From Oscillatoria sp. FACHB-1407 (GTDB lineage: Bacteria > Cyanobacteriota > Cyanobacteriia > Elainellales > Elainellaceae), in the NCBI RefSeq assembly GCF_014697545.1, contig NZ_JACJSA010000018.1:1-64000 (forward strand): a stretch of 64,000 nt of DNA, written 5' to 3'. The notes under the pieces are model-generated. The model saw nothing but the letters and a program-made list of their open reading frames with translations, was not told the DNA's origin and did no database searches. Every line of letters starts with the position of its first letter. Position 1 is the stretch's first letter. Of this stretch, positions 1 through 64,000 are shown piece after piece. Both the position numbers and the translations under genes were made by a program.

Positions 1-63
1 ATCGAGGAGTTCAGGTCGAAAAGTCATAGTACGAGTGTCTCGGGTCTAGTAGTTCATTAGATC

Positions 64-297
64 TCATTTCTGACCTTTGACACAATCTAATTTACAATCC
101 CGATTGGGAATCTCATGCCAAAATCGATGGGCTATTTCCCCCGCAGGTGATAATTGCATCTTGCCGATCGCCACATGACCAAAAAAACAATAGCGATCGC
201 GTGTACAAATCGTGACAAAGTAATACCCATTTGAGGAATAGTCCCAACTCGGACAACGAATTGATTCGTTGCGATATTTGTTTTTGTAGAGGGTCAT
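64..297 (-). pseudogene. RAYT / IS200-like transposase, N-terminal remnant
   Basis: The translation has the N-terminal signature of REP-associated tyrosine transposases (a Y-x-FVTICT-type strand followed by R-x-x-x-FG, then SPAGEIA and FWHEIP). Family members are usually 150-200 residues and carry the HxH metal motif and catalytic Tyr further on. Here the frame closes after 77 residues with an unrelated tail, so neither catalytic motif is present. I read it as a truncated, dead copy. It matters because RAYTs mobilise short palindromic REPs, and this window has many. The upstream start is clear, and the decay lies at the 3' side. Confidence 0.75.
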
Positions 298-471
298 GGT
301 AGAGGCATTTCAGATCACCTGATATCCTCAGCATTCCCAAAAATGGAGGAATTATTCTCCCGACACAGAGGTGATCAATCCTATCTCCTACCCATTCACC
401 CATATAATCTCTGGCATAGAATAATCCTCAGTGCAGATACGATTAATCGCCTTTTCCTTTTCCCCCAGTAC

Positions 472-491
472 AGACGCGATTAATCGCGTCT
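472..491. repeat. 20-bp perfect palindrome, dispersed repeat core
   Basis: AGACGCGATTAATCGCGTCT is a perfect palindrome. The identical core sits inside the TA-flanked MITE at 53785-53804, so this is a shared module of a repeat family. It lies downstream of the TIR/WD40 gene and could also fold as a transcript hairpin there. Confidence 0.7.
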
Positions 492-562
492 CTCCGAATC
501 CCAATCAGGAATCGCTCACGCTAACAGTTCATTGTCACACTACTTACCCAGTAAGATCAGGT

Positions 563-3500
563 TTACTCGTTTGGAGGCAAGTAGCCCTCGCAGAGATATC
601 GCTGATCTGGACGAGTGATCAAATACTGCTGTATCCAATTACAGCCCATTGTCATAAGGCGATCGAAGTCCCAGACCCAGAGTTTGATGGTGCCGTCATC
701 ACCAGCAGAGGCGATCGTCTTGCCATCAGGACTGAAACTGAGGCTAGTAACCCATCCTTGATCTCCTTCATGGGTATATAGTAGTTCGCCTTTGTCTACA
801 TCCCACACCTTGATGGTGCCAAAACCTCCTGAGGCAATCATTTCGCCATCTGAACTGAAGCTAACATTAGTATCTACAATTCCATCTATTTCGAGGGTGT
901 GCAATAACTTGCCCGTTACTCCATTCCATAATTTGATGGTGCTGTCCTCACTACCCGAGGCGATTGTTTTGCCATTGGAACTGAAGCTGACAGTACGAAC
1001 CGAACCTTGATGTCCTTCGAGAGTATGTAATAATTCACCTGTGACTACATCCCACACCTTAACAACGCCATCAGAACCGCCTGATACAATCGTTTTGCCA
1101 TCTGGACTAAAGTTGATGCTATTAGTTACACCTAGATAAATATCGTTAAAGGTGTATAACAGTTCGCCGGTCGTAGCATTCCACAGCTTAATGGTATTGT
1201 TATAGTCGGCAGAGGCAATCGTTTTACCATCTGGGCTGAACTTGATACTGCTAATTCCGTTTTCATGTCCTTTGAGAGAATGCAATAAAGTACCTGTCTC
1301 TACATTCCATAGGTCAATGGAGTTGTCGAAACTATCTGAAGCAAGTGTCCTGCCATCTGGACTGAAATCCATGGTAGTAACTCGATTTTGATCACTTCCA
1401 AGAGAACGTAGTCCAAAAGAGCGTAATAGAGTACCTGTTTCTACATCCCATATATGAATGGTGTTGTCACCATTACTTGAGTCTTTTGTTTCTTGATCTG
1501 AACTTAAATCAATGTTGATGACCGCATTTTGATGACTTTCAGGGTTATTTCTATACACACCTGTTTCGTTACCGCTTCCAGAGGCGATCGTTTTACCATC
1601 TAGACTAAATACGATGCTACTAACCTGTTCTTGATGACTAAGCGTATGTAAAAGTTTACCCGTTGCAACATCCCATAACTTAATGGTTGTGCCATTGCTA
1701 TATGAAGCAAGTGTTTTACTATTTGGATTGAAATGGATGCTTGGGGGAAAACTTCCATCTTCTTCAAGGATATTAAACGGCTTGCCCGTTGCCAAATCCC
1801 ATAACTTGATAGTTCCGTAAATACTACCAGAGGCAAGCGTTTTACCGTCTGAACTGAAAATGATACCAGACACACTTTGATTACTCTGGAATGTATGTAA
1901 TAACTTGCCTGTTGCTGTTTCCCACACCTTAATAGTATTGTCACTCCCAAGAGAGACGAGTATGTTACCATCTGGACTGAAATGAATACTATTAACAGAA
2001 CTTTGCTGTATTAGAGTGCCTAGTAGCTTGCCTGTTGCTGCTTCCCACACCTTAATAGTATTGTCACCCCCATCAGCAGCAATCGTTCTACCATTTGGAC
2101 TAAAACTAATGCTGTTAAGCGTGTCCTGAATACCTTCAAGGGTGCGTAATGGCTCGCCTGTCATGACATCCCATACCTTGATAGTATTATCATTACCAAG
2201 AGAGGCTATAGTACTACCATCTGGGCTAAAACTAACTACTTGACTTTGATTTCCTTTAAGAGCAGGTAATGGCTTACCTGTTGCTACCTCCCACATCTCA
2301 ATAGTAGTGTCGTTATTACAGGTAATAACCCGACCATCCGGGCTGAAATTGACGCTAATAACTACATTCTGATTACTTTCAAAGGTGCGTAATTGTTGAC
2401 CTGTTGCCACATCCCATAACTTGATGGTTCCGTCACCAATACCAACAGAGGCAATTGTTCTACCATCTGGGCTAAAATTAGTGCCACTAATTCCATATGA
2501 ATGACCTTTGAAGGTGTGCAGTACGTCACCTGTTGCTACATCTTTCAATTGGATAGTATCTTCAATATGGAGAGCGATTGTTTTGCTATCAGGGCTGAGA
2601 TTGATGCCCATACTTAAATTTTCTTCTTCCCCAAAAGTCTGTAGCAGTTCGCCTGTTTGTGCATTCCACATTTTGAAAGTACTCAAACCTACAGCGGTAA
2701 CTATTCTATTGTCCGGGCTGAATTTGATGTCAGTAAGAGAATCCCGACTTCCAGGAATATTATTGAGGGTATTTCTCTCACCAATCCCATTCATTGACTG
2801 CTGTAATGCCACTACAATGCGTGGTTGCAAATCACTCCATTCAGAGCTACCTAGCCTAAATCGATCCTGAAGTGCTTGTCCTGACTCAAGGGCGATCAGC
2901 AATGCCTGAAACGGTTGCCCTGATAAAAACTGTTCGCTGGAAGCTGCGGTTTGTAATCTGACCTCGGCGACTCTAATTTTGGTTGTTGCTTGAAGTGCTG
3001 TGAAGCCAGCTACTCCCGCGACCAATAAGCCAATTCCTCCGGTAATAGCCCCCACCGTAACCAATCGTTTCCCTTTTGCCGCAGCAGTTCTCAGAATTTG
3101 GTTAGCTTGCTGATTGGCATCCTCAACGGTTCGGCTACTGACGATGTAGGTCTGCTGTAGCTCAGTGGGTTTGGGTTCTTTGCCTGCGCTTTGGGTCAGC
3201 CATTGTTCTGCATCGGCTAACTCATCCCCTCGCAACAGCAAGCTTTCCTTGCGCCCCTTGGTGTCCCACTCGATCGCCCTCATCAGTAAGCGTGTATGAG
3301 CATGAAGATGCTCTGTATCGGTATCGAGAAGGCGGAGCAGGTCAGTGAAATTAGCCGAAAAGTCGCTTTCTCGCTGGTTAAAGTCAAGCCATTGCACCTT
3401 TGCCAGTTCAGGATGCAGAACCGATGGGTCGATCGCTTGATGCAGGATCGTGACCACTCGTTTGTTGAGTTTTGTGGCATACTCCACCTCATCGGCACAG

Positions 3501-5020
3501 TAGGGCGAGGTCACAGAACGGGGCGACAACACAAACAAAAACGTATCTGAACTTTCAATGCCTTTGTAAATCTCTTGCTGAAAGTCTGCCGTCCCTGCGG
3601 CAATGCTCTCCTGGTCAAACCAGGTGCGTTTACCATGCACTTGCAACGCATCGTTGAGTCTACGGGCAAAGCCAGAGTCAGCCCGTGAGTAGGAAATAAA
3701 CACATCTAGCGAGAGTCCGGGCGGTTGACGCAAGCTCTCGGTAATGAAGGTTTCCTGCAACGGCAGTGGCGGATAGGCTGGGTTCTGCTTGGCGACTTTG
3801 AGCCACGCTTCGGCTTGACGCAGGTTATAGCCCCGCAGCAACAGGGTGGGGTTCTGTTGCTGGCGTTCCCACTTCAAGGCTTTGGTCAACAACAACTTGT
3901 AGGTTTCGTGATAAGCAGCATCTTGCCGCAAAATCCGCAAAAGCTGACTCTCATCCTGTTGGTAGTCAATTTCTTGGATGTTGTCGCTCAGATCGATGTA
4001 TTGCAACTCTCGCATCTGAGCAGGTATCTCATGGGGTGCGATCGCCTCAACTCGCACCGGAATAATGCGTTTGTGCAACGACAGGGCATAGTCCAGTTCA
4101 TGCTGACAGTAGGGCGACTTCACGGCAGCGTTGGAGAGCAAATACACCACATTGTCGGCTTCCTCAATGCCCCGGTTAATCACCTGTTGAAAGTCTGCTC
4201 CAGCATGAATGTCAGTGATATTTGTCCAGACGGTAAAGCCTTCTCGCCGCAAGCTATTGCGAATCTGCTCCGCGATCGCCCGCTCCTCTTCCGCATAGGC
4301 AAGAAACACATCGGTTAGCAAGTTATCAGCATTCTTACGACTCTCAGTAATGAACTCGCAATGCAGGTCAGTGGGCAGGCAAGGCGGTTGTGAATCCTTA
4401 AAGCGCACTTTCAGCCACTCTTCTGCCTGGAGTCGTTCTTCGCCAATTAGCAGGTAGGGCGATCGCTTCTGATTCCGTTCCCATCCCAGTGCTTTTGCTA
4501 AAAGTAGCGTGTGTTGATGCACATAATCTTTGTGGCGATCACAAAGATTCAGCAATCTGGCAAGTGCAGCTTCAAAATCGTCCTGCTCCTCGCGCATATA
4601 GATCCAGTTAATCTTGCGGAGGACGGGATGCATATTCTGGTAGTGATCATGCAATCCTTTGGCTTGATAATCCGCCCATTCCTCTGCTGTGCTGTTGGGG
4701 TGTCGCTGCTGCCAGATCTCCTGCGTTATCTGCTCTACATGCAGAATCGGAATGATGCGCTTATTCCATTTGAGTGCAAGCTCGATTTCTAAATGACAAT
4801 AGGGAGAGTTAACTGAATAGGGAGAAATGATGAACAGGAAGTTATCAGTTCGCTCAATGCCATCTTCAATTTGTTTTTGAAAATCGACAGCGACAGGAAT
4901 ATCTTCAAAATCAAACCAGGCGGTTAAACCATACTCGGTTAGACGTCGATGCAATCGAGCAGCAAAGGCTTTACTGTCAGTTCGTCCATATGAGATAAAC
5001 ACGTCGTAAAACCGTTGCAT
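563..5020 (-). CDS. triple-TIR / WD40-repeat protein
   Basis: A 1485-residue protein. It has three TIR domains (about 5-140, 235-375, 437-560), then a single hydrophobic segment (about 653-675), then 15-16 WD40 repeats (about 755-1470), enough for two propellers. Each TIR has the SPYC-x-x-E helix with the glutamate (E78, E308, E511) at the position of the NADase catalytic Glu of SARM1-type TIRs. Each TIR is followed by the same module of roughly 60 residues (LLL-x-KAL-x-WE ... LLLRG-x-x-L-x-x-AE-x-WL ... FITES), so the unit TIR+linker was duplicated twice. TIR domains can hydrolyse NAD or mediate scaffolding, and WD40 propellers bind partners. A membrane-anchored stress or defence sensor is inference. 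One WD40 repeat around residue 1160 is disrupted. Confidence 0.9.
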   Translation of the reverse strand: MQRFYDVFISYGRTDSKAFAARLHRRLTEYGLTAWFDFEDIPVAVDFQKQIEDGIERTDNFLFIISPYSVNSPYCHLEIELALKWNKRIIPILHVEQITQEIWQQRHPNSTAEEWADYQAKGLHDHYQNMHPVLRKINWIYMREEQDDFEAALARLLNLCDRHKDYVHQHTLLLAKALGWERNQKRSPYLLIGEERLQAEEWLKVRFKDSQPPCLPTDLHCEFITESRKNADNLLTDVFLAYAEEERAIAEQIRNSLRREGFTVWTNITDIHAGADFQQVINRGIEEADNVVYLLSNAAVKSPYCQHELDYALSLHKRIIPVRVEAIAPHEIPAQMRELQYIDLSDNIQEIDYQQDESQLLRILRQDAAYHETYKLLLTKALKWERQQQNPTLLLRGYNLRQAEAWLKVAKQNPAYPPLPLQETFITESLRQPPGLSLDVFISYSRADSGFARRLNDALQVHGKRTWFDQESIAAGTADFQQEIYKGIESSDTFLFVLSPRSVTSPYCADEVEYATKLNKRVVTILHQAIDPSVLHPELAKVQWLDFNQRESDFSANFTDLLRLLDTDTEHLHAHTRLLMRAIEWDTKGRKESLLLRGDELADAEQWLTQSAGKEPKPTELQQTYIVSSRTVEDANQQANQILRTAAAKGKRLVTVGAITGGIGLLVAGVAGFTALQATTKIRVAEVRLQTAASSEQFLSGQPFQALLIALESGQALQDRFRLGSSEWSDLQPRIVVALQQSMNGIGERNTLNNIPGSRDSLTDIKFSPDNRIVTAVGLSTFKMWNAQTGELLQTFGEEENLSMGINLSPDSKTIALHIEDTIQLKDVATGDVLHTFKGHSYGISGTNFSPDGRTIASVGIGDGTIKLWDVATGQQLRTFESNQNVVISVNFSPDGRVITCNNDTTIEMWEVATGKPLPALKGNQSQVVSFSPDGSTIASLGNDNTIKVWDVMTGEPLRTLEGIQDTLNSISFSPNGRTIAADGGDNTIKVWEAATGKLLGTLIQQSSVNSIHFSPDGNILVSLGSDNTIKVWETATGKLLHTFQSNQSVSGIIFSSDGKTLASGSIYGTIKLWDLATGKPFNILEEDGSFPPSIHFNPNSKTLASYSNGTTIKLWDVATGKLLHTLSHQEQVSSIVFSLDGKTIASGSGNETGVYRNNPESHQNAVINIDLSSDQETKDSSNGDNTIHIWDVETGTLLRSFGLRSLGSDQNRVTTMDFSPDGRTLASDSFDNSIDLWNVETGTLLHSLKGHENGISSIKFSPDGKTIASADYNNTIKLWNATTGELLYTFNDIYLGVTNSINFSPDGKTIVSGGSDGVVKVWDVVTGELLHTLEGHQGSVRTVSFSSNGKTIASGSEDSTIKLWNGVTGKLLHTLEIDGIVDTNVSFSSDGEMIASGGFGTIKVWDVDKGELLYTHEGDQGWVTSLSFSPDGKTIASAGDDGTIKLWVWDFDRLMTMGCNWIQQYLITRPDQRYLCEGYLPPNE

Positions 5021-6027
5021 ATTGTTACCCTACTCAGTGAAGAAATGCTTTGACCGTAGGATAGCTCTCTTCTGTAGCTGAGGCAGAGTTTTTAAGGATC
5101 TTCACATTAAAACGAACTCAACTCCAGGGCTAGTTTTTCGGAGTCTTTGAAGATTCCAAAGATCTGAATTTGCGATCGGGAGTATGTTAGCTTTTCACCC
5201 TCACCCTAAATTCCTCTTCCAAAGCAGGCTACTGTGTACACAGATCTCTGCTTCCTTCCAGATTCGGTGCAGGGTTGTTTCGAGCGTTTGAAAACCAGGC
5301 ATTGGGGGAGTCTCCCCCAAACCCCCTAGCAGAAGGTGTTTCGGTTTACCCAAAGGCGCGCTTCGCATCGGTTCCAAGTACGGGTGTTTCTGATTGGGTC
5401 AAGACCCTTTTCGATCCCCCTTCTCCCAGAATGAGAGAAGGACTAGGAGATGAGGGCAATTTAAGCATTAGCAAAAGGGACATACTTCCTGTGCGATCGC
5501 CTATCAGTCAACTTCATAACAAGAACTAATTTGCATCACTTGTTTCACTAAATCACGCCATAGCAAGAACAAATAAACAGCGATCGCACATACAAATTTC
5601 ATCTTTTAAGACTGTTTCTCTCAACTTTGTTATACTTTAATGATTGTGTTAAAAACATTCTTTATATTTCAAAATTTAGTCAATCAGATTAACTCTAGAA
5701 CACGGCTACAAACAAGCAATTAAGTTATTGCTATATCCAATTAGTCGTTATCTTAAACTAAACAACTTAACAGAGCGATCGCAGCCTCATTCTTAAGGGA
5801 GATATAGCATATCAACATTGTGACCTATACTCCGTACGAGTAAGAGAAATCTTTTATACACAACTAGAGGGTAGCTAGTTTGTGCTAGCGTTATCGCTCG
5901 TGGTTTAGGTGGGTTCAAAATGCCTGTCTAGTTGTCATTAATACAAAAGGAAATCTCTTAGCTGTTGATGAGTTGGTTATTTGATGCCTGTCTGCGTCCC
6001 GGATTCAACTTAGCCTTAGGGAGATTT
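5021..6027. other. intergenic region with a dispersed-repeat copy
   Basis: About 1 kb without a convincing gene. It holds one copy of a dispersed repeat (5222-5412, partner at 22982-23180). An open frame over 5275-5529 is only the translation of that repeat. The segment 5540-5830 is AT-rich and probably contains the promoter of the radical SAM gene, but I see no decisive -35/-10 pair. Confidence 0.6.
5222..5412 (+). repeat. dispersed repeat, copy 1 (partner at 22982-23180)
   Basis: A stretch of about 190 bp that recurs near 23 kb with high identity. Landmarks shared in order are ACACAGATCTCTGC, GGGTTGTTTC, CCAGGCATTGGGGGAG, CCCCAAACCCCCTAGCAGAA, GGTGTTTCGGTT, CGCGCTTCGCATCGGTTCC and CGGGTGTTTCTG. 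The GGGGGAGTCTCCCCC part forms a short hairpin. A shorter relative of its left flank, beginning GCACTTGAAGCCT, lies at 9595-9640. No gene is encoded. Confidence 0.8.
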
Positions 6028-7617
6028 ATGAAAGCACTATTGCTCTACCCCAAGTTTCCCCAATCCTTCTGGTCATACGATCGCTTCATGGAGATTGCCG
6101 GACTCAAAGCAACAATTCCACCATTAGGAATCATTACTGTTGCGGCACTTCTACCACAGGATTGGGAGATTCGCTTTCGCGATCGCAATGTCGGTTGTGA
6201 AACGGAAGCCGATTGGGAGTGGTGCGACCTGGTGATACTCTCAGCCATGTATGTACAAAAGCCTGACTTTCTAGCGTTGATTCAAAAAGCAGTCCGTTTG
6301 GGTAAAACCGTTGCCGTGGGTGGACCCTATCCAACCTCGATTCCTCAAGATGCGCTCAATGCTGGAGCCAATTTCTTGATCTTGGATGAGGGAGAGATGA
6401 CCATTCCTCAGTTTCTTGAGGCTCTGAGCCAGGGTGAAACGCAGGGTGTGTTTCGCTCTCTAGAAAAACCAGACGTGACCCAAAGCCCCATGCCCCGCTT
6501 TGACTTGCTCAAGCGGGATGCCTATTTCATGATGGCGATGCAGTTCTCACGGGGTTGTCCGTTTAACTGTGAATTTTGCGACATCATTTCGCTCTATGGG
6601 CGTAAGCCACGCACCAAAGAGCCGAGCCAAGCCCTGGCAGAATTGCAATATCTCTACGATTTAGGCTGGCGTGGTTCACTGTTTATCGTAGATGACAATT
6701 TCATCGGTAATCAGCGGAACGTCAAACGCTTTTTGCGAGAATTGATTCCCTGGATGAAGCAACGAAACTATCCGTTTACGTTTTTTACAGAAGCCTCAGT
6801 TAATTTGGCAGAAGATGAGGAACTGTTGCAACTCATGGGTGAAGCAGGGTTTTCTTCGGTTTTCCTGGGCATTGAAACCCCTGATCAAGATAGTTTGCAA
6901 GTCACTCGTAAATTGCAAAATACTCGCAATCCTCTGGTAGAAGCGTGTCACAAGATTAACGATGCAGGGTTGTTAATCCATGCGGGATTCATCATTGGGT
7001 TTGATGGAGAACGGTCAGGGGCAGGCGATCGCATCCAAACGTTTGTAGAACAAACCAACATTCCGCAACCCATGCTGGGGATTCTTCAGGCTCCACCCAA
7101 CACCGCTCTGTGGGAGCGACTGAAACAAGAAGAACGCTTGATGGATGAATATAACCATCCAACGGGTGATCAAAACACGCTGATGAATTTCATCCCCACT
7201 CGCCCAATTGAAGAGATTGCCAGAGAATATGTGCAGGGAATGTGGACTTTGTATGAACCGCAACGCTATCTCAAACGTTGCTTACAGCAATGTCTGAATA
7301 TTCGTAGTGTGAGAAGCGATCGGCAGACAATGCAGTTTCCGCTCGATAAGGGGTTACGATTGGTTGCTCAACTTATCTGGCATCAAGGCATTCGCCGCCC
7401 TGAAATTAGAGGGCAATTTTGGCGTCAACTCTGGATTATCTTGTCTCAAAAACCTCAGCTACTCAATATATATCTGGGGTTGTGTGCCGCTGGAGAGCAT
7501 TTTTGGGAATATCGCGTTTTAGCCAGAGAACGGATCACACAGCAACTTGGCTATGATCCGCTTGAAACACCCGTAGAGTTGGCTCCTGAACGAGAATCAG
7601 TGCTCTCTCGCTCGTAA
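6028..7617 (+). CDS. B12-binding domain radical SAM protein (DUF4070 type)
   Basis: The start is ATG at 6028, preceded by AGGGAG. An in-frame TTG/ATG upstream (5965) would add 21 residues that do not look like the family. The 529-residue protein has an N-terminal cobalamin-binding-like fold (about 1-150, opening LLLYPKFPQSFWS), then the radical SAM signature C-x3-C-x2-C at C177, C181 and C184, and a C-terminal DUF4070-like region. Relatives include HpnP, the hopanoid C-2 methylase, and other cobalamin-dependent methylases. The substrate cannot be chosen from sequence alone. It stands alone with no obvious operon partner. Confidence 0.85.
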   Translation: MKALLLYPKFPQSFWSYDRFMEIAGLKATIPPLGIITVAALLPQDWEIRFRDRNVGCETEADWEWCDLVILSAMYVQKPDFLALIQKAVRLGKTVAVGGPYPTSIPQDALNAGANFLILDEGEMTIPQFLEALSQGETQGVFRSLEKPDVTQSPMPRFDLLKRDAYFMMAMQFSRGCPFNCEFCDIISLYGRKPRTKEPSQALAELQYLYDLGWRGSLFIVDDNFIGNQRNVKRFLRELIPWMKQRNYPFTFFTEASVNLAEDEELLQLMGEAGFSSVFLGIETPDQDSLQVTRKLQNTRNPLVEACHKINDAGLLIHAGFIIGFDGERSGAGDRIQTFVEQTNIPQPMLGILQAPPNTALWERLKQEERLMDEYNHPTGDQNTLMNFIPTRPIEEIAREYVQGMWTLYEPQRYLKRCLQQCLNIRSVRSDRQTMQFPLDKGLRLVAQLIWHQGIRRPEIRGQFWRQLWIILSQKPQLLNIYLGLCAAGEHFWEYRVLARERITQQLGYDPLETPVELAPERESVLSRS

Positions 7618-7622
7618 TCTAG

Positions 7623-7775
7623 CGTGAATTCGGAATAAGGTTTTGGCGGTCAAAAGGCAGCTATCGGAGCAAAACTGACCTGCGTTGGTTCATCAAAATC
7701 CGCATCTTGTAGAGTCCGCATCGGTGGGCTTGGCTCTCATAGCCGTGAACTCATTTGCCCGGTTCTTAAACCGAA
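7623..7775 (+). repeat. multi-hairpin repeat A, copy 1
   Basis: The first of five copies in the window (others near 33.3, 42.7, 53.7 and 58.5 kb). It shares the run GAATTCGG-ATAAGG-TTTTGGCGG, then GACCTGCGTTGGTT, the GTCCGC..GTGGGC hairpin and GTGAA-CTCA-TTTGC. Where this copy differs from the consensus, several changes become G-U pairs and keep the stems. Confidence 0.75.
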
Positions 7776-7881
7776 TATAGCAACTGTCAAGACAGTTAAT
7801 ACAAGGGATGTGAGAGCTACCCCTGGCTTGGGGGCGCAGCCCCGCACCCCCTCTGCCTTAAATGAAGTGGCGATAGCTATA
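7776..7881 (+). mobile_element. MITE-like element, TIR TAGC / GCTA, TA-flanked
   Basis: The ends read TATAGC... and ...GCTATA, so a TAGC/GCTA inverted end is flanked by TA on both sides. The interior contains a GC-rich palindromic stretch around GGGGGCGCAGCCCC. It lies directly at the right end of repeat A copy 1. A TA target duplication is typical of IS630/Tc1-mariner elements. It encodes no transposase, so it would be non-autonomous. Confidence 0.55.
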
Positions 7882-8048
7882 TTACTTTGTCTTATCAATC
7901 TATTCAGGATCTCATGAATCCCTACAATCCTTGTATCAAAAGGGATTGACAGATTTTTGCAAATATGGGGATCAAATTGCAGGACGAGCAAGATTCATCA
8001 ATCTCTGACTTTTTTCTATGTTTGCAATTCTTATCTTTTGAGAGGATT

Positions 8049-8119
8049 TTCCCCACAGATTCCACACAGTTTCCACAAAATCGTTTGAGTTTTCCACAGC
8101 CATACCCAGGTTATCCACA
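8049..8119 (+). other. phased DnaA-box cluster, candidate oriC or DnaA-titration site
   Basis: Five 9-mers ending in CCACA lie on one strand: TTCCCCACA (8049), GATTCCACA (8058), GTTTCCACA (8069), TTTTCCACA (8090) and TTATCCACA (8111). The last two match the bacterial box TTWTCCACA exactly. The spacings of the last four are 11, 21 and 21 bp, whole helical turns, so the boxes face the same side. The stretch is gene-free. I did not see dnaA or dnaN in the window, so origin versus titration or regulatory site is open. Confidence 0.55.
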
Positions 8120-8589
8120 GGGGTAAACGAAGCAATCAGGGGTTAAGAGATTAACTGGGGATTATGAGAAAAGGGGGGGAATTCTGAGAAAACCATTTTT
8201 TAGGTTAAGCAATGTAACAAACATGAGGTGCAAACCCTGATTCTCTCGTAAATCTGTTTTTTGTCTAAAGCGACACATCCCATTTAGCAGCATTGACAAC
8301 CCTACCCCCTCTTAACGCACAATGATGCGACCAACCTATGAAAGCGATCTGATTCGAGGCGTTCCGCTTGCCTCAGTGACTCATCCAAGGTGAGTCTGAG
8401 GATTTAAGTTAGTGCTATCTCAGTCAGAGGGTCGCTCAGCTTTGCTGTCAATCAGCATCCAACTTAAATGACACTCAATTCTTCTCAGGCGATCGCGAGA
8501 TCCACCGGATTTCCCAATCAAGCGTGAGAAGCAGAGTGGTGTCGGCTTTTTTCAGTCTATTCGATTTCTTATTTGGTATCAGAGGTTCT

Positions 8590-8814
8590 ATGCACGCAAC
8601 TGTTAGCATCCTGGCGGAAATTCCTGAAGAACTGCACGAATCGTTACAAGGTTATTTGACCAGCCATCCCGACTGGGATCAAGACCGCGTCTTTTGTGCA
8701 GCATTGTCACTTTTCTTGTTGCAAAATGGCAGCAGCGATACGCCAGATGCATCTCGCAGCTACCGCCGCGCCGCACGGGTCTATTTGGATACGTTATTCA
8801 AACACGCTGTTTGA
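8590..8814 (+). CDS. DUF2811 family protein
   Basis: A 74-residue protein from the ATG at 8590, with AGAGG just upstream. A longer frame from 8524 adds 22 hydrophobic residues without homology. The pattern T-V-S-I-x-AEIPEEL-HESL, DWDQDRVF-x-AALSLFLLQNG and AARVYLD matches the small cyanobacterial DUF2811 family of unknown function. It is predicted soluble and mostly helical. hemJ follows about 75 bp downstream on the same strand. Confidence 0.85.
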   Translation: MHATVSILAEIPEELHESLQGYLTSHPDWDQDRVFCAALSLFLLQNGSSDTPDASRSYRRAARVYLDTLFKHAV

Positions 8815-8888
8815 TCCAAAACTTAATACTCAAACCGTAGAATGACTGCTTTGGTAAGATTGGGTTTGGACTGTAGAGGGTTAAAGCG

Positions 8889-9491
8889 ATGAGCTATTTG
8901 TGGTTCAAAGCATTTCACATTATTGGGGTCGTTGTCTGGTTTGCAGGCTTGTTCTATTTGGTGCGTCTATTTGTGTATCACGTTGAGGCAAATGAACAGC
9001 CAGAGCCTGCTCGGACGATATTGCAACAGCAATATCAACTGATGGAGAAGCGACTCTATAACCTGATCACCACTCCTGGAATGGTGTTAACGGTGGTGAT
9101 GGCGATCGCCCTCATCGTTGTGTCTCCTGACTTACTCAAACAGTGGTGGCTTCATGCCAAGCTTGCATTTGTGCTGGCGACTGTGGGATATCACCATTAC
9201 TGCGGTCGTTTGATGAAGCAAATGGCAGCAGGCAAGTTTACCTGGAATGGTCAACAACTGCGTGGACTCAATGAGGTTCCAACGGTTTTCCTCGTCATTA
9301 TTGTTTTGTTAGCGGTCTTTAAGAATAGTTTGCCAACCGACATTACAGCTTGGGGCATATTGGCACTGATTGTGGCAATGGCAGCGATTATTCAGCTTTA
9401 TGCTCGGAAACGTCGCCTGGACAAAGAGCGTGAAGCTGCTGCGTTGACATCGAACGTCAATGAGCCAGAGATCAGTGGGTCTGCATCATAG
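8889..9491 (+). CDS. hemJ: protoporphyrinogen IX oxidase HemJ
   Basis: A 200-residue integral membrane protein with four to five transmembrane helices and the HemJ pattern: W-x-KAFHIIGVVVWFAG, then R-x-x-x-Y, ITTPGM, and LKQWWLHAKLAFV. HemJ oxidises protoporphyrinogen IX to protoporphyrin IX in the shared heme and chlorophyll pathway, using a b-type heme held by a conserved His. It is the usual enzyme for this step in cyanobacteria. The start ATG is preceded by AGAGGG. A strong terminator closes the gene at 9543-9576. Confidence 0.93.
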   Translation: MSYLWFKAFHIIGVVVWFAGLFYLVRLFVYHVEANEQPEPARTILQQQYQLMEKRLYNLITTPGMVLTVVMAIALIVVSPDLLKQWWLHAKLAFVLATVGYHHYCGRLMKQMAAGKFTWNGQQLRGLNEVPTVFLVIIVLLAVFKNSLPTDITAWGILALIVAMAAIIQLYARKRRLDKEREAAALTSNVNEPEISGSAS

Positions 9492-9542
9492 CTCGTGTAT
9501 TCGTGATTTCCTTGGTTTGAATGTAGATAATGCCTGATGGCT

Positions 9543-9576
9543 AAGAGTACGGTGCGATACCGTACTCTTTTGTTTT
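9543..9576 (+). terminator. rho-independent terminator after hemJ
   Basis: A perfect 11-bp stem, AAGAGTACGGT / ACCGTACTCTT, with a 5-nt loop GCGAT, followed by TTGTTTT. It lies about 50 bp after the hemJ stop and isolates hemJ from the phosphonate operon. Confidence 0.9.
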
Positions 9577-9721
9577 AATTCAGATAGGATTGGCGCACTT
9601 GAAGCCTGCAACTTTCATCTTCCCTTGCCTACCTTGAACGGGGGAAAATTCCAGAAGTTCCCTTTTTCTGGGGTTTGGGAGATCTAACCGCATCAGTCCT
9701 GCCGAATGTGTTCTAGCACAC

Positions 9722-9752
9722 TTGACATCACTCAAGATTTTCAACCTATAAT
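9722..9752 (+). promoter_or_regulatory. sigma70-type promoter of phnG operon
   Basis: Consensus TTGACA at 9722-9727 and consensus TATAAT at 9747-9752, separated by 19 bp, a little longer than ideal. The predicted transcription start falls near 9759, inside the palindromic operator at 9755-9770, so a bound repressor would block initiation. No Pho-box-like triple repeat is evident here. Confidence 0.75.
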
Positions 9753-9754
9753 TT

Positions 9755-9770
9755 GTCTAGACATCTAGAC
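9755..9770. promoter_or_regulatory. putative PhnF operator at phnG promoter
   Basis: GTCTAGACATCTAGAC is an inverted repeat (GTCTAGA-CA-TCTAGAC) immediately 3' of the -10 box. GTCTAGAC cores are typical of GntR/HutC-family operators. The same 16-mer with two changes lies upstream of phnC (26414-26429), and a HutC-type regulator (phnF) is encoded in the locus. Confidence 0.75.
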
Positions 9771-9794
9771 ATCTTAAGGATTGGTTAACAGCCT

Positions 9795-10328
9795 ATGCAA
9801 GACCAACCTCTCTTCTACCCCCATCAACACCCAACTCAGCCAAGTCAGATCAGGCAACGTCAAAGCTGGATGTCTACACTGGCGAAAGCTTCCCTCGACC
9901 ATTTAGAACGTCAGGTCAAGCAGTTAGGGGAGTTGCCAACCTATGAACTGCTAAGGGTTCCAGAGATTGGGTTAGCGATGGTGCAGGGACGCGCCGGAGG
10001 AACGGGGCAACCCTTTTATCTGGGGGAGATGACCCTGACTCGCTGTGTAGTGCGCTTGCAACTTCAGGCGGATGAAGAGGCGATTACCCCAGAGGGAGAA
10101 CTGCTTTGCATCGCTGGATTTGGCTATGTGGCGGGGCGATCGCACCGCCATGCAGAACTGGCAGCCGTCTGTGACGCATTGCTACAACACCCCATCTGGC
10201 ACGATGCTGTGCGATCGACCGTGATTGAGCCACTGCAACAGGAGGCACAACGCCGTCACGAGCACCAACAACGCCAGGTTGAAGCCACACGAGTTAACTT
10301 TTTTACCATGCTGCGGGGGGAATCATGA
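9795..10328 (+). CDS. phnG: C-P lyase subunit PhnG
   Basis: A 177-residue PhnG, part of the PhnGHIJ core that activates phosphonates. It matches the E. coli protein through RQSWMS-LA, E-x-GL-M-VQ-x-R-x-GGTG-x-PF, GRSHRHAELAA, and the C-terminal VNFFTMLRG. E. coli PhnG is about 150 residues. The excess is an N-terminal tail and an insert of about 15 residues between LTRCVVRL and GYVAGR, where a REP-like repeat (10079-10114) is read in frame. The stop overlaps the phnH start (ATGA), so translation is probably coupled. It is the first gene of the operon, 36 bp after the operator's start. Confidence 0.93.
   Translation: MQDQPLFYPHQHPTQPSQIRQRQSWMSTLAKASLDHLERQVKQLGELPTYELLRVPEIGLAMVQGRAGGTGQPFYLGEMTLTRCVVRLQLQADEEAITPEGELLCIAGFGYVAGRSHRHAELAAVCDALLQHPIWHDAVRSTVIEPLQQEAQRRHEHQQRQVEATRVNFFTMLRGES
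10079..10114 (+). repeat. REP-like repeat E inserted in frame in phnG
   Basis: GGCGATTACCCC ... GGGAGAACTGCTTTGCATCGC matches copies at 19431-19466 (same strand) and 29919-29956, 31524-31561 and 39401-39439 (opposite strand). Read in the phnG frame it gives AITPEGELLCIA, which is absent from E. coli PhnG at this point. Confidence 0.75.
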
Positions 10329-10909
10329 TCACCACACTGCCCGGTTTCAAAGATACCGTTCATGATGCCCAACATACCTTTAGAACGGTGTTGGATGCCT
10401 TAGCCCGCCCCGGACGAGTCGATACACTGACTGCCGTACTGTCACCGCCTCAGGGATTAATGCCCGCCTGTGCCGCAACCTGCTTGACCCTTCTGGATTT
10501 GGAAACGCGAGTGTGGCTCCAACCTGGATGGGATGCAGCAGTTGCCAATTGGCTGGTGTTTCACACGGGATGCCGTCTGGTTTCTCATCCACAACAGGCA
10601 ACCTTCGCGTTGATCTGGAATCCCGACTCCATGCCCGATCTGGTCGCCTTTCATCAAGGCACAGCGGAATATCCAGAACTCTCCACAACACTCTTTCTGC
10701 AACTGGAACACCTGCATGGGGGTGTCACCGTTGACCTGACTGGACCTGGCATTCTCGAATCCCGATCCATTTCACCTCTCCTTCCTTCTGGCTTTTGGGA
10801 GCAATGGCGCACCAACCATGCTGCCTATCCGTTAGGGGTGGATGTGTTGCTGTTTAGCCAAGACTCTGTGATGGGTTTACCCAGAACGGTGAAGGTTAGT
10901 AGTCAGTAG
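10325..10909 (+). CDS. phnH: C-P lyase subunit PhnH
   Basis: A 194-residue PhnH, the subunit that docks at the edge of the PhnGHIJ core. Recognisable segments are PGF-x-D-x-V-x-x-AQ-x-TFR-x-x-LDALARPGR near the N-terminus, LDLET-x-VWL, WNPDSMPDL, and the C-terminal half with LTGPGI and YPLGVDVLL. The start overlaps the phnG stop. The last residues (VSSQ) come from the first heptamers of the tandem array that follows, so the array encroaches on the 3' end of the gene. Confidence 0.92.
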   Translation: MITTLPGFKDTVHDAQHTFRTVLDALARPGRVDTLTAVLSPPQGLMPACAATCLTLLDLETRVWLQPGWDAAVANWLVFHTGCRLVSHPQQATFALIWNPDSMPDLVAFHQGTAEYPELSTTLFLQLEHLHGGVTVDLTGPGILESRSISPLLPSGFWEQWRTNHAAYPLGVDVLLFSQDSVMGLPRTVKVSSQ

Positions 10910-11096
10910 TCGGTGGTCAATGGTTAATAGTCAATGGCCAATCGTCAATGGTCAATGGTTAATAGTCAGTAGTCAACGGTCAATCGTTAATAGTCAGTGG
11001 TCAATGGTTAATAGTCAATAGTCAGTAGTCAGTAGTCAGTAGTCAGTAGTCAGTAGTCAGTAGTCAGTAGTCAGTAGTCAGTAGTCAAGGTCAATT
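10898..11096 (+). repeat. heptanucleotide tandem array (phnH-phnI)
   Basis: A nearly uninterrupted run of 7-mers of form (A/G)GT(C/T)A(A/G)T: first mixed GGTCAAT/GGTTAAT, then a homogeneous run of AGTCAGT (about 11020-11090). It separates phnH from phnI. A polypyrimidine tract (11130-11200) then leads to the phnI start. Confidence 0.9.
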
Positions 11097-11201
11097 GTGA
11101 ATGGTTTGGGGGCTTTAAGTTCCAATTTTTTATCCTTTATCCTTCATCATTTATCCTTTTTTCCCTCTTCTTTTTTCTTTTTTCCCTCTTCTTTTTTCCC
11201 T

Positions 11202-12704
11202 ATGGCATACGTTGCAGTTAAAGGTGGCGAACAGGCAATTCAAAACGCAGAAGCACTGCTTAAGGCGATGCGTCGGGGTGATCCGGAGGTGCCGGAGTTA
11301 TCGCTGGAGCAAATTAAGCAACAGATGGCACTGGCGATCGCCCGTGTCATGTCTGAGGGCAGTTTGTATGACCCTGATTTGGCAGCGTTGGCGATTAAAC
11401 AATCCTGGGGTGACCTGGTGGAAGCGATCTTTTTGCTGAGAGCCTATCGCACCACGTTGCCACGACTCTATTACAGTCAACCGATCGACACGAGCCAGAT
11501 GCGCTTACACCGTCGCATCTCCTCCATTTTTAAGGATGTCCCTGGAGGGCAGCGATTAGGCGCAACCTACGACTACATCCATCGGTTACTCGACTTTAAA
11601 TTGGCAGCCGAAAACAATACCTTTGTCGCGCCAGAGACGGAGGTTAACCCGGAGAGTGTGCCGCGTGTAATTGATACGCTGGGGCGAGAGGGGTTGATTC
11701 AGGAAGAGAAGGTTAATGGTCAGGGGGCAGGGGTCAATGGTCAGCGGTCAATGGTTAATGGTCAATGGTCAATGGTCAATGGTCAATCGTTAGGGGTTGA
11801 TGAGCAAGGATTAGCGGCTGATGCTCAAAATATGGCGAGTGAATCTCAAAACACCGTAGCTCAATCTTCAACTATTGACGATGAACCATTGACTATCAAC
11901 GATGAACCATTGACCATCAACGATGAACCATTGACTATCAACGATGAACCATTGACTATCAACGATGAACCATTGACCATCAACGATCAACCTTTTGACC
12001 TGACTCGTCAACCACTCCAGATTCCTGCTGGTCGAGATGCCCGGTTACAGAACCTGACCCGTGCCGACGAAGGCTTTTTGTTGAGCATGGCGTATTCTAC
12101 GCAGCGGGGCTATGGCAAGAACCATCCCTTTGCCGGAGAGATTCGGGTGGGCGAGGTCGAAGTCGTGATCTGCCCAGAAGAACTGGGCTTTGAGGTGGCG
12201 ATCGCTGACATCACTGTGACCGAAGTGCAGATGGTGAACCAATTCAAAGGCAGCAAAGAGTTGCCTCCCCAATTCACTCGTGGTTATGGCTTAACCTTTG
12301 GCTACAACGAGCGTAAGGCAATGGCGATGGCACTGGTCGATCGCTCACTGCGTGCTAAGGAGTTTGGTGAAGAGATTGTGGGACCCGCTCAAGATGAGGA
12401 GTTTGTCCTCTACCACTCCGATAATGTGGAGGCACAGGGCTTTGTCCAGCATTTGAAATTGCCGCACTATATCGACTTTCAAGCGGAATTGAATCTGGTA
12501 CGCAAAATGCGACAGGAGTATGAGGAGAGTCAGAAGTCAGTGGTCAGTCGTCAATCGTCAATGGTTGATAGTCAGCCGTCAATGGTCAATCGTCAATCGT
12601 CCATGGTCAATCGTCAATCGTCCATGGTTGATGGTCAATCGTCAATGGTTAATGGTCAATCGTCGGTGGTGGCAGGGCAAGCATCAGAGGAGGTAACACG
12701 ATGA
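11202..12704 (+). CDS. phnI: C-P lyase subunit PhnI with repeat-encoded insertions
   Basis: PhnI is the nucleosidase-like subunit that, with PhnG, PhnH and PhnL, swaps adenine of ATP for phosphonate. The start chosen is ATG 11202, giving MAYVAVKGGEQAI, the family N-terminus. The longer frame from 11097 only reads through pyrimidine-rich spacer. Core segments are conserved: FDLTR-x-PL, DEGFLLSMAYSTQRGYGKNHPFAGEIR, MVNQFKGS, SDNVEAQGFVQHLKLPHY. The protein has 500 residues against about 354 in E. coli. The excess is a segment around residues 170-265 and a C-terminal tail from about 443, both encoded by heptamer arrays (VNGQWSM and DEPLTIN units). The stop overlaps the phnJ start. Confidence 0.93.
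   Translation: MAYVAVKGGEQAIQNAEALLKAMRRGDPEVPELSLEQIKQQMALAIARVMSEGSLYDPDLAALAIKQSWGDLVEAIFLLRAYRTTLPRLYYSQPIDTSQMRLHRRISSIFKDVPGGQRLGATYDYIHRLLDFKLAAENNTFVAPETEVNPESVPRVIDTLGREGLIQEEKVNGQGAGVNGQRSMVNGQWSMVNGQSLGVDEQGLAADAQNMASESQNTVAQSSTIDDEPLTINDEPLTINDEPLTINDEPLTINDEPLTINDQPFDLTRQPLQIPAGRDARLQNLTRADEGFLLSMAYSTQRGYGKNHPFAGEIRVGEVEVVICPEELGFEVAIADITVTEVQMVNQFKGSKELPPQFTRGYGLTFGYNERKAMAMALVDRSLRAKEFGEEIVGPAQDEEFVLYHSDNVEAQGFVQHLKLPHYIDFQAELNLVRKMRQEYEESQKSVVSRQSSMVDSQPSMVNRQSSMVNRQSSMVDGQSSMVNGQSSVVAGQASEEVTR
11711..11800 (+). repeat. heptamer array inside phnI, forward orientation
   Basis: GGTCAAT/GGTTAAT heptamers read in frame as VNGQ-x-SM-type 7-residue units. Three heptamers make 21 nt, or seven codons. 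Confidence 0.88.
11877..11996 (+). repeat. 21-bp tandem repeat inside phnI, inverted heptamers
   Basis: Five copies of a 21-bp unit (GATGAACCATTGACTATCAA plus C, small variation) encoding DEPLTIN, followed by a partial unit. It is made of three inverted-orientation heptamers whose variants avoid a TGA stop in the phnI frame. Confidence 0.9.
12531..12683 (+). repeat. heptamer array at phnI C-terminus
   Basis: Heptamers such as GGTCAAT, CGTCAAT and GGTTGAT encode a QSSMVNR/QSSMVDG tail after the conserved end RQEYEES. Conserved PhnI proteins end near the start of this array. Confidence 0.88.
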
Positions 12705-13597
12705 CCGACAAGCCTTCCATCCCTAACACCCCACACCCCACACCCCACACCCTACCTCTCCCTCCTGAACCGGGCTTTAACTTCGCCTATCTCGACGAGC
12801 AAACCAAGCGATCGATTCGGCGGGCGTTGCTCAAAGCCGTTGCTATTCCCGGACATCAGATTCCCTTTAGTTCCCGTGAGATGCCAATGTCCTATGGGTG
12901 GGGAACCGGGGGTATTCAGGTGACTGCCTCGGTCATTGGGCAGGATGACGTGTTGAAGGTGATTGACCAGGGAGCAGACGACACGACGAATGCGGTGAAC
13001 ATTCGGCGATTCTTCAAGAAAGTGTGTGGGGTTGAGACAACTGAGCATACGGAGCAGGCGACCCTGATTCAGACGCGCCACCGCATTCCTGAAACTCCCC
13101 TAAAAGAGGGACAAATCATGGTGTATCAGGTGCCACTTCCGGAGCCACTGCGCTGGATTGAGCCGTCGGAGGTGGAAACTCGTAAGATGCACGCTCTGGA
13201 GGAGTACGGTTCGATGTATGTGCGGCTGTACGAAGACATTACTCAGTTTGGGCACATTGCCACGGCCTACGACTATCCTGTGATGGTGCACGATCGCTAC
13301 ATGATGCGTCCCAGTCCTATTCCTCGCTTCGACAATCCCAAGCTGCACATGAGCCCTGCGCTGCAACTGTTTGGAGCCGGACGGGAAAAGCGAATCTATG
13401 CCGTTCCTCCTTACACGAAGGTGAAGAGTTTGGACTTTGAGGATCATCCCTTCACTGTTGAGAAATGGGATAAAGCCTGCGAATTTTGTGGTTCCACCGA
13501 GAGCTATTTAGATGAAGTGGTGCTCAACAATCGGGGCGATCGCATGTGGATTTGTTCAGATACGGATTATTGTAGTCAACGGCAAGAGAAGGGGTAG
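12701..13597 (+). CDS. phnJ: C-P lyase radical SAM subunit PhnJ
   Basis: PhnJ cleaves the C-P bond of 5-phosphoribosyl 1-phosphonate by S-adenosylmethionine radical chemistry, yielding a hydrocarbon and 5-phosphoribosyl 1,2-cyclic phosphate. It has 298 residues. The cluster ligands are C-x2-C-x21-C at C260, C263 and C285, and the conserved catalytic Cys follows six residues later at C291, the same spacing as E. coli C266/C272. The N-terminal part shows FNFAYLDEQTKR-IRRALLKA, FSSREMPM-x-YGWGTGG and QTRHRIPE. The start overlaps the phnI stop (ATGA). A heptamer array begins right after the stop. Confidence 0.96.
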   Translation: MTDKPSIPNTPHPTPHTLPLPPEPGFNFAYLDEQTKRSIRRALLKAVAIPGHQIPFSSREMPMSYGWGTGGIQVTASVIGQDDVLKVIDQGADDTTNAVNIRRFFKKVCGVETTEHTEQATLIQTRHRIPETPLKEGQIMVYQVPLPEPLRWIEPSEVETRKMHALEEYGSMYVRLYEDITQFGHIATAYDYPVMVHDRYMMRPSPIPRFDNPKLHMSPALQLFGAGREKRIYAVPPYTKVKSLDFEDHPFTVEKWDKACEFCGSTESYLDEVVLNNRGDRMWICSDTDYCSQRQEKG

Positions 13598-13598
13598 T

Positions 13599-13762
13599 AG
13601 TTAATGGTTAATGGTCAATGGTTAATAGTCAATGGTCAATGGTTAATGGTCAATGGTCAATGGTTAATGGTCAATGGTTAATGGTTAATGGTTAATGGTT
13701 AGTAGTCAGTAGTTAATGGTCAATGGTTAATAGTCAATGGTCAATGGTCAATGGTTGATAGT
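13599..13762 (+). repeat. heptanucleotide tandem array (phnJ-phnK)
   Basis: A run of GGTTAAT, GGTCAAT, AGTCAAT and AGTCAGT heptamers filling most of the 267-bp phnJ-phnK spacer. The remaining 100 bp up to the phnK start show no promoter I can support. Confidence 0.9.
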
Positions 13763-13864
13763 GCTGAGTGTTGAGCTTAAGGGCTTAATTCAAAACTCAA
13801 GCTTCGAGAGGCTCAGCTAACTCATAACTTATAACTCTACTCATCTACCCTCCTATTTCTTCTC

Positions 13865-14635
13865 ATGCATCCCTTACTCGTTGTTAAGAATCTCAGCAAA
13901 ACCTACGGTGCCATTCGTGCCTGCGATCGCATCTCTTTTGATCTCTATCCAGGGCAGGTGCTTGGCATTATTGGGGAGTCGGGATCGGGTAAATCAACGC
14001 TGTTACACGCGATCGCAGGTAACTTGCCGATTGACGATGGTGAGTTACTCTATCGTGGTACGACGGGGGCAATGCTGGATTTACGCACCATTCCTGAACC
14101 ACAGCGGCGATCGCTGTTGCGAACGGAGTGGGGCTTTGTCCATCAGAATCCCAGAGATGGTTTGCGGATGAATGTCACAGCGGGAGCCAATATTGCCGAA
14201 CGCCTGATGAATGTGGGGGGACGGCACTACGGCAACCTCCGCAGTGTAGCGGCGCAATGGCTCCATCAGGTCGAGATTACGGGCGATCGCATGGATATGT
14301 TGCCCACCACATTTTCGGGTGGAATGCAGCAACGGTTGCAACTGGCGCGAGTGCTGGTGACACAGCCTCGTCTGATTCTGATGGATGAGCCGACAGGAGG
14401 GTTAGATGTCTCCGTACAAGCCCGTTTGTTAGACTTGATGCGATCGCTTGTCCGAAATCTGCATCTTAGCGTTGTTCTGGTGACTCACGACATTGGGGTT
14501 GTTCGATTGTTAGCCCATCGATTGTTAGTGATGCAACAGGGGCAGGTGGTCGAAGCGGGATTAACGGATCAGGTGTTGGATGATCCACAGCATCCCTACA
14601 CCCAGCAATTGGTGAATGCGACGTTGATACCGTGA
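13865..14635 (+). CDS. phnK: C-P lyase ABC-type ATPase PhnK
   Basis: A 256-residue ABC ATPase with Walker A GESGSGKST (about 37-45), signature FSGGMQQRLQLAR, Walker B LILMDEPTGGLD and the H-loop VTHDIG. It belongs to the PhnK branch, close to oligopeptide-transporter ATPases (ending HPYTQQLVNA). PhnK binds PhnJ on the C-P lyase core and couples ATP hydrolysis to opening of the complex rather than to transport. The position between phnJ and phnL supports the call. Confidence 0.94.
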   Translation: MHPLLVVKNLSKTYGAIRACDRISFDLYPGQVLGIIGESGSGKSTLLHAIAGNLPIDDGELLYRGTTGAMLDLRTIPEPQRRSLLRTEWGFVHQNPRDGLRMNVTAGANIAERLMNVGGRHYGNLRSVAAQWLHQVEITGDRMDMLPTTFSGGMQQRLQLARVLVTQPRLILMDEPTGGLDVSVQARLLDLMRSLVRNLHLSVVLVTHDIGVVRLLAHRLLVMQQGQVVEAGLTDQVLDDPQHPYTQQLVNATLIP

Positions 14636-14687
14636 ATGGTTAATGGTCAATGGTTAATGGTTAATGGTTAATGGTTAATGGTTGATG
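14633..14687 (+). repeat. heptanucleotide tandem array (phnK-phnL)
   Basis: About seven GGTTAAT/GGTCAAT heptamers starting at the phnK stop codon. The phnL ribosome-binding site GAGGAG follows at about 14704. Confidence 0.88.
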
Positions 14688-14719
14688 ATCTATTTGCGAT
14701 CGCGAGGAGTAGACACACA

Positions 14720-15478
14720 ATGGTAACTAATAATCTAACAGCAACAATTGCTCTTTCTCTAACATACACTGACAATCCTCGATCGCCGCTTGGTCTTCCT
14801 ACTAACACAGTGTTGTATGCGGAGTCTCTCTATAAAAGTTTTGTGTTACACGCGCAGGGAGGAATTCAGTTGGATGTGTTGCATGGTACATCCTTGAGCT
14901 TGACAGCGGGTGAATGTGTGGCGTTAGTGGGGGCGTCTGGTTCTGGCAAATCGACCTTTATGCGATCGCTCTATGGTAATTACCGCATCGATCGCGGCTC
15001 GATTTGGGTGAAGCATGAACAACGTTGGGTTGATTTGCCACAATTGCAACCGCATGAGTTAATTGATGTGCGGCAAAAAACAATTGGTTACGTTAGTCAA
15101 TTCTTGCGAGTGATTCCTCGTGTATCAGCGTTAGATGTTGCAGCAGAGCCTCTGATCGAGTTGGGATTTGTTCCTGAAGTTGCATATGACCGAGTTCGGG
15201 AGTTGTTTACCCGATTGAACCTGGCAGAGCGATTGTGGAATCTTTCCCCGACTACATTTTCAGGCGGTGAAAAGCAACGGGTGAATATTGCTCGTGCATT
15301 TTCCGTGAACTATCCAATCCTGTTATTAGATGAACCCACATCTGCTTTAGATGCAATCAATCGGGATGTGGTTGTGCAGTTGATTGAAGAACGAAAGTCT
15401 CAAGGTTGTGCCATGATTGGCATTTTTCACGATGATGAAGTGCGTGAGCGAGTATGTACTAGAGCGTTAAATTTCTAA
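14720..15478 (+). CDS. phnL: C-P lyase ABC-type ATPase PhnL
   Basis: The start chosen is ATG 14720, with GAGGAG about 10 nt upstream. The longer frame begins inside the heptamer array. The 252-residue ABC protein has Walker A GASGSGKST, signature FSGGEKQRVNIARAF, Walker B ILLLDEPTSALD and the H-loop IFHDDEVRE, all PhnL-typical. PhnL associates with PhnG, PhnH and PhnI in the first, nucleotide-exchange step of C-P lyase. The N-terminal 35 residues before LYAESLYKSF are longer than in E. coli and not conserved. Confidence 0.93.
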   Translation: MVTNNLTATIALSLTYTDNPRSPLGLPTNTVLYAESLYKSFVLHAQGGIQLDVLHGTSLSLTAGECVALVGASGSGKSTFMRSLYGNYRIDRGSIWVKHEQRWVDLPQLQPHELIDVRQKTIGYVSQFLRVIPRVSALDVAAEPLIELGFVPEVAYDRVRELFTRLNLAERLWNLSPTTFSGGEKQRVNIARAFSVNYPILLLDEPTSALDAINRDVVVQLIEERKSQGCAMIGIFHDDEVRERVCTRALNF

Positions 15479-15502
15479 TTACCCTTTATTGGTCTATTGC
15501 CC

Positions 15503-16639
15503 ATGAACGAACACGTCTACACAAACTACCGTCTGCAATTACCCGATCAAGAGGTTTTAGGTACACTCGTTGTGCGAGATGGAGCGATCGCCGACATCCA
15601 ACCAGGACTCGTGGCTCAAGGGCAAAATGGGGATGGCGACTATCTGTTGCCTGGATTGATTGAACTGCATACGGATAACTTAGAGCAATGCATTTCCCCG
15701 CGCCCTAAGGTACGTTTTCCGCTAGAAGCCGCTGTGGTGTATCACGATCGCGAATTGATCAGCGCGGGAGTAACGACTGTTTGTGATGCGATCGCCGTTG
15801 GAGATATCACCCCCACCTCCATTCGACTCACCCAATTTGCCCCCATGATCAATGCCATCACAGACGCGCAGACACACGGACGCTTAACGGCAGATCATCG
15901 ACTGCATCTGCGTTGTGAGTTGGCGTATGAGCATGTTTGTGATATCACTGCACAGTTTGTTGAGCATCCATTACTGGCATTGGTGTCTTTAATGGATCAC
16001 ACTCCAGGACAACGGCAATTTGCTAATGTGCAGAAGTACCGTGAATATTACATGGGTAAACACCACATTTCCGAAACTGAAATTGATGCGTTTATTCAGG
16101 ATCGGATTGAAGCGCAACAACGATATGTATCCCAAAATCGACAGCAATTAGTTGAGTTAATGCGATCGCAAAACATTCCCCTGGCGAGTCATGATGACGC
16201 AACTGTGGAGCATGTCCAGGAAGCGATCGCCGATGGAGCCGTCATCGCTGAATTTCCCACCACGATTGATGCAGCAAAAGCGTCTCATCAGCATGGATTG
16301 CAAATATTAATGGGTGCTCCCAACCTAGTATTAGGGGGTTCTCATTCCGGTAATGTTTCTGCAATGGAACTTGCAGAACTCGATCTGGTGGATATTTTTT
16401 CGTCTGATTACGTCCCTCAAAGTTTACTGCAAGCGATGTTTCTGATCACACGTCAGACTCAAAAACCCCTCTACAAAGCGGCTAAATTATTTACATTGAA
16501 TTCTGCAAAAGCAATTGGATTAGATGGCGATCGCGGCAGTTTAGCAGTTGGCAAACGAGCAGATTTCATCACGGTTCATGACGATGGCATCGTACCTCGG
16601 TTGACCTCAGTTGTAAGAACAGGGCGACGGGTAGCGTAA
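15503..16639 (+). CDS. phnM: ribose 1-methylphosphonate 5-triphosphate diphosphohydrolase PhnM
   Basis: A canonical PhnM, a metal-dependent amidohydrolase that removes pyrophosphate from the ribosylated phosphonate 5-triphosphate before PhnJ acts. The match to E. coli PhnM is close: LPGLIELHTDN, ISPRPKV, CDAIAVGD, LHLRCEL, SLMDHTPGQRQFAN, YREYYMGK, LASHDDAT, EFPTT, LMGAPN-x-x-x-GGSHSGN and SSDY. The start is taken at ATG 15503; a TTG at 15497 would add two residues. It lies 24 bp after phnL, so it is in the same transcript. Confidence 0.95.
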   Translation: MNEHVYTNYRLQLPDQEVLGTLVVRDGAIADIQPGLVAQGQNGDGDYLLPGLIELHTDNLEQCISPRPKVRFPLEAAVVYHDRELISAGVTTVCDAIAVGDITPTSIRLTQFAPMINAITDAQTHGRLTADHRLHLRCELAYEHVCDITAQFVEHPLLALVSLMDHTPGQRQFANVQKYREYYMGKHHISETEIDAFIQDRIEAQQRYVSQNRQQLVELMRSQNIPLASHDDATVEHVQEAIADGAVIAEFPTTIDAAKASHQHGLQILMGAPNLVLGGSHSGNVSAMELAELDLVDIFSSDYVPQSLLQAMFLITRQTQKPLYKAAKLFTLNSAKAIGLDGDRGSLAVGKRADFITVHDDGIVPRLTSVVRTGRRVA

Positions 16640-16795
16640 TTGATAATGGTCAATCGTTAATTGTTAATCGTCAATGGTCAATTGATAACAGTCAATCGTC
16701 AATCGTCAATCGATAATAGTCAATGGTCAATTGATAACAGTCAATAGTCAATTGATAACAGTCAATAGTCAATCGTCAATCGTTAATTGTCCAAA
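16640..16795 (+). repeat. heptanucleotide tandem array, forward
   Basis: Heptamers AGTCAAT, GGTCAAT, CGTCAAT and TGATAAC variants, more degenerate than neighbouring arrays, directly after the phnM stop. Confidence 0.85.
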
Positions 16796-16867
16796 CCAAT
16801 ATTCTAAAACACCAATCATTGACTACCGATCATTGACACCATATGCGGTTTTTCTGAAACTCCATCA

Positions 16868-17099
<232 letters not shown>

Positions 17100-17112
17100 C
17101 CTTTAGCCCTTT

Positions 17113-18273
17113 ATGGACAAACCTTCATTTGCAAAACTTGCCCTCCAGGGTGCAACGGTTTTAACTCCATCTGGATGGTTCCCCGATGCTACAGTGCTCA
17201 TTGAGGATGGTCAGTTTGTCAGCATTGACCAGCAGACCAAACCCAGCGGTTACGTTGCGATCGATGTGACTGGATTCAACCTGCTACCGGGCATAGTCGA
17301 TATCCACGGGGATGCGTTTGAGCGGATGATTTGTCCTCGTCCCGGAGTCAACTTTCCCTTAGAGATGGCGATCGCCGAGAATGATCGCACGCTCCTATCA
17401 GCAGGTATCACCACTTTTTTCTACTCCGTAACAGATTCCTTTGAACCCGGTCTGAGGAGCCGAGACACCGTGCGGCGAGTCCTGGAGATTGTGTCGGATA
17501 AACAGACTGGATTGCAAGTGGATAGCCGAATTCATGTGCGCCATGAGCAAGCAAATACGGCTGACCACAAGGAATTATGTGACTGGTTAGAGCAGGGTAA
17601 GATTCAGTTGTTATCCCTCAACAACCACCTGCCTCCGGCAACGGATGATGAGACGCTGATCCGCTATACCAAAGGGCTACGACAACGGATCAAGTTGTCG
17701 GATGCTGAGATTCGATCGCTGATTGAAGCGGCAATGGAGCGGCAAGAAGAAGGGTTGCACCAGGTTGAACATCTGGTGAAGGTCGCTCACCAGAACCAAA
17801 TTCCCGTAGCCTCCCACGATGATGAAACCGAGGTAGATGTGGCGTTGAGCGCAAGGCGGGGAGTGGCGATCGCAGAGTTTCCGGCATCCATTCCTTTAGC
17901 AAAGCGATCGCAGGAGTACGGTGCAGCGGTGTTGATGGGTGCCCCTAACCTGGTGCGGGGTGGCTCCCATGTGGGCTACATGAGTGTGGCAGATGCGGTT
18001 CAGGCAGGTGTGGTAGATTGCCTCTGTTCCGATTATCACTATCCCTCGCTGTTTAACGCTCCATTTAAGTTGGCATTGGGGTTGATGTCCTTTGAGGCAG
18101 CGTGGAAACTGGTGTCTACCAACCCTGCAAAAGCCGCAGGTATTGGCGATCGCAAAGGTTCCATTGTCCCAGGTCTGGATGCAGATTTTCTGCTGGTCAA
18201 ACCCGATCGCTCACTGCCATCGGCGATCGCCTCCGTTTACATCAAAGGACAGGAGGTCGCCCGATATAGTTAA
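17113..18273 (+). CDS. second PhnM-like amidohydrolase
   Basis: A 386-residue PhnM paralogue. The fold landmarks are kept (LPGIVDIHGD, CPRPGVNFP, LLSAGITT, RIHVRHE, VASHDDET, EFPASIP, LMGAPNLVRGGSHVGY, CSDYHYPS). PhnM-specific segments differ: HTDN becomes HGDAFE, and the SLMDHTPGQRQF motif becomes SLNNHLPPATDD. It therefore belongs to the other PhnM branch, found in some phn loci, and may act on a different ribosyl phosphonate or a related triphosphate. It is placed after phnM but separated by 470 bp of heptamer arrays. Confidence 0.85.
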   Translation: MDKPSFAKLALQGATVLTPSGWFPDATVLIEDGQFVSIDQQTKPSGYVAIDVTGFNLLPGIVDIHGDAFERMICPRPGVNFPLEMAIAENDRTLLSAGITTFFYSVTDSFEPGLRSRDTVRRVLEIVSDKQTGLQVDSRIHVRHEQANTADHKELCDWLEQGKIQLLSLNNHLPPATDDETLIRYTKGLRQRIKLSDAEIRSLIEAAMERQEEGLHQVEHLVKVAHQNQIPVASHDDETEVDVALSARRGVAIAEFPASIPLAKRSQEYGAAVLMGAPNLVRGGSHVGYMSVADAVQAGVVDCLCSDYHYPSLFNAPFKLALGLMSFEAAWKLVSTNPAKAAGIGDRKGSIVPGLDADFLLVKPDRSLPSAIASVYIKGQEVARYS

Positions 18274-18284
18274 TCAAATGAAGG

Positions 18285-18923
18285 CTACTCTAATGCGTAG
18301 CTCACTTTAAATGCGCCATTTGCCCCCGGAGGAATGGTATCAATCCGCTCTAAACCAATATCTGACATGGTTTGTACACGCTCAACTACCGAATCGGTTA
18401 CTAAAATTTCCCAGGCTTTTGCCGTGTCTTCTCCCAATTTACTAGCGGCGTTGACCTCTGCTCCAAACACATCCTGTTCGCCGATGGTCAAAATCCTGCC
18501 GTAGCCAATGCCCACACATGGGAGAATTTTTTCAGCATCAATTTTGTCCTGGTTATAGGCTTTAGCCGTTCGCTGCATATCGATCGCACACTGTAATGCT
18601 TTAACGGGCTGACGAAAGAGGACTAGCATACTGTCGCCTTCCATCTTGATGAGGATACCGTCGTGTCTATCAATGCAGGGAGAAAAAATTCTTTGAGATT
18701 CGTAAATGATTTGCAGAAAATGAATAATGCCAAATTCTGCGACAAACCGCGAAAAACCCGACAAATCTGTAAACAACACTGCCCATTTTTCACCAAACAG
18801 ATCCCAAATTCGAGCATCAATCTGTTCCTTATCGGCTCCGGGGGTGAGGCGTTCTTCAATCAAGTCTGACAGCCGAGACAAATATCCACTGGGATAAATT
18901 TTTTGAAAGTATTGCACAGACAT
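18285..18923 (-). CDS. class III nucleotidyl cyclase-domain protein
   Basis: A 212-residue protein, essentially one adenylate/guanylate cyclase catalytic domain. The two metal aspartates are present (D53 in LFTDLSGFS and D97 in KMEGDSM), as are the base-selecting lysine K93 and the transition-state asparagine N158 (DVFGAEVNAASKL). The arginine normally four residues after that asparagine is a lysine (K162), so activity is uncertain. There is no receiver, PAS or membrane part. It runs against the phn genes and converges on the second PhnM-like gene, with 11 bp between stops. Confidence 0.82.
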   Translation of the reverse strand: MSVQYFQKIYPSGYLSRLSDLIEERLTPGADKEQIDARIWDLFGEKWAVLFTDLSGFSRFVAEFGIIHFLQIIYESQRIFSPCIDRHDGILIKMEGDSMLVLFRQPVKALQCAIDMQRTAKAYNQDKIDAEKILPCVGIGYGRILTIGEQDVFGAEVNAASKLGEDTAKAWEILVTDSVVERVQTMSDIGLERIDTIPPGANGAFKVSYALE

Positions 18924-18981
18924 ACATCAACTCTCACTCTAGTAAATCCATCATTCGCTGCTCAATGCATCCCACCCTGTT

Positions 18982-19572
18982 ATGTCTAGCCAATTTATCA
19001 TCTATGCCTGTCCGATTGGAGAACTTGCCCATCAGCTAGAGCAGTACTTTGATCACAGCCTGCGCCTATGTGGACGCAACACTGCCCACAACTACATGCC
19101 CCACTGCACCCTAACAGGCTTTTTTAGGGACGATGAAACGGCGATTCCTGTTTATTTGGAGGCGATCGCCCAATCCCTCAGGCAGGCTTCACCCCCTCCT
19201 GATCCCGTCATCACTATCACAGGGATGACCTTTCACCCTAACTGGCATGGGTTAGAGCTTCAGTCTGACTGGGTGAAACAGTTAATTCAGCAGGTTGCAC
19301 AACGGGTGGTTTCTCCAACGCGAGCGGAACCTCTCCGACTCAAGGATTGGTTACACCTCAGCCTCGCCTACGAATTTGCTCCAGAACATGCCGAAAAACT
19401 CACTCACCTGGCTCAAAGTTATGTTGATGTGCGATTACCCCAAAGGGGGAACTGCTTCGCACCGCCTGTGAACTGGGAGTTGCGCTTTTATCAGCGGCAT
19501 TTTGATCAGACCTGGATCTGTCATCGGGCTTGGTCAATGGTCAATGGTCAATGGTCAGTAGTTAATGGTTAA
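18982..19572 (+). CDS. 2H-superfamily cyclic phosphodiesterase, candidate PhnP substitute
   Basis: A 196-residue protein with the two 2H motifs, H-x-T (PHCTLTGFF, about residues 35-43) and H-x-S (LHLSLAYEF, about 129-137), characteristic of LigT/CPDase enzymes. Plant CPDase of this superfamily opens ADP-ribose 1'',2''-cyclic phosphate, the same ring chemistry that PhnP performs on 5-phosphoribosyl 1,2-cyclic phosphate. No metallo-beta-lactamase PhnP is present in this locus, so this gene is a plausible replacement (inference). Two oddities: a REP-like repeat is read in frame (19431-19466, giving RLPQRGNCFAPP), and the last 12 residues come from a heptamer array. Confidence 0.8.
   Translation: MSSQFIIYACPIGELAHQLEQYFDHSLRLCGRNTAHNYMPHCTLTGFFRDDETAIPVYLEAIAQSLRQASPPPDPVITITGMTFHPNWHGLELQSDWVKQLIQQVAQRVVSPTRAEPLRLKDWLHLSLAYEFAPEHAEKLTHLAQSYVDVRLPQRGNCFAPPVNWELRFYQRHFDQTWICHRAWSMVNGQWSVVNG
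19431..19466 (+). repeat. REP-like repeat E inserted in frame in 2H gene
   Basis: GCGATTACCCCAAAGGGGGA followed by ACTGCTTCGCACCGCC, same strand and near-identical to the phnG copy at 10079-10114, but read in a different frame. Confidence 0.78.
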
Positions 19573-19735
19573 TGGTCAATGGTCAATGGTCAGTAGTTGA
19601 TGGTCAATGGTCAGTAGTTAATGGTTAATGGTCAGTGGTTAATGGTTAATGGTCAATGGTTAATGGTTAATGGCCAATGGTTGATGGTCAATGGTTGATG
19701 GTTAATGGTTGATGGTCAATGGTTAATTGTTCAAT
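19530..19735 (+). repeat. heptanucleotide tandem array after 2H gene
   Basis: GGTCAAT, GGTTAAT, AGTTAAT, GGTTGAT and GGTCAGT heptamers. The first five or six are translated as the C-terminus of the 2H protein. Confidence 0.9.
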
Positions 19736-20004
19736 GAGTCATAGCAGTGAGCGGAATTCGGTACTGCTGATCCAATCTATGAATTTTGGAGGGCGTTTCG
19801 CGAAACGTCCGTACAGCATTAGTCAGTTTTTCAGAATCATACTTACATCCAGCAACGCCCAGACATCTATTGTTAACAGTTGATAGGACTAGGTTTAAGA
19901 CCTTAGTGCAACCTTTAGAACTGTGCTCTGTTAACCATTGACGATTGACTACTGACTACATAACTCAAACCTCAAAATTCACAACTCAAAACTCAAAAAT
20001 CCCT
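19736..20004. other. spacer with partial MITE B core hairpin
   Basis: A 270-bp spacer. It contains GGGCGTTTCGCGAAACGTCC at 19791-19810, the central palindrome of MITE family B without its terminal repeats, then a few heptamers at 19930-19960. An open frame starting at 19945 begins inside them and is not the real start of the next gene. Confidence 0.65.
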
Positions 20005-20550
20005 ATGACTTACTCTCTAGCAAAAATTTTAGACATCTTAACGGCAAAAGGTGGCGCACAGTATGGGCGTGAAGCCGTCAGCCAACTGGAACACGCACTG
20101 CAATGCGCTACATTAGCGGAATCTGCTAATCGCTCTGCCGAACTCATTTCTGCTTGTTTGCTACATGATCTGGGACACTTGATTCACGATTTGGGTGAAG
20201 ATGTTGCCGATCGCGGCATTGACGATCGCCACGAATATCGCGCCATTCCCGTGTTAGCAACACTCTTTAGCCCTGCGGTTACAGAGCCCATTCGTCTACA
20301 CGTCGAGGCAAAACGGTACTTGTGCGCCGTTGACCCCACCTACTGGGATTCGCTCTCCCCTGTTTCCAAACACAGCTTAGAGCTACAAGGTGGGGTGTTT
20401 TCACCGGAAGCAGCGGCACAGTTCATCCAACAGCCCTATGCTAAAGAAGCGGTGCAGTTGCGCGTGTGGGACGATCGCGCCAAAGTCCCCCAAGCGGCAA
20501 CCCCTGATCTGAACCATTTTGTCCCGATTCTCAACCGTTGCCTGTTATGA
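20005..20550 (+). CDS. PhnZ-like HD-domain diiron oxygenase
   Basis: A 181-residue HD-domain protein from ATG 20005. It aligns with PhnZ, the mixed-valent diiron oxygenase that cleaves 2-amino-1-hydroxyethylphosphonate, with a constant offset. Iron ligands are H30, H54, D55, H76, H99 and D156; substrate-contact residues are Y20, E23, H58 and K103. The motifs are QLEHALQC, LLHDLGH, HVEAKRYL, LELQGG and VWDD. Related HD proteins (TmpB, phosphonate-operon HDIG family) share this fold and chemistry. The usual hydroxylase partner PhnY is not in the window. The stop overlaps the next gene (ATGA). Confidence 0.88.
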   Translation: MTYSLAKILDILTAKGGAQYGREAVSQLEHALQCATLAESANRSAELISACLLHDLGHLIHDLGEDVADRGIDDRHEYRAIPVLATLFSPAVTEPIRLHVEAKRYLCAVDPTYWDSLSPVSKHSLELQGGVFSPEAAAQFIQQPYAKEAVQLRVWDDRAKVPQAATPDLNHFVPILNRCLL

Positions 20551-21008
20551 ATCTCGCCTATCGCACCGCAACCTCTGCCGATTTGCCTCTGCTGAACTTT
20601 CTCTACGCAGCGATGGACGACAAACCCCTATTGCCCAATGATCAGATTGCCGAGATTTTTGCGGCGATCGCCCAGGTTCCCAATTACAGCATCTATCTCG
20701 CTAGTCTGGCAGATGAGCCACACTCACACCCCATCGGCACATTTAGTTTGCTGGTAACACCAACGATGATGCACCGAGGATTTCATAGATCTGCCATTTT
20801 GGACTCAGTTACAGTTCACCCTGACTATCGCAATCAGGGTATCGGCAAAGCCATGATGCAAAAGGCATTACAACTCAGCAAAGAAGCAGGGTGTTACAAA
20901 GTGACCCTGTCCTCCAATGTAAAACGCGATCGCGCCCATGCCTTTTACGAATCGCTAGGATTCAAACAACATGGTTGGAGTTTTAGTTATCTGTTGTCAA
21001 ACCATTAG
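20547..21008 (+). CDS. GNAT N-acetyltransferase, PhnO-like context
   Basis: A 153-residue GNAT protein with the acetyl-CoA loop at VHPDYRNQGIGKAMM and the C-terminal AHAFYESLGF motif. The start ATG overlaps the stop of the PhnZ-like gene by four bases, so the two are translationally coupled. In E. coli the phn operon encodes the GNAT PhnO, which acetylates aminoalkylphosphonates. Position and size make a similar role plausible, but nothing in the sequence fixes the substrate. Confidence 0.85.
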   Translation: MNLAYRTATSADLPLLNFLYAAMDDKPLLPNDQIAEIFAAIAQVPNYSIYLASLADEPHSHPIGTFSLLVTPTMMHRGFHRSAILDSVTVHPDYRNQGIGKAMMQKALQLSKEAGCYKVTLSSNVKRDRAHAFYESLGFKQHGWSFSYLLSNH

Positions 21009-21009
21009 T

Positions 21010-21396
21010 TCCTAACCATTGTTTATTGTCATCGTAGAGTTAATCGTCAATTGTTCATCGTCAATCGTCAATTGTTTATAGCGTCAACCCTTGATCCCTC
21101 CCTTCTGACTCCTGCCTCCTAGCCATTGACCATCGACCATTGACCATTAACCATTAACCATTAACCCTTAACCACTGACCATTAACCATTGACCATCAAC
21201 CACTGACCATTAACCACTGACCATTGACCATCGACCATTAACCACTGACCATCGACCATCAACCATTGACGATTGACCCCTGACCACTGACCATTAACCA
21301 TTGACCATCAACCATTGACCATTAACCATCAACCATTGACCATTGACCATCGACCATTAACCACTGACCATTAACCATCAACCATTGACCCCTGCC
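21010..21396 (-). repeat. heptanucleotide tandem array, inverted, longest
   Basis: Nearly 390 bp of inverted heptamers (ATTGACC, ATTAACC, ACTGACC, ATCAACC, ATCGACC), purest between 21121 and 21390. It fills the entire spacer between the GNAT and HAD genes. Confidence 0.92.
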
Positions 21397-21414
21397 CCCT
21401 TCTCCCTCTTCCCT

Positions 21415-22110
21415 ATGCCTGATTACAAACCCATTACTCATATCATTTACGACTTAGATGGCTTATTACTGGATACAGAATTTATCCACGCCCAAGTCAA
21501 TCAAGCGATCGCCAGTCAATACGGCAAGGTGTTTGACACCTCCATTCAAAGCAAAGTAATCGGTCGCATGGCGGCAGACTCAGCCCGCATCATTATCGAC
21601 CTGTTAGAGTTGCCGTTGACCGTTGAGGAGTTTGTGACACAAAAAAATGCGCTCATTTACGATCGATATCCATTGGCGCGTCCCATGGCAGGTGCAATGG
21701 AGCTAACGCAACACTTTCACCAGCACGGCATTCCTCAAGCGATCGCCTCTAGCTCAACTCAACGCCCCTTTCAAGCCAAGACCACTCATCATCGGGAGTG
21801 GATGAGCCTATTTCAGTGTGTGATTTTGAGTGATGATCCTGCATCACCCAGAGGCAAACCTGCACCCGACTGTTTTCTTGTTGCCGCCGAAAGACTGGGC
21901 ACAACCCCTGATCAGTGTTTAGTATTTGAGGACTCGATCGCTGGAGTCACTGCTGCAAAACGGGCTGGAATGTCGGTAGTGGCGGTGCCTGCGCCTTACG
22001 TTGATCGTGGTCTATTGCAGGAAGCAGATGAAATTTTCACTTCCCTCGCCGAGTTTCAACCCGAACCCTGGCATTTGCCGTCCAAACACTTCATGCCCTC
22101 AGCCCTATGA
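21415..22110 (+). CDS. HAD-superfamily phosphatase
   Basis: A 231-residue HAD hydrolase from ATG 21415; upstream codons lie in the heptamer array. Motif I is YDLDGLLLDTE, motif II is IASSSTQ, motif III is RGKPAPDCF and motif IV is VFEDSIAG, with a helical cap after motif I. It resembles GS1/beta-phosphoglucomutase-type sugar-phosphate phosphatases and lacks the Lys-bearing motif of phosphonatase PhnX. In this locus a ribose-phosphate intermediate is a possible substrate (inference). It overlaps the methyltransferase start by four bases. Confidence 0.87.
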   Translation: MPDYKPITHIIYDLDGLLLDTEFIHAQVNQAIASQYGKVFDTSIQSKVIGRMAADSARIIIDLLELPLTVEEFVTQKNALIYDRYPLARPMAGAMELTQHFHQHGIPQAIASSSTQRPFQAKTTHHREWMSLFQCVILSDDPASPRGKPAPDCFLVAAERLGTTPDQCLVFEDSIAGVTAAKRAGMSVVAVPAPYVDRGLLQEADEIFTSLAEFQPEPWHLPSKHFMPSAL

Positions 22111-22751
22111 CCCAACAAGTTGAAAGTCAGATAGAAGCAACCGTCCGACAGCAATATAACCAACTGGCAAAACGGTATGATCGCCGCTGGCGACAATATA
22201 TCAACAACACGCTGATATTCTTCAAAGACTGGATGCGCCTTGCTCCTGATGCGATCGCCCTCGACATCGCCTGTGGTACAGGGGAGTTAGAGCGTTTATT
22301 GCTAACTCAAAACCCACACCAACCAATCACAGGCATCGATATTTCTAATGAAATGTTGATCCAGGCACACCAGAAATTGAGCCGTTTTCCCAATGTAACC
22401 TTTCAAGTTGCAACGGCGCGATCGCTGCCATTTCAAGATCACCAATTTGATGCTGTTTTCTCAGCCAATGCATTTCATTACTTTGACCAACCCAACCTGG
22501 CGTTAAGAGAGATGCAACGAGTCTTGAAACCTGACGGTAGATTGTTACTCCTCGACTGGTGCCGCGACTCCTGGACGTGTCAATTGTGCGATCGGGTGTT
22601 ACAGTGGCTAGACCCGGCACACAAACAGTGTTACACCCAGGCAGAACTTCATCACTTGCTGACCTCAAATCAGTTTCACATTGTGCGATCGCAAAAGGTG
22701 CGATTTGGATTGATTTGGGAGTTAATGGCGGTTGAGGCAGTGATTGGTTAA
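22107..22751 (+). CDS. class I SAM-dependent methyltransferase
   Basis: A 214-residue Rossmann-type methyltransferase of the Methyltransf_11/UbiE-like group: motif I LDIACGTGELERLL, acidic loop TGIDIS, motif II FDAVFSANAFHYF and motif III LKPDGRLLLLDW. The substrate is unknown. Coupling to the HAD gene (ATGA overlap) and its place at the end of the phn gene series suggest a link to phosphonate metabolism or to a product of it. This is context only. Confidence 0.85.
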   Translation: MTQQVESQIEATVRQQYNQLAKRYDRRWRQYINNTLIFFKDWMRLAPDAIALDIACGTGELERLLLTQNPHQPITGIDISNEMLIQAHQKLSRFPNVTFQVATARSLPFQDHQFDAVFSANAFHYFDQPNLALREMQRVLKPDGRLLLLDWCRDSWTCQLCDRVLQWLDPAHKQCYTQAELHHLLTSNQFHIVRSQKVRFGLIWELMAVEAVIG

Positions 22752-22981
22752 TGGTCAGTGGTCAAGGGTCAATCGTCAATCGTCAATCGTCAAGGGTCAG
22801 TGGTTAGGGGTCAAGTGCCGGAAGTCAGGAGGAAGGGGTCAAGGATTGATGGCGATGAACAATGGACGATGAACCACTGACGATGAACAATGGACAATGG
22901 ACATATGGACTCTATAGTAGGCAACGATTAGTGGTTAATGGTTTAGGGCTTACGCACTTGAAGCCTAAACTTTTTGCTCCC

Positions 22982-23180
22982 CTTGCCTGCCTTAAACAGG
23001 CCACTCTTCACACAGATCTCTGCTTTCTTCCAAGGCATGGTTGTTTCAAGCGTGTGAGAACCAGGCATTGGGGGAGACTCCCCCAAACCCCCTAGCAGAA
23101 GGTGTTTCGGTTCACCCAAAGACGCGCTTCGCATCGGTTCCAAGTGCGGGTGTTTCTGGTTGGGCCAAGCCCCTTATCAA
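22982..23180 (+). repeat. dispersed repeat, copy 2 (partner at 5222-5412)
   Basis: The second copy of the repeat described at 5222-5412, same orientation. Both copies share a hairpin of G5/C5 type and the CGCGCTTCGCATCGGTTCC segment. The left flank TTACGCACTTGAAGCCT (22951) also matches 9595-9610. Confidence 0.8.
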
Positions 23181-23189
23181 AGGCTCAAA

Positions 23190-23375
23190 GTTCCCCAACC
23201 ATTAACCATCAACCATTGACTATTGACCATTAACCATCAACCATTGACCATCAACCATCAACCATTGACCATCAACCATTAACCATTGACCATTAACCAT
23301 TAACCATTGACCATTGACCATTAACCATTGACCATTGACCATCAACCATTGACCATTGACCATTAACCATCAACG
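23190..23375 (-). repeat. heptanucleotide tandem array, inverted, next to phnE
   Basis: ATTGACC, ATTAACC and ATCAACC heptamers ending six bases before the phnE stop codon (minus strand). Confidence 0.9.
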
Positions 23376-23380
23376 ATTCA

Positions 23381-24208
23381 CTAAACCAACTTTTGGCGAA
23401 TCTTGGCAGAAACCGTATCAATGATGGAAACCGACACAATCAGGATGATGAGAATCGCGCAGACTTGAGGATATTTGAACGACCGGAAGCTCTGATAGAG
23501 CGAAACGCCGATTCCGCCTGCACCAACAATTCCCAACACAGAAGCGGATCGGACATTTGCCTCAAAGCGATAGAGCGTGAAGGATGTCCACAACGGTAAC
23601 ACTTGAGGAATCACCCCAAAAACAATTTCCTGTAACTTACTGGCTCCTGTTGCCCGAATGCCTTCGACCTGCCCCGGTTCGATCGCCTCGATCGCCTCAG
23701 AAAACAGTTTCCCAAGCGTTCCAGCCGTGTGAACGAACAGAGCCAACACCCCAGCAAAGGGTCCCAGACCCACTGCAACCACAAAGATCAACGCAAAAAC
23801 AACTTCATTGATCGCTCGCATCGCATCGAGAATTCGCCGGATCGGAAACACAATCCAGTTAGGGCAAATATTTTCAGATGCCAGGATTGCCAGCGGCACA
23901 CCCACGATCGCCGCTAACAACGTACCCCAGATCCCCATCGAAATCGTCTCCATCGTGTCTTGCAGATAGAGCCGCCAATTATTGAAATTCGGGGGGAAAT
24001 AGCGAGTGATATATTCCACCATGTTGCCGCTACCCTCAGCCAGTTCACCAAAGCTCAGATCGCTCTTGATACCGGAATAGATCAACAGGGCGATCGCCGC
24101 AATCAGATAGACAATGCGAATGGGGGTGATCAGCTTCTCCTCCCGGTCTAGCATCTCTTTGACCGTCAGGGAGGTAGTTGGGGATGTTAAGGCAGATTTA
24201 TCTGACAT
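23381..24208 (-). CDS. phnE: phosphonate ABC transporter permease PhnE
   Basis: A permease of about 275 residues with six hydrophobic segments and the binding-protein-dependent permease loop (EAIEAIEPGQVEGIRATGAS), followed by GIVGAGGIGVSL. PhnE forms the membrane channel for phosphonates energised by PhnC. The start is uncertain. I take Met at 24208 (MSDKSALT), which fits the family; an ATG at 24301 would add 31 poorly conserved residues. Neither has a good ribosome-binding site. It is the last gene of the phnC-D-E unit and runs into a heptamer array. Confidence 0.93.
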   Translation of the reverse strand: MSDKSALTSPTTSLTVKEMLDREEKLITPIRIVYLIAAIALLIYSGIKSDLSFGELAEGSGNMVEYITRYFPPNFNNWRLYLQDTMETISMGIWGTLLAAIVGVPLAILASENICPNWIVFPIRRILDAMRAINEVVFALIFVVAVGLGPFAGVLALFVHTAGTLGKLFSEAIEAIEPGQVEGIRATGASKLQEIVFGVIPQVLPLWTSFTLYRFEANVRSASVLGIVGAGGIGVSLYQSFRSFKYPQVCAILIILIVSVSIIDTVSAKIRQKLV

Positions 24209-24384
24209 GGTTTTAGACAACGGGTCGAATGCAATCAATGAATCGATTTCATTGGATCTTGAATTTCTGTTAGGAAAGCCAATGGTCATTGCCATGTTCA
24301 ATGAACAGCTGACTAATGACCATTGACTACCACTACCAACTATCGAGCGTGAACACCGAGAGATGGATGCTTCAGCAAAGACAA

Positions 24385-25437
24385 TTACTGCAATGCTTCT
24401 AGCTTCTGATTGAGTTCATCCAGTTGGGTTTGCTTGTCAGCTTCGCTCAGGTTTGCGTCATTCTGCACTTCCAGAATGTCCTTTGCGATTTCTAACTCAC
24501 GAATGGTATTCCATTGGGAGTCTTCTGCTTCAACAAACTTAGACCAACCCAGAGGTTCCAGAACCGCTGCATCTGTGTAGCTGTAGAAGAAAGTGCGGAT
24601 TTCTTCTTTGAGGCAGTCGGGCAGATCATTGCGGTAAGCGATCGGATCACTGGGGATGATGGGGGAAGTCCAGATGATCTGAACTTTTTCGCGTGCAGCT
24701 GGATCAGATTCCTCCAATCGCAACAACGATTCACTGTTGTTTGTAGCAACATCCACCTGATTGTTTGCAACCGCTTGAGCCGTTGCTTCATGGCTACCTG
24801 AGAACAGCAATTCTTCAAAAGCTTCGTTGGGGTTAACACCGTTCTTAGCGAAGACGTAGTAGGTGGGAACCAGGAAGCCAGAAGTGGATTCGGGGTCGTT
24901 GAAAGCAAAGGTCAGATCAGCCGCATTTTGAATGACGTACTGGTCGCCATCTCCCTTTTCAACGTCAATATTTTGCAGGATGGGGTTATCGACGTTTGTG
25001 ATCAGGTGGGAGTAGTAGCCCTGAGTGCCATCAGCGTTAACGGTTTGAGCAAATACTTCAGCATTAGACCGCTCTGCTGCCTCGATGTAAGCCTTGCCAC
25101 CATACCAGGCGATTTGCAATTTGCCTGCGCCCATGGCTTCGATCACACCTGCGTAGTCTGTGGCATAAAAACCAGTCACAGGGCGACCGATTTCAGCTTC
25201 CATTGCATCCAGGAAAGGTTCCCAGAGGGGCTTTAGATTTTCCTGAGATTCAGTTGAGATAATGCCAAACTCAATTTCAGGAATTTCTGCTGCACAAGCT
25301 GCACCTTCAGCCGCAGGGCTAGCGGAATCAGCCGAACTCGTTTCCTGAGATGGCGCAGTGCAGCTAGCCAACAAGCCTGCCGTCATCAAAGCAACCGTTG
25401 CTGTAGCAGTCGATTTTGTGAACAGTTTTTTCAACAT
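24385..25437 (-). CDS. phnD: phosphonate-binding lipoprotein PhnD
   Basis: The start is ATG 25437, with GAGGGA six bases upstream; a longer frame from 25473 is unlikely. A lipoprotein signal peptide ends at LLASC (Cys26). The mature part is a type II periplasmic binding protein of the PhnD family: FGIISTES, FYATDYAGVIEAM, IAWYGGKAYIEA, FNDPESTSGFLVP, FSGSHEA, VDVATNN and IPSDPIAYR. It captures phosphonate outside the inner membrane and hands it to PhnE/PhnC. The C-terminus is a charged predicted coiled coil. It lies between phnC and phnE. Confidence 0.94.
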   Translation of the reverse strand: MLKKLFTKSTATATVALMTAGLLASCTAPSQETSSADSASPAAEGAACAAEIPEIEFGIISTESQENLKPLWEPFLDAMEAEIGRPVTGFYATDYAGVIEAMGAGKLQIAWYGGKAYIEAAERSNAEVFAQTVNADGTQGYYSHLITNVDNPILQNIDVEKGDGDQYVIQNAADLTFAFNDPESTSGFLVPTYYVFAKNGVNPNEAFEELLFSGSHEATAQAVANNQVDVATNNSESLLRLEESDPAAREKVQIIWTSPIIPSDPIAYRNDLPDCLKEEIRTFFYSYTDAAVLEPLGWSKFVEAEDSQWNTIRELEIAKDILEVQNDANLSEADKQTQLDELNQKLEALQ

Positions 25438-25519
25438 AGCGTTCCCTCGTGAATAACTGAGACGAATAACCAACGTTGTGTGAGAAATACGAACGCTTTA
25501 GCTCGTGTAAAGCAACGCT

Positions 25520-26344
25520 TTAGTGAACCAGTGCCTCACCGTGTCCAGACAGCACTAATTCCTCAGCGGCTGAGCCATAAATTTGATTGAGTCGGGTGTT
25601 GTCCAGGTCAGTTGTCTTGCCGTCAAACCGGACTTCTCCACCCTGGAGCGCGATCGCCCGTTCAAAGTAGTGCCGCACCATTTGCACCTGATGCAGTGAG
25701 GTGATGACTGTGATGCCATGCTCTCGGTTGAGATAAACCAGCAGTTCCATCACCTTACGGGCAGATTCTGGGTCGAGAGAGGCGATCGGCTCATCCGCCA
25801 AAATAATCTGCGCCCCCTGCATGAGACAACGAGCGATCGCCACTCGCTGCTGTTGCCCACCCGACAACTCCGAGGCACGTTTGTACGCCTGGTTAAGAAT
25901 CCCGACTCGCTCCAGTGCTGCCAGTGCTCTCTCTTTATCTTCCTTGGAAAACCAATGGAGAATAGACTTGATGGGAGAGACATTAGCGAGATTGCCCACC
26001 AACACATTCTCAATCACCGTCAAACGGCTCACCAGGTTGAACTGCTGGAAAATAAAGCCAATCTGGCTGCGCAACTGCCGCACTTTAGAGTGCATCTTGC
26101 CATCTGCCTGAATGGGCGTCCCAAAGATCTCAATCATGCCACCATCTGCCTGATGCAGACCGTTGAGCGTACGCAGCAAGGTGGATTTACCAGAACCAGA
26201 CGCTCCTACCAGAGCAACTCGTTCACCCTTTGCGACCGCAAAGCTAACCTTTTTGAGGACATCAATTTTGGTAGCCTGTTTGACCTTAAATGACTTCGTT
26301 AAATCTCTGATTTCAACCGCATTGGGCGTTAGATAGCTTTGCAT
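25520..26344 (-). CDS. phnC: phosphonate ABC transporter ATPase PhnC
   Basis: An ABC ATPase of about 274 residues: Walker A GASGSGKST, Q-loop IFQQFNLV, signature LSGGQQQRVAIARCL, Walker B IILADEPIASLD and H-loop TSLHQV. The spacing and LTVIENVLVGNL segment are PhnC-typical. The start at 26344 (MQSYLTPN) is preferred over 26410, which would bring the start codon to within four bases of the operator at 26414. It is the first gene of the phnC-D-E unit, with its own control region at 26345-26551. Confidence 0.93.
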   Translation of the reverse strand: MQSYLTPNAVEIRDLTKSFKVKQATKIDVLKKVSFAVAKGERVALVGASGSGKSTLLRTLNGLHQADGGMIEIFGTPIQADGKMHSKVRQLRSQIGFIFQQFNLVSRLTVIENVLVGNLANVSPIKSILHWFSKEDKERALAALERVGILNQAYKRASELSGGQQQRVAIARCLMQGAQIILADEPIASLDPESARKVMELLVYLNREHGITVITSLHQVQMVRHYFERAIALQGGEVRFDGKTTDLDNTRLNQIYGSAAEELVLSGHGEALVH

Positions 26345-26413
26345 AAACTGCTGGTGCAATGTCTTTGTGGGGCAAGAAAACCAGATTGTGGAATCGTGAT
26401 TGACCTGCAAAAT

Positions 26414-26429
26414 ATCTAGACATCTGGAC
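26414..26429. promoter_or_regulatory. putative PhnF operator upstream of phnC
   Basis: ATCTAGACATCTGGAC, identical at 14 of 16 positions to the palindrome at the phnG promoter (9755-9770). It lies between the Pho-box-like sequence and the phnC start, downstream of a weak -10 candidate (TATTAG, minus strand, 26447-26442). Confidence 0.7.
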
Positions 26430-26460
26430 TTTTTTGCATTGCTAATATCCTCTGGTATCT

Positions 26461-26490
26461 ACCTTAAGTAGCAAGAAAGTTCAGGTTAAG
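26461..26490 (-). promoter_or_regulatory. Pho-box-like triple repeat upstream of phnC
   Basis: Read toward phnC: CTTAACCT-gaa-CTTTCTTG-cta-CTTAAGGT, three 8-mers with exact 3-bp spacers. Cyanobacterial PhoB/SphR boxes are described as three such repeats of PyTTAAPyPy(T/A). The first unit is perfect, the third good and the second weak. It ends 13 bp before the -10 candidate. Confidence 0.5.
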
Positions 26491-26551
26491 GTTTCCTCAT
26501 GGTTACTTTAGATACCACCAGCGATTAGTGATGAACTGAGCCGTGCTGAAT

Positions 26552-27274
26552 TTAAATGATCTCGTTTTCAAAGACCAACTCCATGCGATCGCCCCGAAAC
26601 CGTGTCACACCGTATTCAATCACCTGCTCCTGTTGATCGACATTGATCGATTCTGTTAGCAGAATGGGGGCGTTGAGCGGCAATTCCAGAAGTTTTGCGT
26701 CGTTGGGTTGCACCATACGGGCAGAGATGCGCGTACTGCGACGGATGTGGTCACAGCCATATTCTTGCTGCAATAGACGAGAGATGGATTGATACTGTCC
26801 CCATTGGTCAGCAAAGTGAGGGAAACGAGCCGCAGGAAAGTAGCTGGTGCCGACACTGATGGGGCGATCGTCTGCAAAGCTCAGTAATTCTAACAAAATC
26901 AAGCTACTGCCCACGGGTAACTCCAACCGTTTTGCCAGCGATGGATCAGCCGGGATCTCCGCCAGGTGTAACAACTTACGGCTGACCTTTAAGCCCTGGG
27001 CTTTTAAGGCTTCGTTGTAGCGAACCCGCTTGCCGATGGGATAGGTAATCGGTGCAGAGGCAACAAACGTGCCCCGCCCGCGATCGATTCGCACCAACCC
27101 CTCATGCCGCAAAATCTCAATAGCGCGTCGCAACGTATGGCGGTTGACTCCAAACCGAGCACTCAACTCAGCTTCGGTCGGCAATTGATCACCCAGTTGA
27201 TAGATCGCATCTGAAATGTTGCGCCGAAGCTCGTTGGCAATTTGCAGATATAGGGGTAACGCCTCTTGAGTCAT
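26552..27274 (-). CDS. phnF: GntR/HutC-family regulator PhnF
   Basis: About 240 residues: an N-terminal winged helix (about 6-75, with LPTEAELSARFGVNRHTLRRAIEIL and GRGTFVA) and a C-terminal UTRA ligand-binding domain (about 95-235, with GTSYFPAARFP and E-x-I-x-V). HutC-type members of phn loci are called PhnF and usually repress phosphonate genes until a ligand binds. The start at 27274 (MTQEALPLYLQ) fits the family; 27346 is too early. Two matching palindromes at phnG and phnC are its probable targets. Confidence 0.9.
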   Translation of the reverse strand: MTQEALPLYLQIANELRRNISDAIYQLGDQLPTEAELSARFGVNRHTLRRAIEILRHEGLVRIDRGRGTFVASAPITYPIGKRVRYNEALKAQGLKVSRKLLHLAEIPADPSLAKRLELPVGSSLILLELLSFADDRPISVGTSYFPAARFPHFADQWGQYQSISRLLQQEYGCDHIRRSTRISARMVQPNDAKLLELPLNAPILLTESINVDQQEQVIEYGVTRFRGDRMELVFENEII

Positions 27275-27310
27275 GGACGAGACTAGCAAGCAATGGAACG
27301 GTGCCGTTAC

Positions 27311-27333
27311 TAACCTATCGTGACCGATAGTTA
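27311..27333. promoter_or_regulatory. inverted repeat upstream of phnF
   Basis: CTATCG-TGAC-CGATAG (27315-27330) with TAAC/TTA outer arms, located between the phoH stop and the phnF start. It is unlike the GTCTAGAC operators, so if functional it binds another protein or forms a transcript hairpin. Confidence 0.45.
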
Positions 27334-27348
27334 GAACACAGGACAAGT

Positions 27349-28674
27349 TTACAAAAGCGTGGCGGCTCGTTCTGCCAGGGGCGATCGCTCTCCTTTTAAT
27401 AGGGTGATGTGTCCCGCCAACGGCTCGCCCTTAAACCGTTCTACCACATAGGTTAAGCCGTTACTCGCCGCATCGACATAGGGGTTGTCAATTTGCTCCA
27501 GGTCGCCTGTGAGAATAATCTTAGTGCCCTCACCCGCCCGCGTCAAAATCGTCTTGACTTCATGGGGAGTTAGATTTTGCGCCTCATCCACAATCAAAAA
27601 CTGCTTGGGAATGGTGCGTCCACGAATGTAAGTCAGCGGCTCAATCTGCAAGAAACCCATCTCCATCAGTTCTTCATAGCCACGACGGTGATACCGGGGC
27701 TTATCCGCCTGGTCTTGCGTCCCCAAAATCAGGTCAAAGTTGTCGTACAACGGTTGCATCCAGGGAGTCAGCTTCTCATTCACATCGCCCGGTAAAAAGC
27801 CCAGGTCACGCCCCATCGGCACCACCGGACGAGAGATCAGCAAGCGGCTGTAGAGTCGTTCATCTGCCACTTTGTGTAACCCAGCAGCGATCGCCAATAG
27901 CGTCTTCCCTGTCCCTGCTTTGCCGACCAGTGTCACCAGTTGAATCGAGTCTCGTAACAACAACTCCAGCGCAAATTTCTGCTCACGGTTCCTTGCTCGA
28001 ATGCGCGATACACCGGATGGTGGCAGTTGGTTCAAGGCAACCACTTGATGCGTAACGCCATCCACGATTCCCAACGCCGTATGGGAGGGATTGGTCGCAT
28101 CCACCAGCGTCAACGCCTCATTCGCCAGAAACTCACCGTCAATGCTGATGGAACCCTGCTGATAAAACTGCGTAATCGTTTCCGGTGACACCAGCGTCTC
28201 AGCCGTACCCGTGTACAGCTCATCCACATCCACCTTGTCACTTTCGTAGTCTTGCGCCAACAAGCCCAAGGCATCGGCTTTGATCCGCAAATTGGTGTCT
28301 TTGCTGACCATCACCACCGGAGAGTCGCTTTGCCGTTTTAGTTCCAGTGCCAACGCCAAAATCGAGTTATCGGCGCGATCGCCCTCCAACTCCGCAGGCA
28401 ATTCCTCCAATGTCTCCCGATGACAGAGAGCCACCCGCAGCGTTCCACCCCCTCGCATCTCAATCCCATCAGTCAAGTGCCCATGCTGGCGCAACATATC
28501 AAGACTGCGAGAAACCTGTCGGGCGTTTCGACCTGTCACCTCTGGTTGTTTCTTGAAGCGATCGAGTTCTTCAACAACGGTAATCGGCAACACCACATCA
28601 TTGTCTTCAAACCTCAGCATTGCCGTTGGATCATGCAACAACACATTGGTATCGAGGACAAATATTTTCTTCAT
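27349..28674 (-). CDS. PIN-domain PhoH family ATPase
   Basis: A 441-residue protein. The N-terminal PIN ribonuclease-like domain (about 1-140) has the acidic set D8, ELD in VVEELDRF, and D-N-S-I in DRADNSILALA. It is followed by a PhoH ATPase domain (about 215-441) with Walker A GKAGTGKTLLA and Walker B FLIVDEAQN. Such PIN-PhoH fusions couple RNA unwinding to cleavage in studied actinobacterial homologues. It lies upstream of phnF on the same strand with a 74-bp gap. A shared transcript is possible but there is a palindrome between them. Confidence 0.92.
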   Translation of the reverse strand: MKKIFVLDTNVLLHDPTAMLRFEDNDVVLPITVVEELDRFKKQPEVTGRNARQVSRSLDMLRQHGHLTDGIEMRGGGTLRVALCHRETLEELPAELEGDRADNSILALALELKRQSDSPVVMVSKDTNLRIKADALGLLAQDYESDKVDVDELYTGTAETLVSPETITQFYQQGSISIDGEFLANEALTLVDATNPSHTALGIVDGVTHQVVALNQLPPSGVSRIRARNREQKFALELLLRDSIQLVTLVGKAGTGKTLLAIAAGLHKVADERLYSRLLISRPVVPMGRDLGFLPGDVNEKLTPWMQPLYDNFDLILGTQDQADKPRYHRRGYEELMEMGFLQIEPLTYIRGRTIPKQFLIVDEAQNLTPHEVKTILTRAGEGTKIILTGDLEQIDNPYVDAASNGLTYVVERFKGEPLAGHITLLKGERSPLAERAATLL

Positions 28675-28997
28675 GCGTAGACTCTCCAGCAGCCAGAACC
28701 CTAGACCCTTTGACTATCAGTGCCTTGCAGGATCTCCAGCACTGACTCAGTCACTATTGGATGTCCTTCAAGCGTGAAACCCTTATTTTACGGGATGGTT
28801 TCTCCATATTGTTTAAAGATTGTTGGAAATGAGGAGTAGAGGAGTGAGGGAGTGGGAGGATGAAAGGCAAAAGAGGCTGTTGCAAAAGTTAGCGTTTCTG
28901 AACTGTATTCAGAGCGACAATAGAGGTGTGAAATTGGTATCTCAGCCTCCTTGATCTGGATTGAGTGACTTGAGAACCACCGCATAAACGGGAGGGA
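28675..28997. other. spacer upstream of PIN-PhoH gene
   Basis: A 320-bp divergent spacer. I see no gene or repeat. The promoter of the PIN-PhoH gene should lie here, but no convincing boxes stand out. Confidence 0.5.
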
Positions 28998-29123
28998 ATG
29001 ATGTTTCCTACACTAATCCGCCCTAACCCAACGTTAGAAACAATTGTGCAACTTTGTGCCCTGGCATTGGCGATCGCCCTTTGGTGGCTGGTGTTTGCCT
29101 ATCCCATGCCAATTGCCTGTTAA
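28998..29123 (+). CDS. small single-span membrane protein
   Basis: A 41-codon frame starting ATGATG after a strong GGGAGGGA ribosome-binding sequence. The product (MMFPTLIRPNPTLETIVQ...) has one hydrophobic helix rich in Leu, Ala and Trp (about residues 18-35) and ends in Cys. It contains a HIP1-like GCGATCGC in the helix. No family is recognised. The strong ribosome-binding site and clean single-span design favour a real small protein. A heptamer array follows its stop. Confidence 0.5.
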   Translation: MMFPTLIRPNPTLETIVQLCALALAIALWWLVFAYPMPIAC

Positions 29124-29226
29124 CCCCCATTGACCATTGATCATTAACTTATTGACCATCAACCATTGACTACTGACTATTGACCATTGACTACTGACTA
29201 CTGACTACTGACTATTCACCATTAAC
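29124..29226 (-). repeat. heptanucleotide tandem array, inverted
   Basis: ATTGACC, ATCAACC and ACTGACT heptamers, the last array of this family in the window, ending at the stop of the Uma2 gene. Confidence 0.85.
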
Positions 29227-29227
29227 C

Positions 29228-29869
29228 CTAAGAATCCCTATCACTCAATCGCTGTTTTAAGTCACGAATAGCCGCACTCGTGTTGCGATCGTACGCCAAT
29301 TGAATGCAGCGATCGATGATGCCCTGAATATCGACTTTCGGGAAAAAACGGCTTTGGCTCTGCAAGCTATAGACCTCTCCAGCCAGTTGATGAATACGAA
29401 GCTGATTCTTTTTAAACAACCACACCTCAGGAACTCGATAGGGCAAATAATCCTCTACATCCGAGTAGCTCGTCACATCAATCTCCAGCACCAGATCTGG
29501 TGGTGGATCAACGCGCCAATTAATTCGCTTTTTGCCTGCTACCGCTTCCCAGTTATTGATGTAAAAGCAATAGTCTGGCTCGATTCCACTTTCCTCCGGT
29601 AATTCCATCGTCACTGGAGTAAAAGCATCATACTCCCGCTCGTCATGATCTAGCAGAGTTGTAATCACAGCAGCAATCACATGAGCGTCTTTCCCATGCT
29701 GAGGTAAGGGAGACATTAACAACACTTCTCCATTGCGATACTTGAGACGCGGAATCGACCCATCCCCCCGTTGTCGGTTCAGAGCTTGATATTCATCCCA
29801 GGTGGCAGGCAGTCGCACGACAGACCCTGGTGGCAATTGAATTTTGTCAGGTGAGACGAGGGCAAACAT
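29228..29869 (-). CDS. Uma2 family protein (DUF820)
   Basis: A 213-residue Uma2/DUF820 protein with a PD-(D/E)xK-like restriction-endonuclease fold. The motifs are E in YRNGEVLLMSP, EPDYCFYI, and PPPDLVLEIDVTSYS (D-x-E-x-D). The family is hugely expanded in cyanobacteria, and its biological role is not settled. The start ATG is preceded by GAGAGC-type sequence; alternatives are not needed. It stands alone. Confidence 0.88.
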   Translation of the reverse strand: MFALVSPDKIQLPPGSVVRLPATWDEYQALNRQRGDGSIPRLKYRNGEVLLMSPLPQHGKDAHVIAAVITTLLDHDEREYDAFTPVTMELPEESGIEPDYCFYINNWEAVAGKKRINWRVDPPPDLVLEIDVTSYSDVEDYLPYRVPEVWLFKKNQLRIHQLAGEVYSLQSQSRFFPKVDIQGIIDRCIQLAYDRNTSAAIRDLKQRLSDRDS

Positions 29870-29918
29870 AGCAGGGATGCTCTCTTGATGAATCTCTCTA
29901 TTCTAATCGGTGTGATTT

Positions 29919-29956
29919 GGGCGTTGCGAAGCAGTTCCCCCTCTGGGGTAATCGCC
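29919..29956 (-). repeat. REP-like repeat E, intergenic copy
   Basis: GGGCGTTGCGAAGCAGTTCC followed by CCCTCTGGGGTAATCGCC, the inverted-orientation match to the phnG and 2H-gene insertions. Nearby outer arms (GGGCG / CGCC) pair. Confidence 0.75.
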
Positions 29957-30085
29957 TCTCCAGTTCCTCTTGATGGTCTCACTAAAGCTAAAGTACTCGG
30001 TTCAAGCGGAACCCTTACCTTATTAAGAATCGCGTCTACCCTAACTCTCAACTAAAATTTCCTTTATGAGGTAATTTTTAACCGC

Positions 30086-30271
30086 ATGGGTAAAAAGAAT
30101 CACAAAAAAGCAATCCGTAGTTTGACTCAACGAGTTGCTGAGCATCAGGAAAAGATTAGATTGGAATATGACAAGGAAAACCCAGATGAGGGATTAATTG
30201 CACATTGGGAAAAGGAAATTCGTGCGTTTGAGAAGGGTATTCAGCAAGCTCAAAAACGGTTAGGGAGGTAA
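30086..30271 (+). CDS. small hypothetical protein, charged coiled-coil
   Basis: A 61-residue Lys/Glu-rich protein (MGKKNHKKAIRSLTQRV...), predicted helical throughout with possible coiled-coil character (about 5-58). No family is recognised. The start is preceded by a weak ribosome-binding site. Its stop lies two bases before the start of the next small gene, so they form a pair. The two-gene layout resembles small regulatory or toxin-antitoxin pairs, but no motif supports that. Confidence 0.6.
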   Translation: MGKKNHKKAIRSLTQRVAEHQEKIRLEYDKENPDEGLIAHWEKEIRAFEKGIQQAQKRLGR

Positions 30272-30273
30272 AG

Positions 30274-30537
30274 ATGCAAATTAGCGATCGCCCCATTGCA
30301 ATTACAAATCCTACTTTGAGGGGGTTAATTAAGGAGTTAGGCAATGAATGCCGCAATGTCACGGCTTTGATTAATCAACTTCAATTGCCACACTTAACCG
30401 CAACACAACAAGCCGAAATCTTAGCTGAACTTCTGTCTGCTACGATTCATCTTCATGTTCATTGTGACGACGAATTCCAGGAGTTAATCGCTAACGAAAT
30501 GGAAACGTTGCCCGATGACGACGAAACAGATGAATAG
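30274..30537 (+). CDS. small hypothetical protein, acidic
   Basis: An 87-residue acidic protein (MQISDRPIAITNPTLRGLIKEL...) with a helical middle and a run of acidic residues at the C-terminus (about 78-87). GGGAGG precedes the start. No domain is recognised. It is paired with the basic 61-residue protein just upstream; opposite net charges suggest, but do not show, that the two interact. Confidence 0.6.
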   Translation: MQISDRPIAITNPTLRGLIKELGNECRNVTALINQLQLPHLTATQQAEILAELLSATIHLHVHCDDEFQELIANEMETLPDDDETDE

Positions 30538-30625
30538 CGATCGCCCTGAAGAAAATCTCCTTAACCTCTAATGAGATGATATAGAATGAGGCAAAAGAAT
30601 TATCCACATCTCACCGGAGGAACAG

Positions 30626-31469
30626 GTGGCAAACCCAGCCATTCGCGTGTTTTACTCCTATTCTCGTCAAGATCGAGAGATGTGCGATCGCCTGGATGAG
30701 CATCTGTCCCATTTAAGACGCAGCGGCAAAATTGTGCCCTGGTGTGACCTGCAACTGGAACCCGGTAGCGAGTGGGAGAAAACGCTGCTGGAGAAACTAG
30801 AGACAGCCGATATTATTCTATTGCTGGTCTCTGCAAGATTTTTGGCATCTGACTATTGTTCTAACACTGAGTTAAGACGGGCGATCGATCGCCACAACAG
30901 TAGAACAGGCAAGATTTCACCAAGAACTACAGCAAGCATTAGAACAACAACAGATATCGAATCAACAATCTGCCTCAACTCCATATGCATCTCTGCCTAG
31001 TAACTATGCATCTTCACAACGGAGACAAACTCATCAATTCCCCTGGAGACGTTTACCTTGGTGGTGGTTAGCTTTCTCTATATTGGGATATACCGTTACA
31101 GGTAGTGTTCTTTCTTTCACGGTTGCTCCTTGGTGGCTATGGATTTTGACTGTGGCTTGGGTTGTGACTGGGACTGTGGCTGGGACTGCGACTAGGGCTG
31201 GGGGTGAGACTGGGGCTGGAGATAGGGCTGTGGCTGTGGCTTGGGTTGTGGCTTGGGTTGTGGGTGTGGCTGCGGCTAGGGATGCGACTTGGGCTGTAAG
31301 TGTAGCTGTGGCTGGGGCTGAGGCTGGGGCTGGGATTGAATTATTAAACTATTTCAATAAGCTGCAAACTTTTCTGATTTTGAGTGGAGTTTCACTTGGA
31401 GGGTTGGGGTTGGGGTGGCTGATTGGAGCAACTCTTCAGTCGATGGGAGTTGAGCTTCCATCAAGGTAG
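30626..31469 (+). pseudogene. TIR-domain membrane protein, frameshifted
   Basis: The first frame (30626-31000) encodes most of a TIR domain (RVFYSYSRQDREMCDRL..., ARFLASDYC-x-x-x-EL with the catalytic-type Glu), then loses homology after IDRHN. The downstream part continues in another frame from about 30900 (QARFHQELQQAL, a basic proline region, then transmembrane low-complexity sequence) to the stop at 31469. TIR proteins normally have about 60 more residues at the break, so a deletion plus frameshift at the GCGATCGATCGCC site explains the structure. The TM region is built from GGGRCT-type hexamers. I call it broken. Confidence 0.7.
31130..31340 (+). repeat. GGGRCT-type hexanucleotide low-complexity tract
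   Basis: Imperfect hexamers such as GGGACT, GGGGCT and TGGCTG encode alternating Val/Ala/Thr/Gly/Trp residues, a membrane-spanning pattern. It lies within the broken TIR gene. Confidence 0.75.
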
Positions 31470-31481
31470 GTCAGTGAGTTC

Positions 31482-31514
31482 AGATCTGCGACTTCTCCAA
31501 GAAGTCGCAGATCT
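31482..31514. repeat. 15-bp perfect stem with 3-nt loop
   Basis: AGATCTGCGACTTCT-cca-AGAAGTCGCAGATCT. It is a strong hairpin just after the broken TIR gene, without a following T-run, so it may be a palindromic repeat rather than a terminator. Confidence 0.7.
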
Positions 31515-31523
31515 TTGCGAGAA

Positions 31524-31561
31524 GGGGCAATGCGAAGCAGTTCCGAGAAGGGGCGATCGCC
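31524..31561 (-). repeat. REP-like repeat E copy upstream of NUDIX gene
   Basis: GGGGCAATGCGAAGCAGTTC...GGGGCGATCGCC, same family as 10079-10114. It keeps the upstream reading frame open, which explains the longer alternative start of the NUDIX gene. Confidence 0.7.
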
Positions 31562-31566
31562 CTGTT

Positions 31567-32130
31567 ATGATTGCCACAGAATCGGTAAGCCTGAGCCAAG
31601 TCATGAATCCAGATCAAGTCATTTTTAGTACCAAGTGGTTTGTTATCCGCGAGAGTTCCAGAGGGTTTCAATACTTTGAGCGCAGGGGCAAAGACTCAAT
31701 TGGCGTGTTTCTGGTTAGAAAAAGGACTGAGGCTCCGGGACACTATGATGTGCTGATTCGGCAACAACCCTTGTGCATCGACAACACCGAAATTGACGGT
31801 ATGTTGAAGCTATTTCCCTGTCCTATCACAGGGGCGATCGAAGAAGGGGAATCACCAGAGGTGACTGCCGTTCGAGAAGCCTACGAAGAAGGGGGATATA
31901 CCATTGAGGTAAAATCTCTGGGGCACTATGTTGTCGGTACTCAAACGAATGAAATTTGCTATCTCTATTACGCTGATGTCACAGGGGTAATTCCCGATGA
32001 TCCACCCCAGGATGGCAGTTATTTTGAGTCAATTAGCCGCAACGAATGGCATCCGTTAGACTATCTGAAATCCTGTGATTACTCGGCTTGCCAGATTGGA
32101 TACACCCGATTGCAAGAAGTTCTTCCTTAA
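31567..32130 (+). CDS. NUDIX hydrolase
   Basis: About 187 residues from ATG 31567; an in-frame Met at 31603 is also possible. The frame extends upstream to 31423 only through repeat sequence. The Nudix box fits exactly: G-AIEEG-E-SPEVTAV-REAYEEGGY (GX5EX7REUXEEXGU). It is predicted to hydrolyse a nucleoside diphosphate linked to another moiety. The substrate is unknown, and the region after the box (YYADVTG, NEWHPLDYL) gives no specificity motif that I recognise. Confidence 0.85.
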   Translation: MIATESVSLSQVMNPDQVIFSTKWFVIRESSRGFQYFERRGKDSIGVFLVRKRTEAPGHYDVLIRQQPLCIDNTEIDGMLKLFPCPITGAIEEGESPEVTAVREAYEEGGYTIEVKSLGHYVVGTQTNEICYLYYADVTGVIPDDPPQDGSYFESISRNEWHPLDYLKSCDYSACQIGYTRLQEVLP

Positions 32131-32191
32131 AAAATAGAATGATTAACAGTGCTTGTTTGACTGTTGATTATTAAAAGGGGAACGTTGAGCT

Positions 32192-32428
32192 ATGCGATGT
32201 GCAGTGATTAGTCGGGCAGGGCAAGTTTTAGCCAATGGCTATTTAATGCTTCACCGCGAGGAAGATGGTGAACTGCGGCTCGACCTGCGAACAGACGGGG
32301 GGCGATTACTCCAGGGTGGGTTGATTGGCGACGATGGAGATATGACTGCCGCTAGCCAAGCCCTGTTTCGCCAGTTCTTTGAGGTCTGGGGTATGAGTGA
32401 TGTCACGTTGAACGTCACGATTCGGTAG
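32192..32428 (+). CDS. conserved small hypothetical protein
   Basis: A 78-residue soluble protein (MRCAVISRAGQVLANGYLML...) with a predicted beta-rich N-terminal half and a helix. AGGGGAACG precedes the start. No domain is recognised. It lies 60 bp after the NUDIX gene in the same direction and converges with the following membrane-protein gene. Confidence 0.65.
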   Translation: MRCAVISRAGQVLANGYLMLHREEDGELRLDLRTDGGRLLQGGLIGDDGDMTAASQALFRQFFEVWGMSDVTLNVTIR

Positions 32429-32458
32429 AAATGGGCCGTACCTTCTACCTGTGATTGG

Positions 32459-32893
32459 TTAGCCTCGGCGGTTGGCAAACCGACCTGGGGAGACGTTATT
32501 GGCTTGGTCAAAATAGGAGCGGAGCACTCGTCGGCTTAAGGCTCTGCCCAACCCTGACCAGGCTAAGTAGCTAATAAGGAATGTGAGAATTGCCGCGAAA
32601 ACAAGGGATGGCAGAACTGGAACACCTAAAATTTCCAGTCCAGATGCAGCTGCTATACAAATACCACCCATGACACCTGAAAAGGGCAAAATCACTTGCA
32701 ATCTACCGCCTTTAGGCAACGAATTGGGTGAGAAATTTTTAGCCCAGTAATCCATGCGTTGTCGAACAACGATCGCCAGGGGTAATGCACAGGCAAGAAC
32801 AATCAACAAACCAGCCACCAATAAAAAATAGGGAGGCTCAGGTCTAGCTGTTGCGAGGTTATTAAAATCGTCTAAAGAAATTAACCAATCCAT
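32459..32893 (-). CDS. hypothetical membrane protein
   Basis: A 144-residue protein with three to four hydrophobic helices (about 22-44, 67-85, 90-112) and a basic C-terminal end (RALSRRVLRSYFDQ). No family is recognised. It is likely an inner or thylakoid membrane protein. The start Met at 32893 is the only sensible one. Confidence 0.7.
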   Translation of the reverse strand: MDWLISLDDFNNLATARPEPPYFLLVAGLLIVLACALPLAIVVRQRMDYWAKNFSPNSLPKGGRLQVILPFSGVMGGICIAAASGLEILGVPVLPSLVFAAILTFLISYLAWSGLGRALSRRVLRSYFDQANNVSPGRFANRRG

Positions 32894-33318
32894 TAGCTTT
32901 AAAGTCAGTAGAAGGACAAAAAAAGAACTTTCGGGGCTTAACCCAGGGGAGATGTTTTCCCAGCTTTTATAAAGTTGTTTAACAAGACAATATCTCTCGG
33001 TTCAGACTTGATTTCCCCTGCTCTTTAATTAGGGGGATGCTAAGGGCGGGGGGATCTCCAAAGGTTAGTCATTATCCAAGAAGTATTGGTTTAACGCGGG
33101 TGAATGTAGCGTGAAGAATCAGTAGACACCAGCTAATTGCGTACCTTCAGTTCCGTAATTCAGCCAAACTCATCTCAATCTATAAACAGCTTCATTGCAC
33201 TGCATGAAAGTGCAAATTTACTCTAGCCCAAGAGTCAATTTGTGAACTAAAAATGTGGTGCTAAAGAAGGGGGAGGTATTAAGCCATAGGGTTAACTTTT
33301 TGCAGATCAAGATCGCTT

Positions 33319-33612
33319 GACGTGAATTCGGGATAAGGATTCGGCAGTTGACATCGCAGCTATAGGAACAAAAGAAACAAAATCGGTCTGCGTCGGTTTG
33401 TCATACCGATTTAATGTTTGATTGTGGCAGATCACTGGGTAGGGGCGTTTCGCGAAACGCCCTTACGGAATCATGTGCAGCGAAGCCAATTCAAATTGGT
33501 ATCAAATCCTGCATCTTCCAAAGTCTGCATCGGCGGATTTCGCCTCGATAGCCGCGAATTCATTCGCCAGACTCTTAAACTGAACTGACATTATTTGAGT
33601 TAGGCATCACAT
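33319..33612 (+). repeat. multi-hairpin repeat A, copy 2, split by MITE B
   Basis: The left part ends GGTCTGCGTCGGTTTGTCA and the right part resumes AAATCCTGCATCTTCC, then the GTCTGC..GCGGAT hairpin and GCGAATTCATTCGC. Removing the MITE and one TCA restores the consensus. Confidence 0.8.
33404..33501 (+). mobile_element. MITE family B, 98 bp, TCA target duplication
   Basis: Terminal inverted repeats TACCGATTT / AAATTGGTA, a central palindrome GGGCGTTTCGCGAAACGCCC, and flanking TCA on both sides. The copies at 39174, 45752 and 58382 are also exactly 98 bp. Confidence 0.85.
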
Positions 33613-33743
33613 CCAGTTCACATCTATTTTTCTTTGAAGCGACTCCTCTTTAGATAGGTTAAAGAGATGGTTCTAATGACAGACTACAAAGATAAAAGCG
33701 ATGAATAGCATAGGGAAATCTCTAAAAAATGAGGACTTTAAAC

Positions 33744-33962
33744 ATGCAAACGACTACAAAACCAGACATTAATTCCACAACAGATTTACCTTCTGTTTAC
33801 CCCTCTTATAACGGCACAGACCGCAACTCTTTTCTCTTTGGTTGGAACCCCCAAGCTGAGCTATGGAACGGGCGGTTTGCCATGATTGGCTTCGTTGCCT
33901 ACCTGTTGTGGGATGCAGGCGGATATAGCATCGTCCGGGATGTGTTGCATCTGATTCGCTAA
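33744..33962 (+). CDS. high-light-inducible / chlorophyll-binding-like protein (HLIP)
   Basis: 72 residues from ATG 33744, with GAGGA upstream (an ATG at 33729 adds five). It has one transmembrane helix with the chlorophyll-binding motif E-x-W-NGR-x-AMIGF. HLIPs bind chlorophyll and carotenoid in the thylakoid, protect photosystem II assembly intermediates and dissipate excess energy. The N-terminal 38 residues are hydrophilic, as in HliC/HliD-class relatives with extensions. It converges with the next gene, with a 5-bp gap. Confidence 0.9.
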   Translation: MQTTTKPDINSTTDLPSVYPSYNGTDRNSFLFGWNPQAELWNGRFAMIGFVAYLLWDAGGYSIVRDVLHLIR

Positions 33963-33967
33963 CGCAC

Positions 33968-34792
33968 TTATGACTCAGGCGATCGCCCCGGTTGCCGAGT
34001 CTGACCATCGCCAGTCAGTGCCAGGTTTGTGGACGTAGCTCCTGTTGATTCATGATGTTGAACAACGGCTTTGAGTTTGCTATAAAACTCGGAGCTTTCC
34101 TCAGTTGGAATAAACTGATGAATCGGATGTTTTGCAGCATCTGTTCTAGACCAACTGGCACGGCGATCGACACCAACTGGCTCTAGACTGGCTTTTGGTT
34201 TAAAAGTTTGGATGGGCAACTCTCCCTGTCTGACTTCAGGCAGCGATTCGATGGTGGGTTGCTCATCTGACACGGTGGACTCTGCGATCGCCCCCAAGAT
34301 GGGCAAACGGGGAGCAGTATCCTGAGAGCCACGACTGGATGCAGGGGACACGGATGCGGGCGACTCAGCAGGCAATTCTGGAACGGATGCCTCCGGGTCA
34401 GCATCTCCCGTGGGTGCGGTTGGTTCTTCTAAAACCGATGGTTTAGCGTCAGAGGTCGGGGACACAGTCGCCCGCAGTGGGTCAGGCAAGGCGGTGAGAA
34501 GTCCTCGATAACTGGGAAACTGACTGCAAATAATACGCTCAAATTCGTGGTTGAAGTGATGGATAGGGTGTCCCCGTCGCCGCCACAGGGTCAGAATTTG
34601 TTCAACTGACACCGCTTTGTAGCGACCCTGATATAGAGCTTCAATCACTGCCGATCGCAACCAATTCACCGGATAGTCTCGTGACCAGTGATGCACCAAA
34701 GCTTCAGCGGTGTAGCCGCCGAGGTCGAATCCGTAATGTTTCAGTAGCTCAACAGCATGGGTCGCCGCTGAGTCTTTGTCCAGTTCAGTCAT
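33968..34792 (-). CDS. cyanobacterial hypothetical protein, conserved N-terminal domain
   Basis: About 274 residues from Met 34792, which begins 16 bp after the upstream gene's stop. The N-terminal part (about 1-95: ATHAVELLKHYGFDLGGY, WLRSAVIEALYQGRYKAVSVEQIL, HFNHEFERIICSQFP) looks like a folded helical domain conserved in cyanobacteria. The remainder is Pro/Ser/Glu-rich and probably disordered, with a short conserved block near the end (HPIHQFIPTEESSEFYSKL). The function is unknown. It is likely co-transcribed with the DUF3769 gene. Confidence 0.75.
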   Translation of the reverse strand: MTELDKDSAATHAVELLKHYGFDLGGYTAEALVHHWSRDYPVNWLRSAVIEALYQGRYKAVSVEQILTLWRRRGHPIHHFNHEFERIICSQFPSYRGLLTALPDPLRATVSPTSDAKPSVLEEPTAPTGDADPEASVPELPAESPASVSPASSRGSQDTAPRLPILGAIAESTVSDEQPTIESLPEVRQGELPIQTFKPKASLEPVGVDRRASWSRTDAAKHPIHQFIPTEESSEFYSKLKAVVQHHESTGATSTNLALTGDGQTRQPGRSPES

Positions 34793-34808
34793 CGCTACAG
34801 CACTGAAT

Positions 34809-37418
34809 TCAATTGCGCGATCGCTGCACTCCCCCATCGACTGACCCCGTTTCAGGGCTACCCGAAAACGGCTCTGGGGTTGTTCCCCAGTTAAAGTCGC
34901 TGATCCGCAGGCTCAGTGAGCCTACCTCTCTAACGGGATTGTATCGCAGAGAAACGGCGTATGTTCGTCTACTGTACTCCAGGATATAGTCAGTATCGAT
35001 TTCGCTATCTCTGTCTAAATTGATAGACGATTGAAATCCAATCCGCAACGGACCATACAGTTGTTGCACAATTCCAAACGAAAGTACCTGCCTGTCTACA
35101 TAGCGGTCAAACAGGAAAGGGGATTCGCCACCCTGAGCCGTGAGCGAGTAAGCCAAAATCACGGCAGTGTAGTCTAAGAAATCGCGTGAAAAGTGCCCAA
35201 ACTGACCCTGAAGGCTCACAGTCCCAGTCAAAACGGGTTGCGTATCGCCATTACTGTAGCCACTAAACACCCCACGAACTCCGGCACTGAGCGCAACATA
35301 AGGAGTTAAGGGGTAGGGCGAATAGCGCAAGCCCTCCTCAGCGGTCGCAGGTAATGCCGTACCAGTCCAGAGATAAAATCCTCGGCTGAGGGCTGCACTG
35401 AATTGATACCGGGTTAGATCAACTCGGTTATCTTCCCGAATTGGTTCCAGCAAATCAATCTGATCTGTATCGGCATTGATGTATTGCAAACTCGCCTGAT
35501 AGCTCAACCCAATCTGAGAATCTCCCAGGGTGTATTGGGGTGAGGAGATCACAAGTCCAACACTGCTTTGCACCGTTTGAAAGCCCAACGAACCGTTAAA
35601 GAGGCGATCGCGATAGCTGTAGTCAAAGGCAAACTCATGTCGCCAGAGTTGTTGACGCAGACGGATACTGGCTCGAAATTCTTCCTCGAAGTCGTTGGAG
35701 TCAAGGCTCGTAAAGACCGTCGTCGCTCGTAACGCCGTTGTAGGGCTGAGGTCAGCATCTAAGCGGGTAATCAGTCCGTAGTTTCGCAGGTTAGCAAAAT
35801 TGCCCCCGTCGTCAAACGCCCGTTGCAGCAAGATTTGAGGCGTCACGGTAAAGCGCACAGCAGGAGTTGCGATCACCTCAAACCCCCGTTGAACGTACAA
35901 CCCTCCCCGATCTTCCTCATCAAACCCAAATTGCAGCAACCCCGGATCACGGCGGCGGCTATCGAGAATGACGCGATCGCGCAGCAATGGAATCTGTAAC
36001 CCCTGATCAAAGACGAGGCGAGGATTACGGGCACGAATTTCGCTGCGGGTTGGTGTCAGGCGCGTAAAGGTGACCCGATTCGATCGCAGTTCTAACTCAG
36101 GGGGCGAGAAGGGATCGTTCGTAATACGGACGTTGGTCGCTTCCCAGCCATCCGCTGTGAAATCAATCTGGTCTGCCTCAAACCGCAACCGTCGGATGTC
36201 TCCACTGGCAGCCTGGGTATCAAGGTCACGTCCTCCACCACCGCCAACGGTAATCGAAATCCCACCGGGGCTAAAAACCCCCTGAGCAGGCTGACCCGAA
36301 GGAATGCGTTCAGTAATGGGGCGACCACTCAGCGTTCCAGCGGTAATATCAGTCGGCAGGGCAGGTGCCGTATCTTGATCAATCGTGGACAACAGAATTT
36401 CGCCACTGGCCCCCGCGACATCGCCCTGTTGTTGCACAAAGTTATAAACAAATCGGCTCCCGCGCAGCACTTGATCCCCGCGCGTCAGCACAACGTTACC
36501 TTCTGCCACAGCGATACGATTGGGCAAGTTAACCCGCAAGCGATCGGAAGCTAACACCGTCCCCCGAAATCGCATGATTACATTGCCCTCAGCAAAAAAG
36601 ACCTGCTGAACGTTGTCGTACTCCTGTCGGTCTGCCGTCAGTTCCACAACTTCTCCAGTCCCAGACGTGTCCAGTGGCACCGTCGTTGGTTGATCAGGAG
36701 ATGGGGGCGCATTCTCTGGCGTTGAGGGCACAGGCGGAGCCGTCGGATTCCCTTGCCCCGGAATAATCAGAATTTGATCATTGGGATCGTCGGGATCAAG
36801 CAGGGTGCCGGGAGTCCCTGGGATTTGAGCCAACTCTTCCAGCACAGGCAAGCGCAACCGTTGCAGGTCGGCGTGTAACTGCTCACCCTCTCGCTCAATT
36901 TGTTGGCGATCGCGATAGGCAATCGGTCGAAAGGTCGCAACTGGTGATTGGATTTCGCGTCTCTGACTTGCCAGTGGTTCAAAGGTTCGACTGGGTGGCG
37001 CGATCGACGCTTTCACCAGATCGGCGTCCAGGGTTGAAACACCAAACGCCATAGGGGGTGGCGCATCAAAGGGTGGCGCAGCCTGGTTGACCTCTAACGG
37101 AGAACCCAGAGCCGTAGAACGAGTTGAGGCTCCCTCATTGACATTGCTGGCTTGAATACCACAGGAAGAAGGCGATCGCTCAATTGAGCAAACCGCTGTA
37201 GGAGTAGGGGTTGATGCCGTAAGAGAGGCTGAAACAGCCGCCCGACCTGTGGGTACGGATATCGGCTCTGATACAGGTATCTGCCCCGACTCAGGCGGTT
37301 GCCCGGACGTCGATACAGATCCTCCGGGCATTATGGCGGCTGAAGATTGAGCAATAGCCTCAGGTGAGACGACGGTAACCAGGGGTGGGGGTGCGGGCGG
37401 CGGAACCGGGTAGGGCAT
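34809..37418 (-). CDS. DUF3769 protein, LptD/OstA-like outer-membrane beta-barrel
   Basis: An 869-residue protein with a Pro/Ser-rich N-terminal region (about 1-150). An OstA/LptA-like domain follows (about 250-340: ADRQEYDN, FFAEGNV-x-MRF, AVAEGNVVLTRGDQVLRG), and then a long C-terminal region of alternating polar/aromatic strands typical of a beta-barrel, ending with Asn-rich turns. This is the architecture of LptD, which inserts lipopolysaccharide into the outer membrane. DUF3769 is the cyanobacterial version by domain layout. A cleavable signal peptide is not obvious in this start. Confidence 0.82.
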   Translation of the reverse strand: MPYPVPPPAPPPLVTVVSPEAIAQSSAAIMPGGSVSTSGQPPESGQIPVSEPISVPTGRAAVSASLTASTPTPTAVCSIERSPSSCGIQASNVNEGASTRSTALGSPLEVNQAAPPFDAPPPMAFGVSTLDADLVKASIAPPSRTFEPLASQRREIQSPVATFRPIAYRDRQQIEREGEQLHADLQRLRLPVLEELAQIPGTPGTLLDPDDPNDQILIIPGQGNPTAPPVPSTPENAPPSPDQPTTVPLDTSGTGEVVELTADRQEYDNVQQVFFAEGNVIMRFRGTVLASDRLRVNLPNRIAVAEGNVVLTRGDQVLRGSRFVYNFVQQQGDVAGASGEILLSTIDQDTAPALPTDITAGTLSGRPITERIPSGQPAQGVFSPGGISITVGGGGGRDLDTQAASGDIRRLRFEADQIDFTADGWEATNVRITNDPFSPPELELRSNRVTFTRLTPTRSEIRARNPRLVFDQGLQIPLLRDRVILDSRRRDPGLLQFGFDEEDRGGLYVQRGFEVIATPAVRFTVTPQILLQRAFDDGGNFANLRNYGLITRLDADLSPTTALRATTVFTSLDSNDFEEEFRASIRLRQQLWRHEFAFDYSYRDRLFNGSLGFQTVQSSVGLVISSPQYTLGDSQIGLSYQASLQYINADTDQIDLLEPIREDNRVDLTRYQFSAALSRGFYLWTGTALPATAEEGLRYSPYPLTPYVALSAGVRGVFSGYSNGDTQPVLTGTVSLQGQFGHFSRDFLDYTAVILAYSLTAQGGESPFLFDRYVDRQVLSFGIVQQLYGPLRIGFQSSINLDRDSEIDTDYILEYSRRTYAVSLRYNPVREVGSLSLRISDFNWGTTPEPFSGSPETGSVDGGVQRSRN

Positions 37419-37510
37419 ACTTTAGCAAAACATTTTCACAGACAGCCCAAACAAAGGGACTTCAGCCGTCCTCAATGCAGGCTTATCGCCTCAAAACAAG
37501 AGACTGTTCT

Positions 37511-37627
37511 CTATTCAAGATCCCGACGCTTGGGGTTACGAGCCGGATCGTTTGACAGAAAACCAAAGACAAACAAGCCGATAAAGAAGGCAACAACGAT
37601 ATACACCACAACCTTGAGCGTCAGCAT
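37511..37627 (-). CDS. psbI: photosystem II reaction-centre protein I
   Basis: A 38-residue PsbI: starts [12 protein letters not shown], one transmembrane helix, ends [13 protein letters not shown]. The annotated-looking longer frame from 37708 adds 27 unrelated residues; the ATG at 37627 is the true start. PsbI is a small subunit bound to D1 and CP43, important early in photosystem II assembly and for stability. It stands alone on the minus strand. Confidence 0.97.
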
Positions 37628-37764
37628 GTCACATCTCCAAAAACAGGCATTCCTATCATATAGGAATGGTGTCCCTTTTTTAGGAGTGACCGATTGGCTC
37701 GGTGGCAATCCCTTAGCAGAGTTGAGTCAGAGTGACGTGAAAAAGGGCGATCGCGTTCCTGGAG

Positions 37765-37799
37765 AATGGGGAGTGGGGAATGGGGAGTGGGGAATGGAG
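37765..37799 (+). repeat. short heptamer array of GGGGARTG type
   Basis: Five consecutive 7-mers alternating AATGGGG and AGTGGGG, the reverse complement of a CCCCAYT-type STRR. It is a different heptamer from the phn-region family. Confidence 0.75.
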
Positions 37800-37909
37800 T
37801 AGAGGGGTAATGGATGTGTTCAGAATTTTGTGTAAAAGCAGATTTTGCCTTCGTTCTACTCCCTTACTCCCTCACTCCCCATCTCTCTTCTCAGCAAACG
37901 TAGCATTTT

Positions 37910-37929
37910 GTAACCTTCCGTAAGGTAAC
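37910..37929. promoter_or_regulatory. 8-4-8 inverted repeat upstream of hemE
   Basis: GTAACCTT-CCGT-AAGGTAAC, about 70 bp before the hemE start. It is a possible operator or a 5' UTR hairpin, and I cannot name the factor. Confidence 0.45.
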
Positions 37930-37999
37930 TGCTCAAAGGGTAATCTCGTGATGATAAGCTAGCGAATGCTCAGAGAACGTTAAGCAGAGACGATTTAAT

Positions 38000-39061
38000 A
38001 TGACCGGATTAACCCAAGTTCCTTATCTACTGCGGGCGACTCGCGGTGAGACGCTTGACCGTCCCCCCGTTTGGATGATGCGACAGGCAGGACGTTACAT
38101 GAAAGCCTATCGGGACTTGCGGGAGAAATATCCATCTTTTAGAGAACGGTCAGAAAAAGTTGATATTGCCGTTGAGATTTCGTTACAACCCTGGCGTGCG
38201 TTTAAGCCCGATGGAGTGATCCTGTTCTCAGATATTCTCACGCCTCTACCTGGTATCGGGATCCCCTTTGACATCATTGAAAGTCGTGGTCCCATCATTG
38301 ATCCGCCGATTCGCACCGCTGAGCAGATTGAGAAGCTGCATCCAATGGATCTGGACAAGTTTGGCTTCATTCAAGAGATTCTTCAGACGTTGCGTCGGGA
38401 AGTGGGTAACGAAGCCGCTGTTCTAGGCTTTGTAGGTGCGCCATGGACGTTAGCTGCCTACGCGATCGAAGGCAAGAGTTCCAAAGATTACGCTGTAATC
38501 AAGAGTATGGCGTTTTCTGAACCGACGATGTTGCATCGTTTTCTGAGCAAGCTGGCAGATGCGATCGCCGCTTATGTGTGTCACCAGATTGAGGCTGGAG
38601 CACAGGTGGTGCAGATGTTTGACTCCTGGGCAGGACAACTCAGCCCTCAAGATTATGAAACTTTTGCATTGCCCTATCAGCAACAGGTCGTGCGTCAGGT
38701 TAAAGCTCAATACCCCGACACGCCGATGATCCTCTACATCAGTGGCAGTGCGGGTCTGTTAGAGCGTATGGCGCAATCAGGCGTTGACATTGTGAGTGTT
38801 GACTGGACTGTTGACATGGCAGAGGCACGACGTCGCTTAGGTCCAAACATTGGCGTTCAGGGCAACATCGACCCCTGCGCGCTGTATGGGTCGCATGGCT
38901 TCATCCGCGATCGCATCCTCGACACGATTCGCAAGGCAGGCAACCGGGGCCACATCCTCAACCTGGGTCATGGCGTATTGCCGACCGTTCCAGAAGACAA
39001 CGTCCGGTTCTTCTTTGAGGCAGCCAAGCAAGCAGACCAGTTGCTGGCAGTGAGCCGTTAG
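38000..39061 (+). CDS. hemE: uroporphyrinogen decarboxylase
   Basis: A 353-residue HemE. It has the N-terminal substrate loop [12 protein letters not shown], the catalytic-site Asp in [20 protein letters not shown] and [12 protein letters not shown] near the C-terminus. It decarboxylates uroporphyrinogen III to coproporphyrinogen III, upstream of hemJ in the heme and chlorophyll route. Length and all motifs are normal. A terminator follows at 39122-39148. Confidence 0.97.
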
Positions 39062-39121
39062 AGGCGATCGCCCCTCAAGGGTAAACCATACATCAATTGG
39101 TTTGGAATTGTTTGAACCAGG

Positions 39122-39148
39122 CAAGGGGCTTAAAGCCCCTTGTTTTTT
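39122..39148 (+). terminator. rho-independent terminator after hemE
   Basis: CAAGGGGC-TTAAA-GCCCCTTG followed by TTTTTT. A second weaker hairpin with a T-run lies at 39345-39373 (AATCCC...GGGATTTTTT). Confidence 0.9.
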
Positions 39149-39173
39149 GGTGACCCTATTCAACACTTGATCA

Positions 39174-39271
39174 TCCCAATTTGAATTGGCTTCGCTGCAC
39201 ATGATTCCGTAAGGGCGTTTCGCGAAACGCCCCTACCCCGTGATCTGCCACAATCAAACATGAAATCGGTA
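39174..39271 (-). mobile_element. MITE family B, 98 bp, inverted copy
   Basis: The same 98-bp element in reverse, flanked by TCA on both sides. The left terminal repeat has one change (TCCC for TACC). A minus-strand open frame across it is not a gene. Confidence 0.82.
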
Positions 39272-39387
39272 TCAGATTTTTTGGGAATTTGTCCTGATGA
39301 GGTACGCCTTCCTGGGAAGAAGGGAATGGTAGATGCACCCTGATTTAATCCCTGGCTCACGCTGGGGATTTTTTATTGACAGGTTGA

Positions 39388-41889
39388 TTACGAGGAAGAT
39401 GGGGCGTTGCGGAGCCGTTCTGAGGGTGGGGCGATCGCCAACGCCACTGTAAACGTGGTCACTCCGGTTGTGCTACTCACGGTTACGGTGCCACCCAGAT
39501 GTTCGGTTAACTTCTTCACCAATGCCAGTCCTAGTCCAGTGCCCCCGTGCTTCCAGGGGTCACCATTGGGCACCCGATAAAATTTTTCAAAGACTCGTGA
39601 TAACTCGTGACTGGGAATTTCTACACCTGTGTTTTGGATGTGGATCTCCAAGAGGGTTGGGGCGATCGCACCGCTTTGTCCCGGGCGTGGGGCACTGCTG
39701 AGGGTAGCGGAGATGCTGATCCGCTCACCGGGGGGAGTGTACTTACAGGCATTGTTGAGTAACTCGGTGAAAATCCGCTCCAGGCTCACGCGATCAGACA
39801 CCAGGGGAGGAAGATCATCCGGCAGTTCAATTTCCAGGTGTTGATTCTGTTTTAGAGCGCGAGTTTCAAATGGCTCAGCCAGATGAGGCAACCAGCTTTG
39901 GAGATGAATGATCGACGGCATCAGGTCTTCTATCCCTGCATCAAGGCGTTGCAAATCGAGCAGGTCGTTAATTAATTCAATTTCGCGCTGGCATTCATCC
40001 TGCAAAATCTGTAGATAACGGCTTGCCTGACTCGTTTCGCTGTCATACAGCCCCTCTCGTTGCATCAACACTTCCAGCAGATGAGCCGCTAAGTTGATGT
40101 TAGACATGGGAGTCCGCAATTCATGAGACACCGTAGACAAAAAATCATCTTTGAGTTGGTTCAGTCGTTCTAACTCTACAACCTGGGCTTGAACCGCTTG
40201 ATAGAGGCGAGCTTGACGAAGGGCGATCGCACATTGATTAGACACCTGTTGCACTAACCGCACCTCTAACTCGCTAAACGAAAGGTCTCGATCTTGAAAG
40301 AGCCACAGGTCACCAATGACCCCTTGATCATCCTGGATGGGGCAAGCAAGAATGGCGTATTTGTTTTGGATCGGGCGAACAGTGTCAACTGCGATCGGAC
40401 AAAACTGCACCCACTGCCCTTGCAACAACTGACTATAGATATCAGGGGCTGTGATTAGCTGTAGCTGTAAACCAATTGCAGGAGGCAGCGATCGGGTGTA
40501 CTCATGGCGAATGGTACAAACCGTTTGGTCTAACTCGTAAATTCCAGTGTCACAGCAATCGACGCCCAGTTCCAGTGCCAAGGCTTTCACGACTGATTGC
40601 AAAATCTGATCTTCATCCAACGAGTCCCGCACACTATCGGTGATTTGTTTCAACACGGCCTCAAAGTCCAGAGCTTGCTGTAGTTGCGTCGTGCGCTCTA
40701 GCACTTGTTGCTCCAGGTTGACGTTCAGTTCGTTGACTCGGCAATACAACTCCGATTGTTGAATTGCAACCCCAACCTGAGTTGCCAGTTGTTTGAGCAG
40801 ATCCACTTCAGCGGCGTGCCATTGGCGAGGTTGACTGCATTGATGAGCAATGAGCAACCCCCACAGCGTCGTGTCAGACGATTCATTCTCAGGTAAAGCC
40901 CTCTTGCTTACCTCACCCGGCGTGGTGTGGAGCGGTTTTTGTGAAACGAGTGTCGCAGGTTTGAGTTGCAGAATCGGCACCACTAAATTTGCTCTAACCT
41001 GCACTGACTCTAAAAACTCAACATAACAGGGGTTCAGCGAACTGGCGCGAATATCTTCGACAGCAACAACTCGCCCCCGACAATAAGGCTCAACGTAGGC
41101 ACTCCTAAAGCAAGGGTCATATATCGTTCTACCCAATACGGAGAACGACGGTTGGACAACCGACTCGACCGCAACTAATCCACTCCAATCAGGATTGAAT
41201 CGATAGATCAAAACCCGATCCGCTTTGAGCAATTGCCGCACTTGATCAACGGTTGTCGTTAGTACCTCTTCTAAATTTAGAGATTGCCGAATCGCCTGAG
41301 TCAAACTACTCAGCAACTGTTCTCGTGCAACCGCCAATTGCAACTGTTCCTCTCGTTCTTGCAGGGCTGCATTCGCTTGACTCAACGCAGCTGTACGCTC
41401 TGCAACTCGTTGTTCTAGCTCTGCGTTAAGCCTGCGAATCTCGACTTCTGCTTGTTTGCGTTGAGTCATGTCTCGCAACACCAACAGCAAATAGTTGTCA
41501 GAACTGTAGAGAGTTGCAACATATTCCAGATCATGAATCGTTTCGTCAGCCGCTCTAAAGCTAATCTCTCCAGTGGTCTGTCCGTGAGTCAGACAACGCT
41601 GTCGTAGCGTTGCCAGATCCAACGTTACCAACAACTGGCAAGTCAGCGCATTGGCAATCACTCCGTTGAGAGAGCTGCTTTGCACCACTCCACCACACTC
41701 GGTTTCAGCGTATCCCAATAACCGACAACCCGCTGGGTTAACCGCGACTAATTGCCCTTCGCTATCCACCATGACTGTGGCATCGATCGCCCCCATGAAC
41801 AATGTTTGCCACAGCAGATCGTCAGATTGCGGGATATTCAAATGAGATGAGGAGTTGGGTAACCGAGCTGATGAGGATTGAGATGACAT
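39388..41889 (-). CDS. PAS-GAF-GAF sensor histidine kinase with phytochrome-like GAF
   Basis: 833 residues from Met 41889. In order: PAS (about 25-145), coiled coil (146-195), GAF1 (200-378), GAF2 (420-560), HisKA with H589 in TVSHELRTPM, and HATPase (about 690-825). GAF1 strongly resembles cyanobacteriochrome/phytochrome GAFs (RVLIYRFNPDWSGLVAVES, DPCFRSAYVEPY, RANLVVPI, LWGLLIAHQC). It has Cys288 at the bilin-cysteine position, but with Tyr instead of the usual His next to it. An extra 30 residues (about 310-340) interrupt GAF1. The last 15 residues come from a REP-like repeat. Light or tetrapyrrole sensing is possible, not proven. Confidence 0.9.
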   Translation of the reverse strand: MSSQSSSARLPNSSSHLNIPQSDDLLWQTLFMGAIDATVMVDSEGQLVAVNPAGCRLLGYAETECGGVVQSSSLNGVIANALTCQLLVTLDLATLRQRCLTHGQTTGEISFRAADETIHDLEYVATLYSSDNYLLLVLRDMTQRKQAEVEIRRLNAELEQRVAERTAALSQANAALQEREEQLQLAVAREQLLSSLTQAIRQSLNLEEVLTTTVDQVRQLLKADRVLIYRFNPDWSGLVAVESVVQPSFSVLGRTIYDPCFRSAYVEPYCRGRVVAVEDIRASSLNPCYVEFLESVQVRANLVVPILQLKPATLVSQKPLHTTPGEVSKRALPENESSDTTLWGLLIAHQCSQPRQWHAAEVDLLKQLATQVGVAIQQSELYCRVNELNVNLEQQVLERTTQLQQALDFEAVLKQITDSVRDSLDEDQILQSVVKALALELGVDCCDTGIYELDQTVCTIRHEYTRSLPPAIGLQLQLITAPDIYSQLLQGQWVQFCPIAVDTVRPIQNKYAILACPIQDDQGVIGDLWLFQDRDLSFSELEVRLVQQVSNQCAIALRQARLYQAVQAQVVELERLNQLKDDFLSTVSHELRTPMSNINLAAHLLEVLMQREGLYDSETSQASRYLQILQDECQREIELINDLLDLQRLDAGIEDLMPSIIHLQSWLPHLAEPFETRALKQNQHLEIELPDDLPPLVSDRVSLERIFTELLNNACKYTPPGERISISATLSSAPRPGQSGAIAPTLLEIHIQNTGVEIPSHELSRVFEKFYRVPNGDPWKHGGTGLGLALVKKLTEHLGGTVTVSSTTGVTTFTVALAIAPPSERLRNAPSSS
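39401..39439 (-). repeat. REP-like repeat E forming the kinase C-terminus
   Basis: GGGGCGTTGCGGAGCCGTTC...GGGGCGATCGCC; on the minus strand it encodes AIAPPSERLRNAP after the normal kinase end TFTVAL. Confidence 0.72.
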
Positions 41890-41972
41890 TTTGTGTTGTA
41901 ACCCACGTTGTACATTCAGGCGATCGCAGTTTTTCGTGACGAGCCTGTAACGTGAAAACGCTGGAGATAGAG

Positions 41973-42143
41973 ATGAAGACACTACAACTGACGCATCATC
42001 AATGGCAGGAAATCCATCTGATGAAGTTCAACTTGAAGTTGGAGAGCACCCGTGAGAGAAATACGCAGCTGTTCAGTGTAGCTGTATCAAAACTCTCTCT
42101 AGAATCCCGTAGTTCTTTGAGAGATGTGTTGAACTCTACATAA
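41973..42143 (+). CDS. possible small protein, unknown
   Basis: A 56-residue frame divergent from the sensor kinase (MKTLQLTHHQWQEIHLMKF...), with GGAGATAGAG immediately upstream of the ATG. It is predicted to be an amphipathic helix. No family is recognised. The ribosome-binding site is good but the evidence is otherwise weak. Confidence 0.35.
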   Translation: MKTLQLTHHQWQEIHLMKFNLKLESTRERNTQLFSVAVSKLSLESRSSLRDVLNST

Positions 42144-42205
42144 AAAGTAAGAAAAGTGTGTCGATAAATTTGTAAATTATGACTCGATTCCCACTCATAA
42201 CAGTT

Positions 42206-42577
42206 CTACGATCCACCACTCACCTTTGCCTTGTAGCCCAACTGTGTCAACACTTGCACAATCTTTTGAGTGTGATCCCCCTGAATTTCGATCTCACTCT
42301 CCTTCAGTGTACCGCCTGCCCCACATTGAGCCTTGAGTTGTTTTAACAATGAGGTGAGTGTCTCCGGTGTAGTCTGAAACCCACTAATGACCGTCACTGT
42401 TTTGCCCTTGCGTCCCTTCCGTGATGCCTGCACTCTGACCTGTTGTTGATTGGGAGGCAAATCCGGCACACCCCGCTCTAACGCCTTAGCCGATTCAGCG
42501 TTGCCAAACTCACGATAGACCACCCGTTGTGAATCAGGCTGAGAGTTAGATCCGGAAGAAGTGCGTTTAGAAGCCAT
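42206..42577 (-). CDS. SUI1/YciH-family translation initiation factor
   Basis: A 123-residue protein from Met 42577. A variable N-terminal tail precedes the SUI1/eIF1 fold: VRVQASRKGRKGKTVTVISGF, LLKQLKAQCGAGGTLKE, EIEIQGDHTQKIVQVLTQLGY. Bacterial YciH proteins of this family influence start-site selection and initiation-complex fidelity. Length and motifs are normal. It stands alone. Confidence 0.93.
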   Translation of the reverse strand: MASKRTSSGSNSQPDSQRVVYREFGNAESAKALERGVPDLPPNQQQVRVQASRKGRKGKTVTVISGFQTTPETLTSLLKQLKAQCGAGGTLKESEIEIQGDHTQKIVQVLTQLGYKAKVSGGS

Positions 42578-42683
42578 CTGAATCAGAAACAAAGAGCAAA
42601 CACCTAAGCTTAATTATGCTTGATCTGCGGAGGATAGAAATAGATTGATTAGCTCTTGCGATCGCTCACAGGTTGCGGTAAAA

Positions 42684-42842
42684 AACCTGAGTTCAGGATA
42701 AGGATCTTGGCGGCTGAAACCGCCGCTACAGGAACAAAACCGACCCACGTCAGTTCAGCAAACCCTTGATTTTCCTCAGTCCAAGAAGGCGGACTTGGTT
42801 CTGATAGCCGCCAATTCATTCGCCAAATCTGAAACCGAACTG
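42684..42842 (+). repeat. multi-hairpin repeat A, copy 3 (uninterrupted)
   Basis: CCTGAGTTCAGGATAAGGAT, then GGCGG-CTGAAA-CCGCC, CCGACCCACGTCAGT, AGTCC..GGCGGACT, and GCCAATTCATTCGCC. It provides the empty-site reference for MITE insertions in copies 4 and 5. Confidence 0.78.
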
Positions 42843-42947
42843 TTATTCGTAGCATCAAACGAGCGACTGTTGACCACCTACCCCATCCCAACCCCGTATA
42901 ATAAAAACTACTTGCATCCGTCCTACTCTTAATTGTTGATTAGCACC

Positions 42948-44198
42948 GTGACTCTGACTCCCATTTCTCCCCAGTCTGCCTCGGCTCAATCTTCTGTTCA
43001 ACGTCCTGACGCGCTTGGTCGGTTTGGTCAGTTTGGCGGCAAATACGTCCCCGAAACGTTGATGCCTGCCCTCAGCGAACTGGAAACCGCCTTTGAGCAA
43101 TATCGCAATGATCCTGAGTTTCAGCAGGAGTTGCAGGGGTTGATGCGCGATTATGTGGGCAGACCCAGTCCCCTCTACTTTGCAGAACGGCTAACTCAAC
43201 ACTATGCCCGTCCCGATGGGAGTGGAGCGCAGATTTATCTCAAGCGCGAAGATTTGAACCACACGGGTGCTCACAAAATCAACAATGCGCTGGGTCAGGT
43301 ATTGTTGGCAAAGCGAATGGGCAAACAACGCATCATCGCAGAGACAGGAGCAGGTCAGCACGGTGTCGCAACCGCAACGGTATGTGCGCGATTTGGGCTG
43401 AACTGCATCATTTATATGGGCGTTCACGACATGGAGCGGCAAGCCCTTAATGTCTTTCGGATGCGCCTCATGGGAGCAGAGGTGCGTCCCGTTGAGGCGG
43501 GCACCGGAACCCTCAAAGATGCGACCTCTGAAGCGATTCGTGATTGGGTGACCAACGTAGAGACGACGCATTACATCTTGGGATCGGTGGCTGGACCTCA
43601 CCCCTATCCCATGCTAGTGAGAGAATTTCAGGCAATTATTGGAGAAGAAACGCGATCGCAGTGTCAGACCGTGTGGGGTGGGTTACCTGACATTCTCCTC
43701 GCGTGTGTCGGTGGCGGTTCCAACGCCATGGGGCTATTCCACGAGTTTATTGATGATCCTACCGTGCGCATGATTGGCATCGAAGCGGGTGGAGAAGGTG
43801 TTGACTCCGATAAACACGCAGCAACACTAACCCGTGGGCGCGTCGGGGTGCTACACGGGGCGATGAGTTATCTGTTGCAAGATAGCGATGGCCAGGTGAT
43901 TGAGCCGTATTCCATCAGTGCCGGACTCGACTATCCGGGTGTGGGTCCAGAGCACAGCTTCCTAAAAGATTCTGGTCGCGCAGAATATTACAGCGTCACT
44001 GATAAACAGGCGTTAGAAGGGTTGCAACGGCTTTCTCGCTTAGAGGGCATTATTCCTGCGCTAGAAACAGCCCATGCGATCGCCTATCTGGAAACGCTGT
44101 GCCCCCAACTGACGGGCAACCCCCGGATTGTGATCAATTGCTCTGGGCGAGGTGACAAAGATGTACAGACTGTCGCTAAAATCCTCGATTTGACATAG
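42948..44198 (+). CDS. trpB: tryptophan synthase beta subunit
   Basis: 416 residues from the GTG at 42948 (a TTG at 42933 would add five). Pyridoxal phosphate lysine lies in [13 protein letters not shown] and the phosphate loop is GGGSNAMG. Other motifs are [41 protein letters not shown] and SGRGDKD. TrpB joins indole and serine to form tryptophan in complex with TrpA. trpA is not adjacent. Some upstream codons may be untranslated. Confidence 0.96.
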
Positions 44199-44257
44199 AA
44201 CATTAGAAACCTTTGCATAGGGATGCTGCGTCTTGATCAACGGCGTTTACATCAACG

Positions 44258-44839
44258 ATGTTGACTATGAAATTCTTTTCAGACGCAGCCATTCCAGACT
44301 GGATGAAACCACGAGCCACATGGGCTAGAGCTTCAGTGCTGCTGACCGTTAGCAGCCTAATCCTTGGTGGAGGAGCAATCGTCCCATCGATCGCCCAACA
44401 ACCTCCCCGCACGTCTCCCAGTCCGACTCCCTCCGCCACCTCAACTGAGGCGTTAGAACAGGCGATTCATACGCAGATTAACCAATATCGACGCGATCAG
44501 GGATTGCCCCCTCTGACCCTCGATCCCCGTATTAGCGAACAGGCGCGATCGCACAGTCAGGCAATGGCAGCAGGACGTGTGGCGTTTGGGCATGATGGGT
44601 TTAACCAGCGAGGTTCAGCGATTCGCCGGACGATCGCCTGGAATAGCATTGCTGAAAATGTGGCGACCAATCAGGGTTACTCTGATCCCGATCGACGGGC
44701 TGTTACGGGATGGATCAACAGTTCAGGACATCGCCAAAACATTCAAGGACAATATAACCTGACTGGGATTGGCGTAGCCCGCAATAGTCGGGGACAATAT
44801 TATTTCACTCAAATATTTGTTCGTAGTCGGCAAAATTAA
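44258..44839 (+). CDS. secreted CAP-domain (SCP/PR-1) protein
   Basis: About 193 residues. An N-terminal signal-like segment (hydrophobic about 24-43, cleavage plausible after IAQ), a Pro/Thr/Ser linker, then a CAP domain: INQYRRDQGLPPL, ARSHSQAMA, FGHDGFNQR, AENVATNQG, WINSSGHRQNI and YYFTQIF. The His and Glu cavity residues are present. CAP proteins bind lipids or modify the envelope, and the bacterial role is unclear. The start could also be the ATG at 44267. It is followed two bases later by the RNase D-type gene. Confidence 0.9.
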   Translation: MLTMKFFSDAAIPDWMKPRATWARASVLLTVSSLILGGGAIVPSIAQQPPRTSPSPTPSATSTEALEQAIHTQINQYRRDQGLPPLTLDPRISEQARSHSQAMAAGRVAFGHDGFNQRGSAIRRTIAWNSIAENVATNQGYSDPDRRAVTGWINSSGHRQNIQGQYNLTGIGVARNSRGQYYFTQIFVRSRQN

Positions 44840-44841
44840 CC

Positions 44842-45471
44842 ATGGAATCTGACGCCTTTCAATTGTGCGATCGCGACCTTTCGCAAGACCTCTTAGAGCT
44901 TTATCTGCAATCCGACGAAGTGGCAGTTGACACCGAAACGATGGGGTTACTGCCTCAGCGCGATCGCCTTTGTTTGGTGCAACTCTGTGATCCCCAGGGG
45001 CATGTAACGGTGGTTCGCATTGCTCAGGGACAAACCTCTGCCCCCTATCTGCAACAATTACTGGAACATCAGCAATTGCTCAAGGTATTTCATTTTGCGC
45101 GATTTGATCTGGCAACCTTGCAATATCACCTGGGTATTGAGGTCAGCCCTGTTTTTTGCACAAAAATTGCCAGCAAACTCGCTCGCACCTACAGCCCTAA
45201 ACATGGCTTAAAGGAATTAGTGCTAGAGCTAGAGCAAATTGAACTTGATAAAACTGCCCAAAGCTCAGATTGGGGAAATTCTGCCAACTTGTCGGTCGAT
45301 CAACTCCGCTATGCAAGCGGTGATGTGCGCTATTTGCTATCCGTGCGGCAAAAACTCACCGATATGCTCAAGCGAGAACAACGGTGGGAACTTGCAGAAC
45401 AATGTTTTGCCTGCTTACCGACTTTTGTTGCGCTGGATCTGCTGCAATATCAGGGCATTTTTGAGCACTAG
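44842..45471 (+). CDS. RNase D-type 3'-5' exonuclease
   Basis: A 209-residue DEDDy exonuclease domain only: motif I VDTETMGL, motif II FHFARFDLATL and motif III YASGDVRYLL, with the Tyr of DEDDy. It lacks the HRDC domains of E. coli RNase D, as do many cyanobacterial versions. It probably trims tRNA or other RNA 3' ends. It starts two bases after the CAP-domain gene, so the two share a transcript. Confidence 0.9.
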   Translation: MESDAFQLCDRDLSQDLLELYLQSDEVAVDTETMGLLPQRDRLCLVQLCDPQGHVTVVRIAQGQTSAPYLQQLLEHQQLLKVFHFARFDLATLQYHLGIEVSPVFCTKIASKLARTYSPKHGLKELVLELEQIELDKTAQSSDWGNSANLSVDQLRYASGDVRYLLSVRQKLTDMLKREQRWELAEQCFACLPTFVALDLLQYQGIFEH

Positions 45472-45528
45472 TGCATCCAATCTCAGCGTCAGGGCACTAC
45501 CCCCAGTGAATTAACCGGAGTCTGGAGT

Positions 45529-45641
45529 TATAGCGATCGCCAAAACCATTAGGACATTGAATTTGAGTCCTGCTGAGAGATGCGATGAATCGCGTCTGTT
45601 CCGTTGAGTGCTTTATCTTAACGGAGGTGACTACGGCTATA
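45529..45641 (-). mobile_element. MITE family G, TA-flanked, inverted copy
   Basis: The ends TATAGCG / CGGCTATA include TA on each side of TAGC...GCTA. Its reverse complement matches the 53743-53852 element over its length, e.g. GCACTCAACRG, CAGACGCGATT and TGTCCTAATGGTTTTGGCGA. Confidence 0.8.
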
Positions 45642-45751
45642 TAGCAGTACCCACTAAAGTTAGAACGGGGTGCAGGGGTGGAACCCCTGGCTGGGGGCGC
45701 AGCCCTCACACCCTCTTATGTCCTAATGCATATGCGTAGGGCTGTAAATCA

Positions 45752-45849
45752 TACCGATTTAATGTTTGGTTGTGGCAGATCACTGGGTAGGGGCGTTTCG
45801 CGAAACGCCCCTACGGAATCCTGTGCAGCGAAGCCAATTCAAATTGGTA
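45752..45849 (+). mobile_element. MITE family B, 98 bp
   Basis: Terminal repeats TACCGATTT / AAATTGGTA, TCA flanking both sides, and the same central palindrome as the other three copies. Confidence 0.85.
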
Positions 45850-46063
45850 TCAGATGGCGATTACCGTTACTCCAGCACCTATACCCACATAATAATTGGG
45901 GTGTGAGAGTTAACACACCCCTAAACGCAATGACTATGAGAGTCTCACGCAAGCGCAGAACTTGCAATGTAGAAAAATACCAAAAACTGGAGAGGGGCGA
46001 TCGCTTCTGTAGAGTATGAATCTAATGTCTGAGATCACTCTCTAGAAGCGATTTAAATGCAAT

Positions 46064-46267
46064 CTAATTGTTCTCCGAGCGTTGAGGATTAACTCGAATA
46101 ACAGTAAGAGATTGAGTTTGACGGTTACGTTGGAGCGACCAATTTAAACCTACAACAGCATAGGTTTGATTGTTGTCATTTTGAAACGTATCACCTACTG
46201 ACAGAGCTTCTTCGGAGTCTAGAGTCCCCAAGAATCTCTTGTGAGCATCAATTAGCAAATATTGCAT
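46064..46267 (-). CDS. small hypothetical cyanobacterial protein
   Basis: 67 residues from Met 46267 (MQYLLIDAHKRFLGTLDSEEAL...); a longer frame from 46291 is possible. It has a predicted beta-rich, barrel-like pattern (VGDTFQNDNNQTYAVVGLNW, SLTVIRVNP). The ribosome-binding site is AAGG-type. No named family is recognised. It is short, soluble and single-domain. Confidence 0.65.
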   Translation of the reverse strand: MQYLLIDAHKRFLGTLDSEEALSVGDTFQNDNNQTYAVVGLNWSLQRNRQTQSLTVIRVNPQRSENN

Positions 46268-47172
46268 AAGAACCTTTACCTTTTGTGGCAATCTCGTTAA
46301 CGAAATCTACTGTTTGAACCTGAAAGTGCCCTAATTCCAAAAAATCGCAGCGACGAGTGCTGGATTTTCTAGAAAACCCAGAAATCTGTATTGAAAACCA
46401 TATTCAGAACGAACTGAGTAAGCGGGGCTAATCTTTTGTCAGGTGGTCTTATATCATCGCAAGCCGATGAAGTACCACAGACCAACCATGAGCAGCCTCA
46501 TAACTGCTTCCTTATTCCCTTATAGCACTTTGTGCCTCAATTTACAAAGACCTTAGCTAAAGACAACATCAACTCTAAACGTGATCGCTTATTTCAAATG
46601 GTCTTCACATCCGTTTTTCTCTTGTCTCAGTTCTAAAAAGCCCATTGGAAAGAGTGACAGAATTACATGTGTTTCGCAAAATCTTGACGGAGAAAACTCA
46701 ACTGCAAGATGGCTACTTCTATAGCCGTGTGCAAGTTGGTTCAGGACAGGGGGTTAGGAGGAATCTTCACACCTCCTTACTTCATCCAAGCAGGCACCAC
46801 TATAGATAGACATTCGAGAGATTGAATGATACTGTGCAGTACAGTAAGGATGCGAAATAATTTGCCCTATTTTCGATTAGGAAAGAGTTTCATTCCCTCC
46901 ACAATAGAAAAACTAGTACGTTCGACGTTAACCGTCACCGTCTAACGCCTTGCTGGACTTGATACTCCGTTAGATTCCCCAGACGTGTATTCCCGCCTCA
47001 CATCAACTATTCTCGGTACTCCCACCAAAGGTTGTATTTACCCGCACTGTAGCGATTGACAACTCTAATTCACCGGAGGATAAGTTGCTAACCCGCTTGG
47101 GTGAAGTTTTTTGAACTGCTCTTCTTATATTTTTAGATAGCCTAATCATCGTTAAGTCGCCTGGAGACACCT
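46268..47172. other. 900-bp spacer upstream of the RND operon
   Basis: No gene that I can support. The last 110 bp contain competing hairpins (TTCACC 47069 with GGTGAA 47100; ACCC-GCTT-GGGT 47091-47102) followed by a T-run, which could be a terminator of leader transcripts. The rest shows nothing recognisable. Confidence 0.5.
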
Positions 47173-48582
47173 ATGACACCTCCTGAACCGTCTAACAAAT
47201 TACCTGACGGCAGTCCGTCTAACGCTACTATCAAGACGACTAACGATTCTGATATCGCGATTCCCTATCGCCCCTCCCCTAAGCAAGGTCGTCCCTGGCT
47301 CACCGCACTCATGGTGCTCCTGGTTCTTCTGGGTTTAGGGTTTGGATGGCAATGGTGGCGCAGTCGATCGGCAGGTCAAGCAGGCGGCCCTCCCGGAGCA
47401 GCACAGGCGCAAGCGGCTCCTGTTGAGTTAGAGACATTGCAAACTGGCAATGTAGAAGAAGCGTCAGAGTTTGTCGGCACTTTAGAGTCTCGTAACTCAG
47501 TGGAACTTAGCCCAGAGATTGATGGGCGAGTCAGCCGCATTTTTGTCGATCCGGGCGATCGCGTTGCAGCAGGTCAACCCCTCGTGGAATTGAGTGCCGA
47601 CCAACGACAAGCCGAATATGCCAGTGTGCTTGCCAGTGTGAATTCGGCGCGTGCCATTCGAGCAAACGCTACCTCTGAGTTGCAGGCGTTGCAAGCCGAA
47701 CGTCTGGCGAATGTAGCAGAGGTGGAACTGCAAAATGCAGAATATCAACGTATTTCTGCTCTGGTATCAGAAGGGGCGTTTGCTCAACAACAATTAGATA
47801 CCGTGCAGCGCGATCGCAACACTGCCATTGCCCAGTTGAATGCAATCGATCGTCGAATTCAAGCCTCTCGCGCCAATTTAGCAGAAGCAGAAGCAGCCCT
47901 GGCTGAGGCACAGGCAAATGCTGCCGCCTCCAACGCTCAACTCCAAGACACGGTGATTAGCGCACCGTTTGCAGGCACGGTGGGAGACATTCCGGTTAAG
48001 CTGGGCGACTATGTGCAAGCGGGTGATCAGGTCACGAGTGTGACTCAGAGCCAGGAGTTAGAGCTAGAAATCGCAGTTCCTCTGGAGCGTGGCTCCGATC
48101 TGCGGAATGGACAACGGGTTGAGTTGCTCGATGTCCAGGGCAACCCCATTGGTACAGGGCAACTCAGCTTTATCGCGCCTCAAGTGAATAGTGCAGCGCA
48201 GAGCATTTTGGTGAAAGCCAACTTTGCCAACCCCAATGGACGATTGCTGGCAGGGCAATTTGTACGAGCTCGTGTGATCTGGAGTGAAACCTCCGGTATT
48301 TTGGTTCCGACAGCGGCAATTTCCCGCTTAGGGGGGCAGACCTTTGTGTTTGTGGCAGAGCGATCGCAACCCCAACCAGGACAACCAGCCGAGGGGCAAC
48401 CCCAACTCATCGCTCGTCAGCGTGAGGTTAAGCTGGGTGACTTGCAGGGCAATAGCTATCACGTTTTAGAAGGACTGCAACCCGGAGAACAAATCGTCAC
48501 CTCTGGTGTATTAAATCTGGCAGATGGAATCCCCATCATGCCAATGTCAGATGCACCTCCAGCCGCACCTCAACCCCAATAG
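47173..48582 (+). CDS. RND efflux periplasmic adaptor (membrane fusion protein)
   Basis: A 469-residue HlyD/MFP protein. A cytoplasmic tail is followed by one transmembrane helix (about 41-63), then the lipoyl half-motifs (VELSPEIDGRVSRIFVDPGDRVAAGQPLVEL and DTVISAPFAGTVGDIPVKLGDYV). They flank an alpha-helical hairpin of Ala/Gln-rich coiled coil (about 140-255). Beta-barrel and membrane-proximal domains follow. It links the inner-membrane RND pump to an outer-membrane channel. It ends with a Pro/Gln-rich tail and is paired with the permease 157 bp downstream. Confidence 0.94.
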   Translation: MTPPEPSNKLPDGSPSNATIKTTNDSDIAIPYRPSPKQGRPWLTALMVLLVLLGLGFGWQWWRSRSAGQAGGPPGAAQAQAAPVELETLQTGNVEEASEFVGTLESRNSVELSPEIDGRVSRIFVDPGDRVAAGQPLVELSADQRQAEYASVLASVNSARAIRANATSELQALQAERLANVAEVELQNAEYQRISALVSEGAFAQQQLDTVQRDRNTAIAQLNAIDRRIQASRANLAEAEAALAEAQANAAASNAQLQDTVISAPFAGTVGDIPVKLGDYVQAGDQVTSVTQSQELELEIAVPLERGSDLRNGQRVELLDVQGNPIGTGQLSFIAPQVNSAAQSILVKANFANPNGRLLAGQFVRARVIWSETSGILVPTAAISRLGGQTFVFVAERSQPQPGQPAEGQPQLIARQREVKLGDLQGNSYHVLEGLQPGEQIVTSGVLNLADGIPIMPMSDAPPAAPQPQ

Positions 48583-48739
48583 AAAGTTCAAAATTTTGAG
48601 GTTTGATTTGCAACTGTTGCAATCAAGAATTGGGTAGCTCGAAGCTTGGTGTCCCCTAATCTAGACCGCCCAATTCAAAACCCAAAATCCGCAATCCAAA
48701 ATCCTATTAACCTGTTGCTCTTCTCACCCCATCAGCCCC

Positions 48740-51700
48740 ATGTTTGCCAATTTCTTTATCAAGCGTCCTGTCTTTGCTACAGTTTGCGCTTTGATTATTT
48801 TGCTTTTGGGTGCCATTAGCATTCCGACACTGCCAATCGCCCAATTTCCTGAAATCTCCCCCCCTCAGGTGACGGTGAATGCGATCTACACTGGGGCGGA
48901 TGCTGAAGCCGTTGAGAGTAGCGTCACCAGCATCTTAGAACGTGAGATTAATGGTGTGCAGGGTTTGCGCTACATGACCTCTAGTAGCAGTAATAGTGGC
49001 ACCAGCACCATTACGGTTACCTTTGATGCATCCCGTGACATTGACATTGCGGCGGTGGATGTGCAGAACCGCATCTCGGTTGCCGAGCCGCAACTGCCCG
49101 AGAGCGTTCAACGAACTGGGATTACGGTGAACAAGGAGTCCAGTAACTTCTTGATGGCGATCGGGCTGTATGCCGAGAATGACCAATACGACCCGATCTT
49201 CTTGAGCAATTATGCCGATCTCTATATCTTGGATGCTCTCCGACGCATTCGTGGGGTAGGCGACGTTATTATTTTTGGCGAACGCCAATACGCCATGCGG
49301 CTGTGGATTGACCCAACCAAATTGGCAAGCCGCAATCTGACACCCCAGGATGTCGTCAATGCGATCAATGCTCAAAATTTGCAGGTTGGGGTCGGGCGAA
49401 TTGGGCAACAGCCTTCTCCAGATGAACAGCTCTATCAGGTGGATTTGCGGGCGGTTAGCCGCCTCACTGACCCGGCTGAGTTTGAAAATTTGGTGCTGCG
49501 AACGGAAGATGACGGTACTCTGATTAAATTCGGAGACGTGGGAAGAGTTGAGTTAGGGGCAGAAGACTATAACTCGTTCTTGCGATTTAGAGGGAGTGAA
49601 GCGGTTGGTTTAGGGATTACTCAACTTCCGGGTAGTAATGCATTAGATGTGGCTCGCTCGGTTAAGCAGGAGTTAGAAAGGCTGCAAAATGATTTTCCTC
49701 CAGGGTTGCAATACCAGATTGCCTTTGATACGACCTCGTTTGTTGAGGCATCACTCGAAGAACTGTTGATCACGCTAATTACGGCGATCGCCCTGGTGGT
49801 CGTGATCCTCTTCATCTTCTTGCAAGACTGGCGAAATACGCTAATTCCGGCTCTAACAATTCCTGCGGCTTTGGTTGGTACTTTTATCTTTGTAAAAGCC
49901 TTTGGCTTTAGCCTCAATAGCTTGACCCTATTTGGTTTAACGCTATCAACCGGGGTCGTTGTGGATGACGCGATCGTTGTCGTGGAGGATATCAGTAAAA
50001 AGATTCAAGATCAGGGCTTAAGCCCACGACGAGCCGCATTCGAGGCAATGCAAGAATTGGCTAGTGCGGTAGTTGCGACCTCGCTGGTTTTGATAGCGGT
50101 GTTTGTACCAGTGGCATTTTTTCCGGGTACAACCGGGTCGCTCTACCGCCAGTTTGCTTTGACGATCGCCTTTGCAATCACGGTTTCCACGTTTCTGGCA
50201 TTGACGCTAACTCCGGCATTGTGTGCATTGCTGCTGCGTCGGGGTCAGGGAGTTCAAAGTGGACCGTTGCGGTGGTTTTTTGATCGCTTTAACCAGGCGT
50301 TTGAAGCCGTTCGTCGGCGATATGAGCGCATACTCAATTTCGTGGTTCGCATCCGAGCTTTTGTGATTGGGCTATTTGTCGTTTCACTGGGGCTAACAGC
50401 ACTGCTGTATCTCAACGTGCCGACGGGGTTTTTACCTGAAGAAGACCAGGGCTACTTTATTACCATCGTGCAGGCTCCTGAAGGGGTTTCCCTCAACTAC
50501 ACCGATCAGGTGATGCAGAAGATTGAGCAGGAGTTGATCGCTCTACCCGAATCTTTGGGGGTTTTTGCGGTAGGTGGATTTAGCCTCGGCAGTGGCAACA
50601 TTGCCAATAGTGGAGCCATTTTCACGACCTTAAGACCGTGGTCAGAGCGCAGAGGACCAGGGCAATCGGTTCAAGCCATTATTGGTCAACTATTTGGTAA
50701 GTTTTCGACCATCACCGAAGCCAGGGTCTTTCCTGTAAACCCACCCCCAATTCAGGGCTTGGGTAACTTTGGAGGCTTTACCTTCCAGTTGCAAGATCGC
50801 CGTGGCACTGGAGATATTAATCAACTCGTGCAGGCAATGGGGCAACTGCTGGGACAGGCAAATCAGACCGAGGGGTTACAGGCTGTCTTCAGCACCTACG
50901 CCGCTAGCACACCACAACTGCTAGTTGAGGTCAATCGCGATGCAGCAGAGGCGTTACAAGTCTCAGTCGAAGATGTGTTCAACACCTTGCAAACCTCGAT
51001 TGGTTCCGAGTATGTGAACGATTTCACATTAGGACAACGCAACTATCGCGTGTATGTCCAGGCGGATGAGCAGTTTCGCTCTAAGCCAGAGGATGTTGGA
51101 CAGTTGTATGTCCGCTCAGCAACCGATCAAATGATTCCGCTGAGCAATTTGGTAACGTTGACCCCTCGAACAGGGGCGCAGACCATTAACCACTACAACC
51201 TGTTCCGCTCGATTGAGATTAATGGTGGTCCGGCTCCGGGCTATAGCTCTGGAGATGCCATCAACGCGATGGAGCAAGTTGCCGGACAGGTTCTTCCTGC
51301 TGGATATGGCTATGAGTGGTCAGGCACAGCTCTGGAAGAAGTTGAATCAGGAGGGCAAGCCCCGCTGATCTTCGTCTTTGGGATCATCTTTGTATTTCTG
51401 GTATTGGCAGCCCAGTACGAGAATTATTTTGACCCTCTCATTATTCTTTTAGCGGTGCCACTGGCGGTCTTAGGGGCATTGGGGGCACAATCGCTCCGAG
51501 GCTTAATCAACGATGTTTACTGTCAAATTGGTTTAGTGATGCTGATTGGTTTGGCTAGTAAAAACTCGATTTTGATTGTGGAGTTTGCCAACCAACTGAA
51601 ATCAACTGGACTGTCAACCACTAAAGCCGTCGTCGAAGCCGCCCAAGATCGACTACGACCCATCCTTATGACGGCACTCTCCTCGATCGCGGGCTTCCTA

Positions 51701-51898
51701 CCGCTGATGTTTGCCACAGGTGCAGGAGCTGGAAGCCGTCAATCCTTAGGTACGACCGTTACAGGAGGATTGTTAGTTTCTACTTTCCTGAGCTTGTTTA
51801 TCGTGCCTGTACTCTACATCGCCGTCATCTCCGTGCGCGATCGCCTTCGCAAACAGTTTGGCTCTAATGAAGAACCACAACTGGATGAGGAGTATTAG
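48740..51898 (+). CDS. RND efflux permease, AcrB/HAE1 type
   Basis: A 1052-residue permease with the standard 12-helix RND layout and two large periplasmic loops. Landmarks are FFIKRPVFATVCALIILLLGA at the N-terminus, the proton-relay DD in VVDDAIVVVED (helix 4), GFLPEEDQGYF, and the helix-10 region with K in GLASKNSILIVEFA. It is of the hydrophobe/amphiphile efflux (HAE1) family, exporting drugs or hydrophobic compounds with the upstream adaptor. No TolC homologue is next to it. Confidence 0.95.
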   Translation: MFANFFIKRPVFATVCALIILLLGAISIPTLPIAQFPEISPPQVTVNAIYTGADAEAVESSVTSILEREINGVQGLRYMTSSSSNSGTSTITVTFDASRDIDIAAVDVQNRISVAEPQLPESVQRTGITVNKESSNFLMAIGLYAENDQYDPIFLSNYADLYILDALRRIRGVGDVIIFGERQYAMRLWIDPTKLASRNLTPQDVVNAINAQNLQVGVGRIGQQPSPDEQLYQVDLRAVSRLTDPAEFENLVLRTEDDGTLIKFGDVGRVELGAEDYNSFLRFRGSEAVGLGITQLPGSNALDVARSVKQELERLQNDFPPGLQYQIAFDTTSFVEASLEELLITLITAIALVVVILFIFLQDWRNTLIPALTIPAALVGTFIFVKAFGFSLNSLTLFGLTLSTGVVVDDAIVVVEDISKKIQDQGLSPRRAAFEAMQELASAVVATSLVLIAVFVPVAFFPGTTGSLYRQFALTIAFAITVSTFLALTLTPALCALLLRRGQGVQSGPLRWFFDRFNQAFEAVRRRYERILNFVVRIRAFVIGLFVVSLGLTALLYLNVPTGFLPEEDQGYFITIVQAPEGVSLNYTDQVMQKIEQELIALPESLGVFAVGGFSLGSGNIANSGAIFTTLRPWSERRGPGQSVQAIIGQLFGKFSTITEARVFPVNPPPIQGLGNFGGFTFQLQDRRGTGDINQLVQAMGQLLGQANQTEGLQAVFSTYAASTPQLLVEVNRDAAEALQVSVEDVFNTLQTSIGSEYVNDFTLGQRNYRVYVQADEQFRSKPEDVGQLYVRSATDQMIPLSNLVTLTPRTGAQTINHYNLFRSIEINGGPAPGYSSGDAINAMEQVAGQVLPAGYGYEWSGTALEEVESGGQAPLIFVFGIIFVFLVLAAQYENYFDPLIILLAVPLAVLGALGAQSLRGLINDVYCQIGLVMLIGLASKNSILIVEFANQLKSTGLSTTKAVVEAAQDRLRPILMTALSSIAGFLPLMFATGAGAGSRQSLGTTVTGGLLVSTFLSLFIVPVLYIAVISVRDRLRKQFGSNEEPQLDEEY

Positions 51899-52136
51899 AA
51901 GAGAGAAAGGATAAAGGATAAAGGATAAGAAGGGGCGCGATTTATCGCGCCTTTGAGAAGAAAAGAGAGAAAAAAGAAGAAAGAACAGGAAAAAGGGGTA
52001 GATAGGTGAATCGGATAGGCTAGCGTTAGCGTAACGTACTAGTAGATTTGTTGGATATGTTCAGGATTTTGCATAGAAGCAGATTTTGCGATCGCTCTTT
52101 TTATCCTTCATCCTTCATCCTTTATCCTTTCCTCTT
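51899..52136. other. spacer between RND permease and pyk
   Basis: A purine-rich stretch (51900-52000) with a GGCGCGATTTATCGCGCC hairpin at about 51935-51952, then pyrimidine-rich sequence up to pyk. The hairpin may end the RND transcript, but a T-run is weak. Confidence 0.5.
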
Positions 52137-53558
52137 ATGAAACTGCCCTCACACCGCACTAAGATCGTTGCTACGATTGGACCTGCTAGCAGTTCGATTG
52201 AAGTAATTCGGCAGTTGATTCAAGCAGGCATGGCCGTGGCGCGGCTCAACTTCTCTCACGGCAGCTATGACGACCATGCGAAAACAGTTAAACTCTTGCG
52301 GCAAGCCTCTGATGAATTAGACACTCCGATCGCCCTGTTGCAAGATCTCCAGGGACCGAAGGTGCGGGTGGGGCAGTTATCCGATGGGGCGATCGCTCTA
52401 GAGGATGGAGCACAGCTAGAACTCGTTCCGTTGGAACACTACACAGGACAAGCCAACACTGTTCCCATCGACTACCCCTACTTAGCCGAGGAAGCCGAAG
52501 TGGGTTCCCGCATCTTGCTGGATGATGGCTTGCTAGAGTTTCGCATTGAGGCGATCGCGGCTCCTGGTGTCACCTGTCAGGTGATTCGGGGAGGGATGCT
52601 CAAAAGCCGCAAAGGGGTGAACTTGCCCAACCTGGATTTGCGATTGCCATCACTCACGGACAAAGACCGCCAGGATTTAGAGTTTGGCTTGGCACAAGGT
52701 GTCGATTGGGTTGCGCTCAGTTTTGTGCGCCGCGCAGAGGATGTTAAAGCCCTGCGGGCACTATTGGCGGAAAAGGGGGCCACCAATATGCCTGTTTTAG
52801 CCAAGATTGAAAAACCTCAGGCGGTTGCTCAGTTTGAGGCGATCGCCAGCGAGTGCGACGGCATCATGGTGGCGCGGGGCGACCTGGGGGTTGAGGTCAA
52901 TCCAGAGAAAGTGCCCCTGATCCAAAAACGGCTGATTCGCATCTGCAATCAACGGGGCATTCCGGTGATTACCGCAACGCAGATGTTAGAGAGCATGATC
53001 AAAAATCCCCGTCCAACCCGTGCAGAAGCCAGCGACGTCGCGAACGCCATTCTCGATGGCACAGATGCCGTGATGTTGTCGGGAGAGTCGGCAGTGGGGG
53101 ATTTTCCGGTGCGGGCTGTGGAGATGATGGCTCGGATTGCGATCGAGGTGGAATCCGCACTAGAGATCCCTAACCTGCCGCCAATTGAGGATGACGAAAC
53201 TCATGCTATGAGTGAAGCCATCAACATTGTGGACAAGATCCTCAATTTGCAGTGTATTGCAGCGTTTACTACCACTGGCTATACGGCTCGACTGGTTGCG
53301 GCGGAGCGTCCTCGTGCTCCGATTGTGGCGTTTACTCCAAATGCGGCAGTCTATCATCGGTTGAACTTGATCTGGGGGGTAACTCCATTTTTGTTAGAGC
53401 AATCGGTTGCGTCAGTGGAGGATCTGGTGCGTCAGGTCGAACATGGGCTGAAACAGCGAGAACTGGCAACTTCGGGCGATCGCATTCTAGTTCTGGGAGG
53501 CAGCCCAATTCAGGCAGAACGGGGCACCAACTTTCTCAAAATTCATCGATTAGATTAA
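52137..53558 (+). CDS. pyk: pyruvate kinase
   Basis: 473 residues from ATG 52137; the longer frame only reads pyrimidine-rich leader. It has [12 protein letters not shown], the active-site loop [21 protein letters not shown], the Mg-binding [22 protein letters not shown], and the C-terminal allosteric domain. It makes ATP and pyruvate from phosphoenolpyruvate. It is immediately followed by the MITE H / repeat A / MITE G composite. Confidence 0.96.
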
Positions 53559-53563
53559 CCTGA

Positions 53564-53701
53564 TACCGCTTTAAATGGTTTCCAGTGCAAATGCGGACGC
53601 TCGTAGGGGCGGGTTTAGCGGTTTACTAACAGCAAACCCAAGAACTGATCTGCCAAACCCGCCCCTAACGACATCTGTCTTGATCTCCATCTGATTTGGT
53701 A
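53564..53701 (+). mobile_element. MITE-like element H, 138 bp, B-type ends, TGA duplication
   Basis: The ends TACCGCTTT / GATTTGGTA resemble family B, and TGA flanks both sides. The interior differs: a long palindrome AGGGGCGGGTTT ... AAACCCGCCCCT. It is inserted at the left end of repeat A copy 4, the same place as MITE B in copy 5. Confidence 0.75.
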
Positions 53702-53984
53702 TGAGTTCGAGATCAGGATTTTGGCGGTTGAAACCGCAGCTATAGCCGTAGTCACCCCAGTTAAGACAAGGCACTCAACAGGACAGACGCGATTAATCGC
53801 GTCTCTCGCAGCAGGACTCCAATGCATGTCCTAATGGTTTTGGCGATCGCTATATCAGCGCAAAACCGACCTGCGTCGGTTCGCCAATCCTGCCTTTTCC
53901 GGAGTCCGCGTCGGCGGACTTTGCTTTAGTAGCCGCGAATTCATTCGCCGGGTTCTTAAACCGAATTGACGTTAGATTAAGCCA
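53702..53984 (+). repeat. multi-hairpin repeat A, copy 4, split by MITE G
   Basis: GCGG-TTGAAA-CCGC; ACCGAC-CTGC-GTCGGT; AGTCCGC-GTCG-GCGGACT; GCGAAT-TC-ATTCGC. All four stems are perfect here. MITE G occupies 53743-53852. Confidence 0.85.
53743..53852 (+). mobile_element. MITE family G, TA target duplication
   Basis: TAGCCG ... CGCTA flanked by TA on both sides. Removing it with one TA yields GCAGCTATCAGCGCAAAACC, which matches the uninterrupted repeat A copies. Confidence 0.82.
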
Positions 53985-55082
53985 TCACATTGCCCTGGGC
54001 AACTGAACTCGCACCGTGGTTTGCTGGTTAGGAACACTCTCAATGAGCAAACTTCCGCCGTATAGCTCAGCTAGACGTTTTGTCAACGCCAACCCCAATC
54101 CAGAGCCTTGCTGTTCGTGCAGGAAACGCTCAAATTGCATATAAGTCCCAACATTCGCAACTTGTTCTGGAGTCATACCCCGTCCGCGATCGCAAATCAC
54201 AAGCCAAAACTCATCAGCTTTGAGGTCAGTCGTGATCGTAACAACCGAGCCCGGTCGAGAAAACTTAAAGGCATTATCAACAATTTCCTGAGCAATCTTT
54301 TGCAGGTGCTTTTCAGCGATCGCCACGCTAGCATCCTGCAAATGAATCTGCAAATCCGCTATACGGTCTGCCTGTTGAGCGATCGATTCTGCGGTTTCAG
54401 CGATCGCCCGAATGAGATGGTTGGTTTTGCTTCGTCGCAATGCGGCAATGCGGTTTGAATCGGTGGCAATTAGTTCTAACTCAGCCTGCAACAAAAAGTT
54501 TTGCGTTAAGCCATACAGTTGCTCAGCCGACCCTCGAATCATCTCCAACATTTCGCGGGTTTCAGACACGGGTTGTTTGTCGCAGTCTTCGATCAGCAAC
54601 TCAGACAGGCTGATAATGGCAGACAGAGGGGTGTGCAATTCATGCGGCAACGACAGTGTAATGTTGTTTCGCAACGTATCAATGGTTTGCTGAGTTTTGC
54701 GAATGATAGCTTCCTGCTTCCGTAACTGAGCCGCGATCGCTGCCAATAACTCTGTCCGGGTAAAGGGCTTGGTGAGATAGTCATCCGCTCCCAGTTGCAT
54801 CCCCTGTCGCAGGTCTGTCTTATCGGTGCGAGCCGTCAAAAAAATAAAAGGAATGGTCGCTGTCAGGGAGTTTTGTCGCAACGCCGAGAGCACTTCATGC
54901 CCATCTAATTCAGGCATCGTGACATCACACAAAATGAGGTCAGGGTGTTTACTCTGGGCTAACTCTAATCCTGTTCGACCATCAGCGGCCCCTATAACTT
55001 GAAACTGTTCTAGACCAAGCAATTCAATAATTTCTTCCCGTAGAGATTCTTGATCTTCAATCACTAAAATCTTGGTCATCAT
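53985..55082 (-). CDS. response regulator-histidine kinase hybrid
   Basis: 365 residues. An N-terminal receiver domain (about 4-120; D53 as phospho-acceptor in LCDVTMPELD, K105 in LTKPF) is fused to a compact kinase: H147 in LPHELHTPLSAI and an HATPase with N-box EIVDNAFKF and G-box GSGLGLALTKRL. This receiver-first layout is common in cyanobacteria, where the protein acts in a phosphorelay. No partner is adjacent. The gene ends within the right flank of repeat A copy 4. Confidence 0.92.
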   Translation of the reverse strand: MMTKILVIEDQESLREEIIELLGLEQFQVIGAADGRTGLELAQSKHPDLILCDVTMPELDGHEVLSALRQNSLTATIPFIFLTARTDKTDLRQGMQLGADDYLTKPFTRTELLAAIAAQLRKQEAIIRKTQQTIDTLRNNITLSLPHELHTPLSAIISLSELLIEDCDKQPVSETREMLEMIRGSAEQLYGLTQNFLLQAELELIATDSNRIAALRRSKTNHLIRAIAETAESIAQQADRIADLQIHLQDASVAIAEKHLQKIAQEIVDNAFKFSRPGSVVTITTDLKADEFWLVICDRGRGMTPEQVANVGTYMQFERFLHEQQGSGLGLALTKRLAELYGGSLLIESVPNQQTTVRVQLPRAM

Positions 55083-55407
55083 GTTTCTATAAATTTGACA
55101 GCAACTGAATTGGTTGGATTCAGGCTACTCGGTGAGCATGACAGCTTCAATCACCATGCTCCTGACCTAACAATGATGTCTGGACTAGAATACAAAATAC
55201 CCTTACGGGTTGTACTAATATCGCTTTGGGGTTGAAGTCGATACAACTCAACACAGAATTAGTCCTTTAGCCATAATCATCAGGGTCAGAAGGAGTGCAG
55301 GGTTGGGACACCTGACTGGAGGCAAACCGCCCACATTTCCTCTGCCTTAACCTGGATGGCGATCGCGATAAAACAACAGATGCACATTACACCTCATATC
55401 AAACAGC
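55083..55407. other. spacer upstream of DUF790 gene
   Basis: A 325-bp spacer. The part 55260-55380 resembles the GC-rich repeat near 7.8 and 45.7 kb (GGAGTGCAGGG, CCTCTGCCTTAA, GGCGATCGCGATA). No gene. Confidence 0.5.
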
Positions 55408-56628
55408 ATGTTGCCGACCGAGTTATTGATATATCGGCAAGCAGGGGAAGAAGTTACCCCCAGGCGGTTGCCACTTAACGAACGAAATCGGGCGATCGCT
55501 CAGGATGTGATTGCTCTGTTTCAACAGGCTCAGGGGAAGACCCAGGGGGAGCTAAATCAACACCTCCAGGCATTAGAGGGGGAGGAAACTGACTATCGGA
55601 TCAAGCGTGGCTTAGCTCATTTGTTGCGAGCAAACTTCAGCACCTTTGAAGTGGTCAGTCCCCTGGAGCCTCAACAATTGCGAGAGAGAGTTTTTGCGAT
55701 CGCCGCTCAAACCGTTCCCCTTCCTCAGACCGCTACCACAACGTTGGAAACGGTTGCCCAGCAATTAAGTGAGGAGTTAGGACAAGAGATCCTTCCATCT
55801 CAACTCCAGAGCGGACTCTACGCTGACCTGGTTGAAAACCGCATTCTTACCCAGTTTGAAACACCCACTCCAGATACACTACTGCACCGCTACAATCTAT
55901 CCCAGGTTCAGGGAATTTTCTATAAAGCTAATCATATTCAGATCACAGCCCACCGCAATGATCCAGGGGAATACAAACTACTCTTTCGCTATCTCAAATT
56001 ATTTGGTTTGATGGCGTACATCGAAGGGGACGCGGATCATGGCTTTACTATCACGATCGACGGACCTGCCAGTTTATTCAAACCCAGTACTCGCTACGGG
56101 CTGGACATCGCCAAACTGATCCCCGCCTTGTTGCATGTCACCAAGTGGAGCCTCAAAGCCGAACTCCTGATTCGGGATCAGTACAGCAATACAACCAAAA
56201 CACGCTACTTTAGCCTGAATTCAGACTGTGGGTTAGTTAGCCATTACCCACCCGGCAAACCCTACGACAGCATGATTGAGTCATCGTTTGTCGATCGCTG
56301 GACGGCGTTAAACTCTGACTGGAAGTTAGAACGAGAGGTTGATCTGCTGCCGATTCCAGGTAGCGTCATGATCCCCGACTTTCGGCTGGTTCACCCCGAT
56401 GGACGCAGCTTTTTGTTAGAGATCGTGGGCTATTGGCGACCAGAGTATTTGCGTAAAAAGTTTTCTCAAGTGCGCCAGTGCGATCGCGATAATTTAATCC
56501 TTGCCGTTTCAGAGCGACTCAACTTAGAGAAAGCCGGAATCAAAATCAGCGACACTCCAGCGCGAGTCATCTGGTTTAAGGAAAAACTTCTCCCCAAGTC
56601 AGTCCTGGCGGTCTTAGATGAAGGATGA
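55408..56628 (+). CDS. DUF790 / Bax1-like nuclease
   Basis: A 406-residue DUF790 protein. Opening MLPTELLIYR; the middle part (about 90-270) is helical. The C-terminal nuclease core has MIPDFRLVHPDGRSFLLEIVGYWRPEYLRKK, i.e. D-...-E-x-V-x-x-x-x-x-x-x-x-x-K, as in Bax1. In archaea Bax1 partners XPB helicase in DNA repair and is encoded beside it. Here no XPB helicase is next door. A role in repair is therefore inferred from the family only. Confidence 0.88.
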   Translation: MLPTELLIYRQAGEEVTPRRLPLNERNRAIAQDVIALFQQAQGKTQGELNQHLQALEGEETDYRIKRGLAHLLRANFSTFEVVSPLEPQQLRERVFAIAAQTVPLPQTATTTLETVAQQLSEELGQEILPSQLQSGLYADLVENRILTQFETPTPDTLLHRYNLSQVQGIFYKANHIQITAHRNDPGEYKLLFRYLKLFGLMAYIEGDADHGFTITIDGPASLFKPSTRYGLDIAKLIPALLHVTKWSLKAELLIRDQYSNTTKTRYFSLNSDCGLVSHYPPGKPYDSMIESSFVDRWTALNSDWKLEREVDLLPIPGSVMIPDFRLVHPDGRSFLLEIVGYWRPEYLRKKFSQVRQCDRDNLILAVSERLNLEKAGIKISDTPARVIWFKEKLLPKSVLAVLDEG

Positions 56629-56749
56629 AGAACGAAAAATGAACGATGAACGAAGAAGGATAAGAGAGAACGAGGATCAGTTCTTGTCTTTTCCTTCCCC
56701 GTTTTATCCTTTATTTTTTATCCCTTATCCTTTATCCCGTCTCTCCTCC

Positions 56750-58282
56750 CTACAGTCCCAAATCAACGGCAATCCGATGAGCGCAGGCAAATCCCGAAAA
56801 TGCCACAGCATTTAGCCCCTGTCCAGGGAAGGTGCTGTCTCCCACGCAATACAGTCCGGGTACGGCGGTGCGGTTAAAAGGCATTCCCAACAAGCCCATC
56901 AACTTGCGACTGGGGATGGGACCATAGGTGCCATCATCCCGTCCCAAAAATCGGCGATGCGTCCGGGGAGTCCCTGCCTCCTGATAGTCCAGGGCATCAG
57001 AGACACCAGGAAAGATCTTGTTGAGGCGATCGATCAGGCGATTTGCGGTCTGCTCCTTTTTGTGTTGATAGTCAGTCGTGGTTAACCCCTGCCAGTCTTC
57101 AATCCAACTGGGGGTGAAGACATGCAGAATGTGGTGATTGGGTGGGGCAAGACTGGGATCAAGCAACGTTGGAATTGAGACAAAAACCGTGCCTTCTGCC
57201 GCTTCAAGGTTTGTCCAATCCTCCAACAAAATGTGGTGACACTCGGTTCCCACAGGCAAGGCATCGGCTTTGATGCCCAGGTGTAAGCTAAAAAAGCTGG
57301 GGGATTTTTGGTAGCGTTGCTGCCACTTTTGCTCAGAGCGGGGCATTGCCGTGGGCAAGAGTTTCTCAAAGGTGTCCCACCGAGTCGCATTCGAGACAAC
57401 TCGCTTTGCTCGATACACGTCACCCGATGCGAGGCGTACCCCAACTGCCCGCCCATTCTCTTGCAAAATCTCAGTGACTCTGGCTTTGTATTGAATTTGG
57501 CTTCCGGCTTTTTCCAACCCTTCCACTAGCTTTTGAGCGATCTGCCCAACTCCGCCTTTGGGATAGTTGATGCCGCCATAGTGGCGATCGCTAAACACCA
57601 TGCCAGCGTTAATCATTGGGGTGCGATCGGCAGGAACCACTGACCAGCAGTAGCACTCCATATCGATAAACTTCAGCAACATCGGATCACTGATGTAGCG
57701 ACGGGCAATATCTCCAACATTCTGCGGCAGGTATTTCACTAACCCTAGACAAGCCAGAGGATGCTGAAAGAAGACCCGTGTTAAATAACGGGGTTCCTCC
57801 AGCGAGAGCAAGTCCATCGCGTTGAGGCAATTAAACACCGTCCAACACTCATCGTAGAACTTGCGAATTCCCTGCTTTTCATGGGGAAAGTAAGCCGTTA
57901 ACTCCTGCAAAAACTTCTCATAGTCGCGGTGTACCTTCAGATCCAATCCCTGCGGCAGATGGTAGTGAATCTGCACTGGATCAGGGATCGTTTCCAAACT
58001 GACATTCACCGCTTGTAGCGCACGAGTCAGCAGATTTGTAGTGCCGCGATCGCCAAACCCAAAAATCATCGACGCCCCAACATCAAAGCGATAGCCATTG
58101 CGCTCAAAATAACCCGCACTGCCTCCGGGAATTAAATACCGCTCTAGCACTAGGACATTAGCCCCTTTAGCCGCTAACTGGGTCGCAGTCACCAGTCCAC
58201 CAATGCCAGAGCCAATCACAATCACATCGTAGACTTCGGTAGATGGTGATGCAGCACGAGAAACTTCAGAAACGGCAGCCAT
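56750..58282 (-). CDS. crtH: carotenoid isomerase CrtH (CrtISO)
   Basis: A 510-residue FAD-dependent oxidoreductase of the CrtI/CrtISO family: dinucleotide motif [67 protein letters not shown] at the C-terminus. CrtH converts poly-cis lycopene to all-trans lycopene after desaturation by CrtP/CrtQ. Similarity to plant CrtISO ([18 protein letters not shown]) is strong. Alternatives such as CrtI are less likely given these segments. Confidence 0.92.
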
Positions 58283-58381
58283 AGCTTAAGGAGAACCACG
58301 ATCATCAACAGTTATCAGTGTAAGGGATGGAGGGTGCTGGGGTAATGGAGTGATGAAGTCGAAGGCTAAAGCCTAACCTGA

Positions 58382-58479
58382 TACCGATTTAATGTTTGAT
58401 TGTGGCAGATCACTGGGTAGGGGCGTTTCGCGAAACGCCCTTACGGAATTATGTGCAGCGAAGCCAATTCAAATTGGTA
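58382..58479 (+). mobile_element. MITE family B, 98 bp, TGA duplication
   Basis: TACCGATTT ... AAATTGGTA with TGA on both sides. The flanks join as AACCTGAGTTC, identical to the uninterrupted left end of repeat A copy 3 (42684). Confidence 0.87.
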
Positions 58480-58640
58480 TGAGTTCGGGATAAAGATTTT
58501 GGCGGGTAAAACCACAGCTACAAGAGCAAACCGACCTGCATCGGTTCGGTAAATCCTTGATTTTCCATCGTCCACGCAGGCAGACTTGGCTCCCATAACG
58601 GCGAACTCATTCGCCAGATGTAGAACCCAAATTGAAGCTA
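58480..58640 (+). repeat. multi-hairpin repeat A, copy 5
   Basis: GGCGGGTAAAACCAC, ACCGA-CCTGCA-TCGGT, a decayed GTCCACGCAGGCAGAC stem, and GGCGAA-CTCA-TTCGCC. Confidence 0.75.
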
Positions 58641-59195
58641 AAGCCTCACTTCCCTCCCATTCCTCTACTCCCTTACTCCTCTCCTTCCCTACTCCCTCAC
58701 TTCCCCACTCCCCATTCCCAAAAAAAGGGGGATCAGTCTGCCGACCAACCCCACCTGCCGATCCTTTGAGAGGAGAACACTAAAATTAAGTCTATGCTTG
58801 TTGAGAAATACTGTCAACAGATAAGCATTCTTATCGAATCTATTCCGACAGTCTGTTCAATAGCCTACAGACACTGTTCATCCAAGGTAAGGCGATGACG
58901 GATGGGTTTGAAGCCAAGCCAAAACATATTGTGTTGAGATTCTGTCAAGTGATAAAGCTTATCTGCTCAATACTCCACCTGCCCCGATATCGTTACTTCG
59001 CCAACAGATCTGTAGTAGCCGTCTGAGAATAATTAGCAGTAAACGTTTGAGCTTGTTAGAGTAACTCGTCATTAAAACTAATTTGTTTAACTGCACTCTG
59101 GTATGAATAGATATGTTTCAATCGCCGGAAAAGAGTATGATAATGCAGATTTCCGAGCATCATTTTCTGCTGTTTTCTCTTGTCTTTTCCCTCCG

Positions 59196-59846
59196 ATGGC
59201 TCTCAAACTGCGTGTCCATGTTCCGCCTCACCCTCTCATTAAGCACTGGCTGGGGGTGACTCGCGATGAAGCAACTCCATCTGTGTTGTTTCGGAGTGCA
59301 ATGACTGAGTTAGGGCGTTGGTTGACCTACGAAGCGATTCGCGAATGGTTGCCAACAATCGATACTACCGTGCAAACGCCGTTAGCTCCCTGTCCAGCCA
59401 CCTTTGTTAATCCAGAAACACCGATCGCCATCGTGCCTATTCTCAGGGCTGGACTAGCGTTGATGGAAGGAGCACAGGCGTTATTGCCACTGGCATCGAT
59501 TTACCACATTGGTATGGTGCGCGATGAGGAAACGTTGGAGGCGACCTGCTATGTCAATAAACTGCCCAGTCAATTTGCACCTGAAACCCGAGTTCTGATC
59601 AGTGAGCCAATGCTGGCAACAGGCGGTACTCTGATAGCGGTCATGGCAGAACTCGTTCAACGGGGGGTTGATCCTGCACTGGTGCGGATTATCTCAGTGG
59701 TCACGGCTCCTCCTGCGCTACAGAAATTGGGAGGTCTTTATCCCGATCTCACCATCTTTACGGCAACTATTGACGAGGGGTTAAACGATAAGGGGTTTAT
59801 CGTACCTGGATTGGGAGATGCGGGCGATCGCACCTTTGGCACATAA
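59196..59846 (+). CDS. upp: uracil phosphoribosyltransferase
   Basis: 216 residues from ATG 59196 (MALKLRVHVPPHPLI); the extra upstream frame from 59103 is not conserved. UPRT motifs: RAGLALMEGA, DEETLEATCYVNKLP, the PRPP loop in SEPMLATGGTL, and the uracil-binding C-terminus with IDEGLNDKGFIVPGLGDAGDR. It salvages uracil to UMP using PRPP, a product also expected from the C-P lyase route. Confidence 0.93.
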   Translation: MALKLRVHVPPHPLIKHWLGVTRDEATPSVLFRSAMTELGRWLTYEAIREWLPTIDTTVQTPLAPCPATFVNPETPIAIVPILRAGLALMEGAQALLPLASIYHIGMVRDEETLEATCYVNKLPSQFAPETRVLISEPMLATGGTLIAVMAELVQRGVDPALVRIISVVTAPPALQKLGGLYPDLTIFTATIDEGLNDKGFIVPGLGDAGDRTFGT

Positions 59847-60026
59847 CAGGCACGCCAGAAAGCACAGCCTCAGTCGCCCCTTTGGTACATTCCCTGTTCT
59901 GCTGATTGTCATAGGCATTTTGGGCAGCAAGCGGGTAAGCTGAGAACAATAAAGCGATACAACCGTTGGAATGATTAGGTCATCATTACTTTGTCGAGAT
60001 TAGCTGAATTACTATTTGATCCAGTC

Positions 60027-60362
60027 ATGAGTCAAGATAACTTTGTCGGTGGATTTCTTACAGGGGCTGTTGTTGGGGGTGTCGTTGGTGGCATCCTGGG
60101 CGTTTTGATTGCTTCAAAGGTCGCCAATGCAGATGCGGCTACTTCAGAAGAAACCTTTCCTAAACTGAGCACCAAACCTAATAAGGGCCGTAGAGGTCAA
60201 CTCAAACCACCTACTGAGCAAAGTATTGAGCTTGCCCGCCGTGGTTTAGAGGACAAGATCGCTCAACTCAATGAGGCGATTGATGATGTGCGTCAACAGT
60301 TGGGTGGAGTCAACGGTACGCCCAGAGAATCAGGTGAAAAGGCGATCGCCAGAGATTCCTGA
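60027..60362 (+). CDS. small membrane-anchored protein with glycine-zipper helix
   Basis: 111 residues from ATG 60027 (MSQDNFVGGFLTG); a Met at 59991 is less likely. It has one Gly-rich hydrophobic helix (about 6-30, GAVVGGVVGGILGVLIASK), a basic segment, then a charged coiled coil (about 65-95). It resembles YtxH-like or gas-vesicle-like small cyanobacterial proteins. The function is unknown. Confidence 0.75.
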   Translation: MSQDNFVGGFLTGAVVGGVVGGILGVLIASKVANADAATSEETFPKLSTKPNKGRRGQLKPPTEQSIELARRGLEDKIAQLNEAIDDVRQQLGGVNGTPRESGEKAIARDS

Positions 60363-60474
60363 AAAAAGATCCAGGCTAAAAATCTCTGCTCCAAGATGTG
60401 ACGTGAATTTATGCATATCGGTTAGACTAGGCTTAGTGTTAAACAATTAGCCCTATCGTTTTCAAGGCAAGTTT

Positions 60475-60732
60475 ATGTCACTGGTTGGCGAGTCCCTAAC
60501 TTACTTCTTGACCTTCTACTCAGTCTTGTTGCTGATTCGTGTGCTGCTGACCTGGTTCCCTAATGTGAACTGGTTTAGCCCACCGTTTAGCTGGCTCAGT
60601 CAAATCACCGATCCCTACCTCAACATCTTCCGTTCGATCATTCCTCCCCTGGGCGGCATTGACTTCTCACCAATGCTGGCAATTTTCGCGATTCAGCTAC
60701 TGGCTAGAACCCTTGGAGAAATTCCTGTCTAA
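60475..60732 (+). CDS. YggT family membrane protein
   Basis: 85 residues with two transmembrane segments (about 5-28 and 62-80) separated by the YggT loop (W-FP-N-x-x-W-FSPP, L-x-QITDPYLNIFRSIIPPLGGIDFSPMLAI). YggT/Ycf19 family members sit in the plastid or cyanobacterial membrane, and some are implicated in chromosome or nucleoid distribution or cytochrome maturation. The start Met is preceded by AAGG. A terminator follows. Confidence 0.9.
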   Translation: MSLVGESLTYFLTFYSVLLLIRVLLTWFPNVNWFSPPFSWLSQITDPYLNIFRSIIPPLGGIDFSPMLAIFAIQLLARTLGEIPV

Positions 60733-60771
60733 AAGTCAGGGGTAATTTTGTAAACAAGCTTTCTAAAATTT

Positions 60772-60799
60772 AACCCTCCAAAGAAAGTTTTGGAGGGTT
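60772..60799. terminator. hairpin terminator after yggT
   Basis: An 11-bp perfect stem AACCCTCCAAA-gaaagt-TTTGGAGGGTT with a short following T-run. It could serve both convergent genes. Confidence 0.75.
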
Positions 60800-60843
60800 T
60801 GTCTGCATGCAAGATTCTGTCAAGGGCGGCTGTGTAATTCAAA

Positions 60844-61278
60844 CTATCGGCGCACTTTACCTGCAAAGCCCGACGCTTTGAATTGCTTGAGTTGCAGTGG
60901 CGTGGGTTGGTTTGCAGCAACACTGATGCGTAACTCAAAATCACTCACACCTGGCGGCACTTCTTCAATCGAACCGAGTCGGGTACGGTTTTGCATCACC
61001 GGGTTGTTGTTGGCATCGTAAACACGCCCAAACACATCGGCGTTGTAGACGGGCTTGCCAGAGTCGTTTTGGGCTTTGCCTGTAATCAGGAAACAATTGG
61101 CTTCCATGCTGGTTCCCCCAGAGGTGACCGACCCCTCCGCCATCTCAGCGGGACAATCATGATAGGTCAGGTCAATCAATTTAATCTGGGTGAGGGCGAT
61201 CGCATCCTGTGTGGTGACGAAGCTAAATAGCCAGAGACAGCAGGATAAGAACGCGAGGGTGAGGGCTCGAAATGACAT
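60844..61278 (-). CDS. secreted hypothetical protein
   Basis: 144 residues with a signal peptide (hydrophobic about 5-28, cleavage plausible near AIA). The mature part has two Cys (CPAEM and NCFLITG) and a beta-sandwich pattern typical of FxLYD-like domains: AQNDSGKPVYNADVFGRVYDANNNPV, and GVSDFELRISV. It is probably periplasmic. No enzyme motif is seen. Confidence 0.8.
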   Translation of the reverse strand: MSFRALTLAFLSCCLWLFSFVTTQDAIALTQIKLIDLTYHDCPAEMAEGSVTSGGTSMEANCFLITGKAQNDSGKPVYNADVFGRVYDANNNPVMQNRTRLGSIEEVPPGVSDFELRISVAANQPTPLQLKQFKASGFAGKVRR

Positions 61279-61533
61279 AGGTGATGGATAGATCTGGCTG
61301 AGACGGTTAGGTAGACGTTAGAGCATCGACAATTAGAGACTCTATCCCTCAGATTACCGTAGGTCGGTCAGTCCTAACTTGAAGAATCGTGGCACCTTAC
61401 CAGAGACGATACGCACTCAGGCATATTTGTAATAATTAGAGTTACTACGTTACAATAAGCTACTCAACAGCCGTAGCCGAGGTAGTGGAGTACTGTCTTT
61501 CGGTTAGCCAGGCAACTTGACGGTAATGAGTCC

Positions 61534-62202
61534 ATGACTGATGCTGAGATTGAAGCAGCCTTAGCCATCGCATTCAGCCAATGTGAAGCGGCAGGGATTC
61601 CCCTCAAAGGACAGCAAAAGGCGATTTTGCTCCAAGTCATGGCGCGAATTTTGCGAAATAGCACAGCAAATACTAACGGGGAGTCACGCTCCAACCCATC
61701 CAATGACAGCACCCCAAACCCCCTGGAAGACCTAACCCAAAGCCAGCGTCAGGCACTTCTGCAATTCATTCAAGAGCGAGATACACAGACCTATCCCTGG
61801 AAGATTCAACTGTTGAATGACTGGCTTCAAGGTCAGGATTCTGGCTCTGTGCAGTTTGTCCGCGAAGAACTAGGGTTGCAATGGCTGGAGCAGGTTCAAC
61901 CTGTCCATATTGCTCAATATACTGACAAACTCAACCTGAAGCTAAAGGTGGGCGATCGCATTGAAGTCTCCAATAGTCTGTGGGAATGGGTACAGGACGA
62001 TGGTCCCTGTTGCCGGGAGTGGTATCCCTGTACAGTAGTGGCGATCGCAGAGGAAACATTCGATGCCGCCACTGAAGACTCCGACCAAGATGACTCCAGC
62101 CTATCTACAAGCTGTACTGTCCGGTTTGACAACGGCAGCGAGTATGAGATTCAAGCCATCTATAGCTGGAACCAATATCAGTGGCGTTGGGCAAGCGCAT
62201 GA
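61534..62202 (+). CDS. conserved cyanobacterial hypothetical protein
   Basis: A 222-residue soluble protein. The N-terminal helical segment (about 1-45), a Ser/Asn-rich linker, then a helical part (about 60-115) and a C-terminal region rich in Trp and acidic residues (LKLKVGDRIEVSNSLWEWVQDDGPC, VRFDNGSEYEIQAIYSW) that may form a beta domain. No named family is recognised. It stands alone between the secreted protein gene and aroE. Confidence 0.7.
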   Translation: MTDAEIEAALAIAFSQCEAAGIPLKGQQKAILLQVMARILRNSTANTNGESRSNPSNDSTPNPLEDLTQSQRQALLQFIQERDTQTYPWKIQLLNDWLQGQDSGSVQFVREELGLQWLEQVQPVHIAQYTDKLNLKLKVGDRIEVSNSLWEWVQDDGPCCREWYPCTVVAIAEETFDAATEDSDQDDSSLSTSCTVRFDNGSEYEIQAIYSWNQYQWRWASA

Positions 62203-62282
62203 GATGACAGGGGTTATCGGGTGGAGGGGCTTCACTGACTGATGCAGACTCGTACCCTACGATGTTCCTCTCGTCCAGACTC

Positions 62283-63146
62283 CTACTTTCCCTGAAGTTG
62301 CTCCAACAGGGATTGCCGCATCGTGTCCACAGGGACGGGTTGCTGCAACCACAATTCCAGAGCGGCGGCTCCCTGTTGCACCAACATCTCTAGCCCATCA
62401 CAGGCGATCGCCCCCCTTGATTGAGCCAGTTGCAAAAATTGGGTAGGGCGTGGAGTGTAGATCAGGTCATAGGCGATCGCCCCTGGTTGCAGCGATTCGA
62501 TCTCGGCCTGACTTAGCGGTGTCTCCTCTACCTTGGGATGCATCCCAATGGGGGTAGTGTTCACGACCAGACTGGCTTGAGGCAGCAGAACGGGCAACTC
62601 ACTCCAGGGATAAACCGAGAGTCGCGGCACCAGAGTAGAGTCTTGCCAACTGGCATGAAACGCTTCTAATTTCTTGGGATCACGCCCCACAACCCAAGTA
62701 TCAGCGCACCCCAACTGAGCACACCCCGCTACGACTGCCCTGGCAGAGCCGCCGTTGCCCAAGACCAGGGCGATCGCCCCTTGCCAATCCCGATTCATCG
62801 CCTTGAGGGGAGCCATAAACCCAATCACATCTGTATTGGTGCCCCACCATCCCTGATCTGTCCAGGCAACGGTGTTGACTGCACCAATCACCTGCGCCAC
62901 CTCCGAGATTCCGCTCAACAGGGGCATCACCGTCTGCTTGTGGGGAATCGTCACGTTAAACCCCTGCACCCCGATCGCTTGAAATCCGGCGATCGCTGGC
63001 TTGAGCTGATCAGGAGCAACCGGGAAGGGGAGGTAGATGTAATCGGCTCCCAGTTGGGCGATCGCTGCATTGTGCATGACTGGCGATAGGGAATGTGCCA
63101 CCGGATAACCCACCACCCCCAGCAATTTTGTCGTTCCCAAAATCAT
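62283..63146 (-). CDS. aroE: shikimate dehydrogenase
   Basis: A 287-residue AroE: substrate-binding GYPVAHSLSPVMHNAA, catalytic Lys in NVTIPHKQTV, NADPH-binding LGNGGSARAVVAG, and TPIGMHP. It reduces 3-dehydroshikimate to shikimate in the aromatic amino acid route (with trpB further upstream in this window). Length and motifs are normal. Confidence 0.95.
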   Translation of the reverse strand: MILGTTKLLGVVGYPVAHSLSPVMHNAAIAQLGADYIYLPFPVAPDQLKPAIAGFQAIGVQGFNVTIPHKQTVMPLLSGISEVAQVIGAVNTVAWTDQGWWGTNTDVIGFMAPLKAMNRDWQGAIALVLGNGGSARAVVAGCAQLGCADTWVVGRDPKKLEAFHASWQDSTLVPRLSVYPWSELPVLLPQASLVVNTTPIGMHPKVEETPLSQAEIESLQPGAIAYDLIYTPRPTQFLQLAQSRGAIACDGLEMLVQQGAAALELWLQQPVPVDTMRQSLLEQLQGK

Positions 63147-63442
63147 AGATTAGTCGTTCTAAACATCACAGACATACCACTGCCCATAGGCTTAAATAAA
63201 AGTGGGAGATTGATAGTCTTGACCTGATCAGGATTTAGTAAAGCTATATAGATTTAGTAGGGCTATATAAGTGTTAGGGTGAGCGCAAGCATAAATCATC
63301 AACACGGGATAGACTAGATCTCTCAAACAGATATCTTACTACTCGTCGTTTGCTTGGGCTTCTTTGACTTCCATCTGGAATGAGGTGTCAGACCCCCTAG
63401 AGTTGTGTGTCAAAATCAGTAAACGATGCATATTCAGTTACC
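63147..63442. other. spacer upstream of Ser/Thr kinase
   Basis: A divergent spacer of about 300 bp with two direct copies of GCTATATA-type sequence (63241-63270). I see no gene or named repeat. Confidence 0.5.
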
Positions 63443-64000
63443 ATGCTGGGAACGTTGCTAGGTGGGCGATATAAAATTACTGCGATTTTAGGAGCTGGCG
63501 GCTTTGGTCAGACCTATATGGCAGAAGATACCGAACGTCCAGGCAACCCTCTCTGTGTGGTCAAGCAGTTTAAGCCAGCCAGCCAGGATTCGCGGTTTTT
63601 AGAAGTTGCTCGTCGTCTGTTTCACACGGAGGTTGAAACCCTGCGACGGTTGGGGCAGCACGATCGCATCCCAGAGCTGTACGGTTTTTTTGAGGAAGAC
63701 CAGGAGTTTTATCTGGCGCAGGAATTTATTGATGGCACGCCCCTCAGCGACGAGTTTATTCGCAATGGACGGTTGAGCGAGGCAGATATTATCGAGTTGC
63801 TCAAAGATGTGTTGGCAACGCTGGAGTTCGTCCACACCAATCGAGTGATTCACCGCGATATCAAACCTGCCAACCTGATTCGCCGCAAGAGTGACGGCAA
63901 GATTGTCCTGATTGACTTTGGGGCAGTTAAAGAAATTCAGACGCAACTGGTTGGTGAATCAGGGCAAAGTAGCTTTACTGTTGGGATCGGTACTCAGGGC
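63443..64000 (+). CDS. serine/threonine protein kinase, N-terminal part (runs off the window)
   Basis: The first 186 residues of a Hanks-type kinase starting MLGTLLGGRYKI. Gly-rich loop LGAGGFGQTY, catalytic Lys in CVVKQF, HRDIKPANLI as catalytic loop, and DFGAVKEI for the metal site. The window ends shortly after the activation segment (TVGIGTQG). The glycine-rich opening and FKPA segment are typical of cyanobacterial PknB-type kinases. The C-terminal architecture is unknown. Confidence 0.93.
   Translation, partial: MLGTLLGGRYKITAILGAGGFGQTYMAEDTERPGNPLCVVKQFKPASQDSRFLEVARRLFHTEVETLRRLGQHDRIPELYGFFEEDQEFYLAQEFIDGTPLSDEFIRNGRLSEADIIELLKDVLATLEFVHTNRVIHRDIKPANLIRRKSDGKIVLIDFGAVKEIQTQLVGESGQSSFTVGIGTQG

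Follow-up and report, generated by a model that had tools for sequence, protein, structure and literature searches.

A Phn-HD family oxygenase gene beside the C-P lyase operon of Oscillatoria sp. FACHB-1407 and its possible role in the use of hydroxylated aminophosphonates

Which enzyme is encoded by the HD-domain gene in a 64,000-nucleotide stretch of Oscillatoria sp. FACHB-1407 (contig NZ_JACJSA010000018.1, hereafter the window), and on what might an oxygenase act next to a radical C-P lyase? A sequence-only reading had described a complete PhnZ active site beside a C-P lyase operon. The operon is real: PhnG, H, I, J, K, L and M are encoded in this order, followed by a second PhnM (Table 1). 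The transport and regulatory genes (PhnF-C-D-E) run opposite to the run from PhnG to the methyltransferase. The HAD hydrolase downstream was considered as a phosphonatase and rejected, with 26.8 bits against a cutoff of 220.

Table 1. Features of the phosphonate locus in the window
Feature	Position	Strand	Basis
PhnG	9795..10328	+	Profile
PhnH	10325..10909	+	Profile
PhnI, repeat insertion inside	11202..12704	+	Homology; listed ORF from 11097, likely ATG at 11202
PhnJ, radical SAM C-P lyase	12701..13597	+	Profile, 505.6 bits
PhnK	13865..14635	+	Profile
PhnL	14678..15478	+	Profile
PhnM	15497..16639	+	TIGR02318, 504 bits
PhnM2, second PhnM-type amidohydrolase, frequent Phn-HD neighbour	17113..18273	+	Profile, locus comparison
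Small guanylate/adenylate cyclase-like protein within the phn gene run	18285..18923	- (opposite strand)	Pfam
2H-phosphoesterase-like protein, HCTL and HLSL motifs	18982..19572	+	Sequence motifs
Phn-HD (TIGR03276) HD-domain di-iron oxygenase, 181 aa	20005..20550	+	Profile, PDB phmmer, alignment, AF2 model, Foldseek
YxxE gate Y20-G-R-E23	20062..20073	+	Codon positions computed from 20005
GNAT acetyltransferase, 4-base overlap with Phn-HD	20547..21008	+	Pfam, locus comparison
HAD hydrolase	21385..22110	+	Pfam
Class I SAM methyltransferase	22107..22751	+	Pfam
PhnE, phosphonate ABC permease	23381..24301	-	Pfam, locus comparison
PhnD, phosphonate-binding protein	24385..25473	-	Pfam
PhnC, ABC ATPase	25520..26410	-	Pfam, locus comparison
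PhnF-type GntR/UTRA regulator	26552..27346	-	Pfam, locus comparison

The HD gene reads through without an internal stop. The listed ORF opens at a TTG (19945), and the ATG at 20005 agrees with the starts of homologues; its stop and the GNAT start share the sequence ATGA. The gap ahead of the gene (19533-19725) is filled by heptamer-like repeats (TCAATGG/TTAATGG), and similar repeats are translated in PhnI as an insertion rich in NGQ/SMVNGQW. The iron-ligand and substrate residues named in the sequence-only reading were recovered at their positions in the translation and in an alignment of 94 sequences that takes in PhnZ and TmpB. Eight of these columns (Y20, H30, H54, D55, H58, H76, H99 and K103) show no variation across the 94 sequences; D156 is kept in 93 (the remaining row is a gap) and E23 in 91. 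The window protein carries the full H...HD...H...H...D and YxxE signature by which phosphonate HD oxygenases are recognised in the literature; in PhnZ and TmpB the YxxE tyrosine shuts off Fe2, and the amine of the substrate is held by the glutamate (PMC8177086).

The protein passed the cutoff of the NCBIfam profile TIGR03276 (Phn-HD, "phosphonate degradation HD-domain oxygenase") with 237.6 bits (E 6e-71, cutoff 214.6), was found again by a genome-wide profile search with 237 bits, and its gene lies amid phosphonate catabolism genes. It scored below the cutoffs of 300 for the TmpB equivalog (NF049941, 167.8 bits) and the hydroxymethylphosphonate (HMP) dioxygenase equivalog (NF052439, 155.3 bits) and is a member of neither. 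Using phmmer against PDB, we obtained real matches to TmpB (6e-34) and PhnZ (1e-23) only. An AlphaFold2 model built from 32 homologues (mean pLDDT 93.8) gave the same two proteins as the top Foldseek matches (E 3e-12 and 2e-10, respectively; TM 0.86 each), while myo-inositol oxygenase reached a TM of 0.51 and HD-domain hydrolases an E of about 0.1 or worse with a TM of at most 0.45. The Pfam HD score is also below its cutoff (20.8 bits against 22). An ordinary HD phosphohydrolase is ruled out by this score and the remote hydrolase folds, so the clustering with such enzymes that could have undone the earlier reading was not seen by profile or fold.

PhnZ, TmpB and picocyanobacterial PhnZ all fall outside the group of 87 TIGR03276-type proteins that forms one side of a branch in a tree of 93 sequences (support 96/81). 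The Phn-HD clade was recovered (28 rows, support 96/88) in a second tree, to which three more TmpB relatives and one Rhodococcus relative were added. There, a Hymenobacter protein named Phn-HD at NCBI groups with PhnZ instead. In both trees long-branch placement is uncertain and the midpoint root is a drawing aid only. On these sequence data, Phn-HD is a supported sister clade to PhnZ and TmpB and is neither of the two, and the window protein is a Phn-HD within that separate clade. The earlier reading was therefore right in placing an oxygenase-type HD protein beside C-P lyase and wrong in naming it PhnZ.

Is this arrangement peculiar to one cell? It recurs in filamentous cyanobacteria and in some Burkholderiales. 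Among 386 cyanobacterial genomes, 12 encode PhnJ and seven a Phn-HD that passes the cutoff, with six genomes encoding both; the co-occurrence is strong (Fisher P about 1e-9), with P values indicative since the sample includes related genomes. A distance of about 6.4 kb separates the two genes in the window, and one of less than 4 kb in each of the other five genomes. When one sub-cutoff copy at a contig edge is counted, all eight Phn-HD genomes encode PhnJ or PbfD. The usual order in Nostocales is phnF, G, H, GNAT, I, (fosA), M2, HD, J, K, L, M, with relatives of the window GNAT between phnH and phnI; in other cyanobacteria HD comes after M or M2, and at four Burkholderiales loci after GHIJKLM-CDE. 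The copy within a C-P lyase operon on a plasmid of Nostoc sp. ATCC 53789 is annotated by NCBI as "phosphonate degradation HD-domain oxygenase". This plasmid (pNsp_b) is typed as conjugative, and transposase genes flank the operon and Phn-HD. Lockwood et al. reported that phnZ co-occurs with C-P lyase genes at 21% and that substrate-specific genes lie within C-P lyase operons (PMC9381506). Our literature search, with most subscription journals outside its reach, found no detailed description of the cyanobacterial Phn-HD/C-P lyase arrangement. Phn-HD itself is a family catalogued before, to which the window gene adds one member that is ordinary for filamentous cyanobacteria with a C-P lyase cluster.

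Phn-HD was also detected in Achromobacter and Pseudanabaena clusters that have no C-P lyase. In Pseudanabaena and at other loci its neighbours are a PhnX-like hydrolase and an FAD oxidoreductase of TIGR03364, and the Achromobacter copies lie in similar PbfD/PhnX-like clusters (PMC11203657). PbfD, which belongs to TIGR03364, has been shown to make phosphonoacetaldehyde by oxidising either N-methyl-AEP or AEP (PMC10590968). Another contig of the Oscillatoria genome (contig C3; L121:9050-11083) encodes a PbfD-like FAD oxidoreductase and a PhnX-like hydrolase with no Phn-HD of their own. Judged by gene content, the thread common to both Phn-HD contexts is aminophosphonate catabolism. Phormidium tenue encodes a second, diverged Phn-HD copy (L063:9131-9661) that has lost the YxxE glutamate and has no C-P lyase genes nearby.

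About 20 cyanobacterial C-P lyase loci, mostly of Nostocales, have a FosA-type glutathione transferase gene adjoining phnM2, and in five a fused FosA-PhnM2 ORF was read (examples of loci with the FosA-type gene are L029:8348-9964, L034:8304-9998 and L122:5342-5764). A PhnM2 paralogue is also present without Phn-HD (G278). The Nostocales Fos gene prompted us to consider a fosfomycin-diol route, with a FosX product as the substrate of the HD enzyme. We rejected it, because the gene has its match in glutathione-type FosA, which does not yield an alpha-hydroxyphosphonate, and because no Fos gene was seen in the window.

As the sequence-only reading had held, no 2-oxoglutarate hydroxylase adjoins Phn-HD in the window, and we found no PhyH-type ORF near Phn-HD at any of about 80 TIGR03276-type loci. 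Each picocyanobacterial PhnZ has a PhyH-type gene directly upstream, and a hydroxylase is likewise directly upstream in the TmpB relatives and the Rhodococcus relative. Since no hydroxylase adjoins Phn-HD, an imported alpha-hydroxyphosphonate is its likely substrate. This lends partial support to the earlier suggestion of another alpha-hydroxyphosphonate and would place its origin outside the cell. Endogenous phosphonate synthesis was rejected as a source, as no PEP mutase was found in the genome.

With a probability of roughly 0.6, we infer the activity, substrate and uptake as follows: the Phn-HD oxygenase would free phosphate from imported (R)-1-hydroxy-2-aminoethylphosphonate (R-HAEP) or its N-methyl form, with no need for PhnY. 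The (R)-1-hydroxyphosphonate would bind the iron pair of a mixed-valent di-iron enzyme, as in PhnZ and TmpB, and the YxxE loop would swing, moving the tyrosine off Fe2 and the glutamate onto the 2-amino group. O2 would then bind, the C1-H would be abstracted and the C-P bond broken, yielding phosphate and a carboxylate, probably glycine, or N-methylglycine from the N-methyl substrate. R-HAEP occurs naturally and is poorly processed by PhnW/PhnX; homologues of phnZ are part of phnWX/phnWAY clusters that lack PbfA (PMC8154272). This poor fit, together with the link between YxxE and the amine, argues for Phn-HD as a side entry beside the broad C-P lyase, through which R-HAEP-type compounds would be used without PhnY.

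The same oxygenase chemistry may act on an alpha-hydroxyphosphonate that carries no amine (hydroxymethylphosphonate or 1-hydroxyethylphosphonate, for instance), a reading that we consider unlikely. It is consistent with the weak match to the HMP dioxygenase profile and with the trees as drawn from the midpoint, in which Phn-HD groups with the HMP-type clade and not with PhnZ or TmpB. Use of methylphosphonate is also common in cells with C-P lyase. Against it, the PhyH-coupled HMP-type group, whose substrate carries no amine, has YxxE shortened by one residue to Y-DES/DPS, whereas PhnZ, TmpB and Phn-HD keep it. Because the glutamate is retained in Phn-HD and lost in the HMP-type group, a 2-amino substrate is favoured, with the YxxE-amine link itself based on few characterised enzymes. 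The alternative neighbours of Phn-HD, PbfD and the PhnX-like hydrolase, also belong to aminoethylphosphonate pathways. Relatedness does not fix the substrate, because the Gimesia PhnZ accepts both of HMP and R-HAEP as substrates (PMC10574752).

It is improbable that Phn-HD completes a two-step PhnY/PhnZ pathway with a hydroxylase encoded elsewhere, even though the genome has eight PhyH-type matches and one TauD-type match. The candidate that comes closest, a PhyH protein (G000:C26), has methylphosphonate hydroxylase as its best family, but its score of 97.7 bits falls far short of the cutoff of 500; the protein is 26% identical to picocyanobacterial PhnY and is missing from the other genomes with Phn-HD and C-P lyase among the 386 sampled. 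The TauD-type protein resembles clavaminate synthase, and none of the remaining PhyH proteins has a match among the PhnY models. The genome check proposed from the sequence has thus been made, and none of the 2-oxoglutarate oxygenases passes as PhnY or TmpA. Known pairs of hydroxylase and HD oxygenase are, moreover, adjacent genes.

PhnP and PhnN were found above cutoff in none of 26 genomes searched, most of which have C-P lyase. With the Phn-HD gene embedded in C-P lyase operons, the HD protein might be a hydrolase that stands in for the absent PhnP and opens the ring of the C-P lyase product, 5-phosphoribosyl 1,2-cyclic phosphate. We give this reading a slimmer chance still: Phn-HD is present in PbfD/PhnX-like clusters that lack C-P lyase, six PhnJ-positive genomes (G278, G284, G305, G143, G320 and G177) have neither PhnP nor Phn-HD, and the oxygenase signature is invariant. 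Genes of cyclic-phosphodiesterase type also adjoin Phn-HD both in the window and in Leptolyngbya. The former is the 2H-phosphoesterase-like gene, which has no match in Pfam, NCBIfam or PDB and was found again beside Phn-HD at five other loci (L025, L028, L043, L049 and L066); the latter encodes an SpdA-like cyclic phosphodiesterase (L050:4368-5198, L056:10534-11379). From their motifs and position, these proteins may be stand-ins for PhnP in the respective lineages.

We attach very little weight to the idea that C-P lyase-linked Phn-HD acts with PhnM2 within the pathway, on a phosphonate that is alpha-hydroxylated, possibly also ribosylated, and resistant to cleavage by PhnJ, and least of all to its strictly ribosylated form. 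In favour are the Nostocales order phnI-(fosA)-phnM2-phnHD-phnJ and the fact that Phn-HD is often paired with phnM2; against it, Phn-HD is present in Achromobacter and Pseudanabaena clusters that have no C-P lyase, and all PhnZ-type substrate residues are retained. If the idea held, an O2-dependent bypass would be built into the radical pathway.

If Phn-HD instead is a side entry for R-HAEP-type compounds, many filamentous cyanobacteria would gain phosphate from hydroxylated aminophosphonates in an O2-dependent and PhnY-free manner, and metagenome surveys that score every phnZ homologue as PhnY*-dependent 2-AEP oxidation would be counting a different pathway. The window enzyme is a concrete candidate for settling the substrate of the family.

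Four known systems can be compared with the window protein. The HMP dioxygenases, comprising PhnZ of Gimesia and the picocyanobacterial PhnYZ, are phosphonate oxygenases with the same di-iron ligand set, but the picocyanobacterial PhnZ genes are coupled to PhnY and encode a shortened loop without the YxxE that the window protein has. PhnZ of HF130_AEPn_1 (PDB 4MLM/4N71) shares the iron ligands, YxxE, phosphonate-binding residues and fold, whereas it is about 31% identical, lies in another clade and has PhnY* as its partner. TmpB of Leisingera caerulea (PDB 6NPA) shares the ligands, YxxE and fold at 37% identity (structural alignment); it too belongs to another clade, and its relatives have an adjoining TauD-type hydroxylase. 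PhnHD of Achromobacter (PMC11203657) belongs to the same TIGR03276 family and has the same ligands and gate, surroundings of phosphonate genes and no PhnY partner. The Achromobacter copies adjoin PbfD/HpnW and PhnX, whereas the window copy adjoins a C-P lyase operon and PhnM2.
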